DNA from: Fusobacterium mortiferum ATCC 9817
GTDB lineage: Bacteria; Fusobacteriota; Fusobacteriia; Fusobacteriales; Fusobacteriaceae
Reading direction: 5' to 3'
Length of the DNA stretch: 64,000 bases
Assembly: GCF_000158195.2 (NCBI RefSeq)
Contig: NZ_GL987994.1
Span: forward strand, 182,343 to 246,342
Part shown: piece by piece, positions 1 to 64,000 of the stretch
How the letters are laid out: every line of letters begins with the position of its first letter
Position numbering within the stretch: position 1 is the stretch's first letter
Position numbers and translations under genes: made by a program
The notes under the pieces: model-generated
The model's database searches: none
The model's input: the letters and a program-made list of their open reading frames with translations, nothing else
Told to the model about the DNA's origin: nothing

Positions 1-143
1 CTCATAAACTTGGAAAAATCAAAGGAAATAGTGTAAAACTTACCACAGAGGGTGGAGAGGTTTTTGTAACTTTTGATAATGAATATAATGTAATAATGAA
101 AGGTAGTGCAGAAACAATTTGCACTGGAGAGTTTTTAAAATAG
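1..143 (+). CDS. dapF: Diaminopimelate epimerase, C-terminal end only
   Basis: This is the last 46 codons of a gene that begins before the window. The frame starts at base 3 and ends with TAG at 141-143. The tail reads MKGSAETICTGEF, which matches the conserved DapF ending (MTGPAE-x-VFEGE). DapF interconverts LL- and meso-diaminopimelate in lysine and peptidoglycan synthesis. In some fusobacteria the same enzyme is thought to handle lanthionine. Both catalytic cysteines lie outside the window, so the call rests on the tail alone. The stop codon overlaps the ribosome-binding site of the next gene, so the two are probably co-transcribed. Confidence 0.65.
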   Translation, partial: HKLGKIKGNSVKLTTEGGEVFVTFDNEYNVIMKGSAETICTGEFLK

Positions 144-154
144 GAGGAAGAATT

Positions 155-1384
155 GTGAATAAAAAAAGTATCTGGGAGGCTTATAGATTTTCTATAATCT
201 TAATAGGAGCTATAATAATTGGAAGTTTTATAGGGGTTCATTTTGGAGAGAAAGCTAAGGTTTTAAAACCATTAGGAGATTTATTTATAAATGGAATGTT
301 TACAATAGTTGTACCATTAGTCTTTGTAACAATTAGTAGTTCAATATCTAGTATGAGTGATATGACTAGATTAAAAAGTATATTAAAAAACCTTATTTTA
401 GTATTTGTTTCAACAGGTGCAGTAGCTGCAGTTATTATTTTAATAATAGTAAATATTTTTCCACCAGCTCAAGGAGTTAATTTAAGTCTTACAACTGCAG
501 AGGCACTTCAACCATTTCAAACAGGGGATCAAATTGTAAAAGCTATTACAGTTACAGATTTTCCAGAGTTAATATCTAGAAAAAATATGTTACCACTTAT
601 ACTTTTTTCTATAGTATTTGGACTTTGCGTAAATATGGTAGGAGAGAAGGGAAAAGTAATATCTAATGGATTAGATGCTTTAGCAGAGGTATTTTTAAAA
701 ATGATAAATCTATTGATGTACTATGCACCAATAGGATTAGGGGCATATTTTGCTGCTCTTGTTGGAGAGTATGGAAAAGAGTTATTAGGGTCATACACAA
801 GAGCTATGATAATCTACTATCCACTTTGTTTAGTATATTTTGTAGTGATGTTCCCAATATATGGATATATATCTGCTGGAAAAGATGGAGTGAGAGCTAT
901 GAAAAATCTAATATCTCCAGCTATTACTTCAATAGCTACTCAAAGTAGTATAGCTACCCTTCCTGTAAACTTAGATGCTGCTAAAAAAATAGGTGTGCCT
1001 AAGGATATCAGAGAGATAGTTTTACCAATAGGAGCTACTGCTCATATGGATGGAACAGTTTTTAGTTCTATTTTAAAAATCTCTTTCCTATTTGGAATTT
1101 TTAATGTTCCTTTTGAGGGAATTGGAACTTATGCAAGTGCTTTACTTCTTTCTATATTAGGGGGAGTGGTAATGTCAGGTGTTCCTGGTGGAGGACTTAT
1201 AGGGGAGATGCTAATAGTTACTATGTATGGTTTCCCAGCAGAAGCTTTCCCAATAATTGCTACTATTGGTTATCTTGTAGACCCACCAGCAACTATGATA
1301 AATGCTACTGGAGATACAGTTGCTGCTATGCTTGTTACAAGAATAGTTGAAGGAAAAGATTGGATCAAGAGAAACTTAGGATAG
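155..1384 (+). CDS. Dicarboxylate/amino acid:cation symporter (DAACS family)
   Basis: A 409-residue multi-pass inner-membrane transporter of the GltP/DctA/SstT family, which imports glutamate, aspartate or C4-dicarboxylates with Na+ or H+. The family signatures are visible: the serine-rich re-entrant loop TQSSIATLP near residue 265, HMDGT near 296, and NATGD near 382 in the last transport helix. I place the start at the GTG at 155 because AGGAGG sits at 142-147. An in-frame TTG at 119 lies inside the upstream gene and has no ribosome-binding site. The substrate cannot be told from sequence. A terminator follows directly. Confidence 0.9.
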   Translation: MNKKSIWEAYRFSIILIGAIIIGSFIGVHFGEKAKVLKPLGDLFINGMFTIVVPLVFVTISSSISSMSDMTRLKSILKNLILVFVSTGAVAAVIILIIVNIFPPAQGVNLSLTTAEALQPFQTGDQIVKAITVTDFPELISRKNMLPLILFSIVFGLCVNMVGEKGKVISNGLDALAEVFLKMINLLMYYAPIGLGAYFAALVGEYGKELLGSYTRAMIIYYPLCLVYFVVMFPIYGYISAGKDGVRAMKNLISPAITSIATQSSIATLPVNLDAAKKIGVPKDIREIVLPIGATAHMDGTVFSSILKISFLFGIFNVPFEGIGTYASALLLSILGGVVMSGVPGGGLIGEMLIVTMYGFPAEAFPIIATIGYLVDPPATMINATGDTVAAMLVTRIVEGKDWIKRNLG

Positions 1385-1415
1385 TGTAAAGGAAAGTTAT
1401 CCTTTACATTATCTT
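1385..1415 (+). terminator. Intrinsic terminator after the DAACS transporter
   Basis: A perfect 9-bp stem, TGTAAAGGA (1385-1393) with TCCTTTACA (1400-1408), has a 6-base loop and is followed by a T-rich tract. It separates the symporter from the ATP-grasp operon. Confidence 0.8.
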
Positions 1416-1473
1416 TTAATTGTGGTATATTTTTATTTAATAACTAAGTATTCATAAACATAGGGGGGATTTT

Positions 1474-2664
1474 ATGAATTTTATTTTTATATCACCAAAC
1501 TTTCCAAAAAGTTATTGGAATTTTTGTAGAGGATTAAAAAATAATGGAGTTAACACTCTAGGAATAGGAGATGCTGATTATGACTTTTTAAGTGATGAGT
1601 TAAAAGAATCATTAAATGAGTATTATAAAGTGTCTTCTTTAGAAAACTATGATGAAGTGTACAGAGCTTGTGCTTATTTTGCTTTTAAGTATGGAAAAAT
1701 TGATTGGTTAGAATCAAATAATGAATACTGGTTATTAAGAGATGCACAACTTCGTACAGATTTTAATATTACATCTGGTTTAAAAAATGATAAGATAGCT
1801 GGAATAAAATATAAGAGTAAAATGAAAGAGTTTTATGAAAAAGCTGGAGTTAAAACAGCTAGGTACCATATGGTTTCAACTTTTGAAGAGGGGAAAAAAT
1901 TTACTGATATGGTAGGATTTCCAGTTGTAGTAAAACCTAATAATGGAGTTGGAGCAGCAGCTACTTATAAATTAAGAGATGAAGGAGAGATGAAATTTTT
2001 CTATGATAATCTAGGAGAAGAGGAGTATATCATGGAGGAATTTATCAATGGAGAGCTTCTTTCTTATGATGGAATAGCTGGTAGAAATAGGGAGATTATT
2101 TTTGAGACAGCTCATGCATATCCAGTACCAATAATGGAGATAGTAAATAATGGAATGGATGTTATGTATTATTCTTTTAGAGAGATTCCAGAGGATTTAA
2201 AAGAAGCAGGAAGAAGAGTAGTACAAACTTTTGATACTAATAGTAGATTTTTCCATTGTGAATTTTTTAGATTGTTAGAAGATAAACCAGGATTAGGAAA
2301 TAAAGGGGATATTATAGGATTAGAGGTAAATATGCGTCCACCTGGAGGATATACACCAGATATGATGAACTTTGCAAATGATATAGATGTATATCAAATT
2401 TGGGCAAATATGATAACTTATAATAAAGGATTCTATAATAAAGATTCTAGACCATATTGTTGTGTTTATGCAGCAAGAAGAGATGGATATAGATATGTTC
2501 ATAGCATAGATACAGTATTAAATAGATATAAATATAATATTGTAATGAAAGAGAGAATGCCTGAAGTTTTATCTGGAGCTATGGGAAATGATATGTTAAC
2601 AGCTAGATTTCCAGAGCAAGAGCAAGCTATGGAATTTATTGATTTTTACTTAAAAAAGATGTAA
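1474..2664 (+). CDS. ATP-grasp ligase, uncharacterised
   Basis: A 396-residue soluble protein with an ATP-grasp fold. The central ATP-binding lysine region is VVVKPNNGVGAAA near residue 152, a loop IMEEFINGE lies near 188, and the Mg-binding segment LEVNMRPPGG lies near 282. ATP-grasp enzymes activate a carboxylate as acyl phosphate and join it to an amine, thiol or another carboxylate. No signal peptide or membrane segment is seen. The start has a strong site (AGGGGGGA). It leads a tight operon with two esterase-fold hydrolases (gaps of 14 and 9 bp), suggesting a small-molecule ligation and hydrolysis pathway. I do not recognise the substrate. Confidence 0.85.
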   Translation: MNFIFISPNFPKSYWNFCRGLKNNGVNTLGIGDADYDFLSDELKESLNEYYKVSSLENYDEVYRACAYFAFKYGKIDWLESNNEYWLLRDAQLRTDFNITSGLKNDKIAGIKYKSKMKEFYEKAGVKTARYHMVSTFEEGKKFTDMVGFPVVVKPNNGVGAAATYKLRDEGEMKFFYDNLGEEEYIMEEFINGELLSYDGIAGRNREIIFETAHAYPVPIMEIVNNGMDVMYYSFREIPEDLKEAGRRVVQTFDTNSRFFHCEFFRLLEDKPGLGNKGDIIGLEVNMRPPGGYTPDMMNFANDIDVYQIWANMITYNKGFYNKDSRPYCCVYAARRDGYRYVHSIDTVLNRYKYNIVMKERMPEVLSGAMGNDMLTARFPEQEQAMEFIDFYLKKM

Positions 2665-2678
2665 CTAGGGGGAGTTTT

Positions 2679-3431
2679 ATGCATGTAAATCATTATAAAC
2701 AGTACAGCCATAATTTAGGAAGAGAGATGGAATTTTTAGTATATGGACATAGTGGAAGACCAATTGTTGTTTTTCCAGCTCAAGATGGAAGATTCTATGA
2801 TTTCTATAATTTTGGAATGGTAGATGCAGCTGCTGACTATATAAATCAAGGGAAGATTATGCTATTTTGTGTAGATAGTATAGATGGAGAATCTTGGTCT
2901 AGGCTTGGAGAGAATTATGAAGCTAGAATAGAGCAACATAATAGATGGTTTAAATATATAGTAGATGAAGCTATACCTAAATTTAAGCAGATATATGGAG
3001 ATAGAACAGGAAATTACAACTGTAAATTTATGACAACAGGTTGTAGTATGGGGGCTTATCATGCTTTGAACTTTTTCTTACGTTGTCCAGATATTTTTGA
3101 TGGAGTAATAGCTTTAAGTGGATTATATCATGCAGGATATTTCTTCCCAAATTACAACAATGGAATGATTTATGAAAACTCTCCAAATGATTATATGAGA
3201 AATATGTCTTGGAACCATGAATTTTTAGGAAAATATAGAAATTCAGATATTATCCTATGTTGTGGACTAGGTAGATGGGAAGAGGAGTGTATAAAAGATA
3301 CTGGAGATTTAAAAAAGGAATTTGACAGATTACAAGTTCCTGTTTGGATAGATTTCTGGGGTTATGATGTAGATCATGACTGGCCTTGGTGGAAAGTGCA
3401 ATTCCCTTATTTTTTACAATATGTTGTATAG
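2679..3431 (+). CDS. Esterase-family alpha/beta hydrolase (first of pair)
   Basis: A 250-residue cytosolic protein that looks like the esterase/lipase group of COG4947. The nucleophile elbow is GCSMG near residue 120. A late histidine in DVDHDWPWW near 230 probably completes the Ser-Asp-His triad. The N-terminal strand VVFPAQDGRFYDF may form part of the oxyanion region. It follows the ATP-grasp gene by 14 bp with its own GGGGG site. No signal peptide is present, so a secreted lipase is unlikely. The substrate may be the product of the ATP-grasp enzyme; that is inference from the operon only. Confidence 0.8.
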   Translation: MHVNHYKQYSHNLGREMEFLVYGHSGRPIVVFPAQDGRFYDFYNFGMVDAAADYINQGKIMLFCVDSIDGESWSRLGENYEARIEQHNRWFKYIVDEAIPKFKQIYGDRTGNYNCKFMTTGCSMGAYHALNFFLRCPDIFDGVIALSGLYHAGYFFPNYNNGMIYENSPNDYMRNMSWNHEFLGKYRNSDIILCCGLGRWEEECIKDTGDLKKEFDRLQVPVWIDFWGYDVDHDWPWWKVQFPYFLQYVV

Positions 3432-3440
3432 GAGTTAAAT

Positions 3441-4208
3441 ATGATACTAAAAGAAAATATATATATTGAATCTTTTAAATTACATAGAACACTACATATA
3501 TACCTTCCAGATGATATACAACCAGATGAAAGATTTCCAGTTATATATATGTTTGATGGACACAATCTATTTAATGATTCAGATGCTACATATGGAAAAT
3601 CATGGGGAATAAAGGATGCTCTTGATACTCATAATCAAAGAATTATAGTGGTAGGATTAGAGTGTAATCATGAAGGAAATATGAGACTTTGTGAATTTTC
3701 TCCATACTCTTTTAAAGACAAATTTTTTGGAGAAGTTACAGGACTAGGTAAAACTACTATAGAGTGGATATGTGAAACTTTAAAACCATATATAGATGAA
3801 AAATTTCCAACTAAACCTGAAAGAGAGTATACAGCAATAGGTGGAAGTTCAATGGGAGGTTTAATGTCAGTATATGGTCTTGCAGCTAGGTCGGATATAT
3901 TTTCAATGGGAATATGTGTATCTCCTTTTTATGAGCATGTTTTTAAAAAATTAGTAGATGATATTTCTAAATTTAAAATTCATAAAAAGACAAAAGCTTA
4001 TATTAGCTGGGGGAGATATGAGTTTCACACTAAAAAACAACTAGCAGTTGGAACAGAAAAAAATATGATAGTAACCAGAATTTTTTCGCAAAAGGGAGTT
4101 ACTGTATATCCTCATATGATGGTAGAGGGAGCTCATAATGAGGAGTCATGGGAGAAAGAAACTTTTGCTTGGTTATATGAGTTAGGATTATATAAGAAAC
4201 ATAGATAG
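3441..4208 (+). CDS. Esterase-family alpha/beta hydrolase (second of pair)
   Basis: A 255-residue hydrolase of the putative esterase family that includes Fes and esterase D (PF00756-like, COG2819). The opening strand VIYMFDGHNLFND, the elbow GGSSMGG near residue 133 and the terminal EGAHNEESW near 230 are the family's nucleophile and catalytic-His regions. It lacks a signal peptide. It starts 9 bp after the first hydrolase and closes the operon before a terminator. Fes-type members open ester bonds in siderophores, but no siderophore synthesis or uptake gene is nearby, so I do not assign that role. Confidence 0.83.
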   Translation: MILKENIYIESFKLHRTLHIYLPDDIQPDERFPVIYMFDGHNLFNDSDATYGKSWGIKDALDTHNQRIIVVGLECNHEGNMRLCEFSPYSFKDKFFGEVTGLGKTTIEWICETLKPYIDEKFPTKPEREYTAIGGSSMGGLMSVYGLAARSDIFSMGICVSPFYEHVFKKLVDDISKFKIHKKTKAYISWGRYEFHTKKQLAVGTEKNMIVTRIFSQKGVTVYPHMMVEGAHNEESWEKETFAWLYELGLYKKHR

Positions 4209-4212
4209 AGAA

Positions 4213-4259
4213 AAAAGAGAGAATGACTATTTTAAGATAGTGTTCTCTCTTTTCTTTTT
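4213..4259. terminator. Bidirectional terminator between convergent operons
   Basis: AAAAGAGAGAA (4213-4223) pairs with TTCTCTCTTTT (4243-4253), with an inner CTAT/ATAG pairing. A-rich and T-rich flanks on both sides let it end both the esterase operon and the minus-strand DUF554 operon. Confidence 0.75.
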
Positions 4260-4295
4260 AATTTGAAGATATCTAAGTAGTTATAGAAAAATTTA

Positions 4296-4976
4296 TTATA
4301 TAAATCTTTTAATTATAAAAAATATTACAGGAATAAGTATAGCAGGAAGAATATCAAGAGTTTTGATATTTTTTATTTTTAATATCCCAAGTCCAGTAGC
4401 TGTAATTAAAAATCCTCCCACAATACAAAGCTCAACTATTAAGTCTTCACTAAAAAAATCTAAACATACATATCTTGTTAAAACATAGATACTTCCCTGC
4501 CAGCAAAATAGAATAAGAGCCACAACTATAATTCCTATTCCGTAGGTAGAAGAGAATATAATTGAAGTTACAAAATCTAGTGAGGCATTTGTAAATAAAA
4601 AAGTATAATCATTTTTTAATGCTGCCATTACAGATCCTACTATTGATAATGACCCTATACAAAAGAGTAAAGCAGCAGTAACAATCCCTTCTCCTAAATT
4701 TCCTTTAGTATATTTTTTCATTATATTTTGAAGTTTTGTATCTAAATCAAGCTTAGTTCCTATGACAGAACCAAGAACTAAACTTATGATAAATAAAACA
4801 GGATAGTGGCTTTTTCCCATATTGGATATAATGGAGTTAAAACCTATACCACAAGCAGCAAGTCCACAAGCATTGAGCATAGCTTCTTCATATTTTTTTG
4901 GAATCCCTTTTTTTACTAATCCACCTATTGTACACCCTATTATTATAGCACTAGTATTGACAATTGCCCCCAACAT
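4296..4976 (-). CDS. DUF554 family membrane protein
   Basis: A 226-residue polytopic membrane protein of the DUF554 (YdfK-like) family, whose biochemical role is unknown. The first segment is typical: an N-terminal helix, then a small-residue stretch IIIGCTIGGLVKKGIP. About six to seven hydrophobic segments follow. AAGGAG precedes the ATG. It starts 13 bp after pepD and is the last gene of the operon. Its link with a peptide-binding protein and a dipeptidase hints at a transport or export role, but this is only association. Confidence 0.85.
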   Translation of the reverse strand: MLGAIVNTSAIIIGCTIGGLVKKGIPKKYEEAMLNACGLAACGIGFNSIISNMGKSHYPVLFIISLVLGSVIGTKLDLDTKLQNIMKKYTKGNLGEGIVTAALLFCIGSLSIVGSVMAALKNDYTFLFTNASLDFVTSIIFSSTYGIGIIVVALILFCWQGSIYVLTRYVCLDFFSEDLIVELCIVGGFLITATGLGILKIKNIKTLDILPAILIPVIFFIIKRFI

Positions 4977-4989
4977 ATTGAATCTCTCC

Positions 4990-6423
4990 TTATAAATTAG
5001 ATAGTAAAAGTTTTAAGAAATTATACATTTTATCAAAAGATTCTAAGTTCATAGCTTCATCTGGAGTATGGGCATTTTTACAATCAGGACCTAGAGTTAT
5101 AATATCTAGTTCTGGAATTAAAGCTTTGAATATTCCACACTCTAATCCACCATGAGTGGCTAAAACTTGAATATCTTTTTGATAAAAATCTTTATATAGA
5201 GTTTTTAATCTCTCTCTAAATTCAGATACAGGAGAGTATTCCCAAGCTGAGAAATGAGCATCTACTACATAGGAAACATTAAACAGTTGAGAAAGGAATT
5301 TAAGATTTTCCATTCCCTCTTGATTATATGATTCTAAAGCACCACGAAGAGATACAGTAAATTTTATTTTATTTTCTTTTGTAGTTATTACTCCAAGATT
5401 TTGAGAGGCTGTTGTAAGATTTTCAAAAGCTAAACTTCTATGTTGTAATCCACTTGGAATAAGATATAGCACATTGATAATCTCATCGCTCTCTTTTTTA
5501 GTGATAATTTTTTCACTATTACTTTTTAGTAGAGAGATATATACACCATTGTCAGAAAATTCTAACTCTTTTTTAACTTCCTTTTCTATATTTTTAACTA
5601 GTTCATCTATTGTTTCAAAATTTTCAGCACAAGAGAAAGTGGCAAAAGCTTCCCTTGGAATAGCATTCATTTTAGAACCACCATCTATATTTACAAGGTT
5701 GATTCCAAAGTTTTTATTTAAATGGTAAAGGATTCTAGTAACTATTTTTATAGAGTTTCCTTTCTCTAGGTGGATTTGTCCTCCAGAGTGCCCCCCTGAC
5801 AATCCTTTTACTTCTATCTTATATGTAGGTAAGGAGTTTTTTTCATAAGTGATAGATTTTGTAAAGGTAGAGATAAGAGCTCCAGCACAAGATACATAAG
5901 TATTAGACTCACTACCATTATCAAGGTTTATAAATTTTTTTCCAGAAAAATACTCTTTTTTTAAATTGATAGCTCCAAATAATCCAACTTCTTCTTGAAC
6001 TGTAAATACACACTCAAGAGCTGGATGAGCTATATCTTTTTCTGTAAGTAGAGCTAGCATATATGCTACTCCATATCCATCATCTGCTCCTAAAGTTGTT
6101 CCTTTAGCTTTTACCCAACCATCTTCTACTTGAAGAGAAAGAGAATCAGTTTCAAAATTATGGTTACAATCTATATTTTTTTCACATACCATATCAATAT
6201 GAGCTTGTAATATTATAGTAGCATGATTTTCGTATCCAGAAGAGGCAGGTTTATATACAATTACATTTCCCATCTCATCTTGAATATATTTGTACCCTAA
6301 CTCTTTAGCTATATTTACAATATAGTTACTAAGTTGTTGTTCATTATAAGAACCATGAGGTATTTTAGAAATTTCCTCAAAATATTTTTGATGTAATAAA
6401 TCTTTGTTTAATACATAGTTCAT
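4990..6423 (-). CDS. pepD: Aminoacyl-histidine dipeptidase (Xaa-His dipeptidase, M20C)
   Basis: A 477-residue cytosolic zinc peptidase that cleaves dipeptides such as carnosine-type Xaa-His and other short peptides. Metal and catalytic motifs are in order: LQAHIDMV (His75), LGADDGYG (113-116), the catalytic pair QEE at 143-145, LDNGSES at 167-173, and a terminal ATHGGLECGIF with the last metal His near 430. I chose ATG at 6423, since GGGAGG lies 6 bases upstream; a TTG 15 bases earlier lacks a good site. It follows the peptide-binding gene without a terminator and probably digests the peptides that protein helps import. Confidence 0.92.
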   Translation of the reverse strand: MNYVLNKDLLHQKYFEEISKIPHGSYNEQQLSNYIVNIAKELGYKYIQDEMGNVIVYKPASSGYENHATIILQAHIDMVCEKNIDCNHNFETDSLSLQVEDGWVKAKGTTLGADDGYGVAYMLALLTEKDIAHPALECVFTVQEEVGLFGAINLKKEYFSGKKFINLDNGSESNTYVSCAGALISTFTKSITYEKNSLPTYKIEVKGLSGGHSGGQIHLEKGNSIKIVTRILYHLNKNFGINLVNIDGGSKMNAIPREAFATFSCAENFETIDELVKNIEKEVKKELEFSDNGVYISLLKSNSEKIITKKESDEIINVLYLIPSGLQHRSLAFENLTTASQNLGVITTKENKIKFTVSLRGALESYNQEGMENLKFLSQLFNVSYVVDAHFSAWEYSPVSEFRERLKTLYKDFYQKDIQVLATHGGLECGIFKALIPELDIITLGPDCKNAHTPDEAMNLESFDKMYNFLKLLLSNL

Positions 6424-6491
6424 AAGTATCCCTCCCAATGTTTTATATTATAAGTTATACTATAAAATTACTAAATTTTCTAGTTAATATT

Positions 6492-8027
6492 TTAGTTTTC
6501 TAAGATAGAGATATCAGCTAAATTAATATCTCCAGTACTAGAAAGAGTCAAACCTTTAACTTTTTTATTTATTCCCATATTTAATTTGTTATAAACAAGA
6601 GTATAGTGAGGTAAATCCTTTTGAATCTCTTCTTGAGCTTCTTTATATAAAGATAGTCTTTTTTCTTCATCAATAGATGTTCTAGCCATATCTAGTAATG
6701 AATCTACTTTTGGAGAGAAATAATTACTTCTGTTAGCAGAAACATCTCTTTGAGAAGAGTGGAACATAGGGTATAAGATACCATCAGCATCTCCAGTAGA
6801 ACCACTCCAAGAAAATAAGTAAAGAGGTTTATTGTGTTCTAAAGTTTTAGTTAAAAATGTTCCCCATTCAAAAACTTCAATATCCACATCTATACCTATC
6901 TCTTTAAGCTGTCCTTGAATAATAACACACATATCTACCCTAGTAGATTCATCATTTACCCATAATTTTAAAGGAAAACCATTTGGATATCCAGCCTCAG
7001 CTAATAATTTTTTTGCAAGCTCAATATTTTGCTTATAGTAATCAATATCTTTATGTCCAGCTACAGCACTAGGTAGAGGAGAGTTTGCTGGAGATGCAGA
7101 ACCTCTAAATACAGCTTCAGCAAGAGTTTTATTATCAATAGCATAACTGATAGCTTGTCTTATTCTTATATCTTTAAATAGAGGATTAGTTTGGTCAAAA
7201 GATAGATATAATTGTGCAGAAGACTCAACCTCAATAAGAGATAAATCTTTGTGGTTAATCAAAGCCTCTCTATCCATTATACCAATATCGAAACTAGCAT
7301 CTATCTCTTCAGTTTCTAGAGCAATCATTCTATTACTTACTTCTGGAATGCTTCTGAAAATTACTTTTTCAACTTTAGGTTTTTCTCCCCAGTAATCTTT
7401 GAAAGAGTTAAGAGTGATTCTATCTCCAGCTATCCAACTTTCAAAAGTAAAAGCTCCAGTTCCAACAGGATTTTTAAAAAACTCCTCTCCAGCAAGAGTA
7501 GCAGCTTTTTTATTGACAATAGAAGCAGCAGTAGAAGCTAAATGTTTAAGTAAAGCTCCAAAAGGGTAAGAGGTAATAATTTTAACACTATTGCTATCAA
7601 CTATTTCCACCTCTTTTATCATATTTAAAAGATATGAAGTTTGAGGAGAAACAGCAGCTTTTTCTAAAGAGTATTTGACATCCTCTGGAGAAAGGGTATC
7701 TCCATTGTGGAATTTTACCCCTTCTCTTAAATGAAATAGCATAGTACACTCATCTAATCTTTCCCAAGAAGTAGCAAGTGCTGGTTGAATATTTCCATCT
7801 ATATCTAATTTAACTAATGGCTCAAACATAGCATCAATAACATGGTTAGAAACAGTATCTATACTTCTTTGAGGATCTAATGTTTTTACATCAGATTTTT
7901 GAGCAATGATAAAATCTTTTTTGTATTTAGGAGTAGAAGAAATTTTTTCCTGTTTATTGGATAAAACTCCATGGCAACTAATAAGTACAATAATTAAAAT
8001 CAGTAACAATAAAACTTTCTTTTTCAT
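6492..8027 (-). CDS. Peptide ABC transporter substrate-binding lipoprotein (DppA/OppA family)
   Basis: A 511-residue solute-binding protein of family 5. A lipoprotein signal ends in the lipobox LISC (Cys18). The mature part has the family segments DVKTLDPQRSIDTVS, ATSWERLDECTMLFHLREG and AISYAIDNKTLAEAVF. It should be anchored to the outer face of the inner membrane and deliver peptides to a permease. No cognate permease or ATPase gene is in this window, so it must use a remote system. ATG at 8027 follows AAGGGGGA. Transcription probably depends on read-through of the terminator 34 bases upstream. Confidence 0.9.
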   Translation of the reverse strand: MKKKVLLLLILIIVLISCHGVLSNKQEKISSTPKYKKDFIIAQKSDVKTLDPQRSIDTVSNHVIDAMFEPLVKLDIDGNIQPALATSWERLDECTMLFHLREGVKFHNGDTLSPEDVKYSLEKAAVSPQTSYLLNMIKEVEIVDSNSVKIITSYPFGALLKHLASTAASIVNKKAATLAGEEFFKNPVGTGAFTFESWIAGDRITLNSFKDYWGEKPKVEKVIFRSIPEVSNRMIALETEEIDASFDIGIMDREALINHKDLSLIEVESSAQLYLSFDQTNPLFKDIRIRQAISYAIDNKTLAEAVFRGSASPANSPLPSAVAGHKDIDYYKQNIELAKKLLAEAGYPNGFPLKLWVNDESTRVDMCVIIQGQLKEIGIDVDIEVFEWGTFLTKTLEHNKPLYLFSWSGSTGDADGILYPMFHSSQRDVSANRSNYFSPKVDSLLDMARTSIDEEKRLSLYKEAQEEIQKDLPHYTLVYNKLNMGINKKVKGLTLSSTGDINLADISILEN

Positions 8028-8060
8028 ATAAAATATCCCCCTTGATGTTTTTAGAGTATA

Positions 8061-8086
8061 AAAAAAAACAGCCATGAAGGCTGTTT
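8061..8086 (-). terminator. Intrinsic terminator in the leader of the peptide operon (attenuator candidate)
   Basis: On the minus strand a perfect 8-bp stem, AAACAGCC with GGCTGTTT, has the loop TTCAT and is followed by eight T residues. It lies between the Phe/Tyr-rich leader ORF and the peptide-binding gene. Only about 34 bases remain to that gene's start, with no recognisable -35 in that space, so the gene is probably expressed by read-through. A weak alternative partner for the 5' arm is GGTTATGTTT, at 8161-8170 within the leader ORF. Confidence 0.85.
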
Positions 8087-8138
8087 AAAAAACTACACTA
8101 AATTTAAATATCTTTTTATTGTAAAGTATAAAAAGGTA

Positions 8139-8267
8139 TCAGAAAAAATTTAACATATTAAAACATAACCTAGCATTAGAAAAACATTGTCTATTCTTTT
8201 TTGAAAACATAAAATAATAAAAGTAAAAGAATACAAAGTAACTAAAGCTAAAATATGTTCTAAACAT
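8139..8267 (-). CDS. Phe/Tyr-rich leader peptide (42 codons)
   Basis: The reading frame opens with ATG at 8267, after AAAGGAGG with 8 bases of spacing, and ends with TGA. Of residues 2-21, fourteen are Phe or Tyr, ending in the run YFYYF. The rest is polar with no clear domain. It begins about 30 bases after the predicted transcription start of a consensus promoter and precedes an intrinsic terminator. This is the arrangement of leader peptides such as PheL, where ribosome stalling on scarce charged tRNA controls termination. It could instead be a small membrane protein. AT-rich DNA favours Phe and Tyr codons by chance, so function is inferred. Confidence 0.6.
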   Translation of the reverse strand: MFRTYFSFSYFVFFYFYYFMFSKKNRQCFSNARLCFNMLNFF

Positions 8268-8304
8268 TAAATTTTCCTCCTTTTCAAATTTTATCTTGTA
8301 GAGG

Positions 8305-8333
8305 ATTATATTCCTCTTTGGAAAAAATGTCAA
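8305..8333 (-). promoter_or_regulatory. Consensus sigma-70 promoter for leader and peptide operon
   Basis: On the minus strand TTGACA (8328-8333) and TATAAT (8305-8310) are exact consensus hexamers separated by 17 bases. The start point should fall near 8298, about 17 bases before the leader's ribosome-binding site. Such a strong promoter fits downstream control by attenuation. Confidence 0.85.
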
Positions 8334-8427
8334 GAAAAAATTAAAATATTCTCAAAATTAGTTTTTTATGGTATAAATTATATATTGATATTATTTAGAT
8401 TTTTTAATCTTAGAAGGGAAAAAATAG

Positions 8428-9207
8428 ATGAAAATTTCAATACTTGGAAGTGGAAGTGGAGGAAATGCCACATACATAGAGAGTGAAAATGGAAAAATCT
8501 TAATAGATGCAGGATTTAGTTGTAAAAAGATAGAAGAAAGACTTTCTATTATTCAAAGGGATATCTCTGATATAAATGGAATACTAATAACCCATGAACA
8601 TATAGACCATATACAAGGGGCAGGGATAATCTCAAGAAAATACAATGTTCCTATCTATATCACTCCAGAGAGCTTTAAAGCTGGAGAGAGTAAATTAGGA
8701 AAAATAGCAGCAGAAAATCTTAGATTTATAGATAATGAAAAGTTTATAATAAACGATAGTCTACTTGTAAAGCCTTTTGACGTGATGCATGATGCTTGTA
8801 GAACAGTAGGATATAGAATAGAGTCTCAAAATGGAAAGGTTGCAGCTATCTCTACTGATATAGGATATGTAAATAATATAGTGAGAGAAAATTTTAAAGA
8901 GGTAGATATTATGGTAATAGAGAGTAACTATGACTATAATATGCTTATGAATTGTAACTATCCTTGGGATTTAAAAGCTAGGGTTAAGAGTAGAAATGGG
9001 CATCTTTCAAATAATGAAGCAGCTAAATTTATAAAAGAGATGTATAATGAAAAACTAAAAAAAGTATATTTAGCTCATATAAGTAAGGATAGTAATAATC
9101 CAGATATAGTGAGGGATACAATAGCTCAAGAGTTGAGAGAGAGTAGAATCAGATTGGAATATGAGTTAGCAAAACAGGACAGAGCCACTGAATTATTTGA
9201 ACTTTAG
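8428..9207 (+). CDS. Metallo-beta-lactamase-fold hydrolase, WalJ/YycJ type
   Basis: A 259-residue cytosolic hydrolase. The N-terminus GSGSGGNATYIE and the metal motif THEHIDH at residues 55-61 are typical of YycJ/WalJ proteins; further metal ligands lie in MHDACRTVG and AHISKDSNNP. The family is linked in Firmicutes to cell-wall signalling and DNA repair coordination and may act as a nuclease. It starts a plus-strand operon and runs 8 bp short of the start of the next gene. The walRK-type system usually beside it is absent here. Confidence 0.87.
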   Translation: MKISILGSGSGGNATYIESENGKILIDAGFSCKKIEERLSIIQRDISDINGILITHEHIDHIQGAGIISRKYNVPIYITPESFKAGESKLGKIAAENLRFIDNEKFIINDSLLVKPFDVMHDACRTVGYRIESQNGKVAAISTDIGYVNNIVRENFKEVDIMVIESNYDYNMLMNCNYPWDLKARVKSRNGHLSNNEAAKFIKEMYNEKLKKVYLAHISKDSNNPDIVRDTIAQELRESRIRLEYELAKQDRATELFEL

Positions 9208-9217
9208 GAGGTGCAAG

Positions 9218-9808
9218 ATGGAAGAGATAGATAATTTTTGGGAAGAGATAAAGTTTGAAGTAGGAAGTTTAGGAAAAACTTATGGAGATATATCAGAGAG
9301 AAAAACTCTCATAGGAAGTGGAAATAGAGAGGCAGATATTTTATTTATAGGAGATGATCCAGATCTATATCAAAATGAAGATTTAAAAGTAGCTCCTAGT
9401 TCAAGTGGGGAGTTTTTAATAAAGCTTTGTGATATAGAGGGAATTACACCAGATGATTATTATATTACAACATTGGCTAAGAAAGATTGTAAATTTTCAG
9501 AGTTTATGGAAGAAGAGAGAGAGCAACTAAAAGAGTTACTAAATCTACAAATTGCCTTGGTTAAGCCCAAAATAATTGTAGTTTTAGGTTCAGAGGTAGC
9601 TGAAACTTTATTAGATAGAGATGTGAAGTTAGGAGAAGAGAGAGGGAATATTTTAGAGTGGATAGGAGGAATAAAACTTCTTATCACTTATGATGTAAAC
9701 TTTGTAAAAAAATCAAGAAATGAAGCAGGGAAAAAATCAAGAGCTGCTCTAGAATTTTGGAATGATTTGAAAATTTTAAAACAAGAGTTGAATAAAATAG
9801 ATGGATAA
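9218..9808 (+). CDS. Degenerate uracil-DNA glycosylase superfamily protein
   Basis: A 196-residue protein that aligns with the core of family-4-type uracil-DNA glycosylases: ADILFIGDDPD, DDYYITTLAKKDC, LVKPKIIVVLGSEVAETLL and a terminal LLITYDVNF segment. The diagnostic residues are altered: GEAPG is GDDPD, the HPS/HPA loop is YDV, and the four iron-sulfur cysteines are missing. It may bind DNA or have lost glycosylase activity. ATG at 9218 is chosen because AGGAGG lies 5 bases upstream; an earlier TTG overlaps the previous gene. Its end overlaps the next gene by 8 bases. Confidence 0.72.
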   Translation: MEEIDNFWEEIKFEVGSLGKTYGDISERKTLIGSGNREADILFIGDDPDLYQNEDLKVAPSSSGEFLIKLCDIEGITPDDYYITTLAKKDCKFSEFMEEEREQLKELLNLQIALVKPKIIVVLGSEVAETLLDRDVKLGEERGNILEWIGGIKLLITYDVNFVKKSRNEAGKKSRAALEFWNDLKILKQELNKIDG

Positions 9809-10352
9809 AAAAAGTTTGAGATTAAAGATAAAAAAACTTAGAGATTCAATGGGAAAAGATCAAAGAGAGCTTGAGAGTAAAATTCTTTGTAAAAAAATTT
9901 TACAATTAGATGAATATAAAAATGCTAGAAAAATTTTATCTTTTATGAATTTTGGAAGTGAAGTGGAGATAGAGAGATTGAATGAAAAGATATTAGAAGA
10001 GAATAAGATTCTCTATCTTCCTAGAGTAGAAAAAGATGGTACTCTTTCAATAGTTGAATATGGAAAAGGATTTTCTATTGGGAGCTATGGAATAAGAGAG
10101 CCTATTGGGGATAATTATTTAGGAAATTTAGATTTAATAATCACTCCTGGACTTGCCTTTGATCTGGAAGGAAATAGATTGGGATATGGAAAAGGTTATT
10201 ATGACAAACTTTTTCTTAATAATTTTTCTACTTTAAAAATAGCTCCTATCTTTGATATTCAATTAGTTGAGAGTATTCCATATGAAGAGCATGATATAAA
10301 AATAGATATGATAATTACAAAAAATGAGATTTTAAGAATTAAGAAGTATTGA
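9801..10352 (+). CDS. 5-formyltetrahydrofolate cyclo-ligase
   Basis: A 183-residue cytosolic enzyme that converts 5-formyl-THF to 5,10-methenyl-THF using ATP, which recycles the storage folate. The C-terminal signature is intact: LIITPGLAFD, then GNRLGYGKGYYDKLF near residues 123-137. The N-terminal basic helix KKSLRLKIKKLRDSM is also typical. It overlaps the upstream gene by 8 bases, so translation is probably coupled. Confidence 0.93.
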   Translation: MDKKSLRLKIKKLRDSMGKDQRELESKILCKKILQLDEYKNARKILSFMNFGSEVEIERLNEKILEENKILYLPRVEKDGTLSIVEYGKGFSIGSYGIREPIGDNYLGNLDLIITPGLAFDLEGNRLGYGKGYYDKLFLNNFSTLKIAPIFDIQLVESIPYEEHDIKIDMIITKNEILRIKKY

Positions 10353-10407
10353 AAAAACTTAGTTAATATGGTAAAATTTTATATAAGAAAAAATTAGGAG
10401 GTTTATT

Positions 10408-11157
10408 GTGGCAGGACATAGTAAATGGGCAAATATCCAATACAGAAAGGGAGCTCAAGATAAGAAAAGAGCCAAATTATTTACAAAATTTGGAAAAGAG
10501 TTAACAATTGCAGCTAAGGAAGGTGGGGGAGACCCTAACTTCAACCCAAGATTAAGACTTGCAATTGAGAAGGCAAAAGCTGGAAACATGCCTAAAGATA
10601 TATTAGAAAGAGCAATTAAAAAAGGTACAGGGGAATTAGAAGGTGTAGACTTCATAGAGATGAGATATGAAGGATATGGACCAGTAGGAACAGCTTTTAT
10701 AGTTGATGTTGTTACTGATAATAAAAATAGATCAGCTTCTGAATTAAGAATGACTTTCACAAGAAAAGGTGGAAACTTAGGAACTGATGGTGCTGTTGCT
10801 TGGATGTTTAAAAAGCAAGGAGTTATAACAGTAAAATCTGAAGGAATCGATGCTGACGAGTTTATGATGGCAGCATTAGAAGCTGGAGCAGAAGATGTTT
10901 CTGAAGAGGATGGAGTATTTGAAGTAATTACTGATTATACAGAGTTCCAAACTGTATTAGAAAATTTAAAAGCAGCTGGATATAATTATGAAGAAGCTGA
11001 AATAGCTATGAATCCAGAAAATAAAGTTCAAATTACAGATTTAGATACAGCTAAGAAAGTTATGGCACTTTATGAAGCTTTAGATGATTTAGATGACGTT
11101 CAAGAAGTTTATGCTAACTTTGATATAGCTGATGATATTTTAGCTCAATTAGACTAA
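10408..11157 (+). CDS. yebC: YebC/PmpR family regulator or translation factor
   Basis: A 249-residue protein of the YebC/TACO1 family with the unmistakable N-terminus AGHSKWANIQYRKGAQD and the three-domain length usual for the family. Members have been described as DNA-binding regulators and more recently as ribosome-associated factors that help translate difficult stretches such as polyproline. Translation starts at GTG 10408 behind AGGAGG. It lies 55 bp after the folate enzyme and is followed by a terminator. Confidence 0.95.
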   Translation: MAGHSKWANIQYRKGAQDKKRAKLFTKFGKELTIAAKEGGGDPNFNPRLRLAIEKAKAGNMPKDILERAIKKGTGELEGVDFIEMRYEGYGPVGTAFIVDVVTDNKNRSASELRMTFTRKGGNLGTDGAVAWMFKKQGVITVKSEGIDADEFMMAALEAGAEDVSEEDGVFEVITDYTEFQTVLENLKAAGYNYEEAEIAMNPENKVQITDLDTAKKVMALYEALDDLDDVQEVYANFDIADDILAQLD

Positions 11158-11169
11158 TAAAATAATAAT

Positions 11170-11210
11170 GAGAAGATTTATTTTTGATAGATAAGTCTTC
11201 TCTTTTTTTT
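11170..11210 (+). terminator. Intrinsic terminator after yebC
   Basis: GAGAAGA (11170-11176) pairs with TCTTCTC (11196-11202), extended by an inner TTAT/ATAA, and is followed by eight T residues. Confidence 0.8.
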
Positions 11211-11314
11211 GAAATATAAGTTTAAACTCTAAAAAATATCACTTTAAATATTAAACTATACTATTTTGGTTAAAAATAACTCTGCTTAGAGTTAAAAAAT
11301 GGAAGTAAAATAAT

Positions 11315-11349
11315 TTGAAAAAACTAAACAAAGATAGTATAGTATCTTT
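11315..11349 (+). promoter_or_regulatory. Promoter with overlapping 20-bp palindrome before NADH oxidase
   Basis: TTGAAA (11315-11320) and TATAGT (11338-11343) are 17 bases apart and form a plausible promoter. The near-perfect palindrome AAAGATAGTATAGTATCTTT (11330-11349) covers the -10 box and looks like an operator. Further upstream, AACTCTAA (11225-11232) is repeated in inverse as TTAGAGTT (11286-11293). The regulator is unknown. Confidence 0.5.
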
Positions 11350-11375
11350 ATAGAAATAGTTTAGGGAGGTATATT

Positions 11376-12707
11376 GTGAGTAAAATAGTAGTAGTAGGAG
11401 CAAATCATGCTGGAACAGCAGCTATAAATACAATGTTAAATAATTATTCAAATAATGAGGTAGTAGTATTTGATAGAAATTCAAATATTAGTTTCTTAGG
11501 GTGTGGAATGGCACTTTGGATAGGAAAACAAATCTCTGGTCCAGAGGGATTATTCTATGCAACAAAAGAGGGATTAGAAGCTAAAGGAGCTAAAATCCAT
11601 ATGGAAACTGAGGTAACTAATATAGACTTTGATAAAAAAGTAGTGTATGCAACTGGAAAAAATGGAGAGAAGTATGAGGAATCATATGATAAATTAGTTC
11701 TTTCAACAGGTTCATTACCTATAGATTTAAATATTCCAGGAAAAGATTTAGAAAATGTACAATTTGTAAAGCTATATCAACATGCTGAAGATGTAATAAA
11801 AAAATTAGAGAACAAGGAGTTCAATAATATAGTAGTAGTAGGTGCTGGATATATCGGAGTAGAACTTGCTGAAGCTTTCCAAAGAATAGGAAAAAATGTA
11901 GAACTAATTGACTTAGCAGACAGTTGTTTATCAGGATATTATGATAAAGAGTTTAGAGATTTAATGAATAAAAATCTAGCTGATAATGGAATCAACTTAA
12001 ATTATGGAGAGAAAGTTCTTGAAATAAAAGGAAATGGTAAAGTTGAAGAAGTAATTACAGATAAAAAATCATATAAAGCTGATATGGTAATATTAGCAGT
12101 TGGATTTGTACCAAATACTAAATTAGGAAAAGATAAGTTAGAGTTATTTAAAAATGCTTATAAAGTAGACTTAACACAAAAAACAAGTTTAGAAGATGTA
12201 TATGCAATAGGAGATTGTGCTACTGTATATGATAACTCAATTCAAGATACTAACTATATAGCATTAGCTACTAATGCTGTACGTTCTGGAGTTGTAGCAG
12301 CTCATAATGTATGTGGAACAAAATTAGAAAGTATAGGAGTTCAAGGTTCTAATGGAATATCTATCTATGGATTAAATATGGTTTCAACAGGACTTACATT
12401 AGAAAAAGCTAAAAAATTAGGGTACAATGCTGTGGCAACTTGCTATGAAGACTTACAAAAACCTGGATTTATAGAACATAATAATGATAAAGTATTAATT
12501 AGCATAGTTTATGATATGGATACAAGAAGGGTTTTAGGAGCACAATTAGCTTCTAGGCAAGATATCTCTATGGGAATTCATATGTTCTCACTAGCTATTC
12601 AAGAGGGAGTAACTATTGATAAATTAAAACTATTAGATATCTTCTTCTTACCTCACTTCAATCAACCATATAACTATATAACAATGGCAGCTTTAAGTGC
12701 TAAATAG
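11376..12707 (+). CDS. NADH oxidase-type flavoprotein disulfide reductase
   Basis: A 443-residue FAD enzyme of the NADH oxidase, NADH peroxidase and CoA-disulfide reductase group. It carries the N-terminal FAD motif [12 protein letters not shown], including His10; the redox cysteine Cys43 in [12 protein letters not shown]; a second Rossmann motif [16 protein letters not shown] for NADH; and the FAD motif YAIGDCATV. The SFLGCG context favours a water-forming NADH oxidase that removes oxygen and regenerates NAD+ in an anaerobe. A single redox cysteine distinguishes it from thioredoxin reductases. GTG at 11376 follows AGGGAGG. It is monocistronic, with a repeat downstream. Confidence 0.88.
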
Positions 12708-12753
12708 GTATAAAAAATAAAATAATTTGAAACGATTAGAGATTTCCAAGTTA

Positions 12754-12922
12754 AAAAGAAAACTAAGAATTGTTCCATATTCCAAGAAGTTGATTAACTA
12801 CGAGCTTATTTCACTAAAAATGCAAGGGTTAAGTCTTCGACTTATTGCATTTTTTAGCGTTCGATTTCGCTGAGTTAATCTAACTTCTCTTCATAAATTA
12901 CACAATTCTTTGAGTTTTCTTT
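12754..12922. repeat. Palindromic intergenic repeat, copy 1
   Basis: An element of about 169 bp between the convergent NADH oxidase and yaaA genes. Its ends are inverted: AAAGAAAACTAAGAATTG and, read from the other end, AAAGAAAACTCAAAGAATTG. Inside, AAGAAGTTGATTAACTA pairs with the complement of GAGTTAATCTAACTTCT, and a central hairpin is formed by AAAAATGCAA and TTGCATTTTT. No ORF is present. Four more copies are in the window. Confidence 0.9.
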
Positions 12923-12941
12923 AGTTGATATATTATCTGAA

Positions 12942-13664
12942 TTATTTTATAAAAAATAATTTAGTTTCTGTGGAGTTTTCTGGAGAAAATTTATAATTAT
13001 CTTCAGAGAACTCTTTTATTTTTTCTAAATCCTCTATTTGATTTAAAGTTATATAATTGAGCATCATTCCTCTAGCTTTTTTTCCCTCTGTACTGATATT
13101 TTTTAATTTTCCATCAATATTTTGTCTAAACTCAATATCAATCACTTTAAATTTTTTATAATCTAAAATTTTAGAAAACTCTTTAGAAGCAAGATTAATA
13201 AAAATTTCTGTGGAATATTTATCAAGATAGTTATTAATATCTCTACTCCAAAATTTGTACATACTCTCATCTAAAATATTTATAGTCATATCTAAACGGT
13301 AAGGTTTAATTTCTGTATTAGGAGAGATTGCTCCATAGAGAGCTGATAGAATAAAAAGATTTTTATTTAGATATTCTATCTCCTTATCACTAAATTTTTC
13401 TATTTCTAATTGTCTAAAAGTAACTCCATCATAAAGAGAGAGAGCTCTATAAGAAGATAAAGTAGCAAAATTTTGAATATTATTATAAGTTTCTTCTAAA
13501 AGTTTACCTTTTAATTTAAAAAGATTACCTATCTCCTCTATTGAAAAAGATTTTAATTTTTCTATAAGAGCTTTTGTATGATTAGTAAATTCTACATCTT
13601 TACTATTTTTTAAATCTATATTTTTATATTTCATTGTTTTACTTGGAGAAAAAATTATCTTCAT
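12942..13664 (-). CDS. yaaA: Peroxide stress protein YaaA family
   Basis: A 240-residue cytosolic protein of the YaaA (DUF328) family, which in Escherichia coli lowers intracellular iron during peroxide stress and binds DNA. The conserved start MKIIFSPSKTMKY, the middle LYGAISPNTEIKPYRLDM and the late KKARGMMLNYI are all visible. It faces the NADH oxidase gene across a repeat. Both relate to oxygen stress, but they are on opposite strands and not an operon. The C-terminus is slightly divergent. Confidence 0.92.
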   Translation of the reverse strand: MKIIFSPSKTMKYKNIDLKNSKDVEFTNHTKALIEKLKSFSIEEIGNLFKLKGKLLEETYNNIQNFATLSSYRALSLYDGVTFRQLEIEKFSDKEIEYLNKNLFILSALYGAISPNTEIKPYRLDMTINILDESMYKFWSRDINNYLDKYSTEIFINLASKEFSKILDYKKFKVIDIEFRQNIDGKLKNISTEGKKARGMMLNYITLNQIEDLEKIKEFSEDNYKFSPENSTETKLFFIK

Positions 13665-13783
13665 AAATAGCCTCGCTTTTTTTATAATATTTTATCTAAT
13701 TTTAAAAAGAAGTTCAATAGAAATTATTTACTTGATATAAAATAACTGATACAATAAAAGAAAAATAAGGCAAAGGGGTAGTT

Positions 13784-14422
13784 ATGAGTATAATCATAAG
13801 GCAAGAAGAGGAAAGAGATTATAGAAGAGTTGAAGAGATAGCAAGAGAAGCTTTTTGGAGTCTATATTTTCCAGGAACAGATATACCTGTTGTAGTAAAT
13901 AAATTACGTAGAAGTTCAGACTTTATAAAAGAACTAACTTATGTAATTGAAGTAAATGGGAAGGTAGAAGGAGCAATTTTTTATACTAATTCTAAGATAA
14001 TAGATAAGAAAGAGGAAGAGCATAAGGTTATATCTTTTGGACCTGTATTTATCTCTCCAGAATTTCATAGACAAGGATTAGGAAGAAAATTAATAACTTA
14101 CACAATAGAAAAAGCTAAAGAGATGGGGTATAGAGCAATAATAACTTTAGGTTATCCATATCACTATGAACCATATGGTTTTTTAGGTGGTAAAAAATAT
14201 GGAATTTCTATGCCAGATATGAAATTTTATAAAGGGCTTTTAGTGCTGTCATTATATGAAGGAGCTTTAGAAAATATATCAGGATATGTTATATTTTCTG
14301 ATGATTTAGAAGCAACTCAAGAAGAGATAGAAGAGTTTGACAAGAGATTTCCATATAAGGAAAAAGGTTTTCAAGAGAGTCAGTTAGAGTATGAAAAAGC
14401 TTGTGCTGAATTAGATGAATAA
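13784..14422 (+). CDS. GNAT family N-acetyltransferase
   Basis: A 212-residue acetyltransferase. The acetyl-CoA binding segment reads FGPVFISPEFHRQGLGRKL near residues 86-104, with the Q/R-x-x-G-x-G loop intact. The following YGFLGGKKYGISMPDM places it with YhbS-like N-acetyltransferases of unknown acceptor. A GGGG site precedes the ATG. It is transcribed alone and ends at a bidirectional terminator. Confidence 0.88.
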   Translation: MSIIIRQEEERDYRRVEEIAREAFWSLYFPGTDIPVVVNKLRRSSDFIKELTYVIEVNGKVEGAIFYTNSKIIDKKEEEHKVISFGPVFISPEFHRQGLGRKLITYTIEKAKEMGYRAIITLGYPYHYEPYGFLGGKKYGISMPDMKFYKGLLVLSLYEGALENISGYVIFSDDLEATQEEIEEFDKRFPYKEKGFQESQLEYEKACAELDE

Positions 14423-14425
14423 ATT

Positions 14426-14467
14426 AAAAGGAGTTTAGAAGTATATATTACTTAAAAACTCCTTTTT
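14426..14467. terminator. Bidirectional terminator
   Basis: AAAAGGAGTTT (14426-14436) pairs with AAACTCCTTTT (14456-14466), with an inner AAGTA/TACTT arm. It lies between the convergent acetyltransferase and EFR1 genes. Confidence 0.8.
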
Positions 14468-14487
14468 AAATTGTGATTTAAAGATAC

Positions 14488-15246
14488 TTATTTTCTAATA
14501 ATTTCATTTAACTTGATATTTGGATTGTGATATTTTCTTCTATTTTTTATTGTAAAATTTTTCATATAGATAGCTTCTTTTGGACACCAATGAAAACAAG
14601 CAAGGCAATGAGTACAATTTGAATTAAATATAGGTTTTCCATTTTGTAATTCAATATTTTTAGTTGGACATACTTGTTTGCAGATTCCACAGCTAATACA
14701 ACTATCATTTACAATAAATTTTTTAGGGGAGAACTCCCACTCTGAAAATAGCTTCATTATATAATATTGAAAAATTTGGAAATAATTATTAGATAATTTT
14801 CTATTAATTCTCTTTTTAATATCTTCAATAACAGGAATAATATCTATTTCTACTTGTTTTAATTTCTCATTATCTTTTTCTATTGGAAATAGTATAGCAT
14901 TATCTGGCATAAATAAAATATTTTCATAATTTATATTTTTATTTTGAGATTTTAAAATTTTTCTAAAATTTATAAAAGTAGCCCCTGCAATACTATAGCA
15001 ATTTGGGAGAGCAAATATATATTCTATTTTGGAAAAATCAAATTTTTTAATAATATTTTTTACAAGTGGAGGGATATCCCCAAAATATACAGGAAAAATA
15101 AATCCAACTTCTTTAGATTTTGGAGTAATTTTTTCAAAACGTGAGAGAGTTTCTATTGGAATTAAATTACAATCTATGAAACTTTCTTTAATTTTTTTAG
15201 CAATATACAGGGAATTCCCAGTTCCAGAAAAATAATAAATTTCCAT
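14488..15246 (-). CDS. EFR1 family flavodoxin-ferredoxin
   Basis: A 252-residue electron-transfer protein joining two domains. The N-terminal flavodoxin-like part opens with IYYFSGTGNSLYIAKKI, an FMN phosphate-binding loop. The C-terminal part has two 4Fe-4S motifs, CISCGICKQVCP near residue 183 and CTHCLACFHWCP near 209. EFR1 proteins are widespread in anaerobes and their partners are mostly unknown. It ends the minus-strand run that includes the EI24, phosphatase and M48 genes. Confidence 0.92.
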   Translation of the reverse strand: MEIYYFSGTGNSLYIAKKIKESFIDCNLIPIETLSRFEKITPKSKEVGFIFPVYFGDIPPLVKNIIKKFDFSKIEYIFALPNCYSIAGATFINFRKILKSQNKNINYENILFMPDNAILFPIEKDNEKLKQVEIDIIPVIEDIKKRINRKLSNNYFQIFQYYIMKLFSEWEFSPKKFIVNDSCISCGICKQVCPTKNIELQNGKPIFNSNCTHCLACFHWCPKEAIYMKNFTIKNRRKYHNPNIKLNEIIRK

Positions 15247-15256
15247 AATATCTCCT

Positions 15257-16018
15257 TTATTTAGTTGAGATAGAATTAGATTGAGGATAATCTTTAAGTA
15301 GCTCTAAAGTTATCTTAGTAGTAGCTATACAGGTAATAAGTGGAGCTATAAATATTCCAATAATTGGAATAAAAAATAGAAGTGTAAAGATTCCACCACA
15401 AAGTGCAGCATACACTCTTTGTTTTTTTAAAAATTCAAGGCTTTCCTTTGGAGTAAGATTATATCTTTCTAAGGTATAATCCATAAATGAAAAACCTGTA
15501 AAATATCCTTGAATAATAAATATAAGTAGTGGGATAGATAAATTTATTGGGAAAATAAATCCAAGTAACATTACTACACAAGTCCCAACCATCTGTTTAA
15601 AAAAACTTTTTAAGCCGATATCAATACCTCTTAATAAAAATTTAATATTATCTCCAAAAGTGAAATCAAATTTTTTTCCTGTAAGATGAGTTTCCACTCT
15701 TTCTGATATATATCCAAGAATAGGGGAGATAATTACAAGAAGTAATGATTTATAAACTAGATAGTAGAAAAATATCGTACATATCCATATTAAAATTTTT
15801 ATTAAAACATATATGATAGAGCTATATTCTCCAAGTTTGAAAAAATTTTCAAAAGCTGTAGCAATACTTAGAGATAGATAATCTCCTAAATATACAAAAA
15901 TTCCAAAGAGTATTAAACTTATAATCCCAGGCAGGAAGTAAAATTTCTTAAGTCCAGCTTCTCTAACAATTTTAAAAGCATCTAAAAAAGAGTTAAAAAC
16001 CAAATTAATAGTTTTCAT
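15257..16018 (-). CDS. EI24 domain (CysZ-like) membrane protein
   Basis: A 253-residue integral membrane protein of the EI24/CysZ family, with about five to six hydrophobic helices and the marker LISPILGYISERVE near residue 115. CysZ is a sulfate channel in proteobacteria; distant members like this one have no firm substrate. I place the start at ATG 16018, with GGAG 9 bases upstream, so it overlaps the end of the phosphatase gene by 14 bases and is probably translationally coupled to it. Confidence 0.8.
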   Translation of the reverse strand: MKTINLVFNSFLDAFKIVREAGLKKFYFLPGIISLILFGIFVYLGDYLSLSIATAFENFFKLGEYSSIIYVLIKILIWICTIFFYYLVYKSLLLVIISPILGYISERVETHLTGKKFDFTFGDNIKFLLRGIDIGLKSFFKQMVGTCVVMLLGFIFPINLSIPLLIFIIQGYFTGFSFMDYTLERYNLTPKESLEFLKKQRVYAALCGGIFTLLFFIPIIGIFIAPLITCIATTKITLELLKDYPQSNSISTK

Positions 16019-16640
16019 AATCATCTGCTCCAAGATGTGAAACATCAGAGAAAATATCTACACTATATTTTCCATCTGTATAATCTACTATTGAAAGACT
16101 TGTGTTTTGAGGAACTGCTACCTTTCCTAATTCATCAAAACTGATACCCTTTATAACCTTAAATATAGCTTTCAAAGTCATTCCATGAGTAACAACTACA
16201 ATCACATCATCTTCTTTATGATTTTCAGTTATTTTTTTCAATCCTCTTTCTACTCTTTCTATAAGCTGAGGAAAAGTTTCTCCATCATAAGGGATTGGAT
16301 TATAATCTTTTGGATTGAAGAAAAAATTGTGAAATTGCTCAGGATATGTAGCTTCAAACTTTTCTCTAGGAACACCTTCCATTCTTCCTACTGATATCTC
16401 TTTAAACTCATCAATTGTTTCTATTTTGATATCTCTATCTCCTATTATAAGTTTTGATGTTTCAATAGTTCTACCAAGAGGAGAAGAGTAAAAATTTGTA
16501 AACTCTGTATTTTTTAATCTCTCTCCTAATTTTTTAGCTTGTTCTCTTCCCTTTTCTGTAAGTGGAGAATTAGATGAACCTTGGAAAATTCTTAAAGTAT
16601 TCCATACTGTTTCTCCATGTCTGATAAAATAAATTTTCAT
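16005..16640 (-). CDS. Histidine phosphatase family protein
   Basis: A 211-residue member of the phosphoglycerate mutase-like branch. The phospho-acceptor motif IRHGETVWN (RHG at 7-9) is followed by FYSSPLGRTIETS, the acid/base region GRMEGVPREKFE, and VVVTHGMTLKAI with the second catalytic histidine. Similar proteins are cofactor-dependent mutases, alpha-ribazole phosphatases or generic phosphatases; no cobalamin genes are nearby. ATG 16640 is supported by AAAGGA. It overlaps the EI24 gene. Confidence 0.88.
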   Translation of the reverse strand: MKIYFIRHGETVWNTLRIFQGSSNSPLTEKGREQAKKLGERLKNTEFTNFYSSPLGRTIETSKLIIGDRDIKIETIDEFKEISVGRMEGVPREKFEATYPEQFHNFFFNPKDYNPIPYDGETFPQLIERVERGLKKITENHKEDDVIVVVTHGMTLKAIFKVIKGISFDELGKVAVPQNTSLSIVDYTDGKYSVDIFSDVSHLGADDYENY

Positions 16641-16653
16641 AATTTCGTCCTTT

Positions 16654-17424
16654 CTATTTTGTAATATTTTTAAATTTTTCACTTTGTAAAAAGTTTTTTA
16701 TGTTGTTTATTCTGGTAGTATCGCTAGGATGTGTACTTAAAAACTCTGGTTGTCCACCACCAGAAGAAGTTTTCATTCTTTCCCAAAAACTTATAGCAGT
16801 ATTAGGGTTATAGCCAGCTAATTTCATAAAAATAAGCCCTAATTCATCAGCCTCTGTTTCATGTTCTCTACTATATTTTAAAAGAACAAGATTTGAAGCA
16901 CCACCATATATTTGAGTAGGGAGTCCCATAGAGTTTAAAATAGAACCACCGAGATTTTGTAGTACTGAATAGCTTGCTTGTTCTCTTCCATGTTCAGCAA
17001 TAGCATGAGCTATCTCATGGGACATAACAACAGCTAGTCCATTTTCATCTTTAGTATAAGGGAGGATCCCACTATAGACAGCTACCTTACCTCCAGGCAT
17101 ACACCAAGCATTAGGAACACTATTTTCTATTAAGTTAAACTCCCATTGATATTTAAATTTAGATATTTTTTGCTCTGGATGTTCTTTAAAATATCTATCA
17201 ACAGCATTAGCAATTCTATTTCCAACTTTTTTAACAAGTTTAGCATCACTGTTATTTAGAACTTTACTATGAACAATAATTTCTCTATATTGAGAATAGC
17301 TTTGATTAATCATATCCTCTTCAGAAACTAAAAGTAATTGTTTTCTTCCAGAAATAGGAGCATTGGTACAAGCTATAAATAAAGTTAAAAGTAATGAGAT
17401 AAAAAATATTTTTTTTATTTTCAT
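16654..17424 (-). CDS. M48 family metalloprotease, lipoprotein
   Basis: A 256-residue zinc protease resembling YggG/LoiP. The lipoprotein signal ends in LFIACT, so it should be tethered in the periplasm or to the outer membrane. The catalytic HEIAH lies near residue 137 and the third ligand Glu in EHETEADELG near 187. Related proteases degrade misfolded outer-membrane proteins. It is the promoter-proximal gene of the minus-strand cluster; its stop lies 14 bp before the phosphatase start. Confidence 0.9.
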   Translation of the reverse strand: MKIKKIFFISLLLTLFIACTNAPISGRKQLLLVSEEDMINQSYSQYREIIVHSKVLNNSDAKLVKKVGNRIANAVDRYFKEHPEQKISKFKYQWEFNLIENSVPNAWCMPGGKVAVYSGILPYTKDENGLAVVMSHEIAHAIAEHGREQASYSVLQNLGGSILNSMGLPTQIYGGASNLVLLKYSREHETEADELGLIFMKLAGYNPNTAISFWERMKTSSGGGQPEFLSTHPSDTTRINNIKNFLQSEKFKNITK

Positions 17425-17528
17425 ATAATCCCCTCCTGAATTATCTTAACCAAAGATATTTTATTATTTAGAGATATTTGATATAATATGTTATAATATA
17501 TTGTACTCGATTTTAAGGAGGTTGTAAA

Positions 17529-18269
17529 ATGAAATTTTTAGGAGTAATACCATCGAGATATGCTTCAACTAGATTAGAAGGAAAGCCATTAAAAGATATT
17601 TGTGGACATACTATGATAGAGTGGGTGTATAAAAGGACAAAACTTTCTAATCTTGATGAAGTGGTAGTAGCTACTGATGATGAAAGAATATATAAGGAAG
17701 TTGAAAGATTTGGAGGAAAAGCTATACTTACTAGTAAGGAGCATGAAAATGGAACTAGTAGAATAGCAGAGGTTTGTACAAAATATGAAGACTATGATGT
17801 TATAGTTAATGTTCAAGGAGATGAGCCATTAATAGAGCCAGAGATGATTAACTCTATAATCAATTCTTTTAAAGAGGATGACACTATTTCAATGAGCACA
17901 TTAAAATACAAGATAGACACTATGGAAGAGATAGAAAATCCAAACTATGTAAAAGTAATAACTGATAAAAAAGGCTATGCACTATATTTTTCAAGAAGTG
18001 TAATCCCTTATCCAAGAAAGCTAGATATACAAAATTACTATAAACATGTGGGGATATATGGATATAAGAGAGATTTTGTAGTAGAATATGCAAAAATGGA
18101 GCCAACACCATTAGAATTATCAGAGTCATTAGAGCAACTTAGAGCTTTAGAAAATGGATATAGAATAAAAGTTATGGAGACTCCATATAAGATAATAGGG
18201 GTAGATACTCAAGAGGAGCTGGAAAAAGTAAGAGAATATATAAAAGAGAATGGGTTAAAATTAGATTAA
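17529..18269 (+). CDS. kdsB: 3-deoxy-manno-octulosonate cytidylyltransferase
   Basis: A 246-residue cytosolic enzyme that activates KDO as CMP-KDO for the lipopolysaccharide inner core. The N-terminal nucleotide loop VIPSRYASTRLEGKPL, the ATDDERI segment and the metal-binding NVQGDEPLIEPEMI match KdsB closely along the full usual length. It shows that the organism builds a KDO-containing outer membrane. AAGGAGG precedes the ATG. It begins an operon with the SpoIID-like and NhaC-like genes. Confidence 0.95.
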   Translation: MKFLGVIPSRYASTRLEGKPLKDICGHTMIEWVYKRTKLSNLDEVVVATDDERIYKEVERFGGKAILTSKEHENGTSRIAEVCTKYEDYDVIVNVQGDEPLIEPEMINSIINSFKEDDTISMSTLKYKIDTMEEIENPNYVKVITDKKGYALYFSRSVIPYPRKLDIQNYYKHVGIYGYKRDFVVEYAKMEPTPLELSESLEQLRALENGYRIKVMETPYKIIGVDTQEELEKVREYIKENGLKLD

Positions 18270-18285
18270 TATAAAGAGGAGAAAA

Positions 18286-19866
18286 ATGAAAATTATAAAA
18301 CAATTATCAATAGCGATAATTATAGGATTAGCATTGGTAGGATGTACTTCAACAGAAAGCTTTAGGGAGATAGGTGGAGTTCCTTACAAGGTAGAGAAAA
18401 ATAGAGTAGAAGAGGGAGATTATACTCTAGATAACTCTTTTTTTAGAAAAAGAGGATTACCTATACCAAATGTTTTTAAAGGAAAGGATATAGAGTATCT
18501 TACTGCTAGAAATGATACCCTAAAAAAATATGATTATGATTTTTTTGATGGGGTAGATGAGAAACAAGCTTTAAAATTTTATAAAGATTTAGAGGTAAGA
18601 GGTTATGGAGATAATTCTCCTTATTGGAGATGGAAGATAACTCTTGATAAGGATGAATTTTTTACAGCTATAAAAAATAATCTACCATCTGTATATAGAG
18701 GTAGACCTGCAGAAGTACTTACTCTTGATGATGGGCAATGGAAATCTATCAAAATAACTGAGGCAGGTATAGGAAAAATAAAAGATGTAGAGGTAGCTGG
18801 AAGAGGAAAATCAGGAGTAGTTACCTATATTTTAATTACTACAAATAAAAATAAATACTTAGTTGCTAAAGAGTTAAATATTAGAAAACTTTTTGCTTTA
18901 ACAAAATCTACAACTGAAAGTGGAAAAGATATTTTGATGTATGGAGCAAGAGGTGGAGCTGGAAAATATCAAGAGAGTCCAATTAGAAGAAATATAACTC
19001 TTTTGCCAGCCTCTTATTTTGTAATAGAATATACTGGTGGAAGAGCTAATATCTATGGTGGAGGATATGGACATGGTGTAGGGATGGGACAATATACTGC
19101 TTATGATTTAGCAAAAAATCATGGATACACATATAAACAAATTCTATCTAGACACTATCCACACTCTCAACTAAAAGATATGTATTCTTTAAAAGGGGTA
19201 GGGAAGATTATAAATGTAGGTATTACTACTAATAATTCTTTAGACCATAGCAAAGTGATACTATCTAGTAATGGAAAAATGAGAATAAATGGATCTGGAT
19301 TTAAAATAGATGTACCAGCTAAACAAAAAGTTGTAATAATAAATAATGGAGATAGACTTTGGGTAAGTGTAGATGGAAAACATAGAGTAAAAACTGTAAA
19401 TCCACTAGATATAACAGCTTATGGATATTATATAACTTTGGAAGGATTGAAAAAAGGACACACTACAACTCCTAGATATAGGGGAGATATGTTAATAAAA
19501 CCATCTAAAACTAACTCTAAGAAAATAAGGGTAATAAATAAAGTAAAAATTGAAGATTATTTAAAACAAGTAGTACCAAGTGAGATGCCAGAAAGTTTTG
19601 GAGTGGAGGCATTAAAAGCACAAGCTGTAGCAGCTAGAACTTACGCTTTAAGTGACTACTTAAAAAACAGATATGAAAAAGATGGATTTCATGTAAAAGA
19701 TACAACAGAAAGCCAAGTGTATAATAATGCAAAGGAGAATGAAAGCTCTACAAAGGCAATAGAAGCAACTTCTGGAAAAGTTCTTATGAATGATGGGAAA
19801 CCAATTGATGCTAAGTACTTCTCTACTTCATCAGGATTTACAGAAGCAGCTAACTACATTTGGTAG
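18286..19866 (+). CDS. Lipoprotein with circularly permuted SpoIID/LytB domain
   Basis: A 526-residue lipoprotein (lipobox ALVGC). SpoIID-family proteins are peptidoglycan lytic transglycosylases. The order of the domain halves is swapped here. The part normally at the C-terminus, ending in GGGYGHGVGMGQYTAYDLA, lies near residues 90-300. The part normally at the N-terminus, with the catalytic glutamate in VVPSEMPESFGVEALKAQAV near 428-447 and YFSTSSGFTEAANYIW, forms the end. The stop comes exactly where the usual family continues into the segment found at the start here, so the protein is complete rather than truncated. The organism has no sporulation context; it probably trims septal or wall glycan. 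Confidence 0.85.
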   Translation: MKIIKQLSIAIIIGLALVGCTSTESFREIGGVPYKVEKNRVEEGDYTLDNSFFRKRGLPIPNVFKGKDIEYLTARNDTLKKYDYDFFDGVDEKQALKFYKDLEVRGYGDNSPYWRWKITLDKDEFFTAIKNNLPSVYRGRPAEVLTLDDGQWKSIKITEAGIGKIKDVEVAGRGKSGVVTYILITTNKNKYLVAKELNIRKLFALTKSTTESGKDILMYGARGGAGKYQESPIRRNITLLPASYFVIEYTGGRANIYGGGYGHGVGMGQYTAYDLAKNHGYTYKQILSRHYPHSQLKDMYSLKGVGKIINVGITTNNSLDHSKVILSSNGKMRINGSGFKIDVPAKQKVVIINNGDRLWVSVDGKHRVKTVNPLDITAYGYYITLEGLKKGHTTTPRYRGDMLIKPSKTNSKKIRVINKVKIEDYLKQVVPSEMPESFGVEALKAQAVAARTYALSDYLKNRYEKDGFHVKDTTESQVYNNAKENESSTKAIEATSGKVLMNDGKPIDAKYFSTSSGFTEAANYIW

Positions 19867-19876
19867 GGGGAAGAAA

Positions 19877-21190
19877 ATGAAAAAATATTTAGGGGTAATA
19901 TTAGTACTTACTACTATGATTCTAAATATATTAGTAAAATCATATGTCGGAATAGGAGTTAATGGAGTTTTAATTTTTTTGGGAATTATAGCTCTGATAA
20001 AGGGATTTAAGTTGGGAGAGATAGTGGAGAATGGGTATTTAAGTGGTAAAAAATCTCTTTTGGTAATAAAGATATTTTTATTAGTGGGTGGGATTTCATC
20101 TATTTGGATAATGTCAGGAACAATTCCCACAGTTGTATATCAGGGTATAAGATTGATGAATCCCAATTATTTTTATCTATCATCATTTTTGATTACTTCA
20201 GTTGTAGCCTTTCTTCTAGGAAGTGCCTTTGGAACATCAGGTACAGTTGGGATAGCTATGATAGCTATTGGAAAAGGTTTGGGAGCTGATTTATCAATAG
20301 TAGGTGGAACTGTAATATCTGGAGCTTATTTTGGGGATAGATGTTCTCCAGTATCATCTAGTGCCAATTTAGTTGCTACTCTTACAAAGACTAATTTATA
20401 TATCAATATAAAAAATATGCTAAAGACAGGAGCAATTCCCTTTGTATTGAGTGGAATACTATATGTACTTTGTAATAGTGGAAGTAATGAGATAGTAAAA
20501 AATATAGCTATGTTAGATTTATTAGAGAAAAATTTTAATCTTACATATTTAAATTTTCTACCAATAGTAATTATTTTAGTTCTAACACTTTTGAAAGTAA
20601 ATGTGAAAATCTCTTTGATACTTAGTATAGTTATGGCTATGATACTTAGCTATTTTATACAAGGGAGGGAAATAGTAGATATAGTAAGAACTCTCTTTTT
20701 AGGATTTTTTCTTGAAAGGGATAATCCTCTTTACCCTATATTAAAAGGTGGAGGGATTCTTTCTATGTGGAAAACTGCTATAATAATTTTTATCTCTTGC
20801 TGTCTTTCAGGTTTGATTCAGATGCTGAAGATTTTTTCAAAAATTGAGGAGATAATTTTAAAAAGTAAAAGTGAGTTTTCTCTTTTTATATGGACAGTTA
20901 TAGTAAGTATAATAGCTGGAATGTTAGGTTGTAATCAATCTATTGCTGTGGTAATGACAATAGATATTATGAAAAAAATTTATGAAATTAAAAAAATATC
21001 TAGAGAAAAATTTGCTATTGATATTGAAAATAGTGCCATTGTCCTAGCTGCTGGTATTCCTTGGAACTTAGCTAGCCTATTTCCTGCTACTGTGATGGAG
21101 TTACCTAGCTTAAAATATTTAGCTTACTCCTATTTCATTTTTTTAGTTCCAATAGTGAGAATTATAGAGAAAAAAATATATAAAAAATAA
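19877..21190 (+). CDS. NhaC family Na+/H+ antiporter-like transporter (first)
   Basis: A 437-residue polytopic membrane protein. The family signature SGAYFGDRCSPVSSSANLVAT near residues 148-168 and the later LGCNQSIAVVMT fit the NhaC/ArsB superfamily. NhaC relatives exchange Na+ for H+ or for substrates such as malate/lactate or amino acids. ATG 19877 has GGGGGAAG just upstream, only 10 bp past the SpoIID stop. It lies before, but is transcribed separately from, a second NhaC-like gene under a lysine riboswitch. Confidence 0.85.
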   Translation: MKKYLGVILVLTTMILNILVKSYVGIGVNGVLIFLGIIALIKGFKLGEIVENGYLSGKKSLLVIKIFLLVGGISSIWIMSGTIPTVVYQGIRLMNPNYFYLSSFLITSVVAFLLGSAFGTSGTVGIAMIAIGKGLGADLSIVGGTVISGAYFGDRCSPVSSSANLVATLTKTNLYINIKNMLKTGAIPFVLSGILYVLCNSGSNEIVKNIAMLDLLEKNFNLTYLNFLPIVIILVLTLLKVNVKISLILSIVMAMILSYFIQGREIVDIVRTLFLGFFLERDNPLYPILKGGGILSMWKTAIIIFISCCLSGLIQMLKIFSKIEEIILKSKSEFSLFIWTVIVSIIAGMLGCNQSIAVVMTIDIMKKIYEIKKISREKFAIDIENSAIVLAAGIPWNLASLFPATVMELPSLKYLAYSYFIFLVPIVRIIEKKIYKK

Positions 21191-21272
21191 GAATGAAATA
21201 TATATCATTAATAATATATATTTTACATTAATAAAATAATTAGTTATAATCATTTTTGTAAATAAAATATAA

Positions 21273-21434
21273 AAATAGAGGCGCAACTGACAAGAGTAAT
21301 ATTACTTAGTTTGACAAACAGTGAGGTAATATAAAAGGGGAAGTTGCCGAAATGAAAAAGAGGTCAGGCTTTTTTGTTGGTAATTCAGAGAATATCTGTC
21401 TTACTGTCATTGAGAAATCAATGGAGTGCTATTT
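21273..21434 (+). ncRNA. Lysine riboswitch (L box)
   Basis: The conserved elements occur in order: AGAGGCGCAAC, GACAAGAGTA, AAAGGGGAAGTTGCCGAA, the GGTCAGGCTTTTTTGTTGG region, CTGTCATTGAGAAATCAATG and the closing GGAGTGCTAT. P1 is formed by AAATAG (21273-21278) and CTATTT (21429-21434). It is followed by an intrinsic terminator and an NhaC-like gene, so lysine should switch transcription off. The match to the L-box consensus is strong across all helices. Confidence 0.95.
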
Positions 21435-21471
21435 GTGATTGTAACTTATAAAATATATTTTATGATATTTT

Positions 21472-21506
21472 ATCACAGTTTAGTATTCTAAACTGTGATT
21501 TTTTTA
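21472..21506 (+). terminator. Expression-platform terminator of the lysine riboswitch
   Basis: A perfect 12-bp stem, ATCACAGTTTAG with CTAAACTGTGAT, has a TATT loop and is followed by seven T residues. It lies 38 bases after the aptamer and 22 bases before the transporter start. Confidence 0.92.
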
Positions 21507-21527
21507 TTTTAAAAAACAGGAGGACAT

Positions 21528-22976
21528 ATGTTTGAAGTAATTAAATTAATGCCAGTTGTTATACTAGCAGGACTTATGATAGGAGGATTTGATGCACTAA
21601 TAGCAGCACCTATTGCTACAGTAGCAGCAGCATTAGCAGCAGTAATAACAGAAAAAAGAAAATTTAATGAAATTTTAGATGCAGCACTTTCAAATGTAAG
21701 GGAGATAGTGATAGCTCTATTTATTTTGATGATGGCATATGCTATGGCAGAAGTATTTATGTCAACAGGAGTAGGAGCAGCTATAATCAATCTAGCTTTG
21801 AAAATAGGGATAACAGGGAGAACAATAGCAATAGTAGGAGCAATTGTAACTTCAGTTCTTTCAATAGCCACAGGGACAAGTTGGGGAACATTTGCAGCTT
21901 GTACTCCGATATTTTTATGGCTTAATTATATAGTAGGTGGGAATATTTTCTTAACTTTAGGGGCAATAGCTGGAGGAGCTTGTTTTGGAGATAATATAGG
22001 ACTTATCTCTGATACTACAATAGTCAGCTCTGGAATACAGGGAGTAGAGGTGATAAAAAGAGTAAGACACCAAGGGGTATGGTCTGGTTTAGTTTTACTA
22101 TTAGGAATCATAGCTTTTGGAGTAGCAGGTTTTACTTTTGACTTACCTAATATAACTGGAAATGGAGCAGAGGCAATAGCTAAAATACCAGCAGATGTGT
22201 GGACAAAATTAGCTGCAGAAAGGGAGTCAGCAGTAACACTGCTTAACCAAGTAAAACAAGGTGTTCCTGTATATATGATTCTTCCTTTAGTGCTTGTTTT
22301 AGGAGCAGCTTTTAGAGGTTATCAAACTTTTATCTGTCTTTTTATAGGAATAATATCTTCATATGTTTTAGGAAAGATAGCAGGAACAGTTGTAGATACA
22401 AGAGATTTTTTAGAAAATCTGATAATGTCTGGATTTTCTGGGGCAGGGTCTTGGGTAATAGTAATGATGATGTGGGTATCTGCTTTTGGTGGAATAATGA
22501 AATCAATAGATGCTTTTAGACCTCTATCTACTCTACTTATAAAAATTTCTAAAAATGTTAGACAGCTTATGTTTTGGAATGGAGTTTTATCAATAGTAGG
22601 AAATATGACTTTAGCAGATGAGATGGCTCAAATAGTTACTGTTGGACCTATTATTAGAAACCTTGTAGAAAAAAATGTAGAGGGAAGTCCAGAAGATATG
22701 GAAAAATTAAAATTGAGAAATGCTACATTTAGTGATGCTATGGGAGTTTTTGGTTCGCAACTTATACCTTGGCACGTATATATAGGTTTTTATATAGGAA
22801 TAGCTTCAACAGTTTACCCACTGTATGACTTCAAAGCTTTAGATATAATAAAATATAATTTTATTGCCTATATAGCAGTAATAAGTATGTTATTTTTAAC
22901 AATAACAGGTTTAGATAGAATGATTCCAAATTTTGGATTACCAAGTGAACCAAAGGTAAAATTAAAAAAGTTTTAA
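21528..22976 (+). CDS. Lysine-regulated NhaC family transporter
   Basis: A 482-residue membrane transporter with the NhaC pattern GGACFGDNIGLISDTTIVSS near residues 146-165 and IATGTSWGTFAACTP upstream of it. The lysine riboswitch and terminator directly ahead identify it as a probable lysine permease of the type called LysW in comparative genomics, presumably Na+-driven. Fusobacteria ferment lysine, so uptake may serve both energy and synthesis; no lysine-fermentation genes are in this window. AGGAGG lies 5 bases before the ATG. Confidence 0.87.
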   Translation: MFEVIKLMPVVILAGLMIGGFDALIAAPIATVAAALAAVITEKRKFNEILDAALSNVREIVIALFILMMAYAMAEVFMSTGVGAAIINLALKIGITGRTIAIVGAIVTSVLSIATGTSWGTFAACTPIFLWLNYIVGGNIFLTLGAIAGGACFGDNIGLISDTTIVSSGIQGVEVIKRVRHQGVWSGLVLLLGIIAFGVAGFTFDLPNITGNGAEAIAKIPADVWTKLAAERESAVTLLNQVKQGVPVYMILPLVLVLGAAFRGYQTFICLFIGIISSYVLGKIAGTVVDTRDFLENLIMSGFSGAGSWVIVMMMWVSAFGGIMKSIDAFRPLSTLLIKISKNVRQLMFWNGVLSIVGNMTLADEMAQIVTVGPIIRNLVEKNVEGSPEDMEKLKLRNATFSDAMGVFGSQLIPWHVYIGFYIGIASTVYPLYDFKALDIIKYNFIAYIAVISMLFLTITGLDRMIPNFGLPSEPKVKLKKF

Positions 22977-23010
22977 GAATATTTTGTAATTACTAAGTCA
23001 TTATTATTTT

Positions 23011-23182
23011 AAAAAGAAAACTAAGAATTGCTCCATATTTCAAGAAGTTGATTAACTATGAGCTTATCTCACTAAAAATGCAAGGGTTAAGTCTTCGACT
23101 TATTGCATTTTTTAGTGTTCGATTTCGCTGAGTTAATCTAACTTCTCTTCATAAATTACGCAATTCTTTGAATTTTCTTTTT
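23011..23182. repeat. Palindromic intergenic repeat, copy 2
   Basis: Almost identical to copy 1 and in the same orientation, with the same central hairpin (AAAAATGCAA with TTGCATTTTT). It lies between the convergent lysine transporter and dtd genes. Differences are scattered single bases, which suggests a dispersed family and not a recent duplication with flanking genes. Confidence 0.9.
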
Positions 23183-23220
23183 TTAATTTACACTTGGCTA
23201 GTTACTAGATTCTCAAGAGT

Positions 23221-23679
23221 TTATTTAAAACTTGCTACATCTTTAGTATCGATAATTAAAGTAACAGGACCATCATTTAGAAGCTCAACTTTCATATCAG
23301 CTCCAAATATACCAGCCTCTGTTTTGATACCATAACTTCTGCATTTATCTAAGAATTTTTCATATAGTGGTTTAGCTATCTCAGGTCTAGCTGCCTCAAC
23401 AAATCCAGGACGACGTCCTTTGATACAATCTCCATATAGAGTAAATTGAGATATAACAAGTAACTCTCCTTTGATATCTTCTAAACCTAAATTCATCTTT
23501 CCATTTTCATCTTCAAAAACTCTTAAATCTTTAATTTTTTTAGATAGCCAATCAATTTCTCTATCTCCATCAGTGTGAGTTATTCCAAGTAAAACCATAA
23601 ATCCTTGATTTATTTTACCTACAATCTCTCCATCAACACTTACACTAGAATATTTAACTCTCTGTATAACAGCTCTCAT
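23221..23679 (-). CDS. dtd: D-aminoacyl-tRNA deacylase
   Basis: A 152-residue cytosolic enzyme that removes D-amino acids (and glycine from tRNA-Ala) mischarged on tRNA. Both active-site signatures are intact: SQFTLYGD at 77-84 and NDGPVTL near 136. The start [15 protein letters not shown] is typical of the family. It is a single gene on the minus strand, divergent from pncB. Confidence 0.96.
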
Positions 23680-23815
23680 AATCCGCCTCCAATTAATATT
23701 TATCCTCTACATAATAACATTATTTTTTTCAAAAAAAAAGATGTTTTATAGTAAAAAAGAAAAAATAATGATATAATTATATGGAAAAGACTATAAAATA
23801 TAAGGAGTAAGAAAG

Positions 23816-25330
23816 ATGGAAAAGTCGAGAGTATTGACAGATTTTGCAAGAGTTATAAATTCAGATAGATATCAATATACAGAGAGTGATATATTTTTAA
23901 TGGAAAATATGGAAGAAAAAATAGCTGTATTTGATGTATATTTTAGAAAAACAGAAGATGGAGGATTTGCAGTAGTAGCAGGTGTTCAAGAGGTAATAAA
24001 TCTAATAGAGATATTAAATAGCACACCAGAAGAGGAAAAGAGAATGTATTTTTCTGAAATACTAGAAGAGGAACACTTAGTAGATTATCTTTCTAAAATG
24101 AAATTTACTGGAGATATATTAGCTATGAGAGATGGAGAGATAGTTTATCCAAATGAACCAGTACTAACAGTAAAGGCTCCATTAATTCAAGCAAAAATTT
24201 TAGAAACTCCAATATTAAATATTATCAATATGCAGATGGCAATTGCAACAAAAGCTTCAAGAGTAACAAGAGCAGCTTATCCTATACCTGTATCATCCTT
24301 TGGAAGTAGAAGAGCTCACGGATTTGATAGTGCTGTAGCTGGAAATAAAGCTGCTGTAATAGGGGGATGTGCAAATCATTCAAATTTAGTAACTGAGTAT
24401 AAGTACGGAATACCTAGTGTAGGAACTATGGCTCATTCATATGTACAAACTTTTGGTGTAGGAAGCCAAGCTGAAAGGACAGCTTTTGAGACTTTTATAA
24501 AGCATAGAAAAAATAGAGAAAAAAATAGTCTAATTCTATTAATAGATACATATAATACTATAGGAATGGGAATAAAAAATGCTATAGAAGCTTTTAAAAA
24601 CTGTGGAATAGATGACAATTATAAAGGAATGTATGGAGTAAGGATAGACTCTGGAGATTTGGCATATCTTTCAAAAAAATGTAGAAAAATACTAGACGAG
24701 GCAGGATTTAAAAAAGCTAAAATAGTTTTAACAAATTCATTAAATGAAGAGCTTATCCGTTCTTTAAAAGAGCAAGGAGTATGTGCTGATTCTTATGGAG
24801 TAGGAGATGAAATTGCAGTAAGTAAATCTAATCCTTGTTTTGGTGGAGTTTATAAGATAGTTGAAATAGATAATGAGCCTGTTATAAAACTTTCAGAGGA
24901 TGTTGTAAAAATATCTAATCCAGGATTTAAAGAGGTATATAGAGTTTATGATACTTGTGGACTTGCCTATGCTGATTTGATTACTCTTATGAAAAATGAT
25001 AGAGATAGAGAGTTGCTTATCAATGGAAAGACTCTTACTATAAGAGATGAAAAATATGATTTTAAATCAAGTGAATTAAAAGAGGGAGAGTATACAGTAA
25101 AAAGATTGACTAGAGAGTACGTAATAAATGGAGAGATAATTATGTCAGAATATGAAAAATTATTTGATATAATGGATTCTCAAAAATACTATTTAGAAAG
25201 TCTTGAAAAAGTATCAGAAGAGAGAAAAAGATTAGAAAATCCACATAAATATAAAGTAGATTTATCATCTGATTTGATAGAATTGAAATATAATCTTATT
25301 AAAGGGATAAAGGCTGAAATAGAAAAGTAG
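23816..25330 (+). CDS. pncB: Nicotinate phosphoribosyltransferase
   Basis: A 504-residue enzyme of the NAD salvage pathway joining nicotinate and PRPP. The segments FGSRRAHGFDSAVAGNKAA near residue 162, GTMAHSYVQTF near 204 and the phosphate-binding VRIDSGDL near 276 are present. The catalytic His lies in GTMAH. Length suits the larger bacterial type. TATAAT lies about 45 bases before the ATG, and AAGGAG provides the ribosome site. It is monocistronic, and a repeat lies downstream. Confidence 0.94.
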   Translation: MEKSRVLTDFARVINSDRYQYTESDIFLMENMEEKIAVFDVYFRKTEDGGFAVVAGVQEVINLIEILNSTPEEEKRMYFSEILEEEHLVDYLSKMKFTGDILAMRDGEIVYPNEPVLTVKAPLIQAKILETPILNIINMQMAIATKASRVTRAAYPIPVSSFGSRRAHGFDSAVAGNKAAVIGGCANHSNLVTEYKYGIPSVGTMAHSYVQTFGVGSQAERTAFETFIKHRKNREKNSLILLIDTYNTIGMGIKNAIEAFKNCGIDDNYKGMYGVRIDSGDLAYLSKKCRKILDEAGFKKAKIVLTNSLNEELIRSLKEQGVCADSYGVGDEIAVSKSNPCFGGVYKIVEIDNEPVIKLSEDVVKISNPGFKEVYRVYDTCGLAYADLITLMKNDRDRELLINGKTLTIRDEKYDFKSSELKEGEYTVKRLTREYVINGEIIMSEYEKLFDIMDSQKYYLESLEKVSEERKRLENPHKYKVDLSSDLIELKYNLIKGIKAEIEK

Positions 25331-25333
25331 TAT

Positions 25334-25604
25334 AAAGAAAATTATAAGAAGAAGTTAGATTAACTCAGCGAAATCGAACGCTAAAAACACAACTGTTTGA
25401 ATGAAACGAGTTTTCCAATAGTAGAGGAGGTTTAACGACTACTACTATTGAGACACAGAAATTTATTTTCTGTGTTACACTAAGGAAACACTGAAAGCTT
25501 TGCTTTCTGTGTCTCAAAATTCTTAGAGAGCTAAAGCTCTTAGAATTTTGGAAGCCATAGTTAATCAACTTCTTGGAATATGAAATAATTCTTAATTTTC
25601 TTTT
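25334..25604. repeat. Palindromic intergenic repeat, copy 3 (expanded, rearranged)
   Basis: A copy in opposite orientation to copies 1 and 2, between convergent pncB and mgsA. One outer arm has lost part of the terminal repeat. The centre carries three extra hairpins: CAATAGTAG with CTACTATTG; GAGACACAGAAA with TTTCTGTGTCTC; and CAAAATTCT with AGAATTTTG. The conserved stems around TTAGATTAACTCAGCG and AGTTAATCAACTTCTT remain. Confidence 0.85.
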
Positions 25605-25619
25605 GATAAGTAATTATAA

Positions 25620-25991
25620 TTATTTTAATTTTAGTGCTGTTACTAATAGTTCAGCTGTTGATTGATTAGTTGCAATAGGTATTTTATGTACATCAGCAAG
25701 TCTGATAAGAGCTGAAATATCTGGTTCATGAGGTTGAGCAGTAAGTGGATCTCTAAAGAAGAATACTGCTTCCATTTCATTCATAGCAATATCTGCTCCA
25801 ATTTGTTGGTCTCCACCAATTGGTCCAGATTGGTATCTGTGTATCTCTAATCCAGTTGCCTCAGCAATTCTTTTTCCAGTAGTGCCAGTGGCAACTAATG
25901 GGTATTTTTTGAAGAAGTCAACATGTTTTTTAGTAAATTCAACTAAATCATTTTTCATGTTGTCATGAGCTATAAGAGCTATTTTTTTCAT
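25620..25991 (-). CDS. mgsA: Methylglyoxal synthase
   Basis: A 123-residue cytosolic enzyme that converts dihydroxyacetone phosphate to methylglyoxal, bypassing lower glycolysis when phosphate is short. The phosphate-binding GTTGKRI near residue 36, [15 protein letters not shown] near 55-69 and [15 protein letters not shown] near 78-92 are all conserved. Full expected length. A GGAGG site precedes the ATG. Confidence 0.96.
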
Positions 25992-26087
25992 AATTTTATC
26001 CTCCTTGGTAAGATAGTGTTGTAGCTATAAAGTATTATACAATAAAAAGAGAAAAAAATCTCAAATTTTTTTAAGAAAGGTGAAAAC

Positions 26088-26990
26088 ATGGAGTTTAGTA
26101 AAATAAAATATATAGAGAGGAAAACAGGGGAAATAAAAACAGAAAAAGTTCCTGGGGAAAAATATTTAAAATTTTTATATTATAATCCTTTAGGAGAGTT
26201 ACCTTTAAATTTAGTAGTAAAGAAAAAATTTCTTACTGATTACTATGGAAAGAAAATGGATAAGCCAGAATCAGTAAAAAAAATTCCTAGTTTTATAGAG
26301 GAAGCAGATATAAATATAAGTGAAGCTAAAAAAAGAATAGAGGAGTTTACAACTTTTAATGATTTCTTTTATAGAGAGTTAAAAGAGGGAGCTAGAATTG
26401 TAGATTTTAATGAAAATCATCTTATCTCTCCAGCAGATGGAAAAATTTTAGTATTTGAAAATTTAGATAGAGAAAAAGAGTTTTATATAAAGGGAGATAA
26501 ATTTACTCTTGAAGAATTTTTTGCTGATAGAGATTTAGCTGAAAAGTATAGAGATGGGGTTTTTATGATAATTAGACTTGCTCCTATTGACTATCATAGA
26601 TTTCATTTTCCAGCAGATGGAGAGATAAGTGAGAGTAAGTTAGTAGATGGGGTATATTACTCTGTTTCTACCCACGCTATAAAAAAGAACTTCAGAATAT
26701 TGTGTGAAAATAAAAGGGAATACTCTATTTTAAAGACAGAAAAATTTGGAGATATAGCTATGTTTGAAGTAGGAGCTACTATGGTAGGTGGAATAAAACA
26801 AAGTTATCAACCAAATACCTATGTAAAAAAAGGAGAAGAGAAAGGATATTTCTATTTTGGTGGTTCTACTTGTGTCTTAGTTTTTGAAAAAGGAAAGGTT
26901 AAAATCGATAGAGATTTAATAGAGAATACAAAAAAAGGTATAGAAACAAAGGTATATATGGGAGAGAAGATAGGGGTATCTTTGAGTTAA
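26088..26990 (+). CDS. psd: Phosphatidylserine decarboxylase proenzyme
   Basis: A 300-residue inner-membrane-associated enzyme that makes phosphatidylethanolamine. Like other members it should cleave itself at a Gly-Ser bond to create the pyruvoyl group: the motif here is FGGSTCVLVF near residue 258 (GGST in place of the common LGST). The upstream PIDYHRFHFP segment carries the family histidines. It opens a six-gene operon running to the cyclophilin gene. Confidence 0.94.
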   Translation: MEFSKIKYIERKTGEIKTEKVPGEKYLKFLYYNPLGELPLNLVVKKKFLTDYYGKKMDKPESVKKIPSFIEEADINISEAKKRIEEFTTFNDFFYRELKEGARIVDFNENHLISPADGKILVFENLDREKEFYIKGDKFTLEEFFADRDLAEKYRDGVFMIIRLAPIDYHRFHFPADGEISESKLVDGVYYSVSTHAIKKNFRILCENKREYSILKTEKFGDIAMFEVGATMVGGIKQSYQPNTYVKKGEEKGYFYFGGSTCVLVFEKGKVKIDRDLIENTKKGIETKVYMGEKIGVSLS

Positions 26991-26993
26991 AAT

Positions 26994-27386
26994 ATGAGAG
27001 GGAGAAGATATTTTAGAGTAGGAGATTTAGTAGTATATCTATTTTTTATAATATTTTTCTATACCTTAGGAACAAAAGTATTAGAGTTAGGAGAGGAAAA
27101 ACCATCAAAAGTGGAAATCTATGTAGATGGAACTCTTAAATATATTTATCCATTGCAAAAAGAGGAGAGAGATATTTTTGTAGATACTGTATTGGGAGGA
27201 GTAAATGTAAAATTTAAAGACAATATGGTAAGAGCAACTAGCTCAAACTCTCCTAAAAAAATAAATGTAAAAAGAGGATGGATAAGTTCTCCTGGAGAGG
27301 TCATAATAGGGATACCTGATAGACTTCTAATAAAAATAGTGGGAGATAAAAAAGATGAAGATGGCTTAGATTACATCATAAGATAG
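26994..27386 (+). CDS. NusG domain II-containing membrane-anchored protein
   Basis: A 130-residue protein with one N-terminal membrane segment (LVVYLFFIIFFYTLGTKVL) and an extracytoplasmic domain of the NusG-II type, which bears no transcription role here. The pattern IYVDGTLKYIYPL with GVNVKFKDNMVRAT is typical. Relatives in Firmicutes are often next to heptaprenyl synthase or ApbE-type genes; none is seen here. It starts 3 bp after the psd stop, with a weak ribosome site, so coupled translation is likely. Confidence 0.75.
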   Translation: MRGRRYFRVGDLVVYLFFIIFFYTLGTKVLELGEEKPSKVEIYVDGTLKYIYPLQKEERDIFVDTVLGGVNVKFKDNMVRATSSNSPKKINVKRGWISSPGEVIIGIPDRLLIKIVGDKKDEDGLDYIIR

Positions 27387-27396
27387 AGGTGATAAG

Positions 27397-28485
27397 ATGA
27401 ATAAAATAAGAGGGATTAAGCTCTTAGGAATAGGAATAGTATTAGTAATTATTCAAAGTTTTTTACAACAATATGATACATTTAGAGAGATATATAGCAA
27501 GTATGTAGGATATCTTGTACCTGTAATCTATGCTTTCTTTATAACAATTTTTTTAGAGCCAATAGTAACTATTATTGAAAAAAAATTGAAAATAAGGAGA
27601 ATTTTAGCTGTTCTATTAACTATATTTTTGGTATTTGTATTGGTAGGGATCTTTATAGGGATAATAGCTCCACAAGTGATAGAGAGTATAAAAGATTTAT
27701 ATGGTAAATTGCCAGCAATGCAAGGACGATTAGAAATATATGCTGGTGAGTTGATAGAGTATCTAAAGAGAAAAGGCTTGTTACTTATGGGAGATGATGA
27801 GATAAAGGCTAGTATCACTAACTTCATAAAAGAGAATATGAAATATCTCCAAGATTTTGGTATCTCTGTTTTATGGAATATAGTGTGGTGGGGAATAGCT
27901 CTCACTAAGTTTTTTATAGGTTTCTTTTTAGCTTTTTTGATATTGATAGATAAAGAGTATTTTGTAAGATTTATAAATAATATTTTTTCAATTATTTTTG
28001 AAAGAGAAAAAGCTAAAAGTATTATGGTATTTTTAGGAGAATCAAGAGAGGTATTATTAAAATTTGTATGGGGTAGAATAATAGTATCTACAGCAGTAGG
28101 AATAATAACATTTCTTGTGATGTTTTTAAGTGGAACTCCTTATGCCCTTTTAAGTGGAATAATGATAGGAGTAGGGAATATGATACCATATATAGGTTCT
28201 ATAATAGCTGGAGCAATAGCAGTATTACTAGTAGGATTAGCAGAACCTTTCAAGTTGATATTTTTAGGACTTGCTATTTTAATAGCTCAAACAGTAGATG
28301 GTTGGGTAATAGGACCTAAAATAGTAAGTGAAACAGTAGGTATGGGAACATTTTGGGTTGTAGTAGCTATACTTATAGGTGGTAGTTTATTTGGACCTGT
28401 TGGAATGTTTTTTGGAGTACCTGCCTTTGGAATTTTAAAACTTGTATATATAAAACTTTTAAATAAAAGAGGAGATAGTAATTGA
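27397..28485 (+). CDS. AI-2E family transporter
   Basis: A 362-residue membrane protein with about eight hydrophobic helices and the family motif GNMIPYIGSIIAGAIAVL near residue 265. The family was named for autoinducer-2 export but includes Na+/H+ antiporters and exporters of unknown cargo. A GAGGTG site precedes ATG. Its TGA overlaps the ATG of the following methyltransferase gene (TGATG), so translation is coupled. Confidence 0.9.
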   Translation: MNKIRGIKLLGIGIVLVIIQSFLQQYDTFREIYSKYVGYLVPVIYAFFITIFLEPIVTIIEKKLKIRRILAVLLTIFLVFVLVGIFIGIIAPQVIESIKDLYGKLPAMQGRLEIYAGELIEYLKRKGLLLMGDDEIKASITNFIKENMKYLQDFGISVLWNIVWWGIALTKFFIGFFLAFLILIDKEYFVRFINNIFSIIFEREKAKSIMVFLGESREVLLKFVWGRIIVSTAVGIITFLVMFLSGTPYALLSGIMIGVGNMIPYIGSIIAGAIAVLLVGLAEPFKLIFLGLAILIAQTVDGWVIGPKIVSETVGMGTFWVVVAILIGGSLFGPVGMFFGVPAFGILKLVYIKLLNKRGDSN

Positions 28486-29639
28486 TGACAAATAGGATAA
28501 CATTAATAGCGTCTACTACTATGGGAGTAGAGAGTGTAGTAAGAGATGAGTGTGTAGCTTTAGGTTTTGAAAATGTAAAAGCTTTTAATGGAAGAGTAGA
28601 ATTTGAAGGAACACTAAGAGATATAGCTAAAGCAAATATACACTTGAGATGTGCTGATAGAGTATTTATCAAAATGGGAGAGTTTAAAGCTCTTACTTTT
28701 GATGAGCTATTTAATAATGTAAAAAGACTTCCTTGGGGAGATATTATAGAAGAGAATGGAGAGTTTCCAGTAAGTTGGGTAAGCTCTGTAAAATCTAAAC
28801 TTTTTTCTAAATCGGATATACAAAAAATTACTAAAAAAGCTATTGTAGAGAAGATGAAAGAGAAGTATGGAAAGAGTTATTTCTATGAAGATGGAGCAAA
28901 GTTTGCTATAAAAATTCAAGCCCATAATGATGTTTTCTTAGTGATGATAGATACAAGTGGAGAGCCATTACATAAAAGAGGATATAGAGCTATAAAAAAT
29001 GAAGCCCCTATAAAAGAGACTATGGCTGCTGCTTTAGTACTTCTATCAAGATGGAAAGGTGGAGATTTACCTCTTGTTGACCCTATGTGTGGTACAGGAA
29101 CTCTACTTATAGAGGCAGCTATGATAGCTAGAAATATAGCTCCAGGTGCTAATAGAAACTTTGTTTCTGAAGATTGGAAACTTATTCCAGAAAATGATTG
29201 GATAGACGTGAGAGATGAAGCTTTTTCAATGGAAGATTATGAAAAAGAGGTAAAAATCTATGGTTCAGATATAGATGCTGACACTGTAGAGATAGCTAGA
29301 AAAAATATAGCAAAAGCTGGGGTGGAAGATGATATCCATCTAGAGTGTCAAAACTTCTTAGATATGGAAAGAGATGAGAAATATGGAGCTTTAATTACTA
29401 ATCCACCATATGGAGATAGACTTCTTGATGAAGAAGCAGTTGAGAGATTGTATGGATTACTTGGAGATATTTGTAGAATGAGAATTCCTAAGTGGTCATA
29501 CTATATAATCACTTCTCACAAAGGATTTGAAAAAGCTTTTGGTAAAAAAGCTACAAAAAATAGAAAACTATATAATGGTGGAATAGAGTGCCATTATTAT
29601 CAATACTATGGAGAGAAAGATGGAAAGAAAAGAGTGTAA
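28485..29639 (+). CDS. THUMP-domain class I RNA methyltransferase (RlmL-like)
   Basis: A 384-residue enzyme likely to make m2G in 23S rRNA. An N-terminal THUMP region covers roughly residues 45-155, followed by a methyltransferase domain with the SAM motif DPMCGTGTLLIEAA near 199 and the catalytic NPPYGDR near 306. This is the shorter type lacking the RlmK half found in gammaproteobacteria. ATG 28485 overlaps the stop of the previous gene. The next gene begins inside its 3' end. Confidence 0.9.
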   Translation: MTNRITLIASTTMGVESVVRDECVALGFENVKAFNGRVEFEGTLRDIAKANIHLRCADRVFIKMGEFKALTFDELFNNVKRLPWGDIIEENGEFPVSWVSSVKSKLFSKSDIQKITKKAIVEKMKEKYGKSYFYEDGAKFAIKIQAHNDVFLVMIDTSGEPLHKRGYRAIKNEAPIKETMAAALVLLSRWKGGDLPLVDPMCGTGTLLIEAAMIARNIAPGANRNFVSEDWKLIPENDWIDVRDEAFSMEDYEKEVKIYGSDIDADTVEIARKNIAKAGVEDDIHLECQNFLDMERDEKYGALITNPPYGDRLLDEEAVERLYGLLGDICRMRIPKWSYYIITSHKGFEKAFGKKATKNRKLYNGGIECHYYQYYGEKDGKKRV

Positions 29640-30282
29640 TGAGATTTTAAAATTTTCTACTGAGGTAATACTTCAAGTTTTTGTAAAGATAAATAAAAGA
29701 ATGGAAGAATTAAAAAATAATGATGAAATATCAGCTTTAGAAATTTTACAAAATGAAGTAATTCCTAAATATGAAAAGCTTTATAAAGGATTAAAAACTG
29801 AGATAAAAGATGATGAAGAGATAGATATTGAAAAGTTTGAAAACATAAAAAAATATATCTATGATATTATGAAAGAAAATAGTTTTACTGAGGAGTTTAT
29901 TAGAACTCAAATGAAATTAAGAGAGAGGTTTCAAGGAGAGTCTGGAGCTGAAGTAGTAAAAAAACTTTTTGAGTATGAAAAAAAACAGATGGAAAATACT
30001 AAGTATAATCTATTAGATAAGGTAAATAAAGTTCTAGATAGAGAGGATAAACTTGCTATGGATTTAAAAAATGCCATTCAAGAGGAGGAACAGATAGAGT
30101 GTATCTATAAGCTCCAACCAGTGAGAGAGGAGTATAGAGCTTTAGAAGAAAAGGTTTTAAGAGTTCAAAAAAATATAGATGATTTAAAGAAAAAATTAGA
30201 CTCAGAGTGGACTTATGAAATCTATGGAACAATATCTAAAGATGAGATGTTAAATACTTATAATCAAACTATGAAAAAATAG
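29620..30282 (+). CDS. Uncharacterised coiled-coil protein
   Basis: A 220-residue, highly charged, mostly helical protein rich in Glu and Lys, with heptad-like stretches near residues 115-200 (for example LEEKVLRVQKNIDDLKKKL). There is no signal peptide, membrane segment or family motif that I recognise. ATG 29620 is chosen for the GGAGAG 6 bases upstream; an earlier ATG at 29608 lacks a site. It overlaps the methyltransferase gene by 20 bp, so its expression is tied to it. Confidence 0.6.
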   Translation: MERKECNEILKFSTEVILQVFVKINKRMEELKNNDEISALEILQNEVIPKYEKLYKGLKTEIKDDEEIDIEKFENIKKYIYDIMKENSFTEEFIRTQMKLRERFQGESGAEVVKKLFEYEKKQMENTKYNLLDKVNKVLDREDKLAMDLKNAIQEEEQIECIYKLQPVREEYRALEEKVLRVQKNIDDLKKKLDSEWTYEIYGTISKDEMLNTYNQTMKK

Positions 30283-30309
30283 AAAAATGTGCTAAAATAT
30301 GGAGGAACT

Positions 30310-30951
30310 ATGAAAATTTTAAAAATAGTTGTCCTTTTGCTAATAATAGCTGGAGGGTTTTATTATCAAGCTCATAAGAGAGCTGGAAAACCATTAGATA
30401 CTAAGGAGGGAAAACAGGTGGAAAATATAGTATTAAATGCTAAAATAAAAACTGCTAAGGGAGATATCAATTTAAAATTATTTCCAGAAGTAGCACCTAT
30501 GACAGTTACAAACTTTGTACATCTATCAAGAAGAGGATATTATAATGGATTAAAATTCCATAGAGTAATAGCTGACTTTATGATTCAAGGAGGAGACCCA
30601 ACAGGAACTGGTGCTGGTGGACCTGGATACCAATTTGGAGATGAATTTAAGAAAGAGGTAGTATTTGATAGAAAAGGATTATTAGCTATGGCTAATGCTG
30701 GACCAAATACAAATGGATCTCAATTCTTTATCACTCATGTACCTACTGAGTGGCTAAACTATAAACACACTATCTTTGGAGAAGTTGTATCTGAAGAGGA
30801 CCAAAAAGTAGTAGATAGCATAGCTCAAGGAGATATAATGGAAACTATTGAAATATCTGGAGATGTAGATGCTTTCTTAGAAGCTCAAGCAGAGTTAGTA
30901 AAAAATATAGATGATATCTTAGCTCAAACTATGCCAGATTTAGGAAAGTAG
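30310..30951 (+). CDS. Cyclophilin-type peptidyl-prolyl isomerase, membrane-anchored
   Basis: A 213-residue protein with an N-terminal signal anchor ([17 protein letters not shown]) and a cyclophilin domain facing the periplasm. Catalytic and binding segments [40 protein letters not shown] and [10 protein letters not shown] are intact. It would assist folding of exported proteins. ATG 30310 follows GGAGG with 4 bases; an upstream GTG is less likely. It is the last gene of the psd operon. Confidence 0.93.
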
Positions 30952-30979
30952 CTTAAAATTAAATTTTTATATAGATGAG

Positions 30980-31026
30980 AAATTACTTCTATTTGTATTA
31001 AATTCAAATAGAGGTAATTTTTTTTA
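30980..31026 (+). terminator. Intrinsic terminator of the psd-cyclophilin operon
   Basis: AAATTACTTCTATTTG (30980-30995) pairs with CAAATAGAGGTAATTT (31005-31020), with one G-U pair, and is followed by a T run. Confidence 0.88.
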
Positions 31027-31154
31027 TTTATTTACATATTTTTTACATAAATTTAAAATTAATTTAACACAGATATGTTAAAATTTATTTCGAAAAAATT
31101 AATTTAAAAAAGTTTTTTTTGCTTTTAAAACGAACAAAAAATCAGGTGAAACAC

Positions 31155-31183
31155 TTTACAAAATATTATTGTTATTGTATAAT
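31155..31183 (+). promoter_or_regulatory. Promoter of the LacI/ABC transporter operon
   Basis: TTTACA (31155-31160) and TATAAT (31178-31183) are separated by exactly 17 bases. The start point should lie at about 31190, just before a perfect palindrome, which suits repression by blocking initiation. Confidence 0.8.
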
Positions 31184-31193
31184 TATATAAAAG

Positions 31194-31213
31194 AAATGTT
31201 AACGTTAACATTT
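31194..31213 (+). promoter_or_regulatory. LacI-type operator, perfect 20-bp palindrome
   Basis: AAATGTTAACGTTAACATTT is a perfect palindrome with the central CG typical of LacI/GalR-family operators. It lies between the promoter and the LacI-type gene, so the regulator probably controls itself and the downstream transporter genes. Confidence 0.85.
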
Positions 31214-31226
31214 TTAAGGAGAAAAT

Positions 31227-32258
31227 ATGAAAAAAAATATAACAATAAAAGAAGTAGCAAAATTAAGTGGTTATTCAACTCAAACCATTTCAAGAGTTAT
31301 AAATAAAGATTTAAAAGTAAAAGCTGAAACAAGAGAGAAAATTTTAAGAATAATAGAAGAATGTGGTTATAAGCCTAATTTTTATGCTAAATCCTTAGTT
31401 TCTAAAAAAAATAAAAATATTTTAATATTATTAAAGAGAAAATCTGGGCATAAAGCAACTATTTGGACAAGTACTCTAGTCAATGAAATAATTTTAAAGA
31501 ATACTAGAAGTGATATCTCTATTCTAGTTGAACAATATTATAAAGATGAAGAATTAGAAAAATCCTTACTTAGTAAAGCTAGTACGTTTATTGATGGAGC
31601 CATTATATTTTATGAAGAAAAAGATGATGAAAGAATAAAGTTACTAGAAAAAAATAATATTCCTTTTATTATTTTTGGAAAAAGTTATGATAAAAAAAAT
31701 ATATATGTAGCTAATGATGATTTTAATTCTTGCTATAAAGCAACTAAATATATAATTGAAAATATTGGAGAGAAAATAGTATTTATTACTGGAGAAAGTC
31801 TCCCTATGAATGAACAAAGAATAGAGGGAATAATAAAAGCATATACTGAGGTAAATTCTGATATTCAAGAGTTGAAAATAGAAAGATTTATAAATACTTC
31901 AAGTGAGATAAAAGAAATAGCTAAAAAATATATATATAATTTACCTGAATGTTTTTTTGTAAATGGAGATGAGAAAGCAATTGTATTAATACGTGAGCTA
32001 TTTAATAATGGAATAAAAGTACCAAATGATGTTGCAGTAATGGGATTTGATAATCTTCCTGTATCTGAATATACAATACCATCACTTAGTACAATTTCAT
32101 TAAATTATAAAAAATTAGCGGAATCTTTACTAAAAAAAATAATATCTTTAATGGAGGGAGGGAATGAAGTAACAGAAGAGGTAGAAAGTAAATTGATAAT
32201 AAGAGAGAGCACTAAAAAATTAAAGAAAAATCAAGGAGGAAAAGATGAAGAGATTTAG
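31227..32258 (+). CDS. LacI family transcriptional regulator
   Basis: A 343-residue repressor. The N-terminal helix-turn-helix ITIKEVAKLSGYSTQTISRVIN (first residues 5-26) and hinge GYKPNFYAKSLVSKK are classic. The sugar-binding half ends with VAVMGFDNLPVSEYTIPSLSTI, which is diagnostic. It heads an operon of a binding-protein-dependent importer and overlaps its first gene by 14 bases. The effector is presumably the imported sugar or its phosphate ester. Confidence 0.94.
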   Translation: MKKNITIKEVAKLSGYSTQTISRVINKDLKVKAETREKILRIIEECGYKPNFYAKSLVSKKNKNILILLKRKSGHKATIWTSTLVNEIILKNTRSDISILVEQYYKDEELEKSLLSKASTFIDGAIIFYEEKDDERIKLLEKNNIPFIIFGKSYDKKNIYVANDDFNSCYKATKYIIENIGEKIVFITGESLPMNEQRIEGIIKAYTEVNSDIQELKIERFINTSSEIKEIAKKYIYNLPECFFVNGDEKAIVLIRELFNNGIKVPNDVAVMGFDNLPVSEYTIPSLSTISLNYKKLAESLLKKIISLMEGGNEVTEEVESKLIIRESTKKLKKNQGGKDEEI

Positions 32259-33561
32259 AAAAGCACTTTTAATATGTTTGGGGGCATTAACACTTGGAGT
32301 AACAGCATGTAATGATAGCAAAGAACAAGTAGTAGAAAAAAAAGATGAAACAACAAAATTAACTTTTTATTTTCCAGTAAATGTTGGTGGTAAAGCAGCT
32401 AACTTGGTAAGTGAAATGACAGAAGAATTTAATAAGCAAAATACAGATATAGTAGTTGAGCCAGTTTATACAGGAAATTATGATGATACTGTTACTAAAA
32501 TACAAACAGCTGCACAAGGAGGAAATCCCCCTGAATTATTTGTAAGTTTAGCAACACAAAGATTTACTTTATCGAATGCTGGAATGGCTATGCCATTAGA
32601 TGACTTAATAAAAAAAGATGGAGAAGAAGGGAAAAAATATATAGAAGATTTCTTACCAGGATTTATGGAAGATTCATATGTTGAAGGAAAAATTTATCCT
32701 ATCCCATTCCAAAGAAGTACAATGGTATTATTTTATAATAAAGATGCATTTACAGAAGTTGGTTTAGATCCAGAAAAGGCACCTACTACTTGGGCAGAAT
32801 TAGCAGACTATTCAGTAAAACTAACAAATGATCATAGAAAAGGAGTAGGAATAGCTTTAAACTCTGGATCAGCTCAATGGGGATTCACAGGATTTGCTTT
32901 ACAAAATAGTACAGATGGTAAAAATTTAATGAATGAAGATGGTAAAAAAGTATATTTTAATACTCCTGAAAATGTAGAAGCTTTACAATTTTGGTTAGAT
33001 TTACAAAATAAATATAAATCAATGGCAAGTGGAATAGTACAATGGACAGATTTACCTACTCAATTTTTAGCTGGAGAGGTGGCTATGATTTATCATACTA
33101 CAGGAAACTTTGCTAACATTAGAGATAATGCTAAATTTAATTATGGAGTAGCATTTTTACCTGGAAATAAAAGAGTAGCAGCTCCTACTGGAGGAGGAAA
33201 TTTCTATATCACTCCTAATTTATCTCCAGAAAAAGAAGCTGCAGCTTGGAAGTTTATTAAATTTATGACAAATCCTGATAACGTGGCTAAATGGAGTATA
33301 GAAACAGGATATGTACCAACTAGAGAAAGTGCTTATCAAACTGAACAATTAAAAGAATATTATACAAAATATCCAGAAGCTTTAGTAGCTTATGAACAAT
33401 TACCTTATGCAAAACCTGAATTAACAACATATAATGCAGCACAGATTTGGAGAATATTAAATGATAATATTCAATCTGCAGTAACAGGAGAAGCTACTCC
33501 TCAAGAAGCATTAGATAATGCTCAAAGAGAGGCTACTGAAGTTTTAAATGAATACAATTAA
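32245..33561 (+). CDS. ABC transporter extracellular solute-binding lipoprotein (UgpB-like)
   Basis: A 438-residue family-1 solute-binding protein. The lipobox GVTACN anchors it to the membrane. The segments NKDAFTEVGLDPEKAPTTW and AAWKFIKFMTNPDN are typical of the UgpB and oligosaccharide-binding cluster. It would bind glycerol-3-phosphate, glycerophosphodiesters or a saccharide; sequence alone does not decide. ATG overlaps the regulator's end, with AGGAGG in that gene's tail. Confidence 0.9.
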   Translation: MKRFRKALLICLGALTLGVTACNDSKEQVVEKKDETTKLTFYFPVNVGGKAANLVSEMTEEFNKQNTDIVVEPVYTGNYDDTVTKIQTAAQGGNPPELFVSLATQRFTLSNAGMAMPLDDLIKKDGEEGKKYIEDFLPGFMEDSYVEGKIYPIPFQRSTMVLFYNKDAFTEVGLDPEKAPTTWAELADYSVKLTNDHRKGVGIALNSGSAQWGFTGFALQNSTDGKNLMNEDGKKVYFNTPENVEALQFWLDLQNKYKSMASGIVQWTDLPTQFLAGEVAMIYHTTGNFANIRDNAKFNYGVAFLPGNKRVAAPTGGGNFYITPNLSPEKEAAAWKFIKFMTNPDNVAKWSIETGYVPTRESAYQTEQLKEYYTKYPEALVAYEQLPYAKPELTTYNAAQIWRILNDNIQSAVTGEATPQEALDNAQREATEVLNEYN

Positions 33562-33583
33562 TTAAAATAGTTGAGTGATTGAT

Positions 33584-34471
33584 ATGAAAATAAATAAAAA
33601 AATGAAAGAAAATTTAACTGCCTGGGCTCTTTTGAGCCCAGCAATAATCTTTATGACAATTTTTACTGTATATCCAATATTAAAAAGTATATATTTAAGT
33701 TTTAGTAAATATAATTTAGGAATGAAAGAGCCAATATTTATAAGATTAAAAAACTATGTTGATATTTTTCAAAGCCCATTATTTTGGAAAATTATGTGGA
33801 ATACAATTTATTTTTCATTACTGACAATAATTCCAAGTTTAATAATAGGGTTGCTTTTAGCACTATTAGTTAACAGAAAAAATAAAAATGTAGGTTTTTT
33901 AAGAACTGCATATTTTTACCCTGTTGTTATGCCGATGATAGCAGTAGCAAGTATTTGGTTTTTTATATATATGGGGAAAAATGGACTATTTGATCAACTT
34001 TTAATTTCTTTGGGAATGGAGCCAATGAATGTATTATCAAATAGAAAAACAGTTCTTCCATTTATGGCTATAATGTATATTTGGAAAGAAGTTGGATTTA
34101 TAATGGTATTTTATTTAGCAGGACTTCAAAATATTTCAGGGGAATTATATGAAGCTGCAGTAATTGATGGAGCAAGCCCATGGAAAATACTAAAATATAT
34201 AACTATTCCACTTTTAAAACCAACTACTATATTTATTTCAACTGTAGCATTAACAAACTCTTTTAAATTAGTAGACCATATAGTTATAATGACAGAAGGG
34301 GCTCCAAATAATGCAAGTACATTGTTATTGTACTATATATATCAACAGTCTTTCATTAATTTTAATTATGGAAAAGCAGGAGTACTAACTGTAATAATGT
34401 TATTTTTATTGTTAATTGTATCTTTACCAAGATTTTTTAAACAAGATAAGAATACACATTACAATTCATAA
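33584..34471 (+). CDS. ABC transporter permease (UgpA/MalF type)
   Basis: A 295-residue inner-membrane permease with six hydrophobic helices. The EAA loop that contacts the ATPase reads ELYEAAVIDGASPWKILKYITIPLLKP near residues 189-215 (first part shown). ATG 33584 is preferred to a GTG 9 bases upstream, since a weak GAG site is 8 bases away. It pairs with the next permease gene, 10 bp downstream. Confidence 0.92.
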   Translation: MKINKKMKENLTAWALLSPAIIFMTIFTVYPILKSIYLSFSKYNLGMKEPIFIRLKNYVDIFQSPLFWKIMWNTIYFSLLTIIPSLIIGLLLALLVNRKNKNVGFLRTAYFYPVVMPMIAVASIWFFIYMGKNGLFDQLLISLGMEPMNVLSNRKTVLPFMAIMYIWKEVGFIMVFYLAGLQNISGELYEAAVIDGASPWKILKYITIPLLKPTTIFISTVALTNSFKLVDHIVIMTEGAPNNASTLLLYYIYQQSFINFNYGKAGVLTVIMLFLLLIVSLPRFFKQDKNTHYNS

Positions 34472-34481
34472 GGGGAGAAAA

Positions 34482-35300
34482 ATGAAGAAGAATAATACAG
34501 GTGATAAAATAATCACAATAATAGGTTATTTAATAGCAATATTATGGTTAATACCACTAGTTTGGATGGTAGGAACAGCTTTTTCTGAACCATCTTTTAA
34601 AATGTCATTGTTTCCTAAAACAGCCTTTACTTTGGACAATATAAAGTATGTATGGAATGCAGTACCATTTAAAACTTATTATATAAATACAATTTTAATC
34701 GTTATAGTAACATTTACTATTCAAGTATTTACATCAACAATGGCAGCTTATGCATTAGCTGTAATGGATTTTAAAGGTGTTGCAATAGTATTTGTAATAA
34801 TATTTATGCAAATTATTGTACCAAATGACGTTTTGATAACTCCAAATTTTATGGTGCTAAGAGAATTAGGAATGTTAAATACAAAATTAGGAATTATGTT
34901 ACCATTTTTAGGATCTGCATTTGGAATATTTTTATTAAGACAACATTTTAAAAGTATACCTAAATCTTTAGCAGAAGCAGCAAGAATAGATGGAGCAACC
35001 ACATGGCAAATAATATGGAGAATATATATGCCATGTGCAAAACCAGCTTATCTATCATTTGCTGTAGTATCTATAAGTTATCACTGGAATAACTATTTAT
35101 GGCCACTAATTGTAACCAATTCTGTAAATAATAGAACTTTAACAGTTGGGTTAGCTTTATTTGCAAAATCAAAAGAAGCAAATTTACAATGGGCTAATGT
35201 ATGTGCAGCAACATTTATAATAGTTTTTCCATTAATTATCTTATTTTTTATATTACAAAAACAATTTATAGATAGCTTTATGAGTTCAGGAATAAAATAA
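34482..35300 (+). CDS. ABC transporter permease (UgpE/MalG type)
   Basis: A 272-residue second permease subunit. Its EAA loop, SLAEAARIDGATTWQIIWRI, is near residue 160, and the C-terminal end QKQFIDSFMSSGIK is typical. ATG 34482 follows GGGGAG by 6 bases; the frame extends further upstream without a site. The gene is followed by a hydrolase gene that splits the permeases from their ATPase gene. Confidence 0.93.
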   Translation: MKKNNTGDKIITIIGYLIAILWLIPLVWMVGTAFSEPSFKMSLFPKTAFTLDNIKYVWNAVPFKTYYINTILIVIVTFTIQVFTSTMAAYALAVMDFKGVAIVFVIIFMQIIVPNDVLITPNFMVLRELGMLNTKLGIMLPFLGSAFGIFLLRQHFKSIPKSLAEAARIDGATTWQIIWRIYMPCAKPAYLSFAVVSISYHWNNYLWPLIVTNSVNNRTLTVGLALFAKSKEANLQWANVCAATFIIVFPLIILFFILQKQFIDSFMSSGIK

Positions 35301-35310
35301 AGGAGTAAAT

Positions 35311-35988
35311 ATGTTATTAAATTTTTTAGGAATAGGATCAGCTTTTTTTCCACAATTGAAGAATACAAGTGCTTATTATGAAACAGAAGATACTTTATAT
35401 TTATTTGACTGTGGAGAAACTGTTTTTGACGAGATATTAAAAAGAAAATTAATTGAGAAAAAATATATAAAGGTTTTTATAACACATACCCATTGCGACC
35501 ATGTAGGAAGTTTAGGAAGTTTGTTGTCATATTGCTATTATGTGCAAGATAAAAAAATAGTTGAGGTAATACATCCTACTGACTATTTAAAAAAATTTTT
35601 GGAGATAGTAGGAATTGGAGATGAATTATATAATTATAGTTACTCTTTAAATAATAATGAGATAAAAGTAGAAGCAGTAGTGGTACCACATGTATCTGAT
35701 ATGATATCTTATGGTTATTTAATAAGTATAAAAGGCAAAAAAGTTTTTTATAGTGGTGATTGTGCTAGAGTTCCTGAAGAAATTTTAGAAAAATATTTAT
35801 CTGGAGAGATAGATGAACTTTATCTAGATATTTCAAGTAAAAAGACTTCTCATGCAGCTCATGGAAATATAGTTGATTTAGAAGAAATGATTCCTATAGA
35901 TAAAAGAAAAAATGTTTATTGTATGCATTTAGATAAAGATTATAGAGAAGTAATAAGAGAAAAACAGTTTGGAGCAATAGAAATATAG
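35311..35988 (+). CDS. Metallo-beta-lactamase-fold hydrolase in transporter operon
   Basis: A 225-residue cytosolic metallohydrolase resembling RNase Z and PhnP-like phosphodiesterases. It has the metal motif THTHCDHVG near residues 54-62, a further ligand in YSGDCARVP near 150, and late SHAAHGNIVD and CMHLDKDY segments. It lies between permease and ATPase genes of a Ugp-like importer and is the only enzyme in the operon. Cleavage of an imported phosphodiester is an attractive guess. RNase Z function is less likely given the missing flexible arm. Confidence 0.8.
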   Translation: MLLNFLGIGSAFFPQLKNTSAYYETEDTLYLFDCGETVFDEILKRKLIEKKYIKVFITHTHCDHVGSLGSLLSYCYYVQDKKIVEVIHPTDYLKKFLEIVGIGDELYNYSYSLNNNEIKVEAVVVPHVSDMISYGYLISIKGKKVFYSGDCARVPEEILEKYLSGEIDELYLDISSKKTSHAAHGNIVDLEEMIPIDKRKNVYCMHLDKDYREVIREKQFGAIEI

Positions 35989-35997
35989 GGGGAAAAA

Positions 35998-37086
35998 ATG
36001 GCACAGATAAAAATTAAAAATTTATGTAAAACATATCCAAATGGATATTCTGCAATAAAAGACTTTACTTTAGATATAGAGGATAAAGAGTTTATTATCT
36101 TTGTTGGACCATCAGGATGTGGAAAATCAACAACTCTTAGAATGATAGCAGGATTAGAAGAAATATCTTCAGGAGAGTTATGGATAGATGATAAATTAAT
36201 AAATGATGTAGAGCCTAAAGATAGAGATATAGCAATGGTATTTCAGAACTATGCATTATATCCTCATATGAATGTATATGAAAATATGTCTTTTGGTTTA
36301 AAATTAAAAAATACTAAAAAGCAAGAGATAGATTCTGTAGTTAATAAAGCAGCTGAAATTTTAAATCTATCATCTTTATTAGATAGATACCCAAAAGAGC
36401 TATCAGGAGGGCAAAGACAAAGAGTAGCAATGGGACGTGCTATTGTTAGAACTCCAAAAGTATTTTTGATGGACGAACCATTATCTAATCTTGATGCAAA
36501 GCTTAGAGCACATATGAGAGTAGAAATAGCAAGATTACATAAAGAGCTTGGAACTACTTTTATATACGTTACTCATGACCAAGTAGAAGCTATGACATTA
36601 GGAACTAGAATAGTTGTAATGAAAGATGGAATAATTCAACAAGTTGATAATCCAAGAAATTTATACTATCATCCTAAAAATATGTTTGTAGCTGGATTTA
36701 TAGGAACACCTCAAATAAATTTTATTCCTAGCCAAGTTTTGGAAGAGGAAGGAAAAGTATATATAAAAAATGAGATGATAAAAAAAGAGTTGTTAGAAAG
36801 TGATGCTAAGATTTTAAGAGATAAAGGATATATAGGAAAAGAAATAGTTATAGGAATAAGACCTGAAAATATAAAGCTTAGTGATACTGGGAAAACATTT
36901 AAGATAAATAACTATGAAATGATAGGTTCAGAATCTTATATATATACTAAACTTGAAAATATAGAATTGATAGTAAGGATAAATTCTAATATTCCATTAA
37001 CTGTTGACGATAATGTTAGTTTTGATATAGATGAAAACTTTATACATTTCTTTGATAAAGAAAGTGAGATATCAATAAAAGAATGA
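35998..37086 (+). CDS. ABC transporter ATPase (UgpC/MalK type)
   Basis: A 362-residue ATPase. Walker A GPSGCGKSTT is near residue 37, the Q-loop FQNYALYPHM near 82, the signature LSGGQRQR near 135 and Walker B VFLMDEPLSNLDAK near 155. A C-terminal TOBE-type regulatory domain follows (GIRPENIKL). It powers the two permeases encoded upstream. Its end overlaps the next gene by 4 bases (ATGA). Confidence 0.95.
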   Translation: MAQIKIKNLCKTYPNGYSAIKDFTLDIEDKEFIIFVGPSGCGKSTTLRMIAGLEEISSGELWIDDKLINDVEPKDRDIAMVFQNYALYPHMNVYENMSFGLKLKNTKKQEIDSVVNKAAEILNLSSLLDRYPKELSGGQRQRVAMGRAIVRTPKVFLMDEPLSNLDAKLRAHMRVEIARLHKELGTTFIYVTHDQVEAMTLGTRIVVMKDGIIQQVDNPRNLYYHPKNMFVAGFIGTPQINFIPSQVLEEEGKVYIKNEMIKKELLESDAKILRDKGYIGKEIVIGIRPENIKLSDTGKTFKINNYEMIGSESYIYTKLENIELIVRINSNIPLTVDDNVSFDIDENFIHFFDKESEISIKE

Positions 37087-37655
37087 AAAAATTTCTAAAT
37101 TTATTAGGACAATTAATTTTTTTAAATTTATTATTTATAATTTCGTCAATTCCAGTTATTACTTTTGGAGCAGGAATAAGTAGCTGCTATGAAGTAATTA
37201 AAATGTGGGATAAGGATATTGAAATAAATATTATAACTTTTTATTTTCAAAAATTTAAAAGGATAGTAAAGAAAGTACTTGTATTGAATATTATAATGTT
37301 AATACTAGGAATATTATTTATTATAATTTTTATTTTTTTATGGAATCAAGAAATAATACTTGCAAAAATAATATTATTTCCTTTTTTAAGTTCATTTTTA
37401 ATCATATTAATGACAATGTCATATTACTATTATTATGTTATTGATAAAATTGAAGAAAAAAATTTAGATATAATAAAATATTCTTTTTTTAAAAGTCTAA
37501 TAAATATAAAAAAATCATTTATAATATTATTATACCCTATTTTAATAATTATTTTATTTATATTATATAATATTTATATATGGGAATTTATTATTGTTAT
37601 TGGTTTTGGAGTAGGTTTTTATATAAATTTTAAAATTTTAAGAAGTATTTATTAA
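37083..37655 (+). CDS. YesL/DUF624-like membrane protein
   Basis: A 190-residue membrane protein with four to five strongly hydrophobic helices. The segment IISSIPVITFGAGISSCYEVI near residues 19-39 matches the YesL (DUF624) pattern LPVVTIGAATTALYY. Such proteins accompany carbohydrate ABC importers in Firmicutes, and their role is unknown. It overlaps the ATPase gene by 4 bases and ends the operon. Confidence 0.72.
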   Translation: MKKFLNLLGQLIFLNLLFIISSIPVITFGAGISSCYEVIKMWDKDIEINIITFYFQKFKRIVKKVLVLNIIMLILGILFIIIFIFLWNQEIILAKIILFPFLSSFLIILMTMSYYYYYVIDKIEEKNLDIIKYSFFKSLINIKKSFIILLYPILIIILFILYNIYIWEFIIVIGFGVGFYINFKILRSIY

Positions 37656-37688
37656 AAATATTATAAAAAAGAGAAAGAGGGAAAATAG

Positions 37689-38399
37689 TTGAGTGAATTT
37701 ACCAATGAGTTACCATTATATGAAATAATTTTGAGGATAGTAATGGCTATAATTATTGGAGGAGTAATAGGGTATGAGAGAGGACATCAAAATAGACCAG
37801 CTGGTTTTAGAACTCATATATTAGTATGTTTAGGTGCTGCTATTGTTTCTATGATACAAGATCAATTAAGAGTGAATATTTTGAAGTATACAATTTTACA
37901 TCCAGAAGTAGCCCAAGTCTTAAAAACTGATTTAGGACGCATTGGAGCTCAAGTTGTCAGTGGTATAGGTTTTTTAGGAGCTGGAACTATAATGAGAGAT
38001 AAAGGAATTATAGGAGGATTAACTACTGCAGCTTCTATTTGGGCAACCGGTTGTTTAGGACTTAGTATAGGTTGGGGCTTTTATTATTTAGCAATTCCAG
38101 CAGGAATTGGAATTATAATAGTTTTAGTGACTTTGAAAAAACTAGAGAGATACTGGATTGAAAATAAGCATATAATGAAGATAGATATTCAATACAATAA
38201 AGAATATTCTTATAGTGATATATTAATAAAAAACTATAATATTTTTAAAGAGATGAACGTAAGAATTAAAGATGTAACAAAATCTATTGAAGAGAATAAA
38301 ATTTCTTATACTTTAATAGTGGCTAAACAGATGGAAGCAGTAGATGTATTACTAGAGCTTTCTAAGTATGAACATATATCACAAGTACAAATTCCATAA
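37689..38399 (+). CDS. MgtC/SapB family membrane protein with C-terminal ACT-like domain
   Basis: A 236-residue protein. The N-terminal membrane part has the MgtC signature GGVIGYERGHQNRPAGFRTH (residues about 23-42) and GFLGAGTIMRDKGIIGGLTTAAS (first residue near 96). A soluble regulatory-type domain follows from about 165. MgtC proteins modulate membrane energetics and Mg2+ or phosphate homeostasis. I accept the TTG start at 37689, which has GAGGGAA upstream. It lies 33 bp after the ABC operon and may be read with it. Confidence 0.88.
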   Translation: MSEFTNELPLYEIILRIVMAIIIGGVIGYERGHQNRPAGFRTHILVCLGAAIVSMIQDQLRVNILKYTILHPEVAQVLKTDLGRIGAQVVSGIGFLGAGTIMRDKGIIGGLTTAASIWATGCLGLSIGWGFYYLAIPAGIGIIIVLVTLKKLERYWIENKHIMKIDIQYNKEYSYSDILIKNYNIFKEMNVRIKDVTKSIEENKISYTLIVAKQMEAVDVLLELSKYEHISQVQIP

Positions 38400-38424
38400 T
38401 TATTAATAAAATATCAAATAAAAA

Positions 38425-38468
38425 ATAGAGAGAGCAACAGAAAAATCTGAGGCACTCTCTATCTTTTA
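38425..38468. terminator. Terminator between convergent mgtC-like and STAS-like genes
   Basis: ATAGAGAGAGC (38425-38435) pairs with GCACTCTCTAT (38452-38462) with one mismatch, followed by CTTTTATTTTT. Confidence 0.75.
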
Positions 38469-38496
38469 TTTTTATCTAGAGGTTTGGTAAGCTAAA

Positions 38497-38826
38497 TTAT
38501 GAATAACTATATTCAATAGCTGAGAATTGTAAGCTAAGTTTTTTATAATTATCTCTTAGGTATCTTATCTCTTCAATTAAATTATGAGAAGCATTTGATA
38601 TAGATATAAGATTTTTTAATTCTTTAGCACTTTTACCACAATCTTTAGCTACATTACTAAAAACTATATAGAGGAATGAAAGGGTAGTAGCCTGTATTCC
38701 TAAAAAGTCAATATTTATAGATTTACCTAATTTTATTCTTTTTGCAATTATTTTATACAACTGAAGTGCTTTTTTAGGAGAAGCAAGAACAGAAGTATTT
38801 AGTATTTTACTTAATATGAGCTTCAT
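38497..38826 (-). CDS. Small protein, possibly STAS-like (DUF4325)
   Basis: A 109-residue cytosolic protein. The segment INIDFLGIQATTLSFLYIVF resembles the central strand-helix unit of DUF4325 and STAS-type proteins, where a protein binds a serine kinase or nucleotide. The rest is helical, without known motifs. The start is at ATG 38826 because AAAGGAGGG lies 6 bases upstream; the frame extends 36 bases further without support. It follows the MORN-repeat gene by 50 bp and may share its transcript. The family link is tentative. Confidence 0.55.
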   Translation of the reverse strand: MKLILSKILNTSVLASPKKALQLYKIIAKRIKLGKSINIDFLGIQATTLSFLYIVFSNVAKDCGKSAKELKNLISISNASHNLIEEIRYLRDNYKKLSLQFSAIEYSYS

Positions 38827-38876
38827 ATGAAACCCTCCTTTAAAAGATATGAACTCTCCCACAAAATATTAAATAA

Positions 38877-39347
38877 CTAATTATCAGGATAGGTAGCTTT
38901 ACCTATTAATTTTCCTTTACTATTATAATATTTCCAAACTCCTTTAGGGATACCATTTTTAAATCTTCCTTGAACTTGAATCTGTCCATTAGGATGAAAA
39001 AGAAAATAATTTCCATTGTCTTTTCCATTTAGATAAGTTGTTTCAAAAATTTTTGTACCATTTTCTTGATAAAGAATATATTTACCAAAAAGTTTTCCAT
39101 TTTTCCAACTTTCAATAGATTTAAGATTACCATTAGGATAAAAAGTTAACCATTTACCATGAGGTTTTCCCTCAAGATAGAAACTCCTATCTTTTTTAGT
39201 TATAACTTTTCCTGTAAAAGGAGAGGAGTCTTTTTTTAGATAGATAATTCCTCTTTTTTCTGTAATCTCATAATCATAAGCACTTTTAGTGCTAGAAAAA
39301 CTTATATAGTTTATTATAAAAAATAAAATTAACAAATTGAATTTCAC
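38877..39347 (-). CDS. Secreted MORN-repeat (YwqK-like) protein
   Basis: A 156-residue protein with an N-terminal signal sequence (FNLLILFFIINYISFSS) and at least four MORN-type repeats of the form GKWLTFYPNGNLK, GKYILYQENGTKI, GNYFLFHPNGQIQ and GVWKYYNSKGKLI. Repeats like these are common in fusobacterial exported proteins and probably fold as a beta-meander for binding. GTG at 39347 is chosen because AGGTGG lies 4 bases upstream. It is sometimes annotated as a YwqK antitoxin, but no toxin gene is present. Confidence 0.82.
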   Translation of the reverse strand: MKFNLLILFFIINYISFSSTKSAYDYEITEKRGIIYLKKDSSPFTGKVITKKDRSFYLEGKPHGKWLTFYPNGNLKSIESWKNGKLFGKYILYQENGTKIFETTYLNGKDNGNYFLFHPNGQIQVQGRFKNGIPKGVWKYYNSKGKLIGKATYPDN

Positions 39348-39483
39348 AGTACCACCTAAGAAATAAAAAAAACTATTCAACTAAAAAGATAACTATGATA
39401 TAATAAAATTATCTTTATACTCTTTTGACTTAAAAATATAAAAAAAAGTTTAAAAGAAAATAAAAAAATGTAGGGGGATAAAA

Positions 39484-39558
39484 GTGGAAAATTATTCATT
39501 AGAGATGTTATTGATAATAACACTTATGATGGCTTACAAACTTTTGGTATTACATTAA
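39484..39558 (+). CDS. Small hydrophobic leader ORF before HxlR regulator (24 codons)
   Basis: GTG at 39484 follows AGGGGGATAAAA, a good ribosome site. The peptide has 24 residues, with the hydrophobic core SLEMLLIITLMMA then YKLLVLH: six leucines and four methionines counting the start. The stop lies 2 bases before a hairpin that precedes the regulator gene. It could be a leader peptide controlling read-through or a tiny membrane peptide. No family match is claimed. Confidence 0.45.
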   Translation: MENYSLEMLLIITLMMAYKLLVLH

Positions 39559-39560
39559 TG

Positions 39561-39594
39561 AGGAAGCACTGAAAAGGTTGCTTCCTTGTTTTAT
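39561..39594 (+). terminator. Hairpin with weak T-tract before the HxlR gene
   Basis: AGGAAGCA (39561-39568) pairs with TGCTTCCT (39579-39586), a perfect 8-bp stem followed by TGTTTTAT. It lies between the leader ORF and the ribosome site AAGGAGGG. It may act as an attenuator or as a structure that limits access to that site. Confidence 0.6.
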
Positions 39595-39606
39595 AAGGAG
39601 GGAATT

Positions 39607-39939
39607 TTGAGGGAGATAACATGTCCATTAGAGGCAATTTTTCATATATTGAGAGGTAAGTGGGCTCCTATGATAGTATGGAGAGCAAGATTAGGAAATC
39701 AAAGACTCACTGATTTAAAAAAAGATATTTTAAATTGCAATGAGAAGATGTTGATTCAGCATATAAATGAGTTGTTAGAGTACGGAGTTCTTGAAAAGAT
39801 AGAGTATGATGTATATCCTAAACATACTGAGTATAAACTTACAGAGTTTGGGTGGAGCTTAATTCCTGTTCTAGCAAAATTTCAAGAAATAGGAATAGGA
39901 TACTTACAAAATAGTCAGTTATTAACAAAAGATAAATAA
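39607..39939 (+). CDS. HxlR family winged-helix regulator
   Basis: A 110-residue DNA-binding protein. The opening CPLEAIFHILRGKWAPMIVW and the recognition region RLTDLKKDILNCNEKMLIQH are typical of HxlR, a MarR-like family that often senses electrophiles or oxidants through the N-terminal cysteine seen here. Translation starts at TTG 39607 behind AAGGAGGG. It probably controls the adjacent YbhB-like gene and perhaps itself. Confidence 0.9.
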   Translation: MREITCPLEAIFHILRGKWAPMIVWRARLGNQRLTDLKKDILNCNEKMLIQHINELLEYGVLEKIEYDVYPKHTEYKLTEFGWSLIPVLAKFQEIGIGYLQNSQLLTKDK

Positions 39940-39976
39940 TATGATATCCTATAAAAAAACGTAGGAGGTATTATTT

Positions 39977-40531
39977 ATGAAAAAGAGTTTAGTATTAGGA
40001 ACACTTCTTTTAGGGGCATCAGCTTTTGGATTTGAACTTACAAGTTCTGGAATAGAAAATGGATATATTAAAGAGAAGTATGGACAATATGGAACAGAAA
40101 ATATAAAAGGTATGCCATCTCTTTCACTTCCATTGGAGTGGAAAGGGGTACCTGAAGGAACAAAAAGTTTTGCTCTAGTGATGCAAGATTACGACGCTAT
40201 CCCTGTAACAGGATTTTCTTGGATACATTGGGTTGCTGTTATACCAGGTAGCTATACAAAATTAGAAGAGAATGCAAGCTTAACAAATAAAGATATAATT
40301 CAAGGGGTTAATAGCTGGATATCATCAATGGGAGGACTTAGCAAAGCAGAGGCTTCTCATTTTGGAGGACCAGCTCCTCCAGATAAAGAGCATACATATG
40401 AAATAACTATATATGCTCTTGATAAGGAGATAAAATTAGAGAATGGATACTATCTAAATGAGCTTTATAAAGAGATGGAAGGGCACGTATTAGATAGTGC
40501 AACTTTAGAAGGAGTGTATAAGACAAAATAA
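39977..40531 (+). CDS. YbhB/YbcL family Raf kinase inhibitor-like protein
   Basis: A 184-residue protein with a signal peptide (MKKSLVLGTLLLGASAFG), so probably periplasmic. The phosphatidylethanolamine-binding-protein fold is indicated by PLEWKGVPEGTKSFALVMQDYD, WIHWVAVIPG and GPAPPDKEHTYEITIYALD (first pieces of each). The bacterial role is unknown; the human relatives bind phospholipids and kinases. It follows the HxlR regulator by 37 bp, with AGGAGG upstream. Confidence 0.9.
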   Translation: MKKSLVLGTLLLGASAFGFELTSSGIENGYIKEKYGQYGTENIKGMPSLSLPLEWKGVPEGTKSFALVMQDYDAIPVTGFSWIHWVAVIPGSYTKLEENASLTNKDIIQGVNSWISSMGGLSKAEASHFGGPAPPDKEHTYEITIYALDKEIKLENGYYLNELYKEMEGHVLDSATLEGVYKTK

Positions 40532-40532
40532 C

Positions 40533-40964
40533 TTATAGACTTTCCAACTCTGGAGAGTTTTCTGTAAAAACTTTTATTCCATTTTTTAAAAGTAATTCTG
40601 TGGTAGTACCATTTCCAGTGATGAGAGTTTTTGAAAAACTACCATCATAGATTTGACCACAACCACAAGATGGACTTTTAGCTTTAAGAATAGCTATTGA
40701 GCAGTTGAAGATTTTAGCAAGTCTAAGAGCTTCTTCTGCTCCTTTTTTATATTGCAAAGTTACATCTTCCATCTGGCTATTAATAACCTTATCCCCACAT
40801 CTTTCTGAAGGAACTCTAGGTGTGGGAAGCCCACCTAATTGTTCTGGGCATATGGGAATAAGATTGTATTTAGAAAGTAATTTTTTTATTCTCTCTACCT
40901 CTTTAGATTTTCCATCATATCTACAAGCTACTCCTAATAAACAAGCACTAACTAAAATATTCAT
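40533..40964 (-). CDS. DUF523 family protein
   Basis: A 143-residue cytosolic protein of the DUF523 (YbbK) family, function unknown. Its conserved cysteines are in VSACLLGVACRYDG (7-20), LIPICPEQLGGLPTPR and KAKSPSCGCGQIYDG, which suggests metal or Fe-S binding; related domains occur with DUF1722 proteins. It begins 2 bp after the thioesterase stop, so it forms a two-gene operon with it. Confidence 0.9.
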   Translation of the reverse strand: MNILVSACLLGVACRYDGKSKEVERIKKLLSKYNLIPICPEQLGGLPTPRVPSERCGDKVINSQMEDVTLQYKKGAEEALRLAKIFNCSIAILKAKSPSCGCGQIYDGSFSKTLITGNGTTTELLLKNGIKVFTENSPELESL

Positions 40965-40966
40965 AG

Positions 40967-41371
40967 TTATTTCTCCTCAATTATTTCTAAACATTTTTCT
41001 TTAAATGAATTTGGAACTCTTTTTATTCTATGAGTAGAATAATCAAAACAAACTAGAAGTGTAGAACCATTGATAACCTTCTCATCATTTTCGTTGAAAA
41101 TTTCATATTTTATATTAAAACTTGTTTTAGAAAACTCTATCTCAGTTATTTTTATAACTATACTATCATCAAGGAAAAGTTGTTTATTATATTCTACAAA
41201 TCCATTTTTTTGAATAACTCCTGCCCCTTCTCCTAAGTCCATCTCACTTAACCCTAATGACTCAAAAAAATTCATTCTAGCCATTTGGAAGAAAAGTAAA
41301 GCTCTTTCATTTCCTACATGACCACCATAGTTAATATCTTCTTTTTGAATTTTATAATTAAATTGAAACAT
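40967..41371 (-). CDS. Hotdog-fold acyl-CoA thioesterase-like protein
   Basis: A 134-residue hotdog-fold protein of the 4HBT/YbgC type. The catalytic helix region is DINYGGHVGNERALLFFQMARMNFF (starts near residue 12), followed by strands VEYNKQLFLDDSIVIKITEIE. It should hydrolyse short acyl-CoA or acyl-ACP thioesters; the specific substrate is unknown. The usual Asp of YbgC (NHVDG) is replaced by GGHVGN, as in other branches. GGAGG precedes the ATG. Confidence 0.82.
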   Translation of the reverse strand: MFQFNYKIQKEDINYGGHVGNERALLFFQMARMNFFESLGLSEMDLGEGAGVIQKNGFVEYNKQLFLDDSIVIKITEIEFSKTSFNIKYEIFNENDEKVINGSTLLVCFDYSTHRIKRVPNSFKEKCLEIIEEK

Positions 41372-41468
41372 GAATCCTCCTAAATATCATAGATTTTTTT
41401 TAATAATTAAATTATAATATAATTAAATAGAAAAGAAAAGTGAAATCTTATAAGGGAGAGTGAAGATT

Positions 41469-42635
41469 GTGATAAGATATGGAATGGATAAAGATTTTGA
41501 AAAAGCTAAGAAAATTTGGCAGAAGTGCTTTTTAGATTCTGAAGATGAAGTAAAATTTTATTTTGATAACTTATATGATAGACATAAATATCTACTTTTA
41601 GAAGAGAATGGTGAAATAAAAGCTTCTCTCCATGAAAATCCCTATAGATTAAATTTTAATGGAACAGTTTTTGAATCTATCTATATAGTAGGGGTAGCAG
41701 TATCTCCAGAGTATAGAGGTAAGGGATATATGAATGAGCTAATAAGAGAATCTCTTATAGAAAACAGAAAAAGAGAGGTTCCCTTTGTATTTTTATCTCC
41801 AATAAATCCAGAGATATATAGAAAATATGGGTTTGAATATGTAACTAGATTAAGTAAATACTCTATGAGAACAGAGAATCTACCTTATAATAAGATAGAG
41901 AGAGCTTATGATATAAAAAGAGTAGAATTAAACAGTGAAGATGAACTCTATGAAGATTTGGTAGAGGTATACAATAACCAGATGTCAGAGATATCTCTAT
42001 ATGTAGAGAGAGATGAAAAATATTATAGAGATTGGGTAAGGGAGATAAGAAGCGATGGTGGAGATGTATTTTCTATCTATTTAGATGAGGAGATAAAGGG
42101 ATATATTGCTTTTTATAGAAGAGAAAAGATAGAGATTAGAGAGATTTTTGCTAAAGATAGGAGAGCCTTAGAAAATCTTTTAGCTTTGGTAAAAACTTTC
42201 AAAGAGTATTACCCAAAGTTAGAGATAAAAAATATTGATGGAAAGTATTTAGAGTATTGTTTTGTAAATCAAAAATCTTTTGAAAAGATAGAGTTTCCAT
42301 TTATTATGGGAAGAATTTTAAATCCTATGGAAGTTTTTAAAATGATGAATATTTATGATATTGATATGAAAATATTAGTAACTGATAGCATAATAGTGGA
42401 AAATAATGGTGTATATAGATTTACTCAAGAGGGAGAATTAACTTATAATGAAGCAGGAGATTGGGATATAAAAATTGATATTGGAGATTTATCTTCATTG
42501 ATATTTGGGCAACTTAGTATAGATGAGTTAGTTTTTCTTGAAAAGTTAGAAGTAAAAAATAAAGAGGTAATAAAAAGGATAAGAGAGAAAGGTATTTTTA
42601 CATTGAAGAGAAACTATATTCAAGATTATCAATAA
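41469..42635 (+). CDS. Eis-like GNAT acetyltransferase
   Basis: A 388-residue protein. The N-terminal GNAT domain has the acetyl-CoA loop VGVAVSPEYRGKGYMNELI near residues 76-94, then a second GNAT-like part and a C-terminal sterol-carrier-like region, as in Eis enhanced-survival proteins. The YRKYGFEYVTRLSKY segment is typical. GTG 41469 is preferred, with GGGAG about 10 bases away. Acceptor unknown. A repeat and a terminator follow. Confidence 0.82.
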   Translation: MIRYGMDKDFEKAKKIWQKCFLDSEDEVKFYFDNLYDRHKYLLLEENGEIKASLHENPYRLNFNGTVFESIYIVGVAVSPEYRGKGYMNELIRESLIENRKREVPFVFLSPINPEIYRKYGFEYVTRLSKYSMRTENLPYNKIERAYDIKRVELNSEDELYEDLVEVYNNQMSEISLYVERDEKYYRDWVREIRSDGGDVFSIYLDEEIKGYIAFYRREKIEIREIFAKDRRALENLLALVKTFKEYYPKLEIKNIDGKYLEYCFVNQKSFEKIEFPFIMGRILNPMEVFKMMNIYDIDMKILVTDSIIVENNGVYRFTQEGELTYNEAGDWDIKIDIGDLSSLIFGQLSIDELVFLEKLEVKNKEVIKRIREKGIFTLKRNYIQDYQ

Positions 42636-42679
42636 ACACTTACAAAAAATAGTAACTACTCAGCCAGTAAATTAATTTG

Positions 42680-42847
42680 AGAAAGCTCAAAGAATTGTGT
42701 AATTTATGAAGAGAAGTTAGATTAACTCAGTGAAATCGAACGCTAAAAAACACAACTGTTTGAACGAAGTGAGTTTTGTGTTTTTAGTGAGATAAGCCAT
42801 AGTTAATCAACTTCTTGGAATATGGAACAATTCTTAGTTTTCTTTTT
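42680..42847. repeat. Palindromic intergenic repeat, copy 4 (alternative centre)
   Basis: It lies between the convergent acetyltransferase and nitroreductase genes, inverted relative to copies 1 and 2. The outer stems match the family, but the central hairpin is AAAAACACAA with TTGTGTTTTT around CTGTTTGAACGAAGTGAG instead of the TGCAA/TTGCA hairpin. Confidence 0.88.
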
Positions 42848-42876
42848 AAATAAGAAATATCTGAATAATTACAAAA

Positions 42877-42917
42877 AATATAAAAGCTGTCAGAAAATAA
42901 CTGACAGCTTTTATATT
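42877..42917. terminator. Strong bidirectional terminator
   Basis: AATATAAAAGCTGTCAG (42877-42893) pairs perfectly with CTGACAGCTTTTATATT (42901-42917). The A/T-rich arms give T-tracts in both directions, serving the convergent acetyltransferase and nitroreductase genes. Confidence 0.88.
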
Positions 42918-42997
42918 AAATTAAGTAAATTAAAACTCTTTAAAAGAAAGGATACTTGAATTATACATTAACCTACTAAAAAAGTCAAGAATATTTT

Positions 42998-43573
42998 TTA
43001 TTTTTTTAGTAAAGAAATATCTTTAAGGGATAATTTAGGAACAAAGTGATGGTTATTATCATCTCTAGAGTATGTTGTATTACCATCAATTGCCTCAGTA
43101 ATAGTTACAGTATCCTTAGGTTCTCCAAGGGTAAGAAGTGTATGAGAAACATACCCTTCTGGTAATCCTACTAATTTATCTACTTCAGGTTTATTGTATG
43201 AACCAATTATACAACCAGCATATCCCATCTCATTAGCTACTAACATAATATTTTGAGAAGCAATTCCCATATCAAAATAAAGACTTCTTTCAGTAAAATT
43301 AACTAAAGGATTTTCACTACACATTAGAATATATGCAGTAGGAGCTTCTTCAATAGTTGGATTCCAAGGGATAGCTCCAGCAAATTTTACAAGAGGAAAT
43401 ATTTTTTTGCAAAGTTCCTCATCATTTATTAAGACATATCTAAGTTTTTGAGCATTTCTAGTAGAAGAAGCATATCTAGTACTTTCCACCATTTCTTCTA
43501 GCTCTTCCATAGAGATTTTTTTCTTAGTAAAACTTCTATGAGAACGAATCTTTTTTAAAGTTTCCATAATCAT
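42998..43573 (-). CDS. Nitroreductase family protein
   Basis: A 191-residue FMN enzyme. The opening ETLKKIRSHRSFTKKKIS with the FMN-binding R-S-H-R, the STRNAQKLRYVLIN segment and the late GYAGCIIGSYNKPEV and LLTLGEPKDT segments are typical of small nitroreductases. Substrate unknown. The ATG at 43573 has GGGGG 9 bases upstream. Its start lies just past the ruvC stop (TGA at 43576-43578), so the genes are probably co-transcribed. Confidence 0.88.
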   Translation of the reverse strand: MIMETLKKIRSHRSFTKKKISMEELEEMVESTRYASSTRNAQKLRYVLINDEELCKKIFPLVKFAGAIPWNPTIEEAPTAYILMCSENPLVNFTERSLYFDMGIASQNIMLVANEMGYAGCIIGSYNKPEVDKLVGLPEGYVSHTLLTLGEPKDTVTITEAIDGNTTYSRDDNNHHFVPKLSLKDISLLKK

Positions 43574-43575
43574 AA

Positions 43576-44154
43576 TCAATTACCCCCATTTAAAATTAAT
43601 TCTCTATACTCCTTGGCTGAAATTTTAGTTTTAGGAAGATTTTTACTACTTAATTTTCCAGCTAACTCCCTTCCAAATATTCCAGAATTTTTTGAGTTGA
43701 TATGAGTGATAGCAATAGCTAAAGCATCAGCAGCATCATCAGGCTTAGGAATTTCAGAAAGTCCTAAAATTCTCTGTACCATAAGTTGTATCTGTTTTTT
43801 TTCAGCTTTTCCATATCCAGTAATACCTGTTTTTACTTGAAGAGGGGTGTAGTGGTTTATCACAAGATTATTCTGCCTTCCACATAGAACAATAACTCCT
43901 CTAGCTTGACCTACTGATATTACTGTCTTATTATTTTTGAAATAGAATAGCTCCTCTATTGCCATCTCACTAGGAGAATATTTTTTTATTATCTCTGTAA
44001 GTTCTGAATAAATTTTACAAAGTCTATCCTCCATAGGCATATCTTTATCAGTATAGATACAACCATAATCTATAACATTAAATCTATTATTTTCAAAGTC
44101 TAAAATAGAAAAACCTACAATAGCAGTTCCTGGGTCAATACCCAATACTCTCAT
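43576..44154 (-). CDS. ruvC: Holliday junction resolvase RuvC
   Basis: A 192-residue endonuclease that cuts Holliday junctions with RuvAB. Catalytic acidic residues lie in VLGIDPGTAIVGF (Asp7), IEELFYFKNNKT (Glu), and KPDDAADALAIAITH (Asp pair near 139). The start is ATG 44154 with GAGGTG 9 bases upstream; the frame begins 12 bases earlier without a site. No ruvA or ruvB is adjacent. Confidence 0.96.
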   Translation of the reverse strand: MRVLGIDPGTAIVGFSILDFENNRFNVIDYGCIYTDKDMPMEDRLCKIYSELTEIIKKYSPSEMAIEELFYFKNNKTVISVGQARGVIVLCGRQNNLVINHYTPLQVKTGITGYGKAEKKQIQLMVQRILGLSEIPKPDDAADALAIAITHINSKNSGIFGRELAGKLSSKNLPKTKISAKEYRELILNGGN

Positions 44155-44170
44155 AAAATTTTTCACCTCA

Positions 44171-44635
44171 TCAATCTTTAGATACGTCTACCCACTCACC
44201 TTGAGTGATTTTGGCAAGCATATCTACACTAATTTTTACAGCAGAGTGTGGAGAGCCACCAGCAGGGTATACTATATCAAACTCCTTTAGAGTTTTATCT
44301 AAGTATATTTTAAGAGGAGTCTTTAATCCAAAAGGACATACTCCTCCCACTGGGTGTCCAGTTGCTTCAACTACCTCATCAAAAGGAATCATTACAGCTT
44401 TTTCTTGGAAAATAGCTTTAAATTTTTTATTATCAAGTTTAGCTGTCCCTTTACTAAGAATAAGAATATACTCTCCATTTTTTAATTTATATCCCATAGT
44501 TTTAGCAATTTCATCTTCCATTATTCCAAAGGCTTCAGCAGCTAATTTAACCGTACTAGTATCCTTTTGTGATTCCTCTACATAAAGTGGAAGATTATTC
44601 TCTTGAAAAAAATTTTTAACACTCTCTAAGCTCAT
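44171..44635 (-). CDS. YbaK/EbsC family aminoacyl-tRNA deacylase
   Basis: A 154-residue protein of the prolyl-tRNA-editing superfamily, which removes cysteine or other misattached residues from tRNA-Pro. The conserved HPVGGVCPFGLK segment is near residue 94 and the KLDNKKFK strand near 66. It likely acts as a free-standing editing factor. It lies between trmL and ruvC in a minus-strand cluster, 16 bp from the latter. Confidence 0.9.
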   Translation of the reverse strand: MSLESVKNFFQENNLPLYVEESQKDTSTVKLAAEAFGIMEDEIAKTMGYKLKNGEYILILSKGTAKLDNKKFKAIFQEKAVMIPFDEVVEATGHPVGGVCPFGLKTPLKIYLDKTLKEFDIVYPAGGSPHSAVKISVDMLAKITQGEWVDVSKD

Positions 44636-44667
44636 GATAAAATTTCCCCCTTTGTTTTATCTAGTTA

Positions 44668-45126
44668 TTATTTTTTAAAATTAAAATCTGTTTGTCTAAG
44701 TGCTTCATATAAAATTATAGCAGCAGAGTTTGAAAGATTTAATGAACGTCCCATATCTATCATAGGAATAGTGATACAGTTTTCTTTGTGGGCATTTAAA
44801 ATCTCCTCTGGGATTCCTCTTGACTCAGGTCCAAACATTACAAAGTCATTTTCTTTAAACTCTATATCAGAATATCTTTGTTTTGTTTTAGTAGTAGCAT
44901 AGAAAATTCTTGCTCCTTTGTTAGCTTCTACAAACTCTTCATATGATTCCCATACCACTAAGTCTACTAGATGCCAGTAGTCTAATCCAGCTCTTTTTAA
45001 TTGCTTTTCATCTAAAGAGAATCCAAGTGGCTTTATAAGATGTAATTTTGTATTTGTAAGAACAGAAGTTCTTCCTATATTTCCTGTATTATAAGGTATT
45101 TCAGGATTTAATAAAACTATATTCAA
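44668..45126 (-). CDS. trmL: tRNA (cytidine/uridine-34 2'-O)-methyltransferase
   Basis: A 152-residue SPOUT methyltransferase for the wobble base of certain tRNA-Leu. Knot motifs are complete: NPEIPYNTGNIGRT at 7-20, VMFGPESRGIPEEIL near 97 and IPMIDMGRSLNLSNSAAI near 120. Full family length. It begins the minus-strand trmL, ybaK-like, ruvC, nitroreductase cluster and is divergent from the hydrolase gene at 45264. Confidence 0.95.
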   Translation of the reverse strand: MNIVLLNPEIPYNTGNIGRTSVLTNTKLHLIKPLGFSLDEKQLKRAGLDYWHLVDLVVWESYEEFVEANKGARIFYATTKTKQRYSDIEFKENDFVMFGPESRGIPEEILNAHKENCITIPMIDMGRSLNLSNSAAIILYEALRQTDFNFKK

Positions 45127-45195
45127 AGTAATTCCTCCTTAAAAATTTATATACATATAATTATAACATAGATTTTGAAAATTATCAGTAATATT

Positions 45196-45224
45196 TTGAC
45201 AAGAGAGAAGAGGTAAAGTATAAT
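45196..45224 (+). promoter_or_regulatory. Consensus sigma-70 promoter
   Basis: TTGACA (45196-45201) and TATAAT (45219-45224) are exact consensus hexamers 17 bases apart, about 40 bases before the start of the metallo-hydrolase gene. It should drive that gene and the flavoprotein gene after it. Confidence 0.88.
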
Positions 45225-45263
45225 ATTTATGTAGACAATAAAGAAGATGAATTGGAGGAAAAA

Positions 45264-45890
45264 ATGAAGATACAAACTTTTTATTTAGGAAGTTTAATGA
45301 CAAATTGTTATTTAGTATGGAATGATAAAAATGAAGCATATCTTTTTGATTGTGGTGGAGAAAATATAGGAAGAGTAGAAACTTTTATAAAAACTCATGG
45401 ACTTACTTTAAAATATATGGTATTAACTCATGGACATGGAGATCATATAGCAGGTCTTAATAGAGTAAAGGAGTTATATCCAGAAGTAACTGTATACATA
45501 GGAAAAGAGGAAGAAAGTTTTTTAACTGAGCAAGAATTAAATCTTATGAAGTACATCAATGGAATAGGATTTACTTATGATGGAGATTATGTAACAGTAA
45601 AAGAGGGAGATATGGTAGGGGAGTTTAAAGTTTTAGATACTCCAGGTCATACAATAGGATCTAAGTGCTTCTACAATCCAGAAAGTAAGATATTGATATC
45701 TGGAGATACAATGTTTAAAAGAAGTTTTGGAAGATATGACTTACCTACAAGTGATGGAACAATGTTATTTAATAGTTTGAGAAAACTTTGTACAGAGCTA
45801 CCAGAGGATACAAAGGTATATAGTGGACATAGTGAAGTTACAACTATTGGAGAAGAAAAGGCATTTTTAACTATGCAAGGAATGATATAA
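45264..45890 (+). CDS. Glyoxalase II-like metallo-beta-lactamase-fold hydrolase
   Basis: A 208-residue cytosolic hydrolase with LTHGHGDHIAGL near residue 54, TPGHTIGSKCFY near 128 and ISGDTMFKRSFGRYDLPTSD near 147 (start of each), the full metal set of the glyoxalase-II-like group. It may cleave thioesters or persulfide-type substrates. ATG 45264 follows GGAGG by 5 bases. It lies 11 bp before the flavoprotein gene, so a thiol-related joint role is possible. Confidence 0.88.
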   Translation: MKIQTFYLGSLMTNCYLVWNDKNEAYLFDCGGENIGRVETFIKTHGLTLKYMVLTHGHGDHIAGLNRVKELYPEVTVYIGKEEESFLTEQELNLMKYINGIGFTYDGDYVTVKEGDMVGEFKVLDTPGHTIGSKCFYNPESKILISGDTMFKRSFGRYDLPTSDGTMLFNSLRKLCTELPEDTKVYSGHSEVTTIGEEKAFLTMQGMI

Positions 45891-45901
45891 GAGGTGAAAA
45901 T

Positions 45902-46816
45902 ATGGAAAAGATATATGATGTAATAATAGTAGGAGGAGGACCAGCAGGACTTACAGCTGGATTATATACAGGAAGAGCAAAATTATCTACATTGGTAATA
46001 GAAAAAGCTGGAATGGGAAGTTTATATATGGCTCATAAGATAGATAACTATCCAGGATTTCCAGAGGGATTAACAGGAACAGAGTTAAATAATCTTATGA
46101 AAGAACAAGCTAAAAAATTTGGAGCTGAGTTTGTAGAGGGAACACTTTTAGGATTTGATCCATATGAAGAGGTAAAAATAGTAAAAACTGATGCTGGAAA
46201 TTTTAAAGGAAAAAATATAATTGTTGCTACTGGAACAGGAAAAAGTTTTGTTAAAAAGATTAAAGGAGAGAAAGAGTTACTAGGTAAAGGTGTTTCTTAC
46301 TGTGCTACTTGTGATGGAGCATTTACAAAGTTTATGACTGTATCTCTTATAGGACAGGGAGAGGAGTTAGCAGAGGAAGCTCTATTTTTAACAAAGTTTT
46401 CTAAACATATAAGAGTTATGGTAACAGAAGATGAGTTTAAATGTAGTAAAGAGAGTTATGAAGCTCTTACTTCTTCTGAAAAAGTGGAGATAATCACAGG
46501 AGTAAAACTTCTTGAGATAAGAGGAAAAGAGTATGTAGAGGAGTTATTAGTAGAAGAAAAGGGAGAGGAAAAGACTTATAAATCTGACTTTGCTTTCCTA
46601 TATCTTGGAACAAAAAATAATACAGAGATGTATGGAGAGTTTGCAAAATTAGATAAAGAGGGATATATAATAACTGGAGCAGATATGAAAATGAATGTAG
46701 AGGGAATGTATGCTGCAGGGGATATTAGAAGTGGAGTTGTAAGACAGGTTACAGTGGCAGCTGCAGAGGGAACAGTAGCTGCTCTTGAGGTAATAAAGAG
46801 AGTTTTAAAGAAATAA
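45902..46816 (+). CDS. Thioredoxin reductase-like flavoprotein lacking NADPH motifs
   Basis: A 304-residue FAD enzyme of the thioredoxin reductase fold. The FAD motif GGGPAGLTAGLYTGRA (11-26), the redox pair SYCATCDGAF near 131-140 and the last FAD motif MYAAGDIRSGVVRQVTVAAAEG near 263 are intact. The NADPH domain departs from the norm: GGGxSAxEE is GQGEELAEE, and the HRRxxxRA stretch that grips the NADPH phosphate is absent. Clostridial ferredoxin-dependent flavin thioredoxin reductases share this loss. The electron donor is therefore uncertain. Confidence 0.85.
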   Translation: MEKIYDVIIVGGGPAGLTAGLYTGRAKLSTLVIEKAGMGSLYMAHKIDNYPGFPEGLTGTELNNLMKEQAKKFGAEFVEGTLLGFDPYEEVKIVKTDAGNFKGKNIIVATGTGKSFVKKIKGEKELLGKGVSYCATCDGAFTKFMTVSLIGQGEELAEEALFLTKFSKHIRVMVTEDEFKCSKESYEALTSSEKVEIITGVKLLEIRGKEYVEELLVEEKGEEKTYKSDFAFLYLGTKNNTEMYGEFAKLDKEGYIITGADMKMNVEGMYAAGDIRSGVVRQVTVAAAEGTVAALEVIKRVLKK

Positions 46817-46904
46817 TATCAATTTAAAGAAGGAAATTTAAGATTTTTCTCGAAGATATAAATATAGCACACTTGGACTTTATTACTCAAAGGAGTTGAT
46901 TCAT

Positions 46905-48212
46905 ATGAGAAAGATTTTTGTGTTAGATACTAATATTCTTATCCACGACCCTAAGTGTATCTATAATTTTAGAGGAAATGATGTTATTCTCCCTATATAT
47001 GTAGTAGAGGAAATTGACAAATTAAAAAGAAATCAAAATACTGCTATACAGGCAAGAATGGCTTCAAGAGTCTTAGATGAGATAAGAAATAAAGGAAGTT
47101 TAGCTAAAGGTGTAGAACTTCCACAAGATATTTTTTTCAAAGTAGAGATAAAAAATGATAGAAGTCTATTACCAGCTAATCTAAGTAAAGATGTAATGGA
47201 TAACAATATTATCTCTGTAACATTGGGAATAAAAAAAGAGAATCCAGACAGAAGAGTAATAATAGTAACTAAAGATATAAATATGAGGATAAAAGCAGAT
47301 TCATTAGGGCTTGAAGTAGAGGACTACAACACTGATAGAGTAGAGTATAACGAGTTATATGATGGATTTTTTGAAGTAGATGTAGATAAAAAGCTCTATG
47401 ATAAATTTGATAAAGATGGTAAGATAGATTTTACTGATTTAAAAAGAGAGGATATTTTACCAACACCAAACTGTTTTTTCAAATTAAAGTATAAAGATAA
47501 TATTTTATGTGGTAGATATATAGAGGGAAAAATCAAAAAATTTATTCTAGGAGATGGACAAGCTTGGGGGCTTAGAGCTAGAAATGATGAGCAGAGATTT
47601 GCTATGGAACTGCTTATGGACGACAGTGTAAAAGTAGTTACATTGGTAGGAGGAGCAGGAACTGGTAAGACACTTCTAGCTATTGCTGCTGGACTAGAGC
47701 TTGTAGTAGAGAAAAAAAGATATAAAAAGATTTTAATAGCTAGACCTATTATACCTATGGGAAAAGACTTGGGATACCTTCCAGGAAGTGAAAAAGAGAA
47801 GTTAAAACCGTGGATGCAACCGATTTTTGACAATATAGATTTCTTGAGTGAAGCTAAAGAGGATAGGGCTGGAGAAAAGGTAGTAGAGGGATTAGAGTCT
47901 ATGGGTATGATGAAGATAGAGCCACTTACATATATAAGAGGTAGAAGTATACCTAAGGGATTAATTATCATAGATGAGGCTCAAAACTTGACACCATTGG
48001 AGATAAAAACAATAGTAACTAGAGCTGGGCAAGATACTAAGATAATATTTACAGGAGACCCTCAACAGATAGATAACCCATACCTAGATGCTAATACTAA
48101 CGGACTTACTTATATGGCTGACAAATTAAAATTTGAAAAGATAGTAGGGCACATCACTTTGAAAAAAGGAGAGAGGTCTGAAATAGCAGAGATAGCTGCA
48201 AGATTATTATAG
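46905..48212 (+). CDS. PIN-domain plus PhoH-type ATPase (YlaK-like)
   Basis: A 435-residue cytosolic protein. The N-terminal PIN nuclease domain starts VLDTNILIHDP with the first acidic residue, followed by VVEEIDKLK and VTKDINMRIKA. The C-terminal PhoH ATPase has Walker A VGGAGTGKTLLAIAA near residue 247 and Walker B LIIIDEAQNLTP near 352. PIN-PhoH proteins are predicted RNA helicase-nucleases. ATG 46905 has GGAG 9 bases upstream; a TTG 9 bases earlier is less likely. Confidence 0.92.
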   Translation: MRKIFVLDTNILIHDPKCIYNFRGNDVILPIYVVEEIDKLKRNQNTAIQARMASRVLDEIRNKGSLAKGVELPQDIFFKVEIKNDRSLLPANLSKDVMDNNIISVTLGIKKENPDRRVIIVTKDINMRIKADSLGLEVEDYNTDRVEYNELYDGFFEVDVDKKLYDKFDKDGKIDFTDLKREDILPTPNCFFKLKYKDNILCGRYIEGKIKKFILGDGQAWGLRARNDEQRFAMELLMDDSVKVVTLVGGAGTGKTLLAIAAGLELVVEKKRYKKILIARPIIPMGKDLGYLPGSEKEKLKPWMQPIFDNIDFLSEAKEDRAGEKVVEGLESMGMMKIEPLTYIRGRSIPKGLIIIDEAQNLTPLEIKTIVTRAGQDTKIIFTGDPQQIDNPYLDANTNGLTYMADKLKFEKIVGHITLKKGERSEIAEIAARLL

Positions 48213-48232
48213 ATAAATTATAGCTAAAATAG

Positions 48233-48287
48233 AAAAATGGATTTCATTGTTATTTTTTATAAAATAATGGGAAGTCCATTTTTATTT
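48233..48287 (+). terminator. Terminator after the PIN-PhoH gene
   Basis: AAAAATGGA (48233-48241) pairs with TCCATTTTT (48275-48283), with an inner CATTGTTATTTT/AAAATAATGG arm, followed by ATTTTAT. Confidence 0.7.
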
Positions 48288-48352
48288 TATATTGAAATCA
48301 ATTATTCTCTATGATACAATATGATGTATAGTAAAAATTAAAAGAGGTAGAA

Positions 48353-48997
48353 ATGAGGAAATTTTCTATTTTAATTCAGTTGAGGTTTATTTATGTATAT
48401 ATGTTTATATATTTAGTTATTGGTTATTTTTATGATAGCTATTTAAAACATATAGGTTTGTATAAATTTATAGAAACATATTTTGGAATAAGTTTCTTTT
48501 TCATATTATTTTTGGTGTTGTTAGATTTTTACTCTTATTTTATAAGATGTAGTAGAAAAAAAATGGTGTACAGTACAAGAAAATTTTTCTTCTGTATTTT
48601 AGTAATAAGTTGTATATTTCTATATTTTATGTACAACTTAAATATTCCACTGAAAAAAGAGTTAGCAGATGAAAAACTTTTAGCAAAGAGTATAGAGATA
48701 ATTTTTTATCAGAAAAAATTTGGACTTATACTTACATTTCTTTTTGATATCTTAATAAGCAAATTTTATTTTTTATATCTATATGTAGCTTTTTACTTAT
48801 TGGCTTTTATCTCATTTTTCTTTATAGGGGCAAAAACTATTAGAAAAATTATTGGAAAAATAATAATGGCTGAAAAGGAAAGAAGAGAGATAAAAAGAAA
48901 TAGAGAAGCATTAGAAGAGCAAGAGAGAATAATAAAATGGATAGAGGAAAAAGAGAGACAAGCAAGGGAGGAAGAAAAGGATGATATTGGCATCTAA
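48353..48997 (+). CDS. Uncharacterised membrane protein with charged helical tail
   Basis: A 214-residue protein with four aromatic-rich hydrophobic segments (roughly 12-32, 43-62, 81-97 and 120-155), then a strongly charged Glu/Arg/Lys helix from about 170 to the end that looks like a coiled coil (for example REALEEQERIIKWIEEKERQ). No family is recognised. Its end overlaps the maf gene by 17 bases, and it begins the run maf, mreB, so a role at the cell envelope is plausible. Confidence 0.65.
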   Translation: MRKFSILIQLRFIYVYMFIYLVIGYFYDSYLKHIGLYKFIETYFGISFFFILFLVLLDFYSYFIRCSRKKMVYSTRKFFFCILVISCIFLYFMYNLNIPLKKELADEKLLAKSIEIIFYQKKFGLILTFLFDILISKFYFLYLYVAFYLLAFISFFFIGAKTIRKIIGKIIMAEKERREIKRNREALEEQERIIKWIEEKERQAREEEKDDIGI

Positions 48998-49559
48998 ATC
49001 TCCAAGGAGAAAAGAGATACTAGAAAATATAGGTTTTAATTTAGTGATAAAAAGTGAAGATATAGAAGAAGTAAGTGATAAGGTAGAGGTTGTAGAAAAG
49101 ATAAAAGATATTGCTTATAAAAAAGTGGAAGCTGTAGCAAAAAAATATCCAAATGAGTATGTAGTAGGAGCAGATACTATAGTAGAGGTAGATGGAGATA
49201 TAATAGGAAAACCTAAAGATGAAGAGGAAGCTAAAAAAATATTACAAAGGTTGTCAAATAGAAGTCATAATGTAATAACAGCATTTTCTTTTATAAATAA
49301 ATCTAAAGATATCTGTATAAAAGATGTGGCTATTACAAAGGTTTACTTTAAAGAGCTATCTTCAGAGATGATAGAATGGTATATAGCTAGTAAAGAGCCT
49401 ATGGATAAAGCTGGAGCTTATGGGATACAGGATAAAGGTTCAATATTTGTAGAAAAGATAGAGGGGGATTTCTTTACTGTAATGGGATTTCCAATAGAAA
49501 GATTTATGGAAAGATTAAATGAATTAGGAATAAAACTAAAAGATATTGAAAGAATATAG
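48981..49559 (+). CDS. Maf family nucleoside triphosphate pyrophosphatase
   Basis: A 192-residue cytosolic enzyme that removes non-canonical nucleotides such as dTTP/UTP or modified pyrimidines. Conserved Maf segments are LASKSPRRKEILENIGF at the start, VVGADTIVEVDG near 60, GKPKDEEEAKKIL near 72 and DKAGAYGIQDKGSIFVEKIEGD near 135 (start shown). It overlaps the upstream membrane-protein gene and lies directly before mreB, an order also seen in many other bacteria. Confidence 0.94.
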   Translation: MILASKSPRRKEILENIGFNLVIKSEDIEEVSDKVEVVEKIKDIAYKKVEAVAKKYPNEYVVGADTIVEVDGDIIGKPKDEEEAKKILQRLSNRSHNVITAFSFINKSKDICIKDVAITKVYFKELSSEMIEWYIASKEPMDKAGAYGIQDKGSIFVEKIEGDFFTVMGFPIERFMERLNELGIKLKDIERI

Positions 49560-49572
49560 TCAGAGGTGAAAA

Positions 49573-50619
49573 ATGAAAAAGATAATTAATAAATTTTTAG
49601 GAATATTTTCAGAGGATTTAGGAATAGACTTAGGGACATCAAATACATTGATCTGTGTAAAAAATAAAGGGGTAATCTTAAATGAGCCTTCAGTAGTAGC
49701 TTTAAATCTAAAAACAAAAGATGTATTTGAAGTGGGAGAGAGAGCAAAACTTATGCTTGGTAGAACACCTGGAAATATTCAGACAATAAGACCTTTAAAA
49801 AATGGAGTTATTGCTGATTATGAAGTTACTGAAAGAATGATAAGAAATTTTTTAAAGAAAGCAAATCCTAAAAAAGGGTTAGCAAGCCCAAGAGTAATAA
49901 TCTGTGTACCTGCTGGAGTAACTCAAGTAGAAAAGAGAGCTGTTATAGATGTAACTAGAGAAGCAGGAGCAAGAGAAGCGTACTTGATAGAGGAGCCTAT
50001 GGCAGCAGCTATTGGAATAGGATTAAATATATTTGAACCAGAGGGAAATCTTATCATTGATATAGGAGGAGGAACTTCTGAAATAGCTGTAATATCTTTA
50101 GGAGGAATAGTAAAAACTTCATCATTTAGAGTGGCAGGAGATAGATTTGATACTACAATTATAGATTATGTAAGACAAAAACATAATTTATTAATAGGAG
50201 AGAGAACAGCTGAGGAGATAAAGAAAAAAATAGGAGCTGTTATGGATTTAGAAGAGGAAGAGTGTATTGAGATAAGTGGAAGAAATGCTTTAAATGGACT
50301 TCCTAGAGATATAAAAATCTGTTCCTCTGAGATAGTAGAAGCTCTTGGAGATTTAGTTCAACAAATAATAGAAGAGGTAAAAGTAATATTAGAAAAAACT
50401 CCACCAGAATTATCTTCAGATATTAAAAGAAAAGGACTTTATATAACAGGAGGAGGGGCTCTTTTAAGAGGTATAGATAAGAAAATATCTGAAAATTTAA
50501 ATCTAAATGTAACTGTGTCAGAAGATCCATTAAATTCTGTAATAAATGGAATACAAGTACTACTTAAGAATTTTGATGTTTATAAGAAAGTATTAATCTC
50601 TCCAGAGAGTGATTATTAA
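49573..50619 (+). CDS. mreB: Rod shape-determining protein MreB
   Basis: A 348-residue actin homologue that forms filaments under the inner membrane and guides lateral wall synthesis. The phosphate-1 motif GIDLGTSNTLICVK (17-30), EPMAAAIGIGLN, the phosphate-2 motif IIDIGGGTSEIAVI and GLYITGGGALLRGID are intact. No mreC or mreD follows; instead a secreted protein of unknown function does. The ribosome site is GAGGTG. Confidence 0.97.
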   Translation: MKKIINKFLGIFSEDLGIDLGTSNTLICVKNKGVILNEPSVVALNLKTKDVFEVGERAKLMLGRTPGNIQTIRPLKNGVIADYEVTERMIRNFLKKANPKKGLASPRVIICVPAGVTQVEKRAVIDVTREAGAREAYLIEEPMAAAIGIGLNIFEPEGNLIIDIGGGTSEIAVISLGGIVKTSSFRVAGDRFDTTIIDYVRQKHNLLIGERTAEEIKKKIGAVMDLEEEECIEISGRNALNGLPRDIKICSSEIVEALGDLVQQIIEEVKVILEKTPPELSSDIKRKGLYITGGGALLRGIDKKISENLNLNVTVSEDPLNSVINGIQVLLKNFDVYKKVLISPESDY

Positions 50620-50638
50620 TTTTAGAAAGAGGGAATAT

Positions 50639-52255
50639 ATGAAAAAATTTATAATATTATTTATGATAATTCATATTTTTTCATATGCTAACTATCTCAT
50701 TAGTAATAGTGAGATAGTTCTTTTTTATGATAAAAGTTATAATAGTATTCATTATATGAGAGGAGATATTTTCCAAGGGATAGATATATCAAGAATAGAG
50801 GGAAAGTTGATATTAGATGGAGAGAAAGTCATCTCAGTTAATAAATATTTTGAAAGTGCTAATCTGATACCACAGACTAATATATTAAAATTAAACTATA
50901 ACATAGATGGAAAATATCTTACAGTAAATATAATTCCATCTATGATAGAAAAAGATAAATTGTATTTTGTAGTGGAATTTGTAAATTTTCTAAAGGATAA
51001 TAGAAAGGTTGATTTTGCTTTTAGAATAGCACCACAATATGATAATAAATATGTTGAGTATAATGAGAGTAAGGACTCATATGGATATGATAGATTTTAC
51101 TTCAAATCGGAAAACTATAAGGGAGAGACTTATATAGCACGAGATTCTGTCATAGAAGAATTGATGTTAGAAAAAGTTGAAGGAAAAATTAAAAAATATC
51201 AAGATGATAATATGTACTATATTATTCATAATGTAGATTATAATAAGCCGATAGAGTTTGTAGTAAAATTTTATAGAGATTTTGAAGAAGATAAAAAAGA
51301 GGAAGGAACTGAGGTCTTATCTAAAGAGTTAGCATATTGGGAAAATGTAAATAGTAATATAAAGTTTTTAGATAGAAGAAATAACTTTTTTAACCAGCTA
51401 AGAAATTTAGAGGTAATGGTTTCAAGAGCAGTTATTCCTAATCAAATCTCTTATAATACAAGTGATGAGAGTTTAAATACTAAGATGAAGCTATATTACT
51501 TAACTAGTAAATATGATAAAAATTTTAATCCTAGTAAGTTTTTAGAAGATTTATATAGTAAAAAAAGCGAAAATCAAAAAGTTGTTTATTATACTTTCCT
51601 TTTTAAATATTTAAATGTAAGTGGAGATTATTTAGCTCCAAAACTTTTAAATGAGAAAATAATTCCAGAAGTAGAATCAATATTGGGATATTTAGAAGAG
51701 GAAAATGAAGAGATTATTAATATAAGGGATAATATAAATAACTATTATTGGTATTATGAGTTGATAAATAATATAGAAAATAGACCTGAATTTGCTGAAA
51801 AGAGAGATTTTATATTAGCTAAGAAAAAATTGTTACTAAATTATATCAATAGAAACTATGTGTTAGATGATGGCTTGAAAATAAGAAAGGAATCTAGTGA
51901 GAGCTATTATAAAAATATAAGATTTATGAGTTTTCTTCCAAAGGAAAAGCAATTAAAAATTCTTAAAGAGGATTATAAAAAGTATTATAATAGATTTTAT
52001 GGATTATTAAAACCTAAAGGAGAAGAGAGAATAGATTTAGGTTATAATTTAGATTTTATAATAAAATTATATGAAAATGGAGAGAGAGATTTAGCAAATG
52101 TTTTATTTGCTAACTTAGAAACTTATATTAGAAGAAATGACTACTATATAATACCAGATATTTATCCAGACAAAGATAATCCAGCTGGAATCTATGGAGA
52201 GTTACTGTATCTTTATTTTATAGCAGCAGAGAATAAGGAGAGATATGGAAATTAA
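50639..52255 (+). CDS. Large secreted protein of unknown function
   Basis: A 538-residue exported protein with signal peptide MKKFIILFMIIHIFSYA. The first half (about 20-235) looks beta-rich; the second half (about 250-535) is helical and rich in aromatic and charged residues, with repeated helix pairs. This two-part layout recalls GH15-like glycosidases (beta-sandwich plus alpha/alpha barrel), but I see no catalytic motif. ATG 50639 has GAGGGAA just upstream; the mreB stop lies 20 bp away. It overlaps scpB by 11 bases, so the cluster is one transcript. Confidence 0.75.
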   Translation: MKKFIILFMIIHIFSYANYLISNSEIVLFYDKSYNSIHYMRGDIFQGIDISRIEGKLILDGEKVISVNKYFESANLIPQTNILKLNYNIDGKYLTVNIIPSMIEKDKLYFVVEFVNFLKDNRKVDFAFRIAPQYDNKYVEYNESKDSYGYDRFYFKSENYKGETYIARDSVIEELMLEKVEGKIKKYQDDNMYYIIHNVDYNKPIEFVVKFYRDFEEDKKEEGTEVLSKELAYWENVNSNIKFLDRRNNFFNQLRNLEVMVSRAVIPNQISYNTSDESLNTKMKLYYLTSKYDKNFNPSKFLEDLYSKKSENQKVVYYTFLFKYLNVSGDYLAPKLLNEKIIPEVESILGYLEEENEEIINIRDNINNYYWYYELINNIENRPEFAEKRDFILAKKKLLLNYINRNYVLDDGLKIRKESSESYYKNIRFMSFLPKEKQLKILKEDYKKYYNRFYGLLKPKGEERIDLGYNLDFIIKLYENGERDLANVLFANLETYIRRNDYYIIPDIYPDKDNPAGIYGELLYLYFIAAENKERYGN

Positions 52256-52772
52256 AAATAAGATAGAAGCAATTTTACTTTTAGGTGGAGATGAAGTAAA
52301 GATAAGAGAGCTTTGTAAATTTTTCTCTATACCATTAGAAGAGATGTTGAAAATCTTAGAAGAATTAAAAAATGATAGAAGGGAAACAGGAATAAATATA
52401 GAGATTGATGGAGAGGTAGTAAGCCTTGCTACAAATCCCATCTGTGGAGAGATAATCAATGATTTTTTCCAGCAGGAGAGTAAGCCTAAAAAACTTTCAG
52501 GAGCAGCACTAGAAACTCTCTCTATAATAGCTTATCGTCAACCTATAACTAAAGGTGAGATAGAAGCTATAAGAGGGGTGTCTGTAGATAGAATTATTCA
52601 AAACTTAGAAGAGAAAAAATTTGTTAGGGTTTGTGGGAAAAAAGAGGCAGTTGGTAGACCAAATCTATATGAGGTAACTGATAAATTTTTAAGTTATATT
52701 GGAATAAGAAGTATAGAGGAGTTACCTAACTATTTTGAAGTAAAAGGAAGTAGCGAAGATGGAAGAGATTAG
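52245..52772 (+). CDS. scpB: Segregation and condensation protein B
   Basis: A 175-residue winged-helix protein of the SMC-ScpAB condensin complex. Typical segments are EAILLLGGDEVKIRELCKFF at the start and LSGAALETLSIIAYRQPITKGEIEAIRGV (starts near 84), followed by KKEAVGRPNLYEVTDKFL. scpA is not adjacent. It overlaps both neighbours (11 bases upstream, 14 bases downstream). Confidence 0.94.
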   Translation: MEIKNKIEAILLLGGDEVKIRELCKFFSIPLEEMLKILEELKNDRRETGINIEIDGEVVSLATNPICGEIINDFFQQESKPKKLSGAALETLSIIAYRQPITKGEIEAIRGVSVDRIIQNLEEKKFVRVCGKKEAVGRPNLYEVTDKFLSYIGIRSIEELPNYFEVKGSSEDGRD

Positions 52773-53469
52773 AATAAATAAGTACCTTGCTTCTTTAGGT
52801 GTAGGCTCAAGAAGAGAGATAGACAAGCTTATAGAAGAGGGAAAAATAAGAGTAAATGGAGAGGTAATCAGTGCTGGAGTAAAGGTAACTGATAAGGATA
52901 TAATAGAGGTAAAAGGGAAAAAAATCTCTAAAGATATAGAGAAAAAAGTATACTATATGTTAAATAAACCTTTAGAAGTACTTAGCTCTGCAAAAGATGA
53001 TAGAGGAAGAAAAACAGTAGTGGATATAGTAAAATGTAAAGAGAGAATTTTTCCAATAGGAAGATTAGACTATAATACAACAGGACTTATACTACTTACA
53101 AATGATGGAGAGCTTTTTAATAGAGTGATACATCCTCGTTCAGAAGTATATAAGGAGTACTATGTAAAGGTACTTGGAGAGATAAAAGATAGCTCTATAA
53201 AAAAATTAGAAGATGGAGTGGAGTTAGAAGATGGAATTACTCTTCCTGCCTATGTAAAACTTATCTCTAGAGAGAGAGGTAAAAGTGAACTTATGGTATC
53301 TATTAGAGAGGGAAGAAATAGACAGGTAAGAAGAATGTTAGAAGCTGTAAATACTCCTGTACTTGTATTAAGACGTGAGAGAATAGGAAAATTATCTTTA
53401 GGAAAATTAAAGGTAGGAGAGTATAGAGAGCTTACAGAGAGTGAAGTAAAATATTTATACTCATTATAA
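52759..53469 (+). CDS. RsuA/RluB family rRNA pseudouridine synthase
   Basis: A 236-residue enzyme with an N-terminal S4 RNA-binding domain (INKYLASLGVGSRREIDKLI) and the catalytic motif IGRLDYNTTGLILLTNDGEL near residue 96 containing the nucleophilic Asp. The GRNRQVRRMLEAV segment follows near 185. The scpB neighbour favours RluB, which modifies 23S rRNA; RsuA and RluE are alternatives. A repeat lies downstream. Confidence 0.92.
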   Translation: MEEIRINKYLASLGVGSRREIDKLIEEGKIRVNGEVISAGVKVTDKDIIEVKGKKISKDIEKKVYYMLNKPLEVLSSAKDDRGRKTVVDIVKCKERIFPIGRLDYNTTGLILLTNDGELFNRVIHPRSEVYKEYYVKVLGEIKDSSIKKLEDGVELEDGITLPAYVKLISRERGKSELMVSIREGRNRQVRRMLEAVNTPVLVLRRERIGKLSLGKLKVGEYRELTESEVKYLYSL

Positions 53470-53556
53470 AATTATTAGCAAATTTATAAAAGTATGGTAT
53501 AATTAAATGAAATATTTAAGGATAATTCAGAATAACGAAGATTCACTTTTTAACTA

Positions 53557-53722
53557 AGAAAATTCTAAGAATTGTGAAATTTATGGAGAGGAGTTAGATT
53601 AACTCAGCGAAATCGAACGCTAAAAAATGCAATAAGTCAAAGACTTAACCCTTGCATTTTTAGTGAGATAAGCCATAGTTAATCAACTTCTTGGAATATG
53701 GAGCAATTCTTAATTTTCTTTT
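53557..53722. repeat. Palindromic intergenic repeat, copy 5
   Basis: Inverted relative to copies 1 and 2, with the AAAAAATGCAA/TTGCATTTTT central hairpin and both outer stems (AAGAAAATTCTAAGAATTG; CAATTCTTAATTTTCTT). Unlike the other four it lies between genes on the same strand, the pseudouridine synthase and gatC. Confidence 0.9.
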
Positions 53723-53767
53723 ATAAAGAAAGTTATTCTTGAATAGAGAATTAAAGGGAGGAAAAAG

Positions 53768-54058
53768 ATGGCACTAACAAGAGAAGAGGTTTTAAAAATA
53801 GCAAAGCTTGCTAGATTAAAATTTCAACCTGAAGAGATTGAAAAATTCCAAGTGGAATTAAATGATATTCTTGGGTATATTGATATGTTAAATGAAGTAG
53901 AAACTGAAGAGGTATCAGCACTATCACAGGTAAACTCTCACGTAAATAACTTAAGAGATGACAGTGTAAGAGAATCACTTACTGTGGAAGAGGCACTAAA
54001 AAATGCTCCAGATGGAGAAGATGGTGCTATTATAGTTCCAAAAGTTGTAGGAGAGTAG
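53768..54058 (+). CDS. gatC: Asp-tRNA(Asn)/Glu-tRNA(Gln) amidotransferase subunit C
   Basis: A 96-residue subunit that wraps and stabilises GatAB. The signature start REEVLKIAKLARLKF, the middle ELNDILGYIDMLNEVETEEV and the tail APDGEDGAIIVPKVVGE fit GatC over its whole length. AGGGAGG precedes the ATG. It begins the gatCAB operon. Confidence 0.95.
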   Translation: MALTREEVLKIAKLARLKFQPEEIEKFQVELNDILGYIDMLNEVETEEVSALSQVNSHVNNLRDDSVRESLTVEEALKNAPDGEDGAIIVPKVVGE

Positions 54059-54086
54059 AGAAAATATTAAGGAGGAATTTTTCTAT

Positions 54087-55544
54087 ATGAAAAACTTATA
54101 TAAATTAACTGCCTCTGAGATAAGAGAAAAAATCTTAAATAAAGAGGTTAAAGTAGAAGAGTTAGTAAAAGAAACTTTTGAAAGAATAGAAAAAGTAGAG
54201 GGAAAAGTAGGAAGTTTTGTACATTTAAGAAAAGAAAAAGCTCTTGAAGAAGCTAGAATATTAGATGAGAAAATAGCTAGAGGAGAAAAAGTAGGAGCAT
54301 TGGCTGGAGTACCTGTGGCTATAAAAGATAATATGGTATCAAAGGGAGATATCACTACTGCTTGTTCAAAAATATTGGGAAACTATGAAGGAATCTATGA
54401 TGCAACTGCTGTAAAAAAACTAAAAGAGGCAGATGCTATAATAATTGGAATTACTAATATGGATGAGTTTGCTATGGGAAGTACAACAAAGACATCTTTC
54501 CACCATTTAACTAAAAATCCTTGGGATGCTACAAGAGTTCCTGGAGGAAGTAGTGGAGGAGCAGCAGCTTCAATAGCCGCTCAAGAGGTATACATATCTT
54601 TAGGTTCAGATACAGGAGGAAGTATTAGACAACCAGCTTCATTCTGTGGAGTAGTAGGAATGAAACCTACATATGGAAGAGTATCAAGATATGGACTTAT
54701 TGCCTTTGCTTCATCTCTTGATCAAATAGGACCTATGGCTAAATCAGTAGAAGATATTGCTCTAACTATGAATGTAATAGCTGGGGCAGATGACTATGAT
54801 GCTACTGTTGTAAATTGTGAAGTACCTGATTATACAAAATTTTTAAATCAAGATATAAGAGGAATGAAAATAGGAGTACCTAAGGAGTACTTTATAGATG
54901 GAATAAATCCAGAAGTAAGACAAATAATGGAAGATGCAATAGAGAAATTTATCACTTTGGGAGCTGAGATAGTAGAGATATCTCTACCACATACAAAATA
55001 TGCTGTACCTACTTACTATGTAATAGCTCCAGCAGAAGCAAGTTCTAACCTTGCTAGATTTGATGGTGTAAGATATGGATATAGAAGTAAAAATATCCAA
55101 AACATCAATGACCTATACGTAAACTCAAGAAGCGAAGGATTTGGAGATGAAGTAAAAAGAAGAATAATGATAGGAACTTATGTTTTAAGTGCTGGTTTCT
55201 ATGATGCATACTTTAAGAAAGCTCAAAAGGTAAGAGCTAAAATAAAAGAGGATTTTGATAGAGCATTTGAAAATGTAGATGTAATATTTACTCCAGTATC
55301 TCCAAGTACAGCTTTTAGATTAGATGATAAAAAGACTCCAATAGAGTTATATTTAGAAGATATTTTTACAATCTCTGCTAACCTTGCTGGTATACCTGGA
55401 ATCTCTATTCCAGCTGGAAAAGCACAAGGATTACCAGTAGGTATTCAACTACTAGGAAAACCTTTTGGAGAGGGAGATTTAATTAAAGCTGGTTCAGCTT
55501 TTGAAAAAGTAAGAGGAGAATGGGAGCTTCCTGAATTAGACTAG
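54087..55544 (+). CDS. gatA: Amidotransferase subunit A (amidase)
   Basis: A 485-residue amidase-signature enzyme that releases ammonia from glutamine. The Ser-cisSer-Lys triad regions are PVAIKDNM near residue 77, RVPGGSSGGAAASIAA near 150 and SLGSDTGGSIRQPASFCG near 171. Together with GatB it amidates misacylated Glu-tRNA(Gln) or Asp-tRNA(Asn). It lies 28 bp after gatC. Confidence 0.97.
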   Translation: MKNLYKLTASEIREKILNKEVKVEELVKETFERIEKVEGKVGSFVHLRKEKALEEARILDEKIARGEKVGALAGVPVAIKDNMVSKGDITTACSKILGNYEGIYDATAVKKLKEADAIIIGITNMDEFAMGSTTKTSFHHLTKNPWDATRVPGGSSGGAAASIAAQEVYISLGSDTGGSIRQPASFCGVVGMKPTYGRVSRYGLIAFASSLDQIGPMAKSVEDIALTMNVIAGADDYDATVVNCEVPDYTKFLNQDIRGMKIGVPKEYFIDGINPEVRQIMEDAIEKFITLGAEIVEISLPHTKYAVPTYYVIAPAEASSNLARFDGVRYGYRSKNIQNINDLYVNSRSEGFGDEVKRRIMIGTYVLSAGFYDAYFKKAQKVRAKIKEDFDRAFENVDVIFTPVSPSTAFRLDDKKTPIELYLEDIFTISANLAGIPGISIPAGKAQGLPVGIQLLGKPFGEGDLIKAGSAFEKVRGEWELPELD

Positions 55545-55562
55545 GAGAAAAGGAGAAAAGAT

Positions 55563-57005
55563 ATGAGAGAATGGGAATCAGTAATCGGGCTTGAGGTCCA
55601 CCTACAATTAAAAACTGGAACAAAGGTTTGGTGTGGTTGTAGTGCTGACTATGACAATGCTGAAGCAAATACACATACTTGTCCTATCTGTTTAGGACAC
55701 CCAGGGGCATTGCCAAAACTAAATAAAAAAGTAGTAGAGTATGCAGTAAAAGCTGGACTTGCTCTTAATTGTAAAATAAATAATGAGAGTAGTTTTGATA
55801 GAAAAAACTATTTCTATCCAGATACTCCAAAGAACTATCAAATTACTCAATTTGATAACTCTTATGCTGGAAAAGGATATCTAGAGTTTAAATTAAATTC
55901 TGGAAGAATGGTAAAAGTAGGAATTACAAAATTACAAATAGAGGAAGATGCTGCAAAATCTATACATGCTGAGCATGAGTCACTAATAAATTTCAATAGA
56001 GCATCTATACCATTAATAGAGATAATATCAGAGCCAGATATGAGAAGTTCTGAAGAGGCTTATGAGTATCTTAATACTTTAAAGAGTGTAATAAAATATA
56101 CTGGTATCAGTGATGTATCAATGGAATTAGGTTCACTTAGATGTGATGCTAATATATCTGTAATGGAAAAAGGATCAAAAGTTTTTGGAACAAGAGTAGA
56201 GGTAAAAAATCTAAACTCATTTAAAGCTGTTGCTAGAGCTATTGATTATGAAATAAGTAGACAGATAGAAACTATTGAGAATGGTGGAAAAATAGACCAA
56301 GAAACAAGACTTTGGGACGAAGAAACTCAAACTACAAAGGTAATGAGAAGTAAAGAGGAGGCTATGGACTACAGATATTTCCCAGAGCCAGACTTATTAA
56401 AACTTGTTATCACAGATGAAGAGATAGAAGCTATTAGACAAACTATGCCAGAATCTAAAGTTGAAAAGTTAGCTAGATTTATAAATGACTATGGATTACC
56501 TGAATATGATGCTAATATTCTATGTGAAGATATAGAGTTAGCTGATTATTTTGAGAAAGTTGCTAAAACTTCTGGAAATGGAAAACTAAGTGCTAACTGG
56601 ATAATGACAGATGTTATGAGAATATTAAAAGAGAAAAATATAGATATAGAAAAATTCTCTATATCTGCTGAGCATCTAGGAGAGATAATAGCTCTTATAG
56701 AGAAAGGAACTATCTCTACTAAGATAGCTAAGGAGTTATTTGAGATAAAACTTACTGATGAGAGAGCTCCTGAAGTAATTGTAAAAGAAAAAGGAATGGT
56801 GCAAGTAGCAGATACTGGTGCTATTGAAGCTATGGTAGATGAGGTAATAGCTAATAATCCTAAGATGGTAGAGGATTATAAAAACTCTGACGAAGGAAGA
56901 AAGCCAAGAGTAATTAAAGGGCTAATAGGGCAAGTAATGAAACTTTCTAAAGGAAAGGCAAATCCTACTTTAGTTACAGAGATAATGACTAAAAAATTAT
57001 CTTAA
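55563..57005 (+). CDS. gatB: Amidotransferase subunit B
   Basis: A 480-residue subunit that phosphorylates the misacylated tRNA. The start WESVIGLEVHLQLKTGTKVWCGC, the zinc-type cysteines in HTCPICLGHPGALP, and EIISEPDMRSSEEAYEYL are characteristic (start pieces shown), and a C-terminal YqeY-like helical tail completes the protein. It ends the gatCAB operon; the genome therefore depends on transamidation for Gln- or Asn-tRNA. Confidence 0.97.
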   Translation: MREWESVIGLEVHLQLKTGTKVWCGCSADYDNAEANTHTCPICLGHPGALPKLNKKVVEYAVKAGLALNCKINNESSFDRKNYFYPDTPKNYQITQFDNSYAGKGYLEFKLNSGRMVKVGITKLQIEEDAAKSIHAEHESLINFNRASIPLIEIISEPDMRSSEEAYEYLNTLKSVIKYTGISDVSMELGSLRCDANISVMEKGSKVFGTRVEVKNLNSFKAVARAIDYEISRQIETIENGGKIDQETRLWDEETQTTKVMRSKEEAMDYRYFPEPDLLKLVITDEEIEAIRQTMPESKVEKLARFINDYGLPEYDANILCEDIELADYFEKVAKTSGNGKLSANWIMTDVMRILKEKNIDIEKFSISAEHLGEIIALIEKGTISTKIAKELFEIKLTDERAPEVIVKEKGMVQVADTGAIEAMVDEVIANNPKMVEDYKNSDEGRKPRVIKGLIGQVMKLSKGKANPTLVTEIMTKKLS

Positions 57006-57106
57006 GAATATTAATAGTTTTGAGTTATTAAGTGGAGACTATTTACTTTCTAGGAATATATTGTATAATATATTAAGAAATAAAACTAGAGAAGGAGGTA
57101 GTTTCT

Positions 57107-57310
57107 ATGAAGAAGACATTAATAGTTTTGGGAATTTTAGTAGCATTGTTAGGAATAACTGCATGTACACGTACTGAGAAAAATGTAGCAACAGGAGCAG
57201 CTGTTGGAGCTGTTGCTGGACATGTTATTGGTGGCAGTGGTACAAGTACTGTAATTGGAGCTGGTTTAGGAGCTGGAGTTGGGGCTATAATGTCTGAAAA
57301 AGATAAATAG
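57107..57310 (+). CDS. Glycine-zipper lipoprotein
   Basis: A 67-residue lipoprotein with signal LVALLGITAC. The mature part is a glycine zipper: GAAVGAVAGHVIGGSG then GAGLGAGVGAIMSEKDK. Short OsmB/SlyB-like proteins of this type sit in the outer membrane and support envelope integrity. TATAAT lies about 35 bases upstream, and AAGGAGG precedes the ATG. It is transcribed alone and ends at a terminator. Confidence 0.85.
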   Translation: MKKTLIVLGILVALLGITACTRTEKNVATGAAVGAVAGHVIGGSGTSTVIGAGLGAGVGAIMSEKDK

Positions 57311-57335
57311 CTACCCTATATAATATAACAAATAA

Positions 57336-57382
57336 AAAGAACTACACTTTTTATCTAGATTAAGATAAAAGGTGTAGTTTTT
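57336..57382. terminator. Bidirectional terminator
   Basis: ACTACACTTTTTATCT (57341-57356) pairs with AGATAAAAGGTGTAGT (57363-57378) with one G-U type mismatch. T-rich flanks lie on both sides. On the minus strand it starts 9 bases after the small membrane-protein stop. Confidence 0.82.
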
Positions 57383-57390
57383 ATATTGTT

Positions 57391-57591
57391 TTAAAAAAAT
57401 CTTGGGAAATGATGAAAATGTAATCTGTGTAAAAATGGTAGTGGAATATGGAAAAAATGTTCTACTAAATAAAGTATTATTATGATAATTAGTATAATCC
57501 AAAGGATGTTACTATTTGAGGTGGAATTTTCACATGAACATTTTTTTCTAAAAAGAATAAAGAATAATAATATGATAATAAGTAAAAGCAT
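57391..57591 (-). CDS. Small two-helix membrane protein with His-rich tail
   Basis: A 66-residue protein with two hydrophobic helices (about 2-14 and 29-43) joined by a polar loop with a CSC motif, and a C-terminal tail with six histidines in about 22 residues (for example HRLHFHHFPRFF). AAAGGAGG is placed 8 bases before the ATG, inside the end of the upstream gene, and a terminator follows 9 bases after the stop. Both support a genuine gene. No family is recognised; metal binding is a guess. Confidence 0.6.
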   Translation of the reverse strand: MLLLIIILLFFILFRKKCSCENSTSNSNILWIILIIIIILYLVEHFFHIPLPFLHRLHFHHFPRFF

Positions 57592-57969
57592 TTATTTTTC
57601 CTCCTTTTCTGAATAAGAGCTAATAAGTTCATTTATATTTTTATTTAATTCTAAAGCTTTTTCTGTATAACGTTTTGGATATTTAATTATATTTATATTA
57701 AGGTTTTTCACTAATTTTTCTTTTTCTCTTATTGCTTCATTCAATTTAGTTTCTAAATTTTGTTTTTCTTTTTCATTTTTAGAATCATTAATTTTCTGCT
57801 CTAAACTAGTGATAGTAAAATCCAAATCCTTCATAAGATTATTAAAAATATCTTGTTGTTCCTCTTTTAAAAATGTTTTTAAATATTTATAATTTGGAGT
57901 ATCTAAGTAATCTCCAAATGATAAAATAGAATTAATAGATAAAATAGTAATTAAAAATAATTTTTTCAT
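57592..57969 (-). CDS. Small secreted helical protein
   Basis: A 125-residue protein with signal peptide MKKLFLITILSINSILSFG and a lysine/glutamate-rich helical mature part likely to form a coiled coil (for example LEQKINDSKNEKEKQNLETK). The length and helical make-up recall periplasmic chaperones such as Spy/CpxP, but their LTxxQ motifs are not seen. GAAGGGA precedes the ATG. The next small membrane-protein gene starts directly after its stop, so the pair is one operon. It is divergent from the porin. Confidence 0.7.
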   Translation of the reverse strand: MKKLFLITILSINSILSFGDYLDTPNYKYLKTFLKEEQQDIFNNLMKDLDFTITSLEQKINDSKNEKEKQNLETKLNEAIREKEKLVKNLNINIIKYPKRYTEKALELNKNINELISSYSEKEEK

Positions 57970-58312
57970 GTTTTTTCCCTTCTGTATTTATTATAAGAAA
58001 AGGATACTATTTTATTGTGTCCTAAGTATGTCAGAAAAAATATAGAAATTTTATTATGAAAAAGATGATGAAATTATGAAATTAAAAAGTTGGAAAAAAC
58101 AAAAAAATACAAGTTAATTACATAAAAATATCAATACTAGGGTATATACTACAATCATAGAAAAAGGTTATAAGTGTGCTAATCCTTATAATAATTATCT
58201 TAACCAAAATCCACAAGATGATAATCTATATTCTCCCAAAATTAAGGTTATCATCTTCAATGTCAATAACTGTTTAGCAGTTTATTATAAATAAATACTA
58301 GGGGGTATTTTT
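57970..58312 (+). promoter_or_regulatory. Long AT-rich leader region of the porin gene with hairpin
   Basis: A 343-bp stretch without a gene. A TATACT box lies near 58143-58150. A perfect 10-bp inverted repeat, AAGATGATAA (58215-58224) with TTATCATCTT (58248-58257), would form a stem in the mRNA leader. A smaller AACTG/CAGTT stem follows near 58267. AGGGGG precedes the ATG. Structured leaders suit post-transcriptional control of an abundant porin. No T-tract follows the hairpin, so it is not a terminator. Confidence 0.5.
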
Positions 58313-59416
58313 ATGAAAAAATCAATGTTATTAGTAGGTGCATTTTTAGCAGTTGCAGCTATGGCACAAGCAAAAGAAGTTGTACCAGCTCCAGTAGTAG
58401 TAGAAGAAGCTCCAGTACAAATTGTAGAAAAAGAAGTTATTGTCTATAGAGACAAAGAAGAAGGATTCAGACCTAATGGTTATGTAGATTTACAATACAG
58501 ATACTATGGAGATACTGAAGGAAACGAAAGAACAGCTCCAACTACAGATGCTTGGAATAAAAATAATAAATATTCAAGAATTCAATTCCAAGGTAATATC
58601 AATATGACTGAAAAACAAAATTTAGAATGGAGAATTAGAGGATATAATACGCTAGATGAAAATAAGGAAGAAGGAGATACTAAATATCAAAATAATACTG
58701 AAACAAGATTAAGATATTTCTATGATCATGGATATTTAGGAGATTCTAAAGTTGATTTAACATCAAGAGTACACTATCAAAATAATGCTGATGATACTAA
58801 TCAAAATGTAGAGTATCAAGCAAGATTTGATTTTGCTGATTATATGTTTAACAATGATATGTTCAAAACTGATTACTTTGTAGTAGCTCCAAAAGTAGGA
58901 TATACTTGGTCTGATGATAACAGTTCTGACTATTCAAATCAAGTAGGATTTGATGTATATACTTGGCATACATTACCATGGGGATTCTCAACAGAGTTTA
59001 ACTTATACTTTACTCAAAACTTCTATGGACAAGATCAAGCTTTTAATAATGGAAATGATATGGAGGATAAAAACTTTACAATAGATATGGAATTCTATAT
59101 CTATAATACAACTAATCTTTATACAAATGGAAACTTCTCTCTAGACTTTGGATTTGAAGGAGGTTATGATCCTTATACTTGGTCTCAAGAGAAAAAATTT
59201 GGATCAGCTGATGGAGATAATTTAGGAACAGATGATAGTAAATATTCTCTATATGCATTACCATATCTTCAAGCTAACTATGCTGTAACAGAAAATATGA
59301 CTGTATATGCAGCAGCTGGAGCAGAGTATAGAGACTGGACAGTTGATAATGGACACTCAGCATCTAACTGGAGATGGCAACCAACTGCTTGGGCAGGATT
59401 CAAAACAACATTTTAA
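58313..59416 (+). CDS. Major outer-membrane porin, FomA-like
   Basis: A 367-residue outer-membrane beta-barrel. Signal peptide MKKSMLLVGAFLAVAAMAQA is followed by a proline/valine/glutamate-rich linker (VVPAPVVVEEAPVQIVEKEV), then GFRPNGYVDLQYRYYG and alternating barrel strands with aromatic girdles, ending in WAGFKTTF with the C-terminal Phe needed for BAM insertion. It closely resembles the fusobacterial FomA family of voltage-dependent porins and adhesins. The codons look adapted for high expression. It is monocistronic with a strong terminator. Confidence 0.88.
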   Translation: MKKSMLLVGAFLAVAAMAQAKEVVPAPVVVEEAPVQIVEKEVIVYRDKEEGFRPNGYVDLQYRYYGDTEGNERTAPTTDAWNKNNKYSRIQFQGNINMTEKQNLEWRIRGYNTLDENKEEGDTKYQNNTETRLRYFYDHGYLGDSKVDLTSRVHYQNNADDTNQNVEYQARFDFADYMFNNDMFKTDYFVVAPKVGYTWSDDNSSDYSNQVGFDVYTWHTLPWGFSTEFNLYFTQNFYGQDQAFNNGNDMEDKNFTIDMEFYIYNTTNLYTNGNFSLDFGFEGGYDPYTWSQEKKFGSADGDNLGTDDSKYSLYALPYLQANYAVTENMTVYAAAGAEYRDWTVDNGHSASNWRWQPTAWAGFKTTF

Positions 59417-59458
59417 TAATTGGTAGTAAGAATGATTAATTTATAAAACTTATCTTTA

Positions 59459-59494
59459 AAAAGAGTCCTAACAATTTTGTTAGGGCTCTTTTTC
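59459..59494 (+). terminator. Porin gene terminator
   Basis: AAAGAGTCCTAACA pairs with TGTTAGGGCTCTTT (one G-U pair) around an ATTT loop, followed by a T-tract. Confidence 0.9.
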
Positions 59495-59638
59495 TATATA
59501 TTTTCAATTTAAAAATATGTTATTTATGTGGTGGATAATATTAAATAATTAGAATAAAAAGACAGAATTACTTCATAAAAATAATAATATTTTGGGATAG
59601 AATTAAAACATATAGAATAGATATAGGAGGTAATTTTT

Positions 59639-59956
59639 ATGAAAAAGAGTATATTATTAGTAGGAGTACTATTATCAGCTATGGCATATGCAAGCAGTGA
59701 TACAATAGTTCCAATAGAGGTAGAAAGAAATATAAATAAATTCTATCAAGATTCTGATTTTTCACAAAGAAATCAATATGCAAATATGCAAAGAAAGGCT
59801 TATATAGAGATGGTGGATTATATAAATAACTCTGATATTCCAACAGAGGAGAAAGAGGGAATATTAAGAAATGTAGAAAGTATGTATCCAAATAACTATG
59901 TAATGCAAAAGGTAGAGGCTAAAAGTAGAGTAGATCATGTTAAAAGTTTAATGTAA
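59639..59956 (+). CDS. Small secreted protein of unknown function
   Basis: A 105-residue exported protein. The signal peptide MKKSILLVGVLLSAMAYA closely resembles that of the porin gene just upstream. The mature part is helical and polar, with NQYANMQRKAYIEMVDYI and EKEGILRNVESMYP, and no cysteine. No family is recognised. AGGAGG lies 8 bases before the ATG. It is transcribed alone, between two terminators, in an envelope-gene region. Confidence 0.72.
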   Translation: MKKSILLVGVLLSAMAYASSDTIVPIEVERNINKFYQDSDFSQRNQYANMQRKAYIEMVDYINNSDIPTEEKEGILRNVESMYPNNYVMQKVEAKSRVDHVKSLM

Positions 59957-59975
59957 GAGTAAAAAAATTAAACTA

Positions 59976-60012
59976 AAAGAGCACTTATCTTTATGAGAAG
60001 TGCTCTTTTTAT
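59976..60012. terminator. Bidirectional terminator
   Basis: AAAAGAGCACTT (59976-59987) pairs with AAGTGCTCTTTT (59999-60010), between the convergent small secreted protein and ion channel genes. Confidence 0.88.
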
Positions 60013-60026
60013 ATGTATATAAAAAA

Positions 60027-60764
60027 TTATCTATTTTTAAAGTAAAAAATACCAGAGCCTATGACTAATCCAAGGATAACATTAGTTAAAATCATTCCAG
60101 TAATAACTTCTATCATAACAAGAAATTGTCCAATGGTAGTAAGAGGATATATATCTCCATAGCCAATAGTTGTAATAGTAATAAAGCTAAAGTATATGTG
60201 TCTAAAGTAAAATTCAAACTCTTCTAATGTTTTAGGAATATTATTAAAAGCTATATCATCACTGAAAAAACTTATAATGGTGTAAACTAAACCAAAACTT
60301 ATAGCAAGAGTAATATACGTAGTGATAATGATAGTAATATCATTGGGAACAATCTGCCTTTTTCTTTTAAAAAAGTCAGTAAAAACATATTTTAGTAACA
60401 TTATATGTGAAGTTATTAAAAGTAATACGTTTATAAAAGATAGAAAGTAAAAAAAATATTTTAACTCTTTGTCTATTTCAGAAAGTTCTAAAAAAATATC
60501 TACAATAGGTACAATAAGGAGATAATATAGGATAAGGCAACTAGATTTTAAAGGACCATCTTTAAACAGAAAGTTTTTTTGCTTTAAAAATATAATAGGT
60601 AAAATTCCTAAAAATACCTTTATACTACTTGAAAATAGTATAGAGATAGTTATTTTTATATCATTGAACCAAAGTGCTAATATGGAAAAAAGAATAGATA
60701 ATAAAAAAGCATGTGTAGATATTTTAAAAAAATAGTTTAATTGAACTTGTTTGTATAGCTTCAT
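60027..60764 (-). CDS. Potassium channel family protein
   Basis: A 245-residue membrane protein with four to five N-terminal hydrophobic helices and a C-terminal pore module. The K+ selectivity filter TTIGYGD is near residue 200 in TITTIGYGDIYPLTTIG, flanked by a pore helix and a last helix (IEVITGMILTNVILGLVIG). There is no cytosolic RCK domain, so gating is not by ligand. It resembles Ion_trans_2 voltage-type channels without an arginine-rich sensor. The ATG follows AAAAGGGG. Confidence 0.88.
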   Translation of the reverse strand: MKLYKQVQLNYFFKISTHAFLLSILFSILALWFNDIKITISILFSSSIKVFLGILPIIFLKQKNFLFKDGPLKSSCLILYYLLIVPIVDIFLELSEIDKELKYFFYFLSFINVLLLITSHIMLLKYVFTDFFKRKRQIVPNDITIIITTYITLAISFGLVYTIISFFSDDIAFNNIPKTLEEFEFYFRHIYFSFITITTIGYGDIYPLTTIGQFLVMIEVITGMILTNVILGLVIGSGIFYFKNR

Positions 60765-60959
60765 AATAAATTCCCCTTTTATTTTTTATATAATTTATTA
60801 TAACATATGAAGGGAAAAAAGAATAAAAAATGTTGAAAGACTGGACAAGTTAAGTGTAATAAAATATAATATTCATATCAATAGTTATTCATATTTTGTT
60901 CACATTCATCATATATACTAAGTCGTGAATAAAGAAATTAAGGTTTGGAGGGGTTTTAT

Positions 60960-61616
60960 ATGAAGAGAATACTAATTGTTGATGATGAAGAGCAGATAAG
61001 AAACATTTTGAGAATGTATCTAGTAAAAGAGGGATATGAAGTAAGTGAAGCAGAGGATGGAGAAAAGGGATTAAAACTTTTTTATGAAAAACCTTTTGAC
61101 TTGGTAATACTAGATGTAATGTTACCTAAAAAAGATGGATGGAGTATTTTAAGAGAGATAAAAAAATATACAGAGACACCAGTTATTATGTTGACAGCTA
61201 GAGATGATAGTGAAGATGAAGTATTTGGGTTTGAAATGGGAGCTGATGACTACATTACTAAGCCATTTAATAATAAGGTATTATTAGCTAGAGTAAAGTC
61301 TTTATTAAGAAAGACTAATAATATGGTGGAATCTATAATAGAGATAGGAGATTTAGTAATAAATGATACTTCACATAGTGTTAGTAATTCAAAAGGTGAA
61401 ATAGAACTAGCACCAAAAGAGTATGATTTATTAGTATATCTTATAAAAAATAATAAGATAGCATTGAGTAGAGAAAAACTTTTAAATGAAGTGTGGGGAT
61501 ATGATTTCCTTGGAGATGATAGGACAATAGATACTCATATAAAAAATCTTAGAAAAAAAATTGGAAAAAATGCTATAAAAACAATTAGAGGAATAGGATA
61601 TAAATTAGATTTATAG
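60960..61616 (+). CDS. OmpR/PhoB family response regulator
   Basis: A 218-residue two-component regulator. The receiver domain has the acidic pair VDDEEQ, the phospho-acceptor Asp near residue 51 in VILDVMLPKKDGW, the MLTAR switch and KPF lysine. The C-terminal winged helix (LAPKEYDLLVYLIKNN, DDRTIDTHIKNLRKKIG) binds DNA. ATG 60960 has TGGAGGGG 6 bases upstream. It is cotranscribed with the histidine kinase 13 bp downstream. Confidence 0.94.
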   Translation: MKRILIVDDEEQIRNILRMYLVKEGYEVSEAEDGEKGLKLFYEKPFDLVILDVMLPKKDGWSILREIKKYTETPVIMLTARDDSEDEVFGFEMGADDYITKPFNNKVLLARVKSLLRKTNNMVESIIEIGDLVINDTSHSVSNSKGEIELAPKEYDLLVYLIKNNKIALSREKLLNEVWGYDFLGDDRTIDTHIKNLRKKIGKNAIKTIRGIGYKLDL

Positions 61617-61629
61617 TGAGGTTATATTG

Positions 61630-63027
61630 ATGAGAAAAATATTTTATAAGATATTTCTTTACTTTTGTTTAGCAGCTTACTTACCTTTAGCCTTAATATA
61701 TGCTTTTAATTTTTTTTATGTAGATAAATATATTGTTGAAGAAAAAAGAAGTGCCTTGATCCAAGTTGCTGAAAATATAGATATTACAGAATTAAAAAAA
61801 ATTGGTAAGCAGGATATAAAATATGGTGAAAGTAAGTTAGATGTACACTTAAGATATATAAATTTAAATGAAAAAAGTGGAAGTTCAGACTTTTTTAAGT
61901 TTTTTAGTAGAACAGAGATGAAAATTGATATTAGAAAAATGGAGTTAAATGAATATAGTATAAAAACTGTAAAATTATCCTCTTTAACAAACCATTTCTT
62001 TTTAATTAAGAAAATTTCAGACCATGAAATAGTAGCAGTCATTGGAGAGAGTATAGTCCCAAAAGTAGTTACTGGAATAATGATAGGAATTTATAAACAG
62101 TATACTCTTTTTATTATTCCACTTCTCTTAATAGGCTCATATATTATTTCTAAAAATTTTTCTAAACCAATAGAAATATTAGAAAAAGTTTCTGCCCAAA
62201 TATCTAATTCTGATTTTACAGAGGTAGTAGATATAAAATCTAAAAATGAGTTGGAAAGTTTAGGAAATAATATCAACAAGATGGCATCTAAATTAAAACA
62301 AAATATTGAAGAGTTAAATGGCTTAAATGATAAACTAAAAATCGAGTTGAAGGAAAAAGAAAAGCTCTTAGAAACAGAGAAGACTTTTATGAGAGCAATA
62401 GGGCATGAATTAAAGACACCAGTAGCAATAATAAATGGATATATAGAAGCTCTACAAGATGGAATTATAGAAGAAACTGAAAAAGAAAAAATATATGAAA
62501 TTATTTATAACGAGGCTATGTCTATTGATAAACTTGTAAAAGATATAAATAGTTATTTAAAATCTGAATTTAAAGATTTAAAACCTACATTTGAAAAAAT
62601 AAATATGAAAAAAGTTATAGAATTTGGATTAAAAAAATACTCTTTAGATATAGAGCAGAAAAAAGTAGATTTAAAATTGGAGCTAGAAGATTTGGAAATA
62701 AAAACAGATGTAAAGATATTTAATATAATTTTAAATAACTTACTAACCAATGCTTTAACTTATATGAATGATGAGAAAAAGCTAGGAATATATCTAAGAG
62801 ATAATAGTTTGGTAATAGAAAATAGTGCTGATACTATATCAGATGAGGTTATAGAAAAAATATTTAATCCTTTCTATAAAATAGATAGCTCTCGGAATAG
62901 AAAGTATGGTGGAACAGGATTGGGATTATCAATTGTAAAAAATTTATTGGAAGCTTTAAACTTAAAATATAGTTTTACATATGACAAAGACAGAAAATTT
63001 GCGAAATTTACAATAATTTTTTTATAA
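61630..63027 (+). CDS. Sensor histidine kinase
   Basis: A 465-residue inner-membrane kinase. It has an N-terminal helix, a periplasmic sensor of about 125 residues, a second helix near 160-180 and a HAMP linker. The H-box FMRAIGHELKTPVAIINGY lies near residue 252 with phospho-His about 257, and N, G1 and G2 boxes follow (NNLLTNALTYM, FNPFYKIDSSRNRKYGGTGLGLSIVK). The periplasmic part shows no known sensor family. GAGG lies 8 bases before ATG 61630. It pairs with the response regulator upstream. Confidence 0.93.
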   Translation: MRKIFYKIFLYFCLAAYLPLALIYAFNFFYVDKYIVEEKRSALIQVAENIDITELKKIGKQDIKYGESKLDVHLRYINLNEKSGSSDFFKFFSRTEMKIDIRKMELNEYSIKTVKLSSLTNHFFLIKKISDHEIVAVIGESIVPKVVTGIMIGIYKQYTLFIIPLLLIGSYIISKNFSKPIEILEKVSAQISNSDFTEVVDIKSKNELESLGNNINKMASKLKQNIEELNGLNDKLKIELKEKEKLLETEKTFMRAIGHELKTPVAIINGYIEALQDGIIEETEKEKIYEIIYNEAMSIDKLVKDINSYLKSEFKDLKPTFEKINMKKVIEFGLKKYSLDIEQKKVDLKLELEDLEIKTDVKIFNIILNNLLTNALTYMNDEKKLGIYLRDNSLVIENSADTISDEVIEKIFNPFYKIDSSRNRKYGGTGLGLSIVKNLLEALNLKYSFTYDKDRKFAKFTIIFL

Positions 63028-63034
63028 AAAATAT

Positions 63035-63048
63035 TGACTCTCAAGTCA
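63035..63048 (+). promoter_or_regulatory. Inverted repeat, possible TetR operator and promoter
   Basis: TGACT and AGTCA form a palindrome around CTCA and overlap a -35-like TTGACT (63034-63039); TATAAT follows at about 63059-63064. The position just before the TetR gene suits autoregulation. The short arms make this tentative. Confidence 0.45.
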
Positions 63049-63103
63049 CTTTATGGTTTATAATATTTAAGTTAAGATAGATTGTAATATGGAGATGAGA
63101 GAG

Positions 63104-63724
63104 GTGGGAAAAAAGGAATTAATAGTATCCTCAGCTAAAAAAGTTATTTTAGAAAAGGGATATAAGAATATATCTGTAGAAGATATTACTAATGAAGCTG
63201 GGATAGCTAAGGGAAGTTTTTATACATATTTTAAAAGTAAAAATTTAGTAATTGATTATATTCTTGAAGAGGTAATAGCAAAAAGAAAAAATGAGTTTAA
63301 ATTAGATAAGAGAAAGTCTTTAGAAAATACTATAAAAAGTTTAGTAAGAACTAGAATAAAATTAGATGATGAAAAGTTGAAAGAGAATTTAGTGTTAGTT
63401 AATCTTTTTAGAAATGTAGCTTCTTTAGATGAAAAGACTTTGATGTTACTAAAGGAATTGGAAAAAGTTATAATAGAAAGGATGGAGAGTATAATATTAG
63501 CCTATCCAAAAGAGATAAAAATAGAGAGAAAGGATATAAAGTTTTACTCTAAAATGTTAAATAATATTATCTCTAATTATAAAACTTTTACTCTTTTTTT
63601 CTCAGAAAAAAGTAATCAATTTATTACTGATATAGAAGAGGTAAAGAAAAAATATCAAACAGAAGATTTTGAAAGAAATATAGAAATAATTTCAAAAAGT
63701 ATTTTAAAAATTTTAACATATTAG
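63104..63724 (+). CDS. TetR/AcrR family regulator
   Basis: A 206-residue repressor. The N-terminal helix-turn-helix reads ISVEDITNEAGIAKGSFYTYF with the conserved AGIAKGSFYTYF recognition part near residues 34-45. The ligand domain is variable. I prefer the GTG start at 63104, since GGAG lies 9 bases upstream; ATG codons at 63089 and 63095 are less well placed. It directly precedes a TolC-like gene, the usual layout of an efflux-pump repressor. Confidence 0.9.
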   Translation: MGKKELIVSSAKKVILEKGYKNISVEDITNEAGIAKGSFYTYFKSKNLVIDYILEEVIAKRKNEFKLDKRKSLENTIKSLVRTRIKLDDEKLKENLVLVNLFRNVASLDEKTLMLLKELEKVIIERMESIILAYPKEIKIERKDIKFYSKMLNNIISNYKTFTLFFSEKSNQFITDIEEVKKKYQTEDFERNIEIISKSILKILTY

Positions 63725-63734
63725 GAGGTAAGTT

Positions 63735-64000
63735 ATGAAAAAAACTTTAGGATTACTTTTACTTTTAAGTAGTTCAGTTTTTGCAAGAGAGCTAACTCTT
63801 GACCAAGCCATTCAAATGGCATTAGATAACAGTAAAGAGATGCAAATATCTCAAAGAGATGTAGAAACAGCTAAATTAAATGTGGGGATAGCATTTAAAA
63901 ATGCACTACCAAGTGTTGTGTATACTGGTTCATATACTAGAAGTGAGTATGATAGAAAAATAACTGCAGAAGAGAGACCAAATCACAGATTAGAAAAAAA
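63735..64000 (+). CDS. TolC-like outer-membrane efflux protein, 5' end only
   Basis: The first 88 codons of a gene cut by the window end. ATG 63735 follows AGGAGG. A signal peptide (KKTLGLLLLLSSSVFA) is followed by RELTLDQAIQMALDNSKEMQ, the standard opening of TolC-family channel proteins, and then AKLNVGIAFKNALPSVVYTG. It lies 10 bp after the TetR gene, so a tripartite efflux operon with membrane-fusion and pump genes probably continues outside the window. Confidence 0.85.
   Translation, partial: MKKTLGLLLLLSSSVFARELTLDQAIQMALDNSKEMQISQRDVETAKLNVGIAFKNALPSVVYTGSYTRSEYDRKITAEERPNHRLEK

What the first reader, a model, noticed from the sequence alone, without database searches (positions are those of the whole stretch)
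18286..19866. Circularly permuted SpoIID peptidoglycan lytic domain
Seen: GGGYGHGVGMGQYTAYDLA, normally the end of an SpoIID/LytB domain, lies near residue 262. VVPSEMPESFGVEALKAQAV with the catalytic Glu, normally the beginning, lies near residues 428-447. The protein stops at TEAANYIW, exactly where ordinary members run on into the segment found here near residue 90 (PYWRWKITL). Each half occurs once, so this is permutation rather than duplication or truncation. Known: SpoIID proteins are lytic transglycosylases acting on stripped glycan. A swap of domain order in a lipoprotein of a non-sporulating Gram-negative bacterium appears unreported to my knowledge.
Basis: partly seen in the sequence, partly recalled or inferred. 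Interest (0 to 1): 0.75.

Follow-up and report, generated by a model that had tools for sequence, protein, structure and literature searches.

The report
Naturally circularly permuted SpoIID-type wall enzyme
Fusobacterium, Cetobacterium and their nearest relatives carry a peptidoglycan-cutting enzyme whose two halves were swapped end-for-end once in evolution, and this rearranged lipoprotein has taken the place of the ordinary enzyme that their sister genera still have.

Summary
The 526-aa ORF at 18286-19866 (+) is a lipoprotein whose SpoIID/LytB domain is circularly permuted. Residues 63-303 match the second half of ordinary members and residues 304-526 the first half. It ends on the invariant Trp of the loop between the halves, and the N-terminal half starts on the other side of that loop. 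Rotated in silico, it becomes one continuous TIGR02669 match. A predicted model has one confident fold, and its secondary-structure elements match those of an ordinary-order Bacillus relative after rotation; no permutation-aware superposition could be run.

The permuted order occurs in 44 of 98 fusobacterial genomes, in eight Fusobacteriaceae genera that form one clade on an RpoB tree. No genome has both orders. The permuted gene sits directly behind kdsB. The ordinary short gene, between a radical-SAM gene and tilS in sister genera, is missing from that operon in all six permuted genomes checked. Both halves are closest to a long-form SpoIID/LytB family of Bacillota, not to the fusobacterial enzyme. 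So this is non-orthologous displacement by a Bacillota-type gene, permuted once. The catalytic Glu433 is invariant and dN/dS is about 0.1-0.2. Glycan-strand cleavage is inferred, not shown. No paper on it was found in an open-access library.

The parts
18286..19866 (+). cp-spoIID: circularly permuted SpoIID/LytB-domain lipoprotein, 526 aa (start codon to stop)
   Evidence: same order in 44 fusobacterial genomes
18286..18345 (+). signal peptide with lipobox, aa 1-20, lipidated Cys20 (LVGC)
   Evidence: Cys20 is the only Cys of the protein and is invariant in 32 permuted homologues
18346..18471 (+). low-conservation linker, aa 21-62, between the lipid anchor and the permuted domain
   Evidence: pLDDT under 50 at residues 17-43; no remnant of the A-half tail found
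18472..19194 (+). B half, aa 63-303: C-terminal half of an ordinary SpoIID/LytB domain, with conserved YWRW (113-116) and GGGxGHGxGM (258-267) motifs
19195..19863 (+). A half, aa 304-526: N-terminal half of an ordinary domain (beta subdomain 307-411 plus PF08486 411-501), ending at the invariant Trp526
19582..19584 (+). codon of Glu433 (PSEM), aligned with the catalytic Glu of SpoIID crystal structures
   Evidence: alignment; invariant in 32 of 32; E101 in C. difficile (PMC6221140)
17529..18269 (+). kdsB (CMP-KDO synthetase), 16 nt upstream; conserved neighbour of the permuted gene in the permuted genera
   Evidence: F. animalis record

Best explanation
An ancestor of the Fusobacterium/Cetobacterium clade gained, most likely from Bacillota, a long-form SpoIID/LytB gene. 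Its catalytic domain was circularly permuted once, probably by in-frame tandem duplication followed by loss of the outer halves: the old C- and N-termini were joined by a short linker, and the chain was cut in the loop after the invariant Trp. The product became a lipoprotein expressed behind kdsB and displaced the ordinary short SpoIID, which was lost from the mltG-radical SAM-tilS-ftsH operon. The protein probably folds into one SpoIID-type domain and cleaves peptide-free glycan strands in the periplasm with Glu433, after an amidase has removed the stems. Shown: the permutation in sequence, its single clade, the mutual exclusion, the empty site in the old operon, the nearer kinship to Bacillota, purifying selection. 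Inferred: direction of transfer, duplication route, enzymatic activity, outer-membrane site, septal role.
For: Two-stretch inverted matches to TIGR02669 and to SpoIID crystal sequences. Rotation restores one continuous TIGR02669 match, profile 2-269, 184.1 bits, against 129.2 and 53.2 for the halves alone. BA order in 44 genomes, ordinary order in most of the other 33 with a match, never both. RpoB tree: the BA genera are one clade, 99/96, in 100% of bootstraps. The BA gene directly follows kdsB in loci of seven of the eight BA genera and lies about 80 nt after it in g12. In AB genera the ordinary gene lies between radical-SAM DUF4080 and tilS; in the six BA genomes fetched no spoIID is there, and in five of them radical SAM and tilS are direct neighbours. 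Profiles of both halves score 238-242 (A) and 185-212 bits (B) on Bacillus, Tumebacillus and Brevibacillus long forms but 102-127 and 43-58 on fusobacterial ordinary proteins. Trees put BA with the Bacillota long form, 100/100. Model pLDDT 79, pTM 0.77, elements in rotated 1:1 order with the AB Bacillus model. dN/dS 0.10-0.19 with Glu433 and His263 invariant. An ABAB tandem ORF exists in Alkalihalobacillus. One Amidase_3 gene and no second SpoIID in the genome.
Against: No tandem intermediate and no remnant of a lost half was found in Fusobacteriaceae, so the route is inferred from general knowledge of circular permutation. The BA clade sits on its own branch (0.48) in an unresolved fork with Bacillota lineages, so an ancient fusobacterial copy lost elsewhere is not excluded. 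The new C-terminus (511-526) is modelled with low confidence. Foldseek follows chain order and finds SpoIID only weakly (4rwr_B, prob 0.96, TM 0.36 by target). B. subtilis LytB, a SpoIID-domain protein, is listed as not hydrolysing peptidoglycan (PMC10653849), so a SpoIID domain does not prove activity.
Confidence: 0.85

Rival explanations
1. The permuted order arose by fission and re-fusion: the two halves first became separate genes (or two partial paralogues) and were later fused in the opposite order.
For: The new C-terminus coincides with the loop between the halves and no duplication remnant is left.
Against: Both halves group with the same Bacillota long form in separate trees (long group on one side of a branch in each, SH-aLRT 91 and 72). 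No genome with split halves was seen among 98 fusobacterial genomes, whereas a tandem duplication of the same family exists in Alkalihalobacillus.
Confidence: 0.15
2. The protein is a non-catalytic amidase enhancer, like B. subtilis LytB/CwbA, rather than a glycan-cleaving enzyme.
For: SpoIID/LytB families include LytB, listed as not hydrolysing peptidoglycan (PMC10653849). The genome has one Amidase_3 gene that could be its partner. The Zn-binding cysteines of C. difficile SpoIID are absent: Cys20 is the only Cys.
Against: The catalytic Glu433 and its surroundings are invariant in 32 permuted homologues. The Gram-negative Waddlia SpoIID is an active lytic transglycosylase/muramidase (PMC6635528). 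It displaced the ordinary SpoIID.
Confidence: 0.25
3. The permuted gene descends vertically from the fusobacterial spoIID in situ and only looks like the Bacillota long form by convergence or loss of signal.
For: Exact mutual exclusion of the two forms in all genomes.
Against: Different locus, with the ordinary operon missing its spoIID. Both halves are far nearer to Bacillota, and the tree separates the forms with 100/100 support. About 90 extra residues in the B half are shared with Bacillota long forms (comparison).
Confidence: 0.03
4. The order is an assembly or annotation artefact.
For: None.
Against: Same order in 44 genomes, including complete single-contig assemblies, and in an annotated F. 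animalis record. dN/dS about 0.1-0.2.
Confidence: 0.01

Closest known systems
SpoIID of Bacillota (PDB 4rwr B. anthracis, 5i1t/5txu C. difficile; TIGR02870)
   Same: Both halves, the catalytic Glu motif, the GHGxGM motif and the Pfam SpoIID core
   Different: Halves in inverted order; score 129.9 bits against a cut-off of 234.75 for the SpoIID equivalog; no Zn-site cysteines; lipoprotein of a bacterium not known to sporulate; about 90 extra residues in the B half
Long-form SpoIID/LytB-domain proteins of Bacillus, Tumebacillus, Brevibacillus, Paenibacillus (TIGR02669)
   Same: Nearest relatives in both halves, with the long B half
   Different: Ordinary order, an extra N-terminal region of about 110-180 residues or embedding in larger proteins, no lipid anchor in the sequences read
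Ordinary fusobacterial SpoIID (about 380 aa) in the mltG-radical SAM-tilS-ftsH operon
   Same: Same domain class, same phylum, mutually exclusive with the permuted form
   Different: Ordinary order, short B half, different locus, different subfamily; the Fusobacteriaceae members read have no lipobox
Waddlia chondrophila SpoIID homologue (PMC6635528)
   Same: SpoIID domain in a non-sporulating Gram-negative bacterium; shown to be a septal lytic transglycosylase/muramidase
   Different: The paper's main text does not mention permutation ('permut' 0 times); another phylum
Tandem (ABAB) SpoIID/LytB proteins of Alkalihalobacillus
   Same: Same long-form family; the kind of tandem intermediate from which a BA protein could be cut
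   Different: Four halves in one 1290-1319 aa wall-anchored protein; independent of the fusobacterial event in the tree

Membership tests
SpoIID/LytB domain proteins (TIGR02669) | Score above the curated cut-off | tested here: met
   172.8 bits against 83.3; 184.1 in one stretch after rotation
SpoIID/LytB domain proteins (TIGR02669) | One collinear domain, Glu motif before the GHGxGM motif | tested here: not met
   Two stretches in inverted order: a permuted variant, not an ordinary member
SpoIID/LytB domain proteins (TIGR02669) | Conserved catalytic Glu | tested here: met
   Glu433, 32 of 32 homologues; aligned with SpoIID crystal sequences
SpoIID/LytB domain proteins (TIGR02669) | SpoIID fold of both halves together | tested here: inconclusive
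   A half aligns to 5i1t (Z 6.9, 119 residues). The AB relative aligns over both halves (TM 0.70 by target) and its elements correspond 1:1 after rotation; no permutation-aware superposition was available
SpoIID equivalog (TIGR02870) | Score above the curated cut-off | tested here: not met
   129.9 bits against 234.75
SpoIID equivalog (TIGR02870) | Zn site (H134, C140, H145, C146 in C. difficile) | tested here: not met
   Cys20 of the lipobox is the only Cys
Lytic transglycosylase acting on denuded glycan | Enzymatic activity | not testable with these tools
   Needs a biochemical assay
Natural circular permutant | New termini fall between the halves, old termini are joined, each half occurs once and derives from one parent family | tested here: met
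Bacterial lipoprotein | Signal peptide with lipobox Cys | tested here: met
   Cys20 invariant in 32 homologues; by motif only, no signal-peptide predictor was available

The most novel reading that the evidence does not exclude
The permutation is adaptive: it moved the membrane tether from one end of a secreted Gram-positive-type enzyme to the loop between the two halves of its catalytic domain, converting it into an outer-membrane-tethered glycan cutter that works better or in a new place in a diderm. This would explain why it displaced the ordinary SpoIID once and was kept in all descendants sampled.
Probability: 0.2. Interest if true: 0.75.

Novelty: new variant of a known kind. Interest (0 to 1): 0.62.

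Why it matters
Natural circular permutations that can be placed on one branch, with the nearest donor family, the displaced gene and its empty site all identified, are uncommon; this one is in a cell-wall enzyme of medically relevant bacteria (the Fusobacterium nucleatum group). It makes testable how a permutation becomes fixed, and whether moving the tether point changes what a peptidoglycan lytic enzyme does. It also shows that order-dependent tools (Pfam, Foldseek) see only half of such a protein.

Tried and rejected
A remnant of the A-half tail in the N-terminal linker (trace of a tandem duplication): BLAST extended some Bacillota matches into residues 20-62, but the scores were no better than shuffled sequence. 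Foldseek of the permuted model gave no significant PDB match (best E 3.6e-3, unrelated folds) because it is order-dependent; the SpoIID row was rank 22. The VIA list was filled with NAD kinase, PI3K and lipid kinase matches of the beta subdomain 307-411 at Z 5-8, treated as common beta arrangements. Viral contigs: no relative. About 150 Bacillota genomes: no BA order, though the two draws were largely the same genomes. Plasmids: full-length collinear matches only in Fusobacterium. Papers: no hit for SpoIID with 'circularly permuted' or with Fusobacterium; subscription papers and preprints are not in that library. Other phyla (Bacteroidota, Cyanobacteria, Spirochaetota) were not surveyed for independent permutations.

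Full report
WHAT WAS CHECKED. The ORF at 18286-19866 (+) encodes 526 aa, starts 16 nt after kdsB and ends at TAG. Pfam sees only the SpoIID core at residues 411-501. NCBIfam TIGR02669 gives two stretches (172.8 bits, cut-off 83.3), and phmmer against PDB sequences gives two stretches in inverted order on 4rwr, 5i1t and 5txu. The genome has no other SpoIID.

GEOMETRY. Against about 60 Bacillota proteins from the genome collection, residues 309-526 match the first half and residues 63-302 the second half, with a few residues between the halves (Tumebacillus L046: 177-398 and 404-651). In ordinary members the link reads ...HEVW-ADGDGA-FPGTPLPYL...; the permuted protein stops at ...ANYIW and its N-terminal half begins ...VFKGKDIEYL. 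Rotating the sequence gives one continuous TIGR02669 match (profile 2-269, 184.1 bits) where the halves alone give 129.2 and 53.2.

STRUCTURE. AlphaFold2 on 15 permuted sequences: mean pLDDT 79.3, pTM 0.77. The ordinary-order Bacillus relative L051: 83.1 and 0.79. The order of strands and helices in one is that of the other after rotation, by comparing the two DSSP lists. Foldseek places the ordinary-order model on 5i1t over both halves (E 2.2e-11, TM 0.70 by target), but the permuted model only in part (VIA 5i1t Z 6.9, residues 304-523), as expected of a chain-order-dependent aligner.

DISTRIBUTION. Among 98 fusobacterial genomes, 44 carry the permuted order, all in eight Fusobacteriaceae genera. 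Thirty-three others have a match: nearly all of these show two stretches in ordinary order, and a few show the A half only. The rest, including all sampled members of one genus of family f4 (g17), have no match. No genome has both orders; genus g2 members G067 and G068 carry two permuted paralogues. On an RpoB tree of 29 genomes the permuted genera form one clade (99/96, 100% of bootstraps) nested among ordinary-order genera of the same family. Named members include Fusobacterium mortiferum, F. gastrosuis and Cetobacterium and F. animalis and F. vincentii.

DISPLACEMENT. The permuted gene follows kdsB directly in the loci of g1, g2, g4, g6, g8, g9 and g11; in g12 the kdsB match ends about 80 nt before the permuted match on the same strand. 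In the ordinary-order genera looked at, kdsB has no SpoIID neighbour, and the ordinary gene follows a radical-SAM/B12 DUF4080 gene and precedes tilS, with mltG upstream and ftsH downstream (one genome has an extra gene before tilS). In the six permuted genomes fetched, spoIID is absent from that operon: five keep mltG-radical SAM-tilS-ftsH, and one (G019) keeps mltG-tilS-ftsH. Profiles of each half score about twice (A) to four times (B) higher on Bacillus, Tumebacillus and Brevibacillus long forms than on fusobacterial ordinary proteins. A concatenated tree of rotated sequences joins the permuted proteins with the Bacillota long forms at 100/100 and excludes the fusobacterial ordinary proteins; the permuted proteins are one group at 85/100. 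The half-trees agree on this (SH-aLRT 91 and 72). So the permuted gene is not the rearranged fusobacterial spoIID but a different family that displaced it. Transfer from Bacillota is the simplest reading; an ancient fusobacterial copy retained only in permuted form is not excluded.

HOW IT AROSE. Tandem duplication with loss of the outer halves is the standard route (general knowledge). The same family has such a tandem in two Alkalihalobacillus species (ABAB in one ORF). No intermediate or remnant was found in Fusobacteriaceae, so the route is inferred; fission and re-fusion remains a rival.

WHAT IT DOES. Cys20 of the lipobox, Trp114, Trp116, His263, Glu433 and Trp526 are invariant in 32 homologues, and dN/dS against five congeners is 0.10-0.19, lower in the A half. 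Glu433 aligns with the Glu of the SEM motif of SpoIID; mutation of the catalytic glutamate (E101A) inactivates C. difficile SpoIID (PMC6221140). A SpoIID homologue cleaves glycan in a Gram-negative non-sporulating bacterium (PMC6635528). The genome has an Amidase_3 that could supply denuded glycan, and no SPOR protein was found. The likely role is cleavage of denuded glycan in the periplasm, possibly at the septum. Since B. subtilis LytB is listed as not hydrolysing peptidoglycan (PMC10653849), a non-catalytic amidase-enhancer role is kept as a rival.

NOVELTY. No paper in the open-access library joins SpoIID with circular permutation or with Fusobacterium. The annotated F. animalis copy is named only 'SpoIID/LytB domain-containing protein'. 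It is a new variant of a known kind: a natural circular permutant of a known enzyme family, with a well-resolved history.

Noticed in passing
L069:5656-9528 and L073:5659-9618: Alkalihalobacillus pseudalcaliphilus and A. trypoxylicola carry one ORF with two full SpoIID/LytB units in tandem (ABAB); the first has a C-terminal wall-sorting signal.
   Followed up: partly
G027, G029-G031, G033-G039 and others of family f4, genus g17: All sampled members of this genus, and members of some other f4 genera, show no SpoIID match at all, so the domain is dispensable in part of the phylum.
   Followed up: no
L171/L172 and L173/L174: Genus g2 genomes G067 and G068 carry two diverged permuted SpoIID paralogues, one at kdsB and one elsewhere.
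   Followed up: partly
L203 (NZ_CP077186.1 133594-143111): F. animalis SB029 'plasmid' pSB029A (218 kb) carries kdsB and the permuted gene with chromosome-like neighbours; it may be a chromosomal piece or a secondary replicon.
   Followed up: no
L053, L054, L055, L074, L080 and others: In Paenibacillus the long-form SpoIID/LytB unit lies inside ORFs of about 1800-2400 aa.
   Followed up: no
model m35fb8c9bf742: The ordinary-order Bacillus model weakly matches the spore germination lytic transglycosylase SleC (9h68, E about 2e-3), hinting at a distant fold relation.
   Followed up: no
window 14488-15246 and 19790-22976: A flavodoxin/ferredoxin-like protein (by eye, not searched) and two Na+/H+ antiporter-family genes lie near the gene; the downstream neighbours are not conserved among permuted genera.
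   Followed up: no
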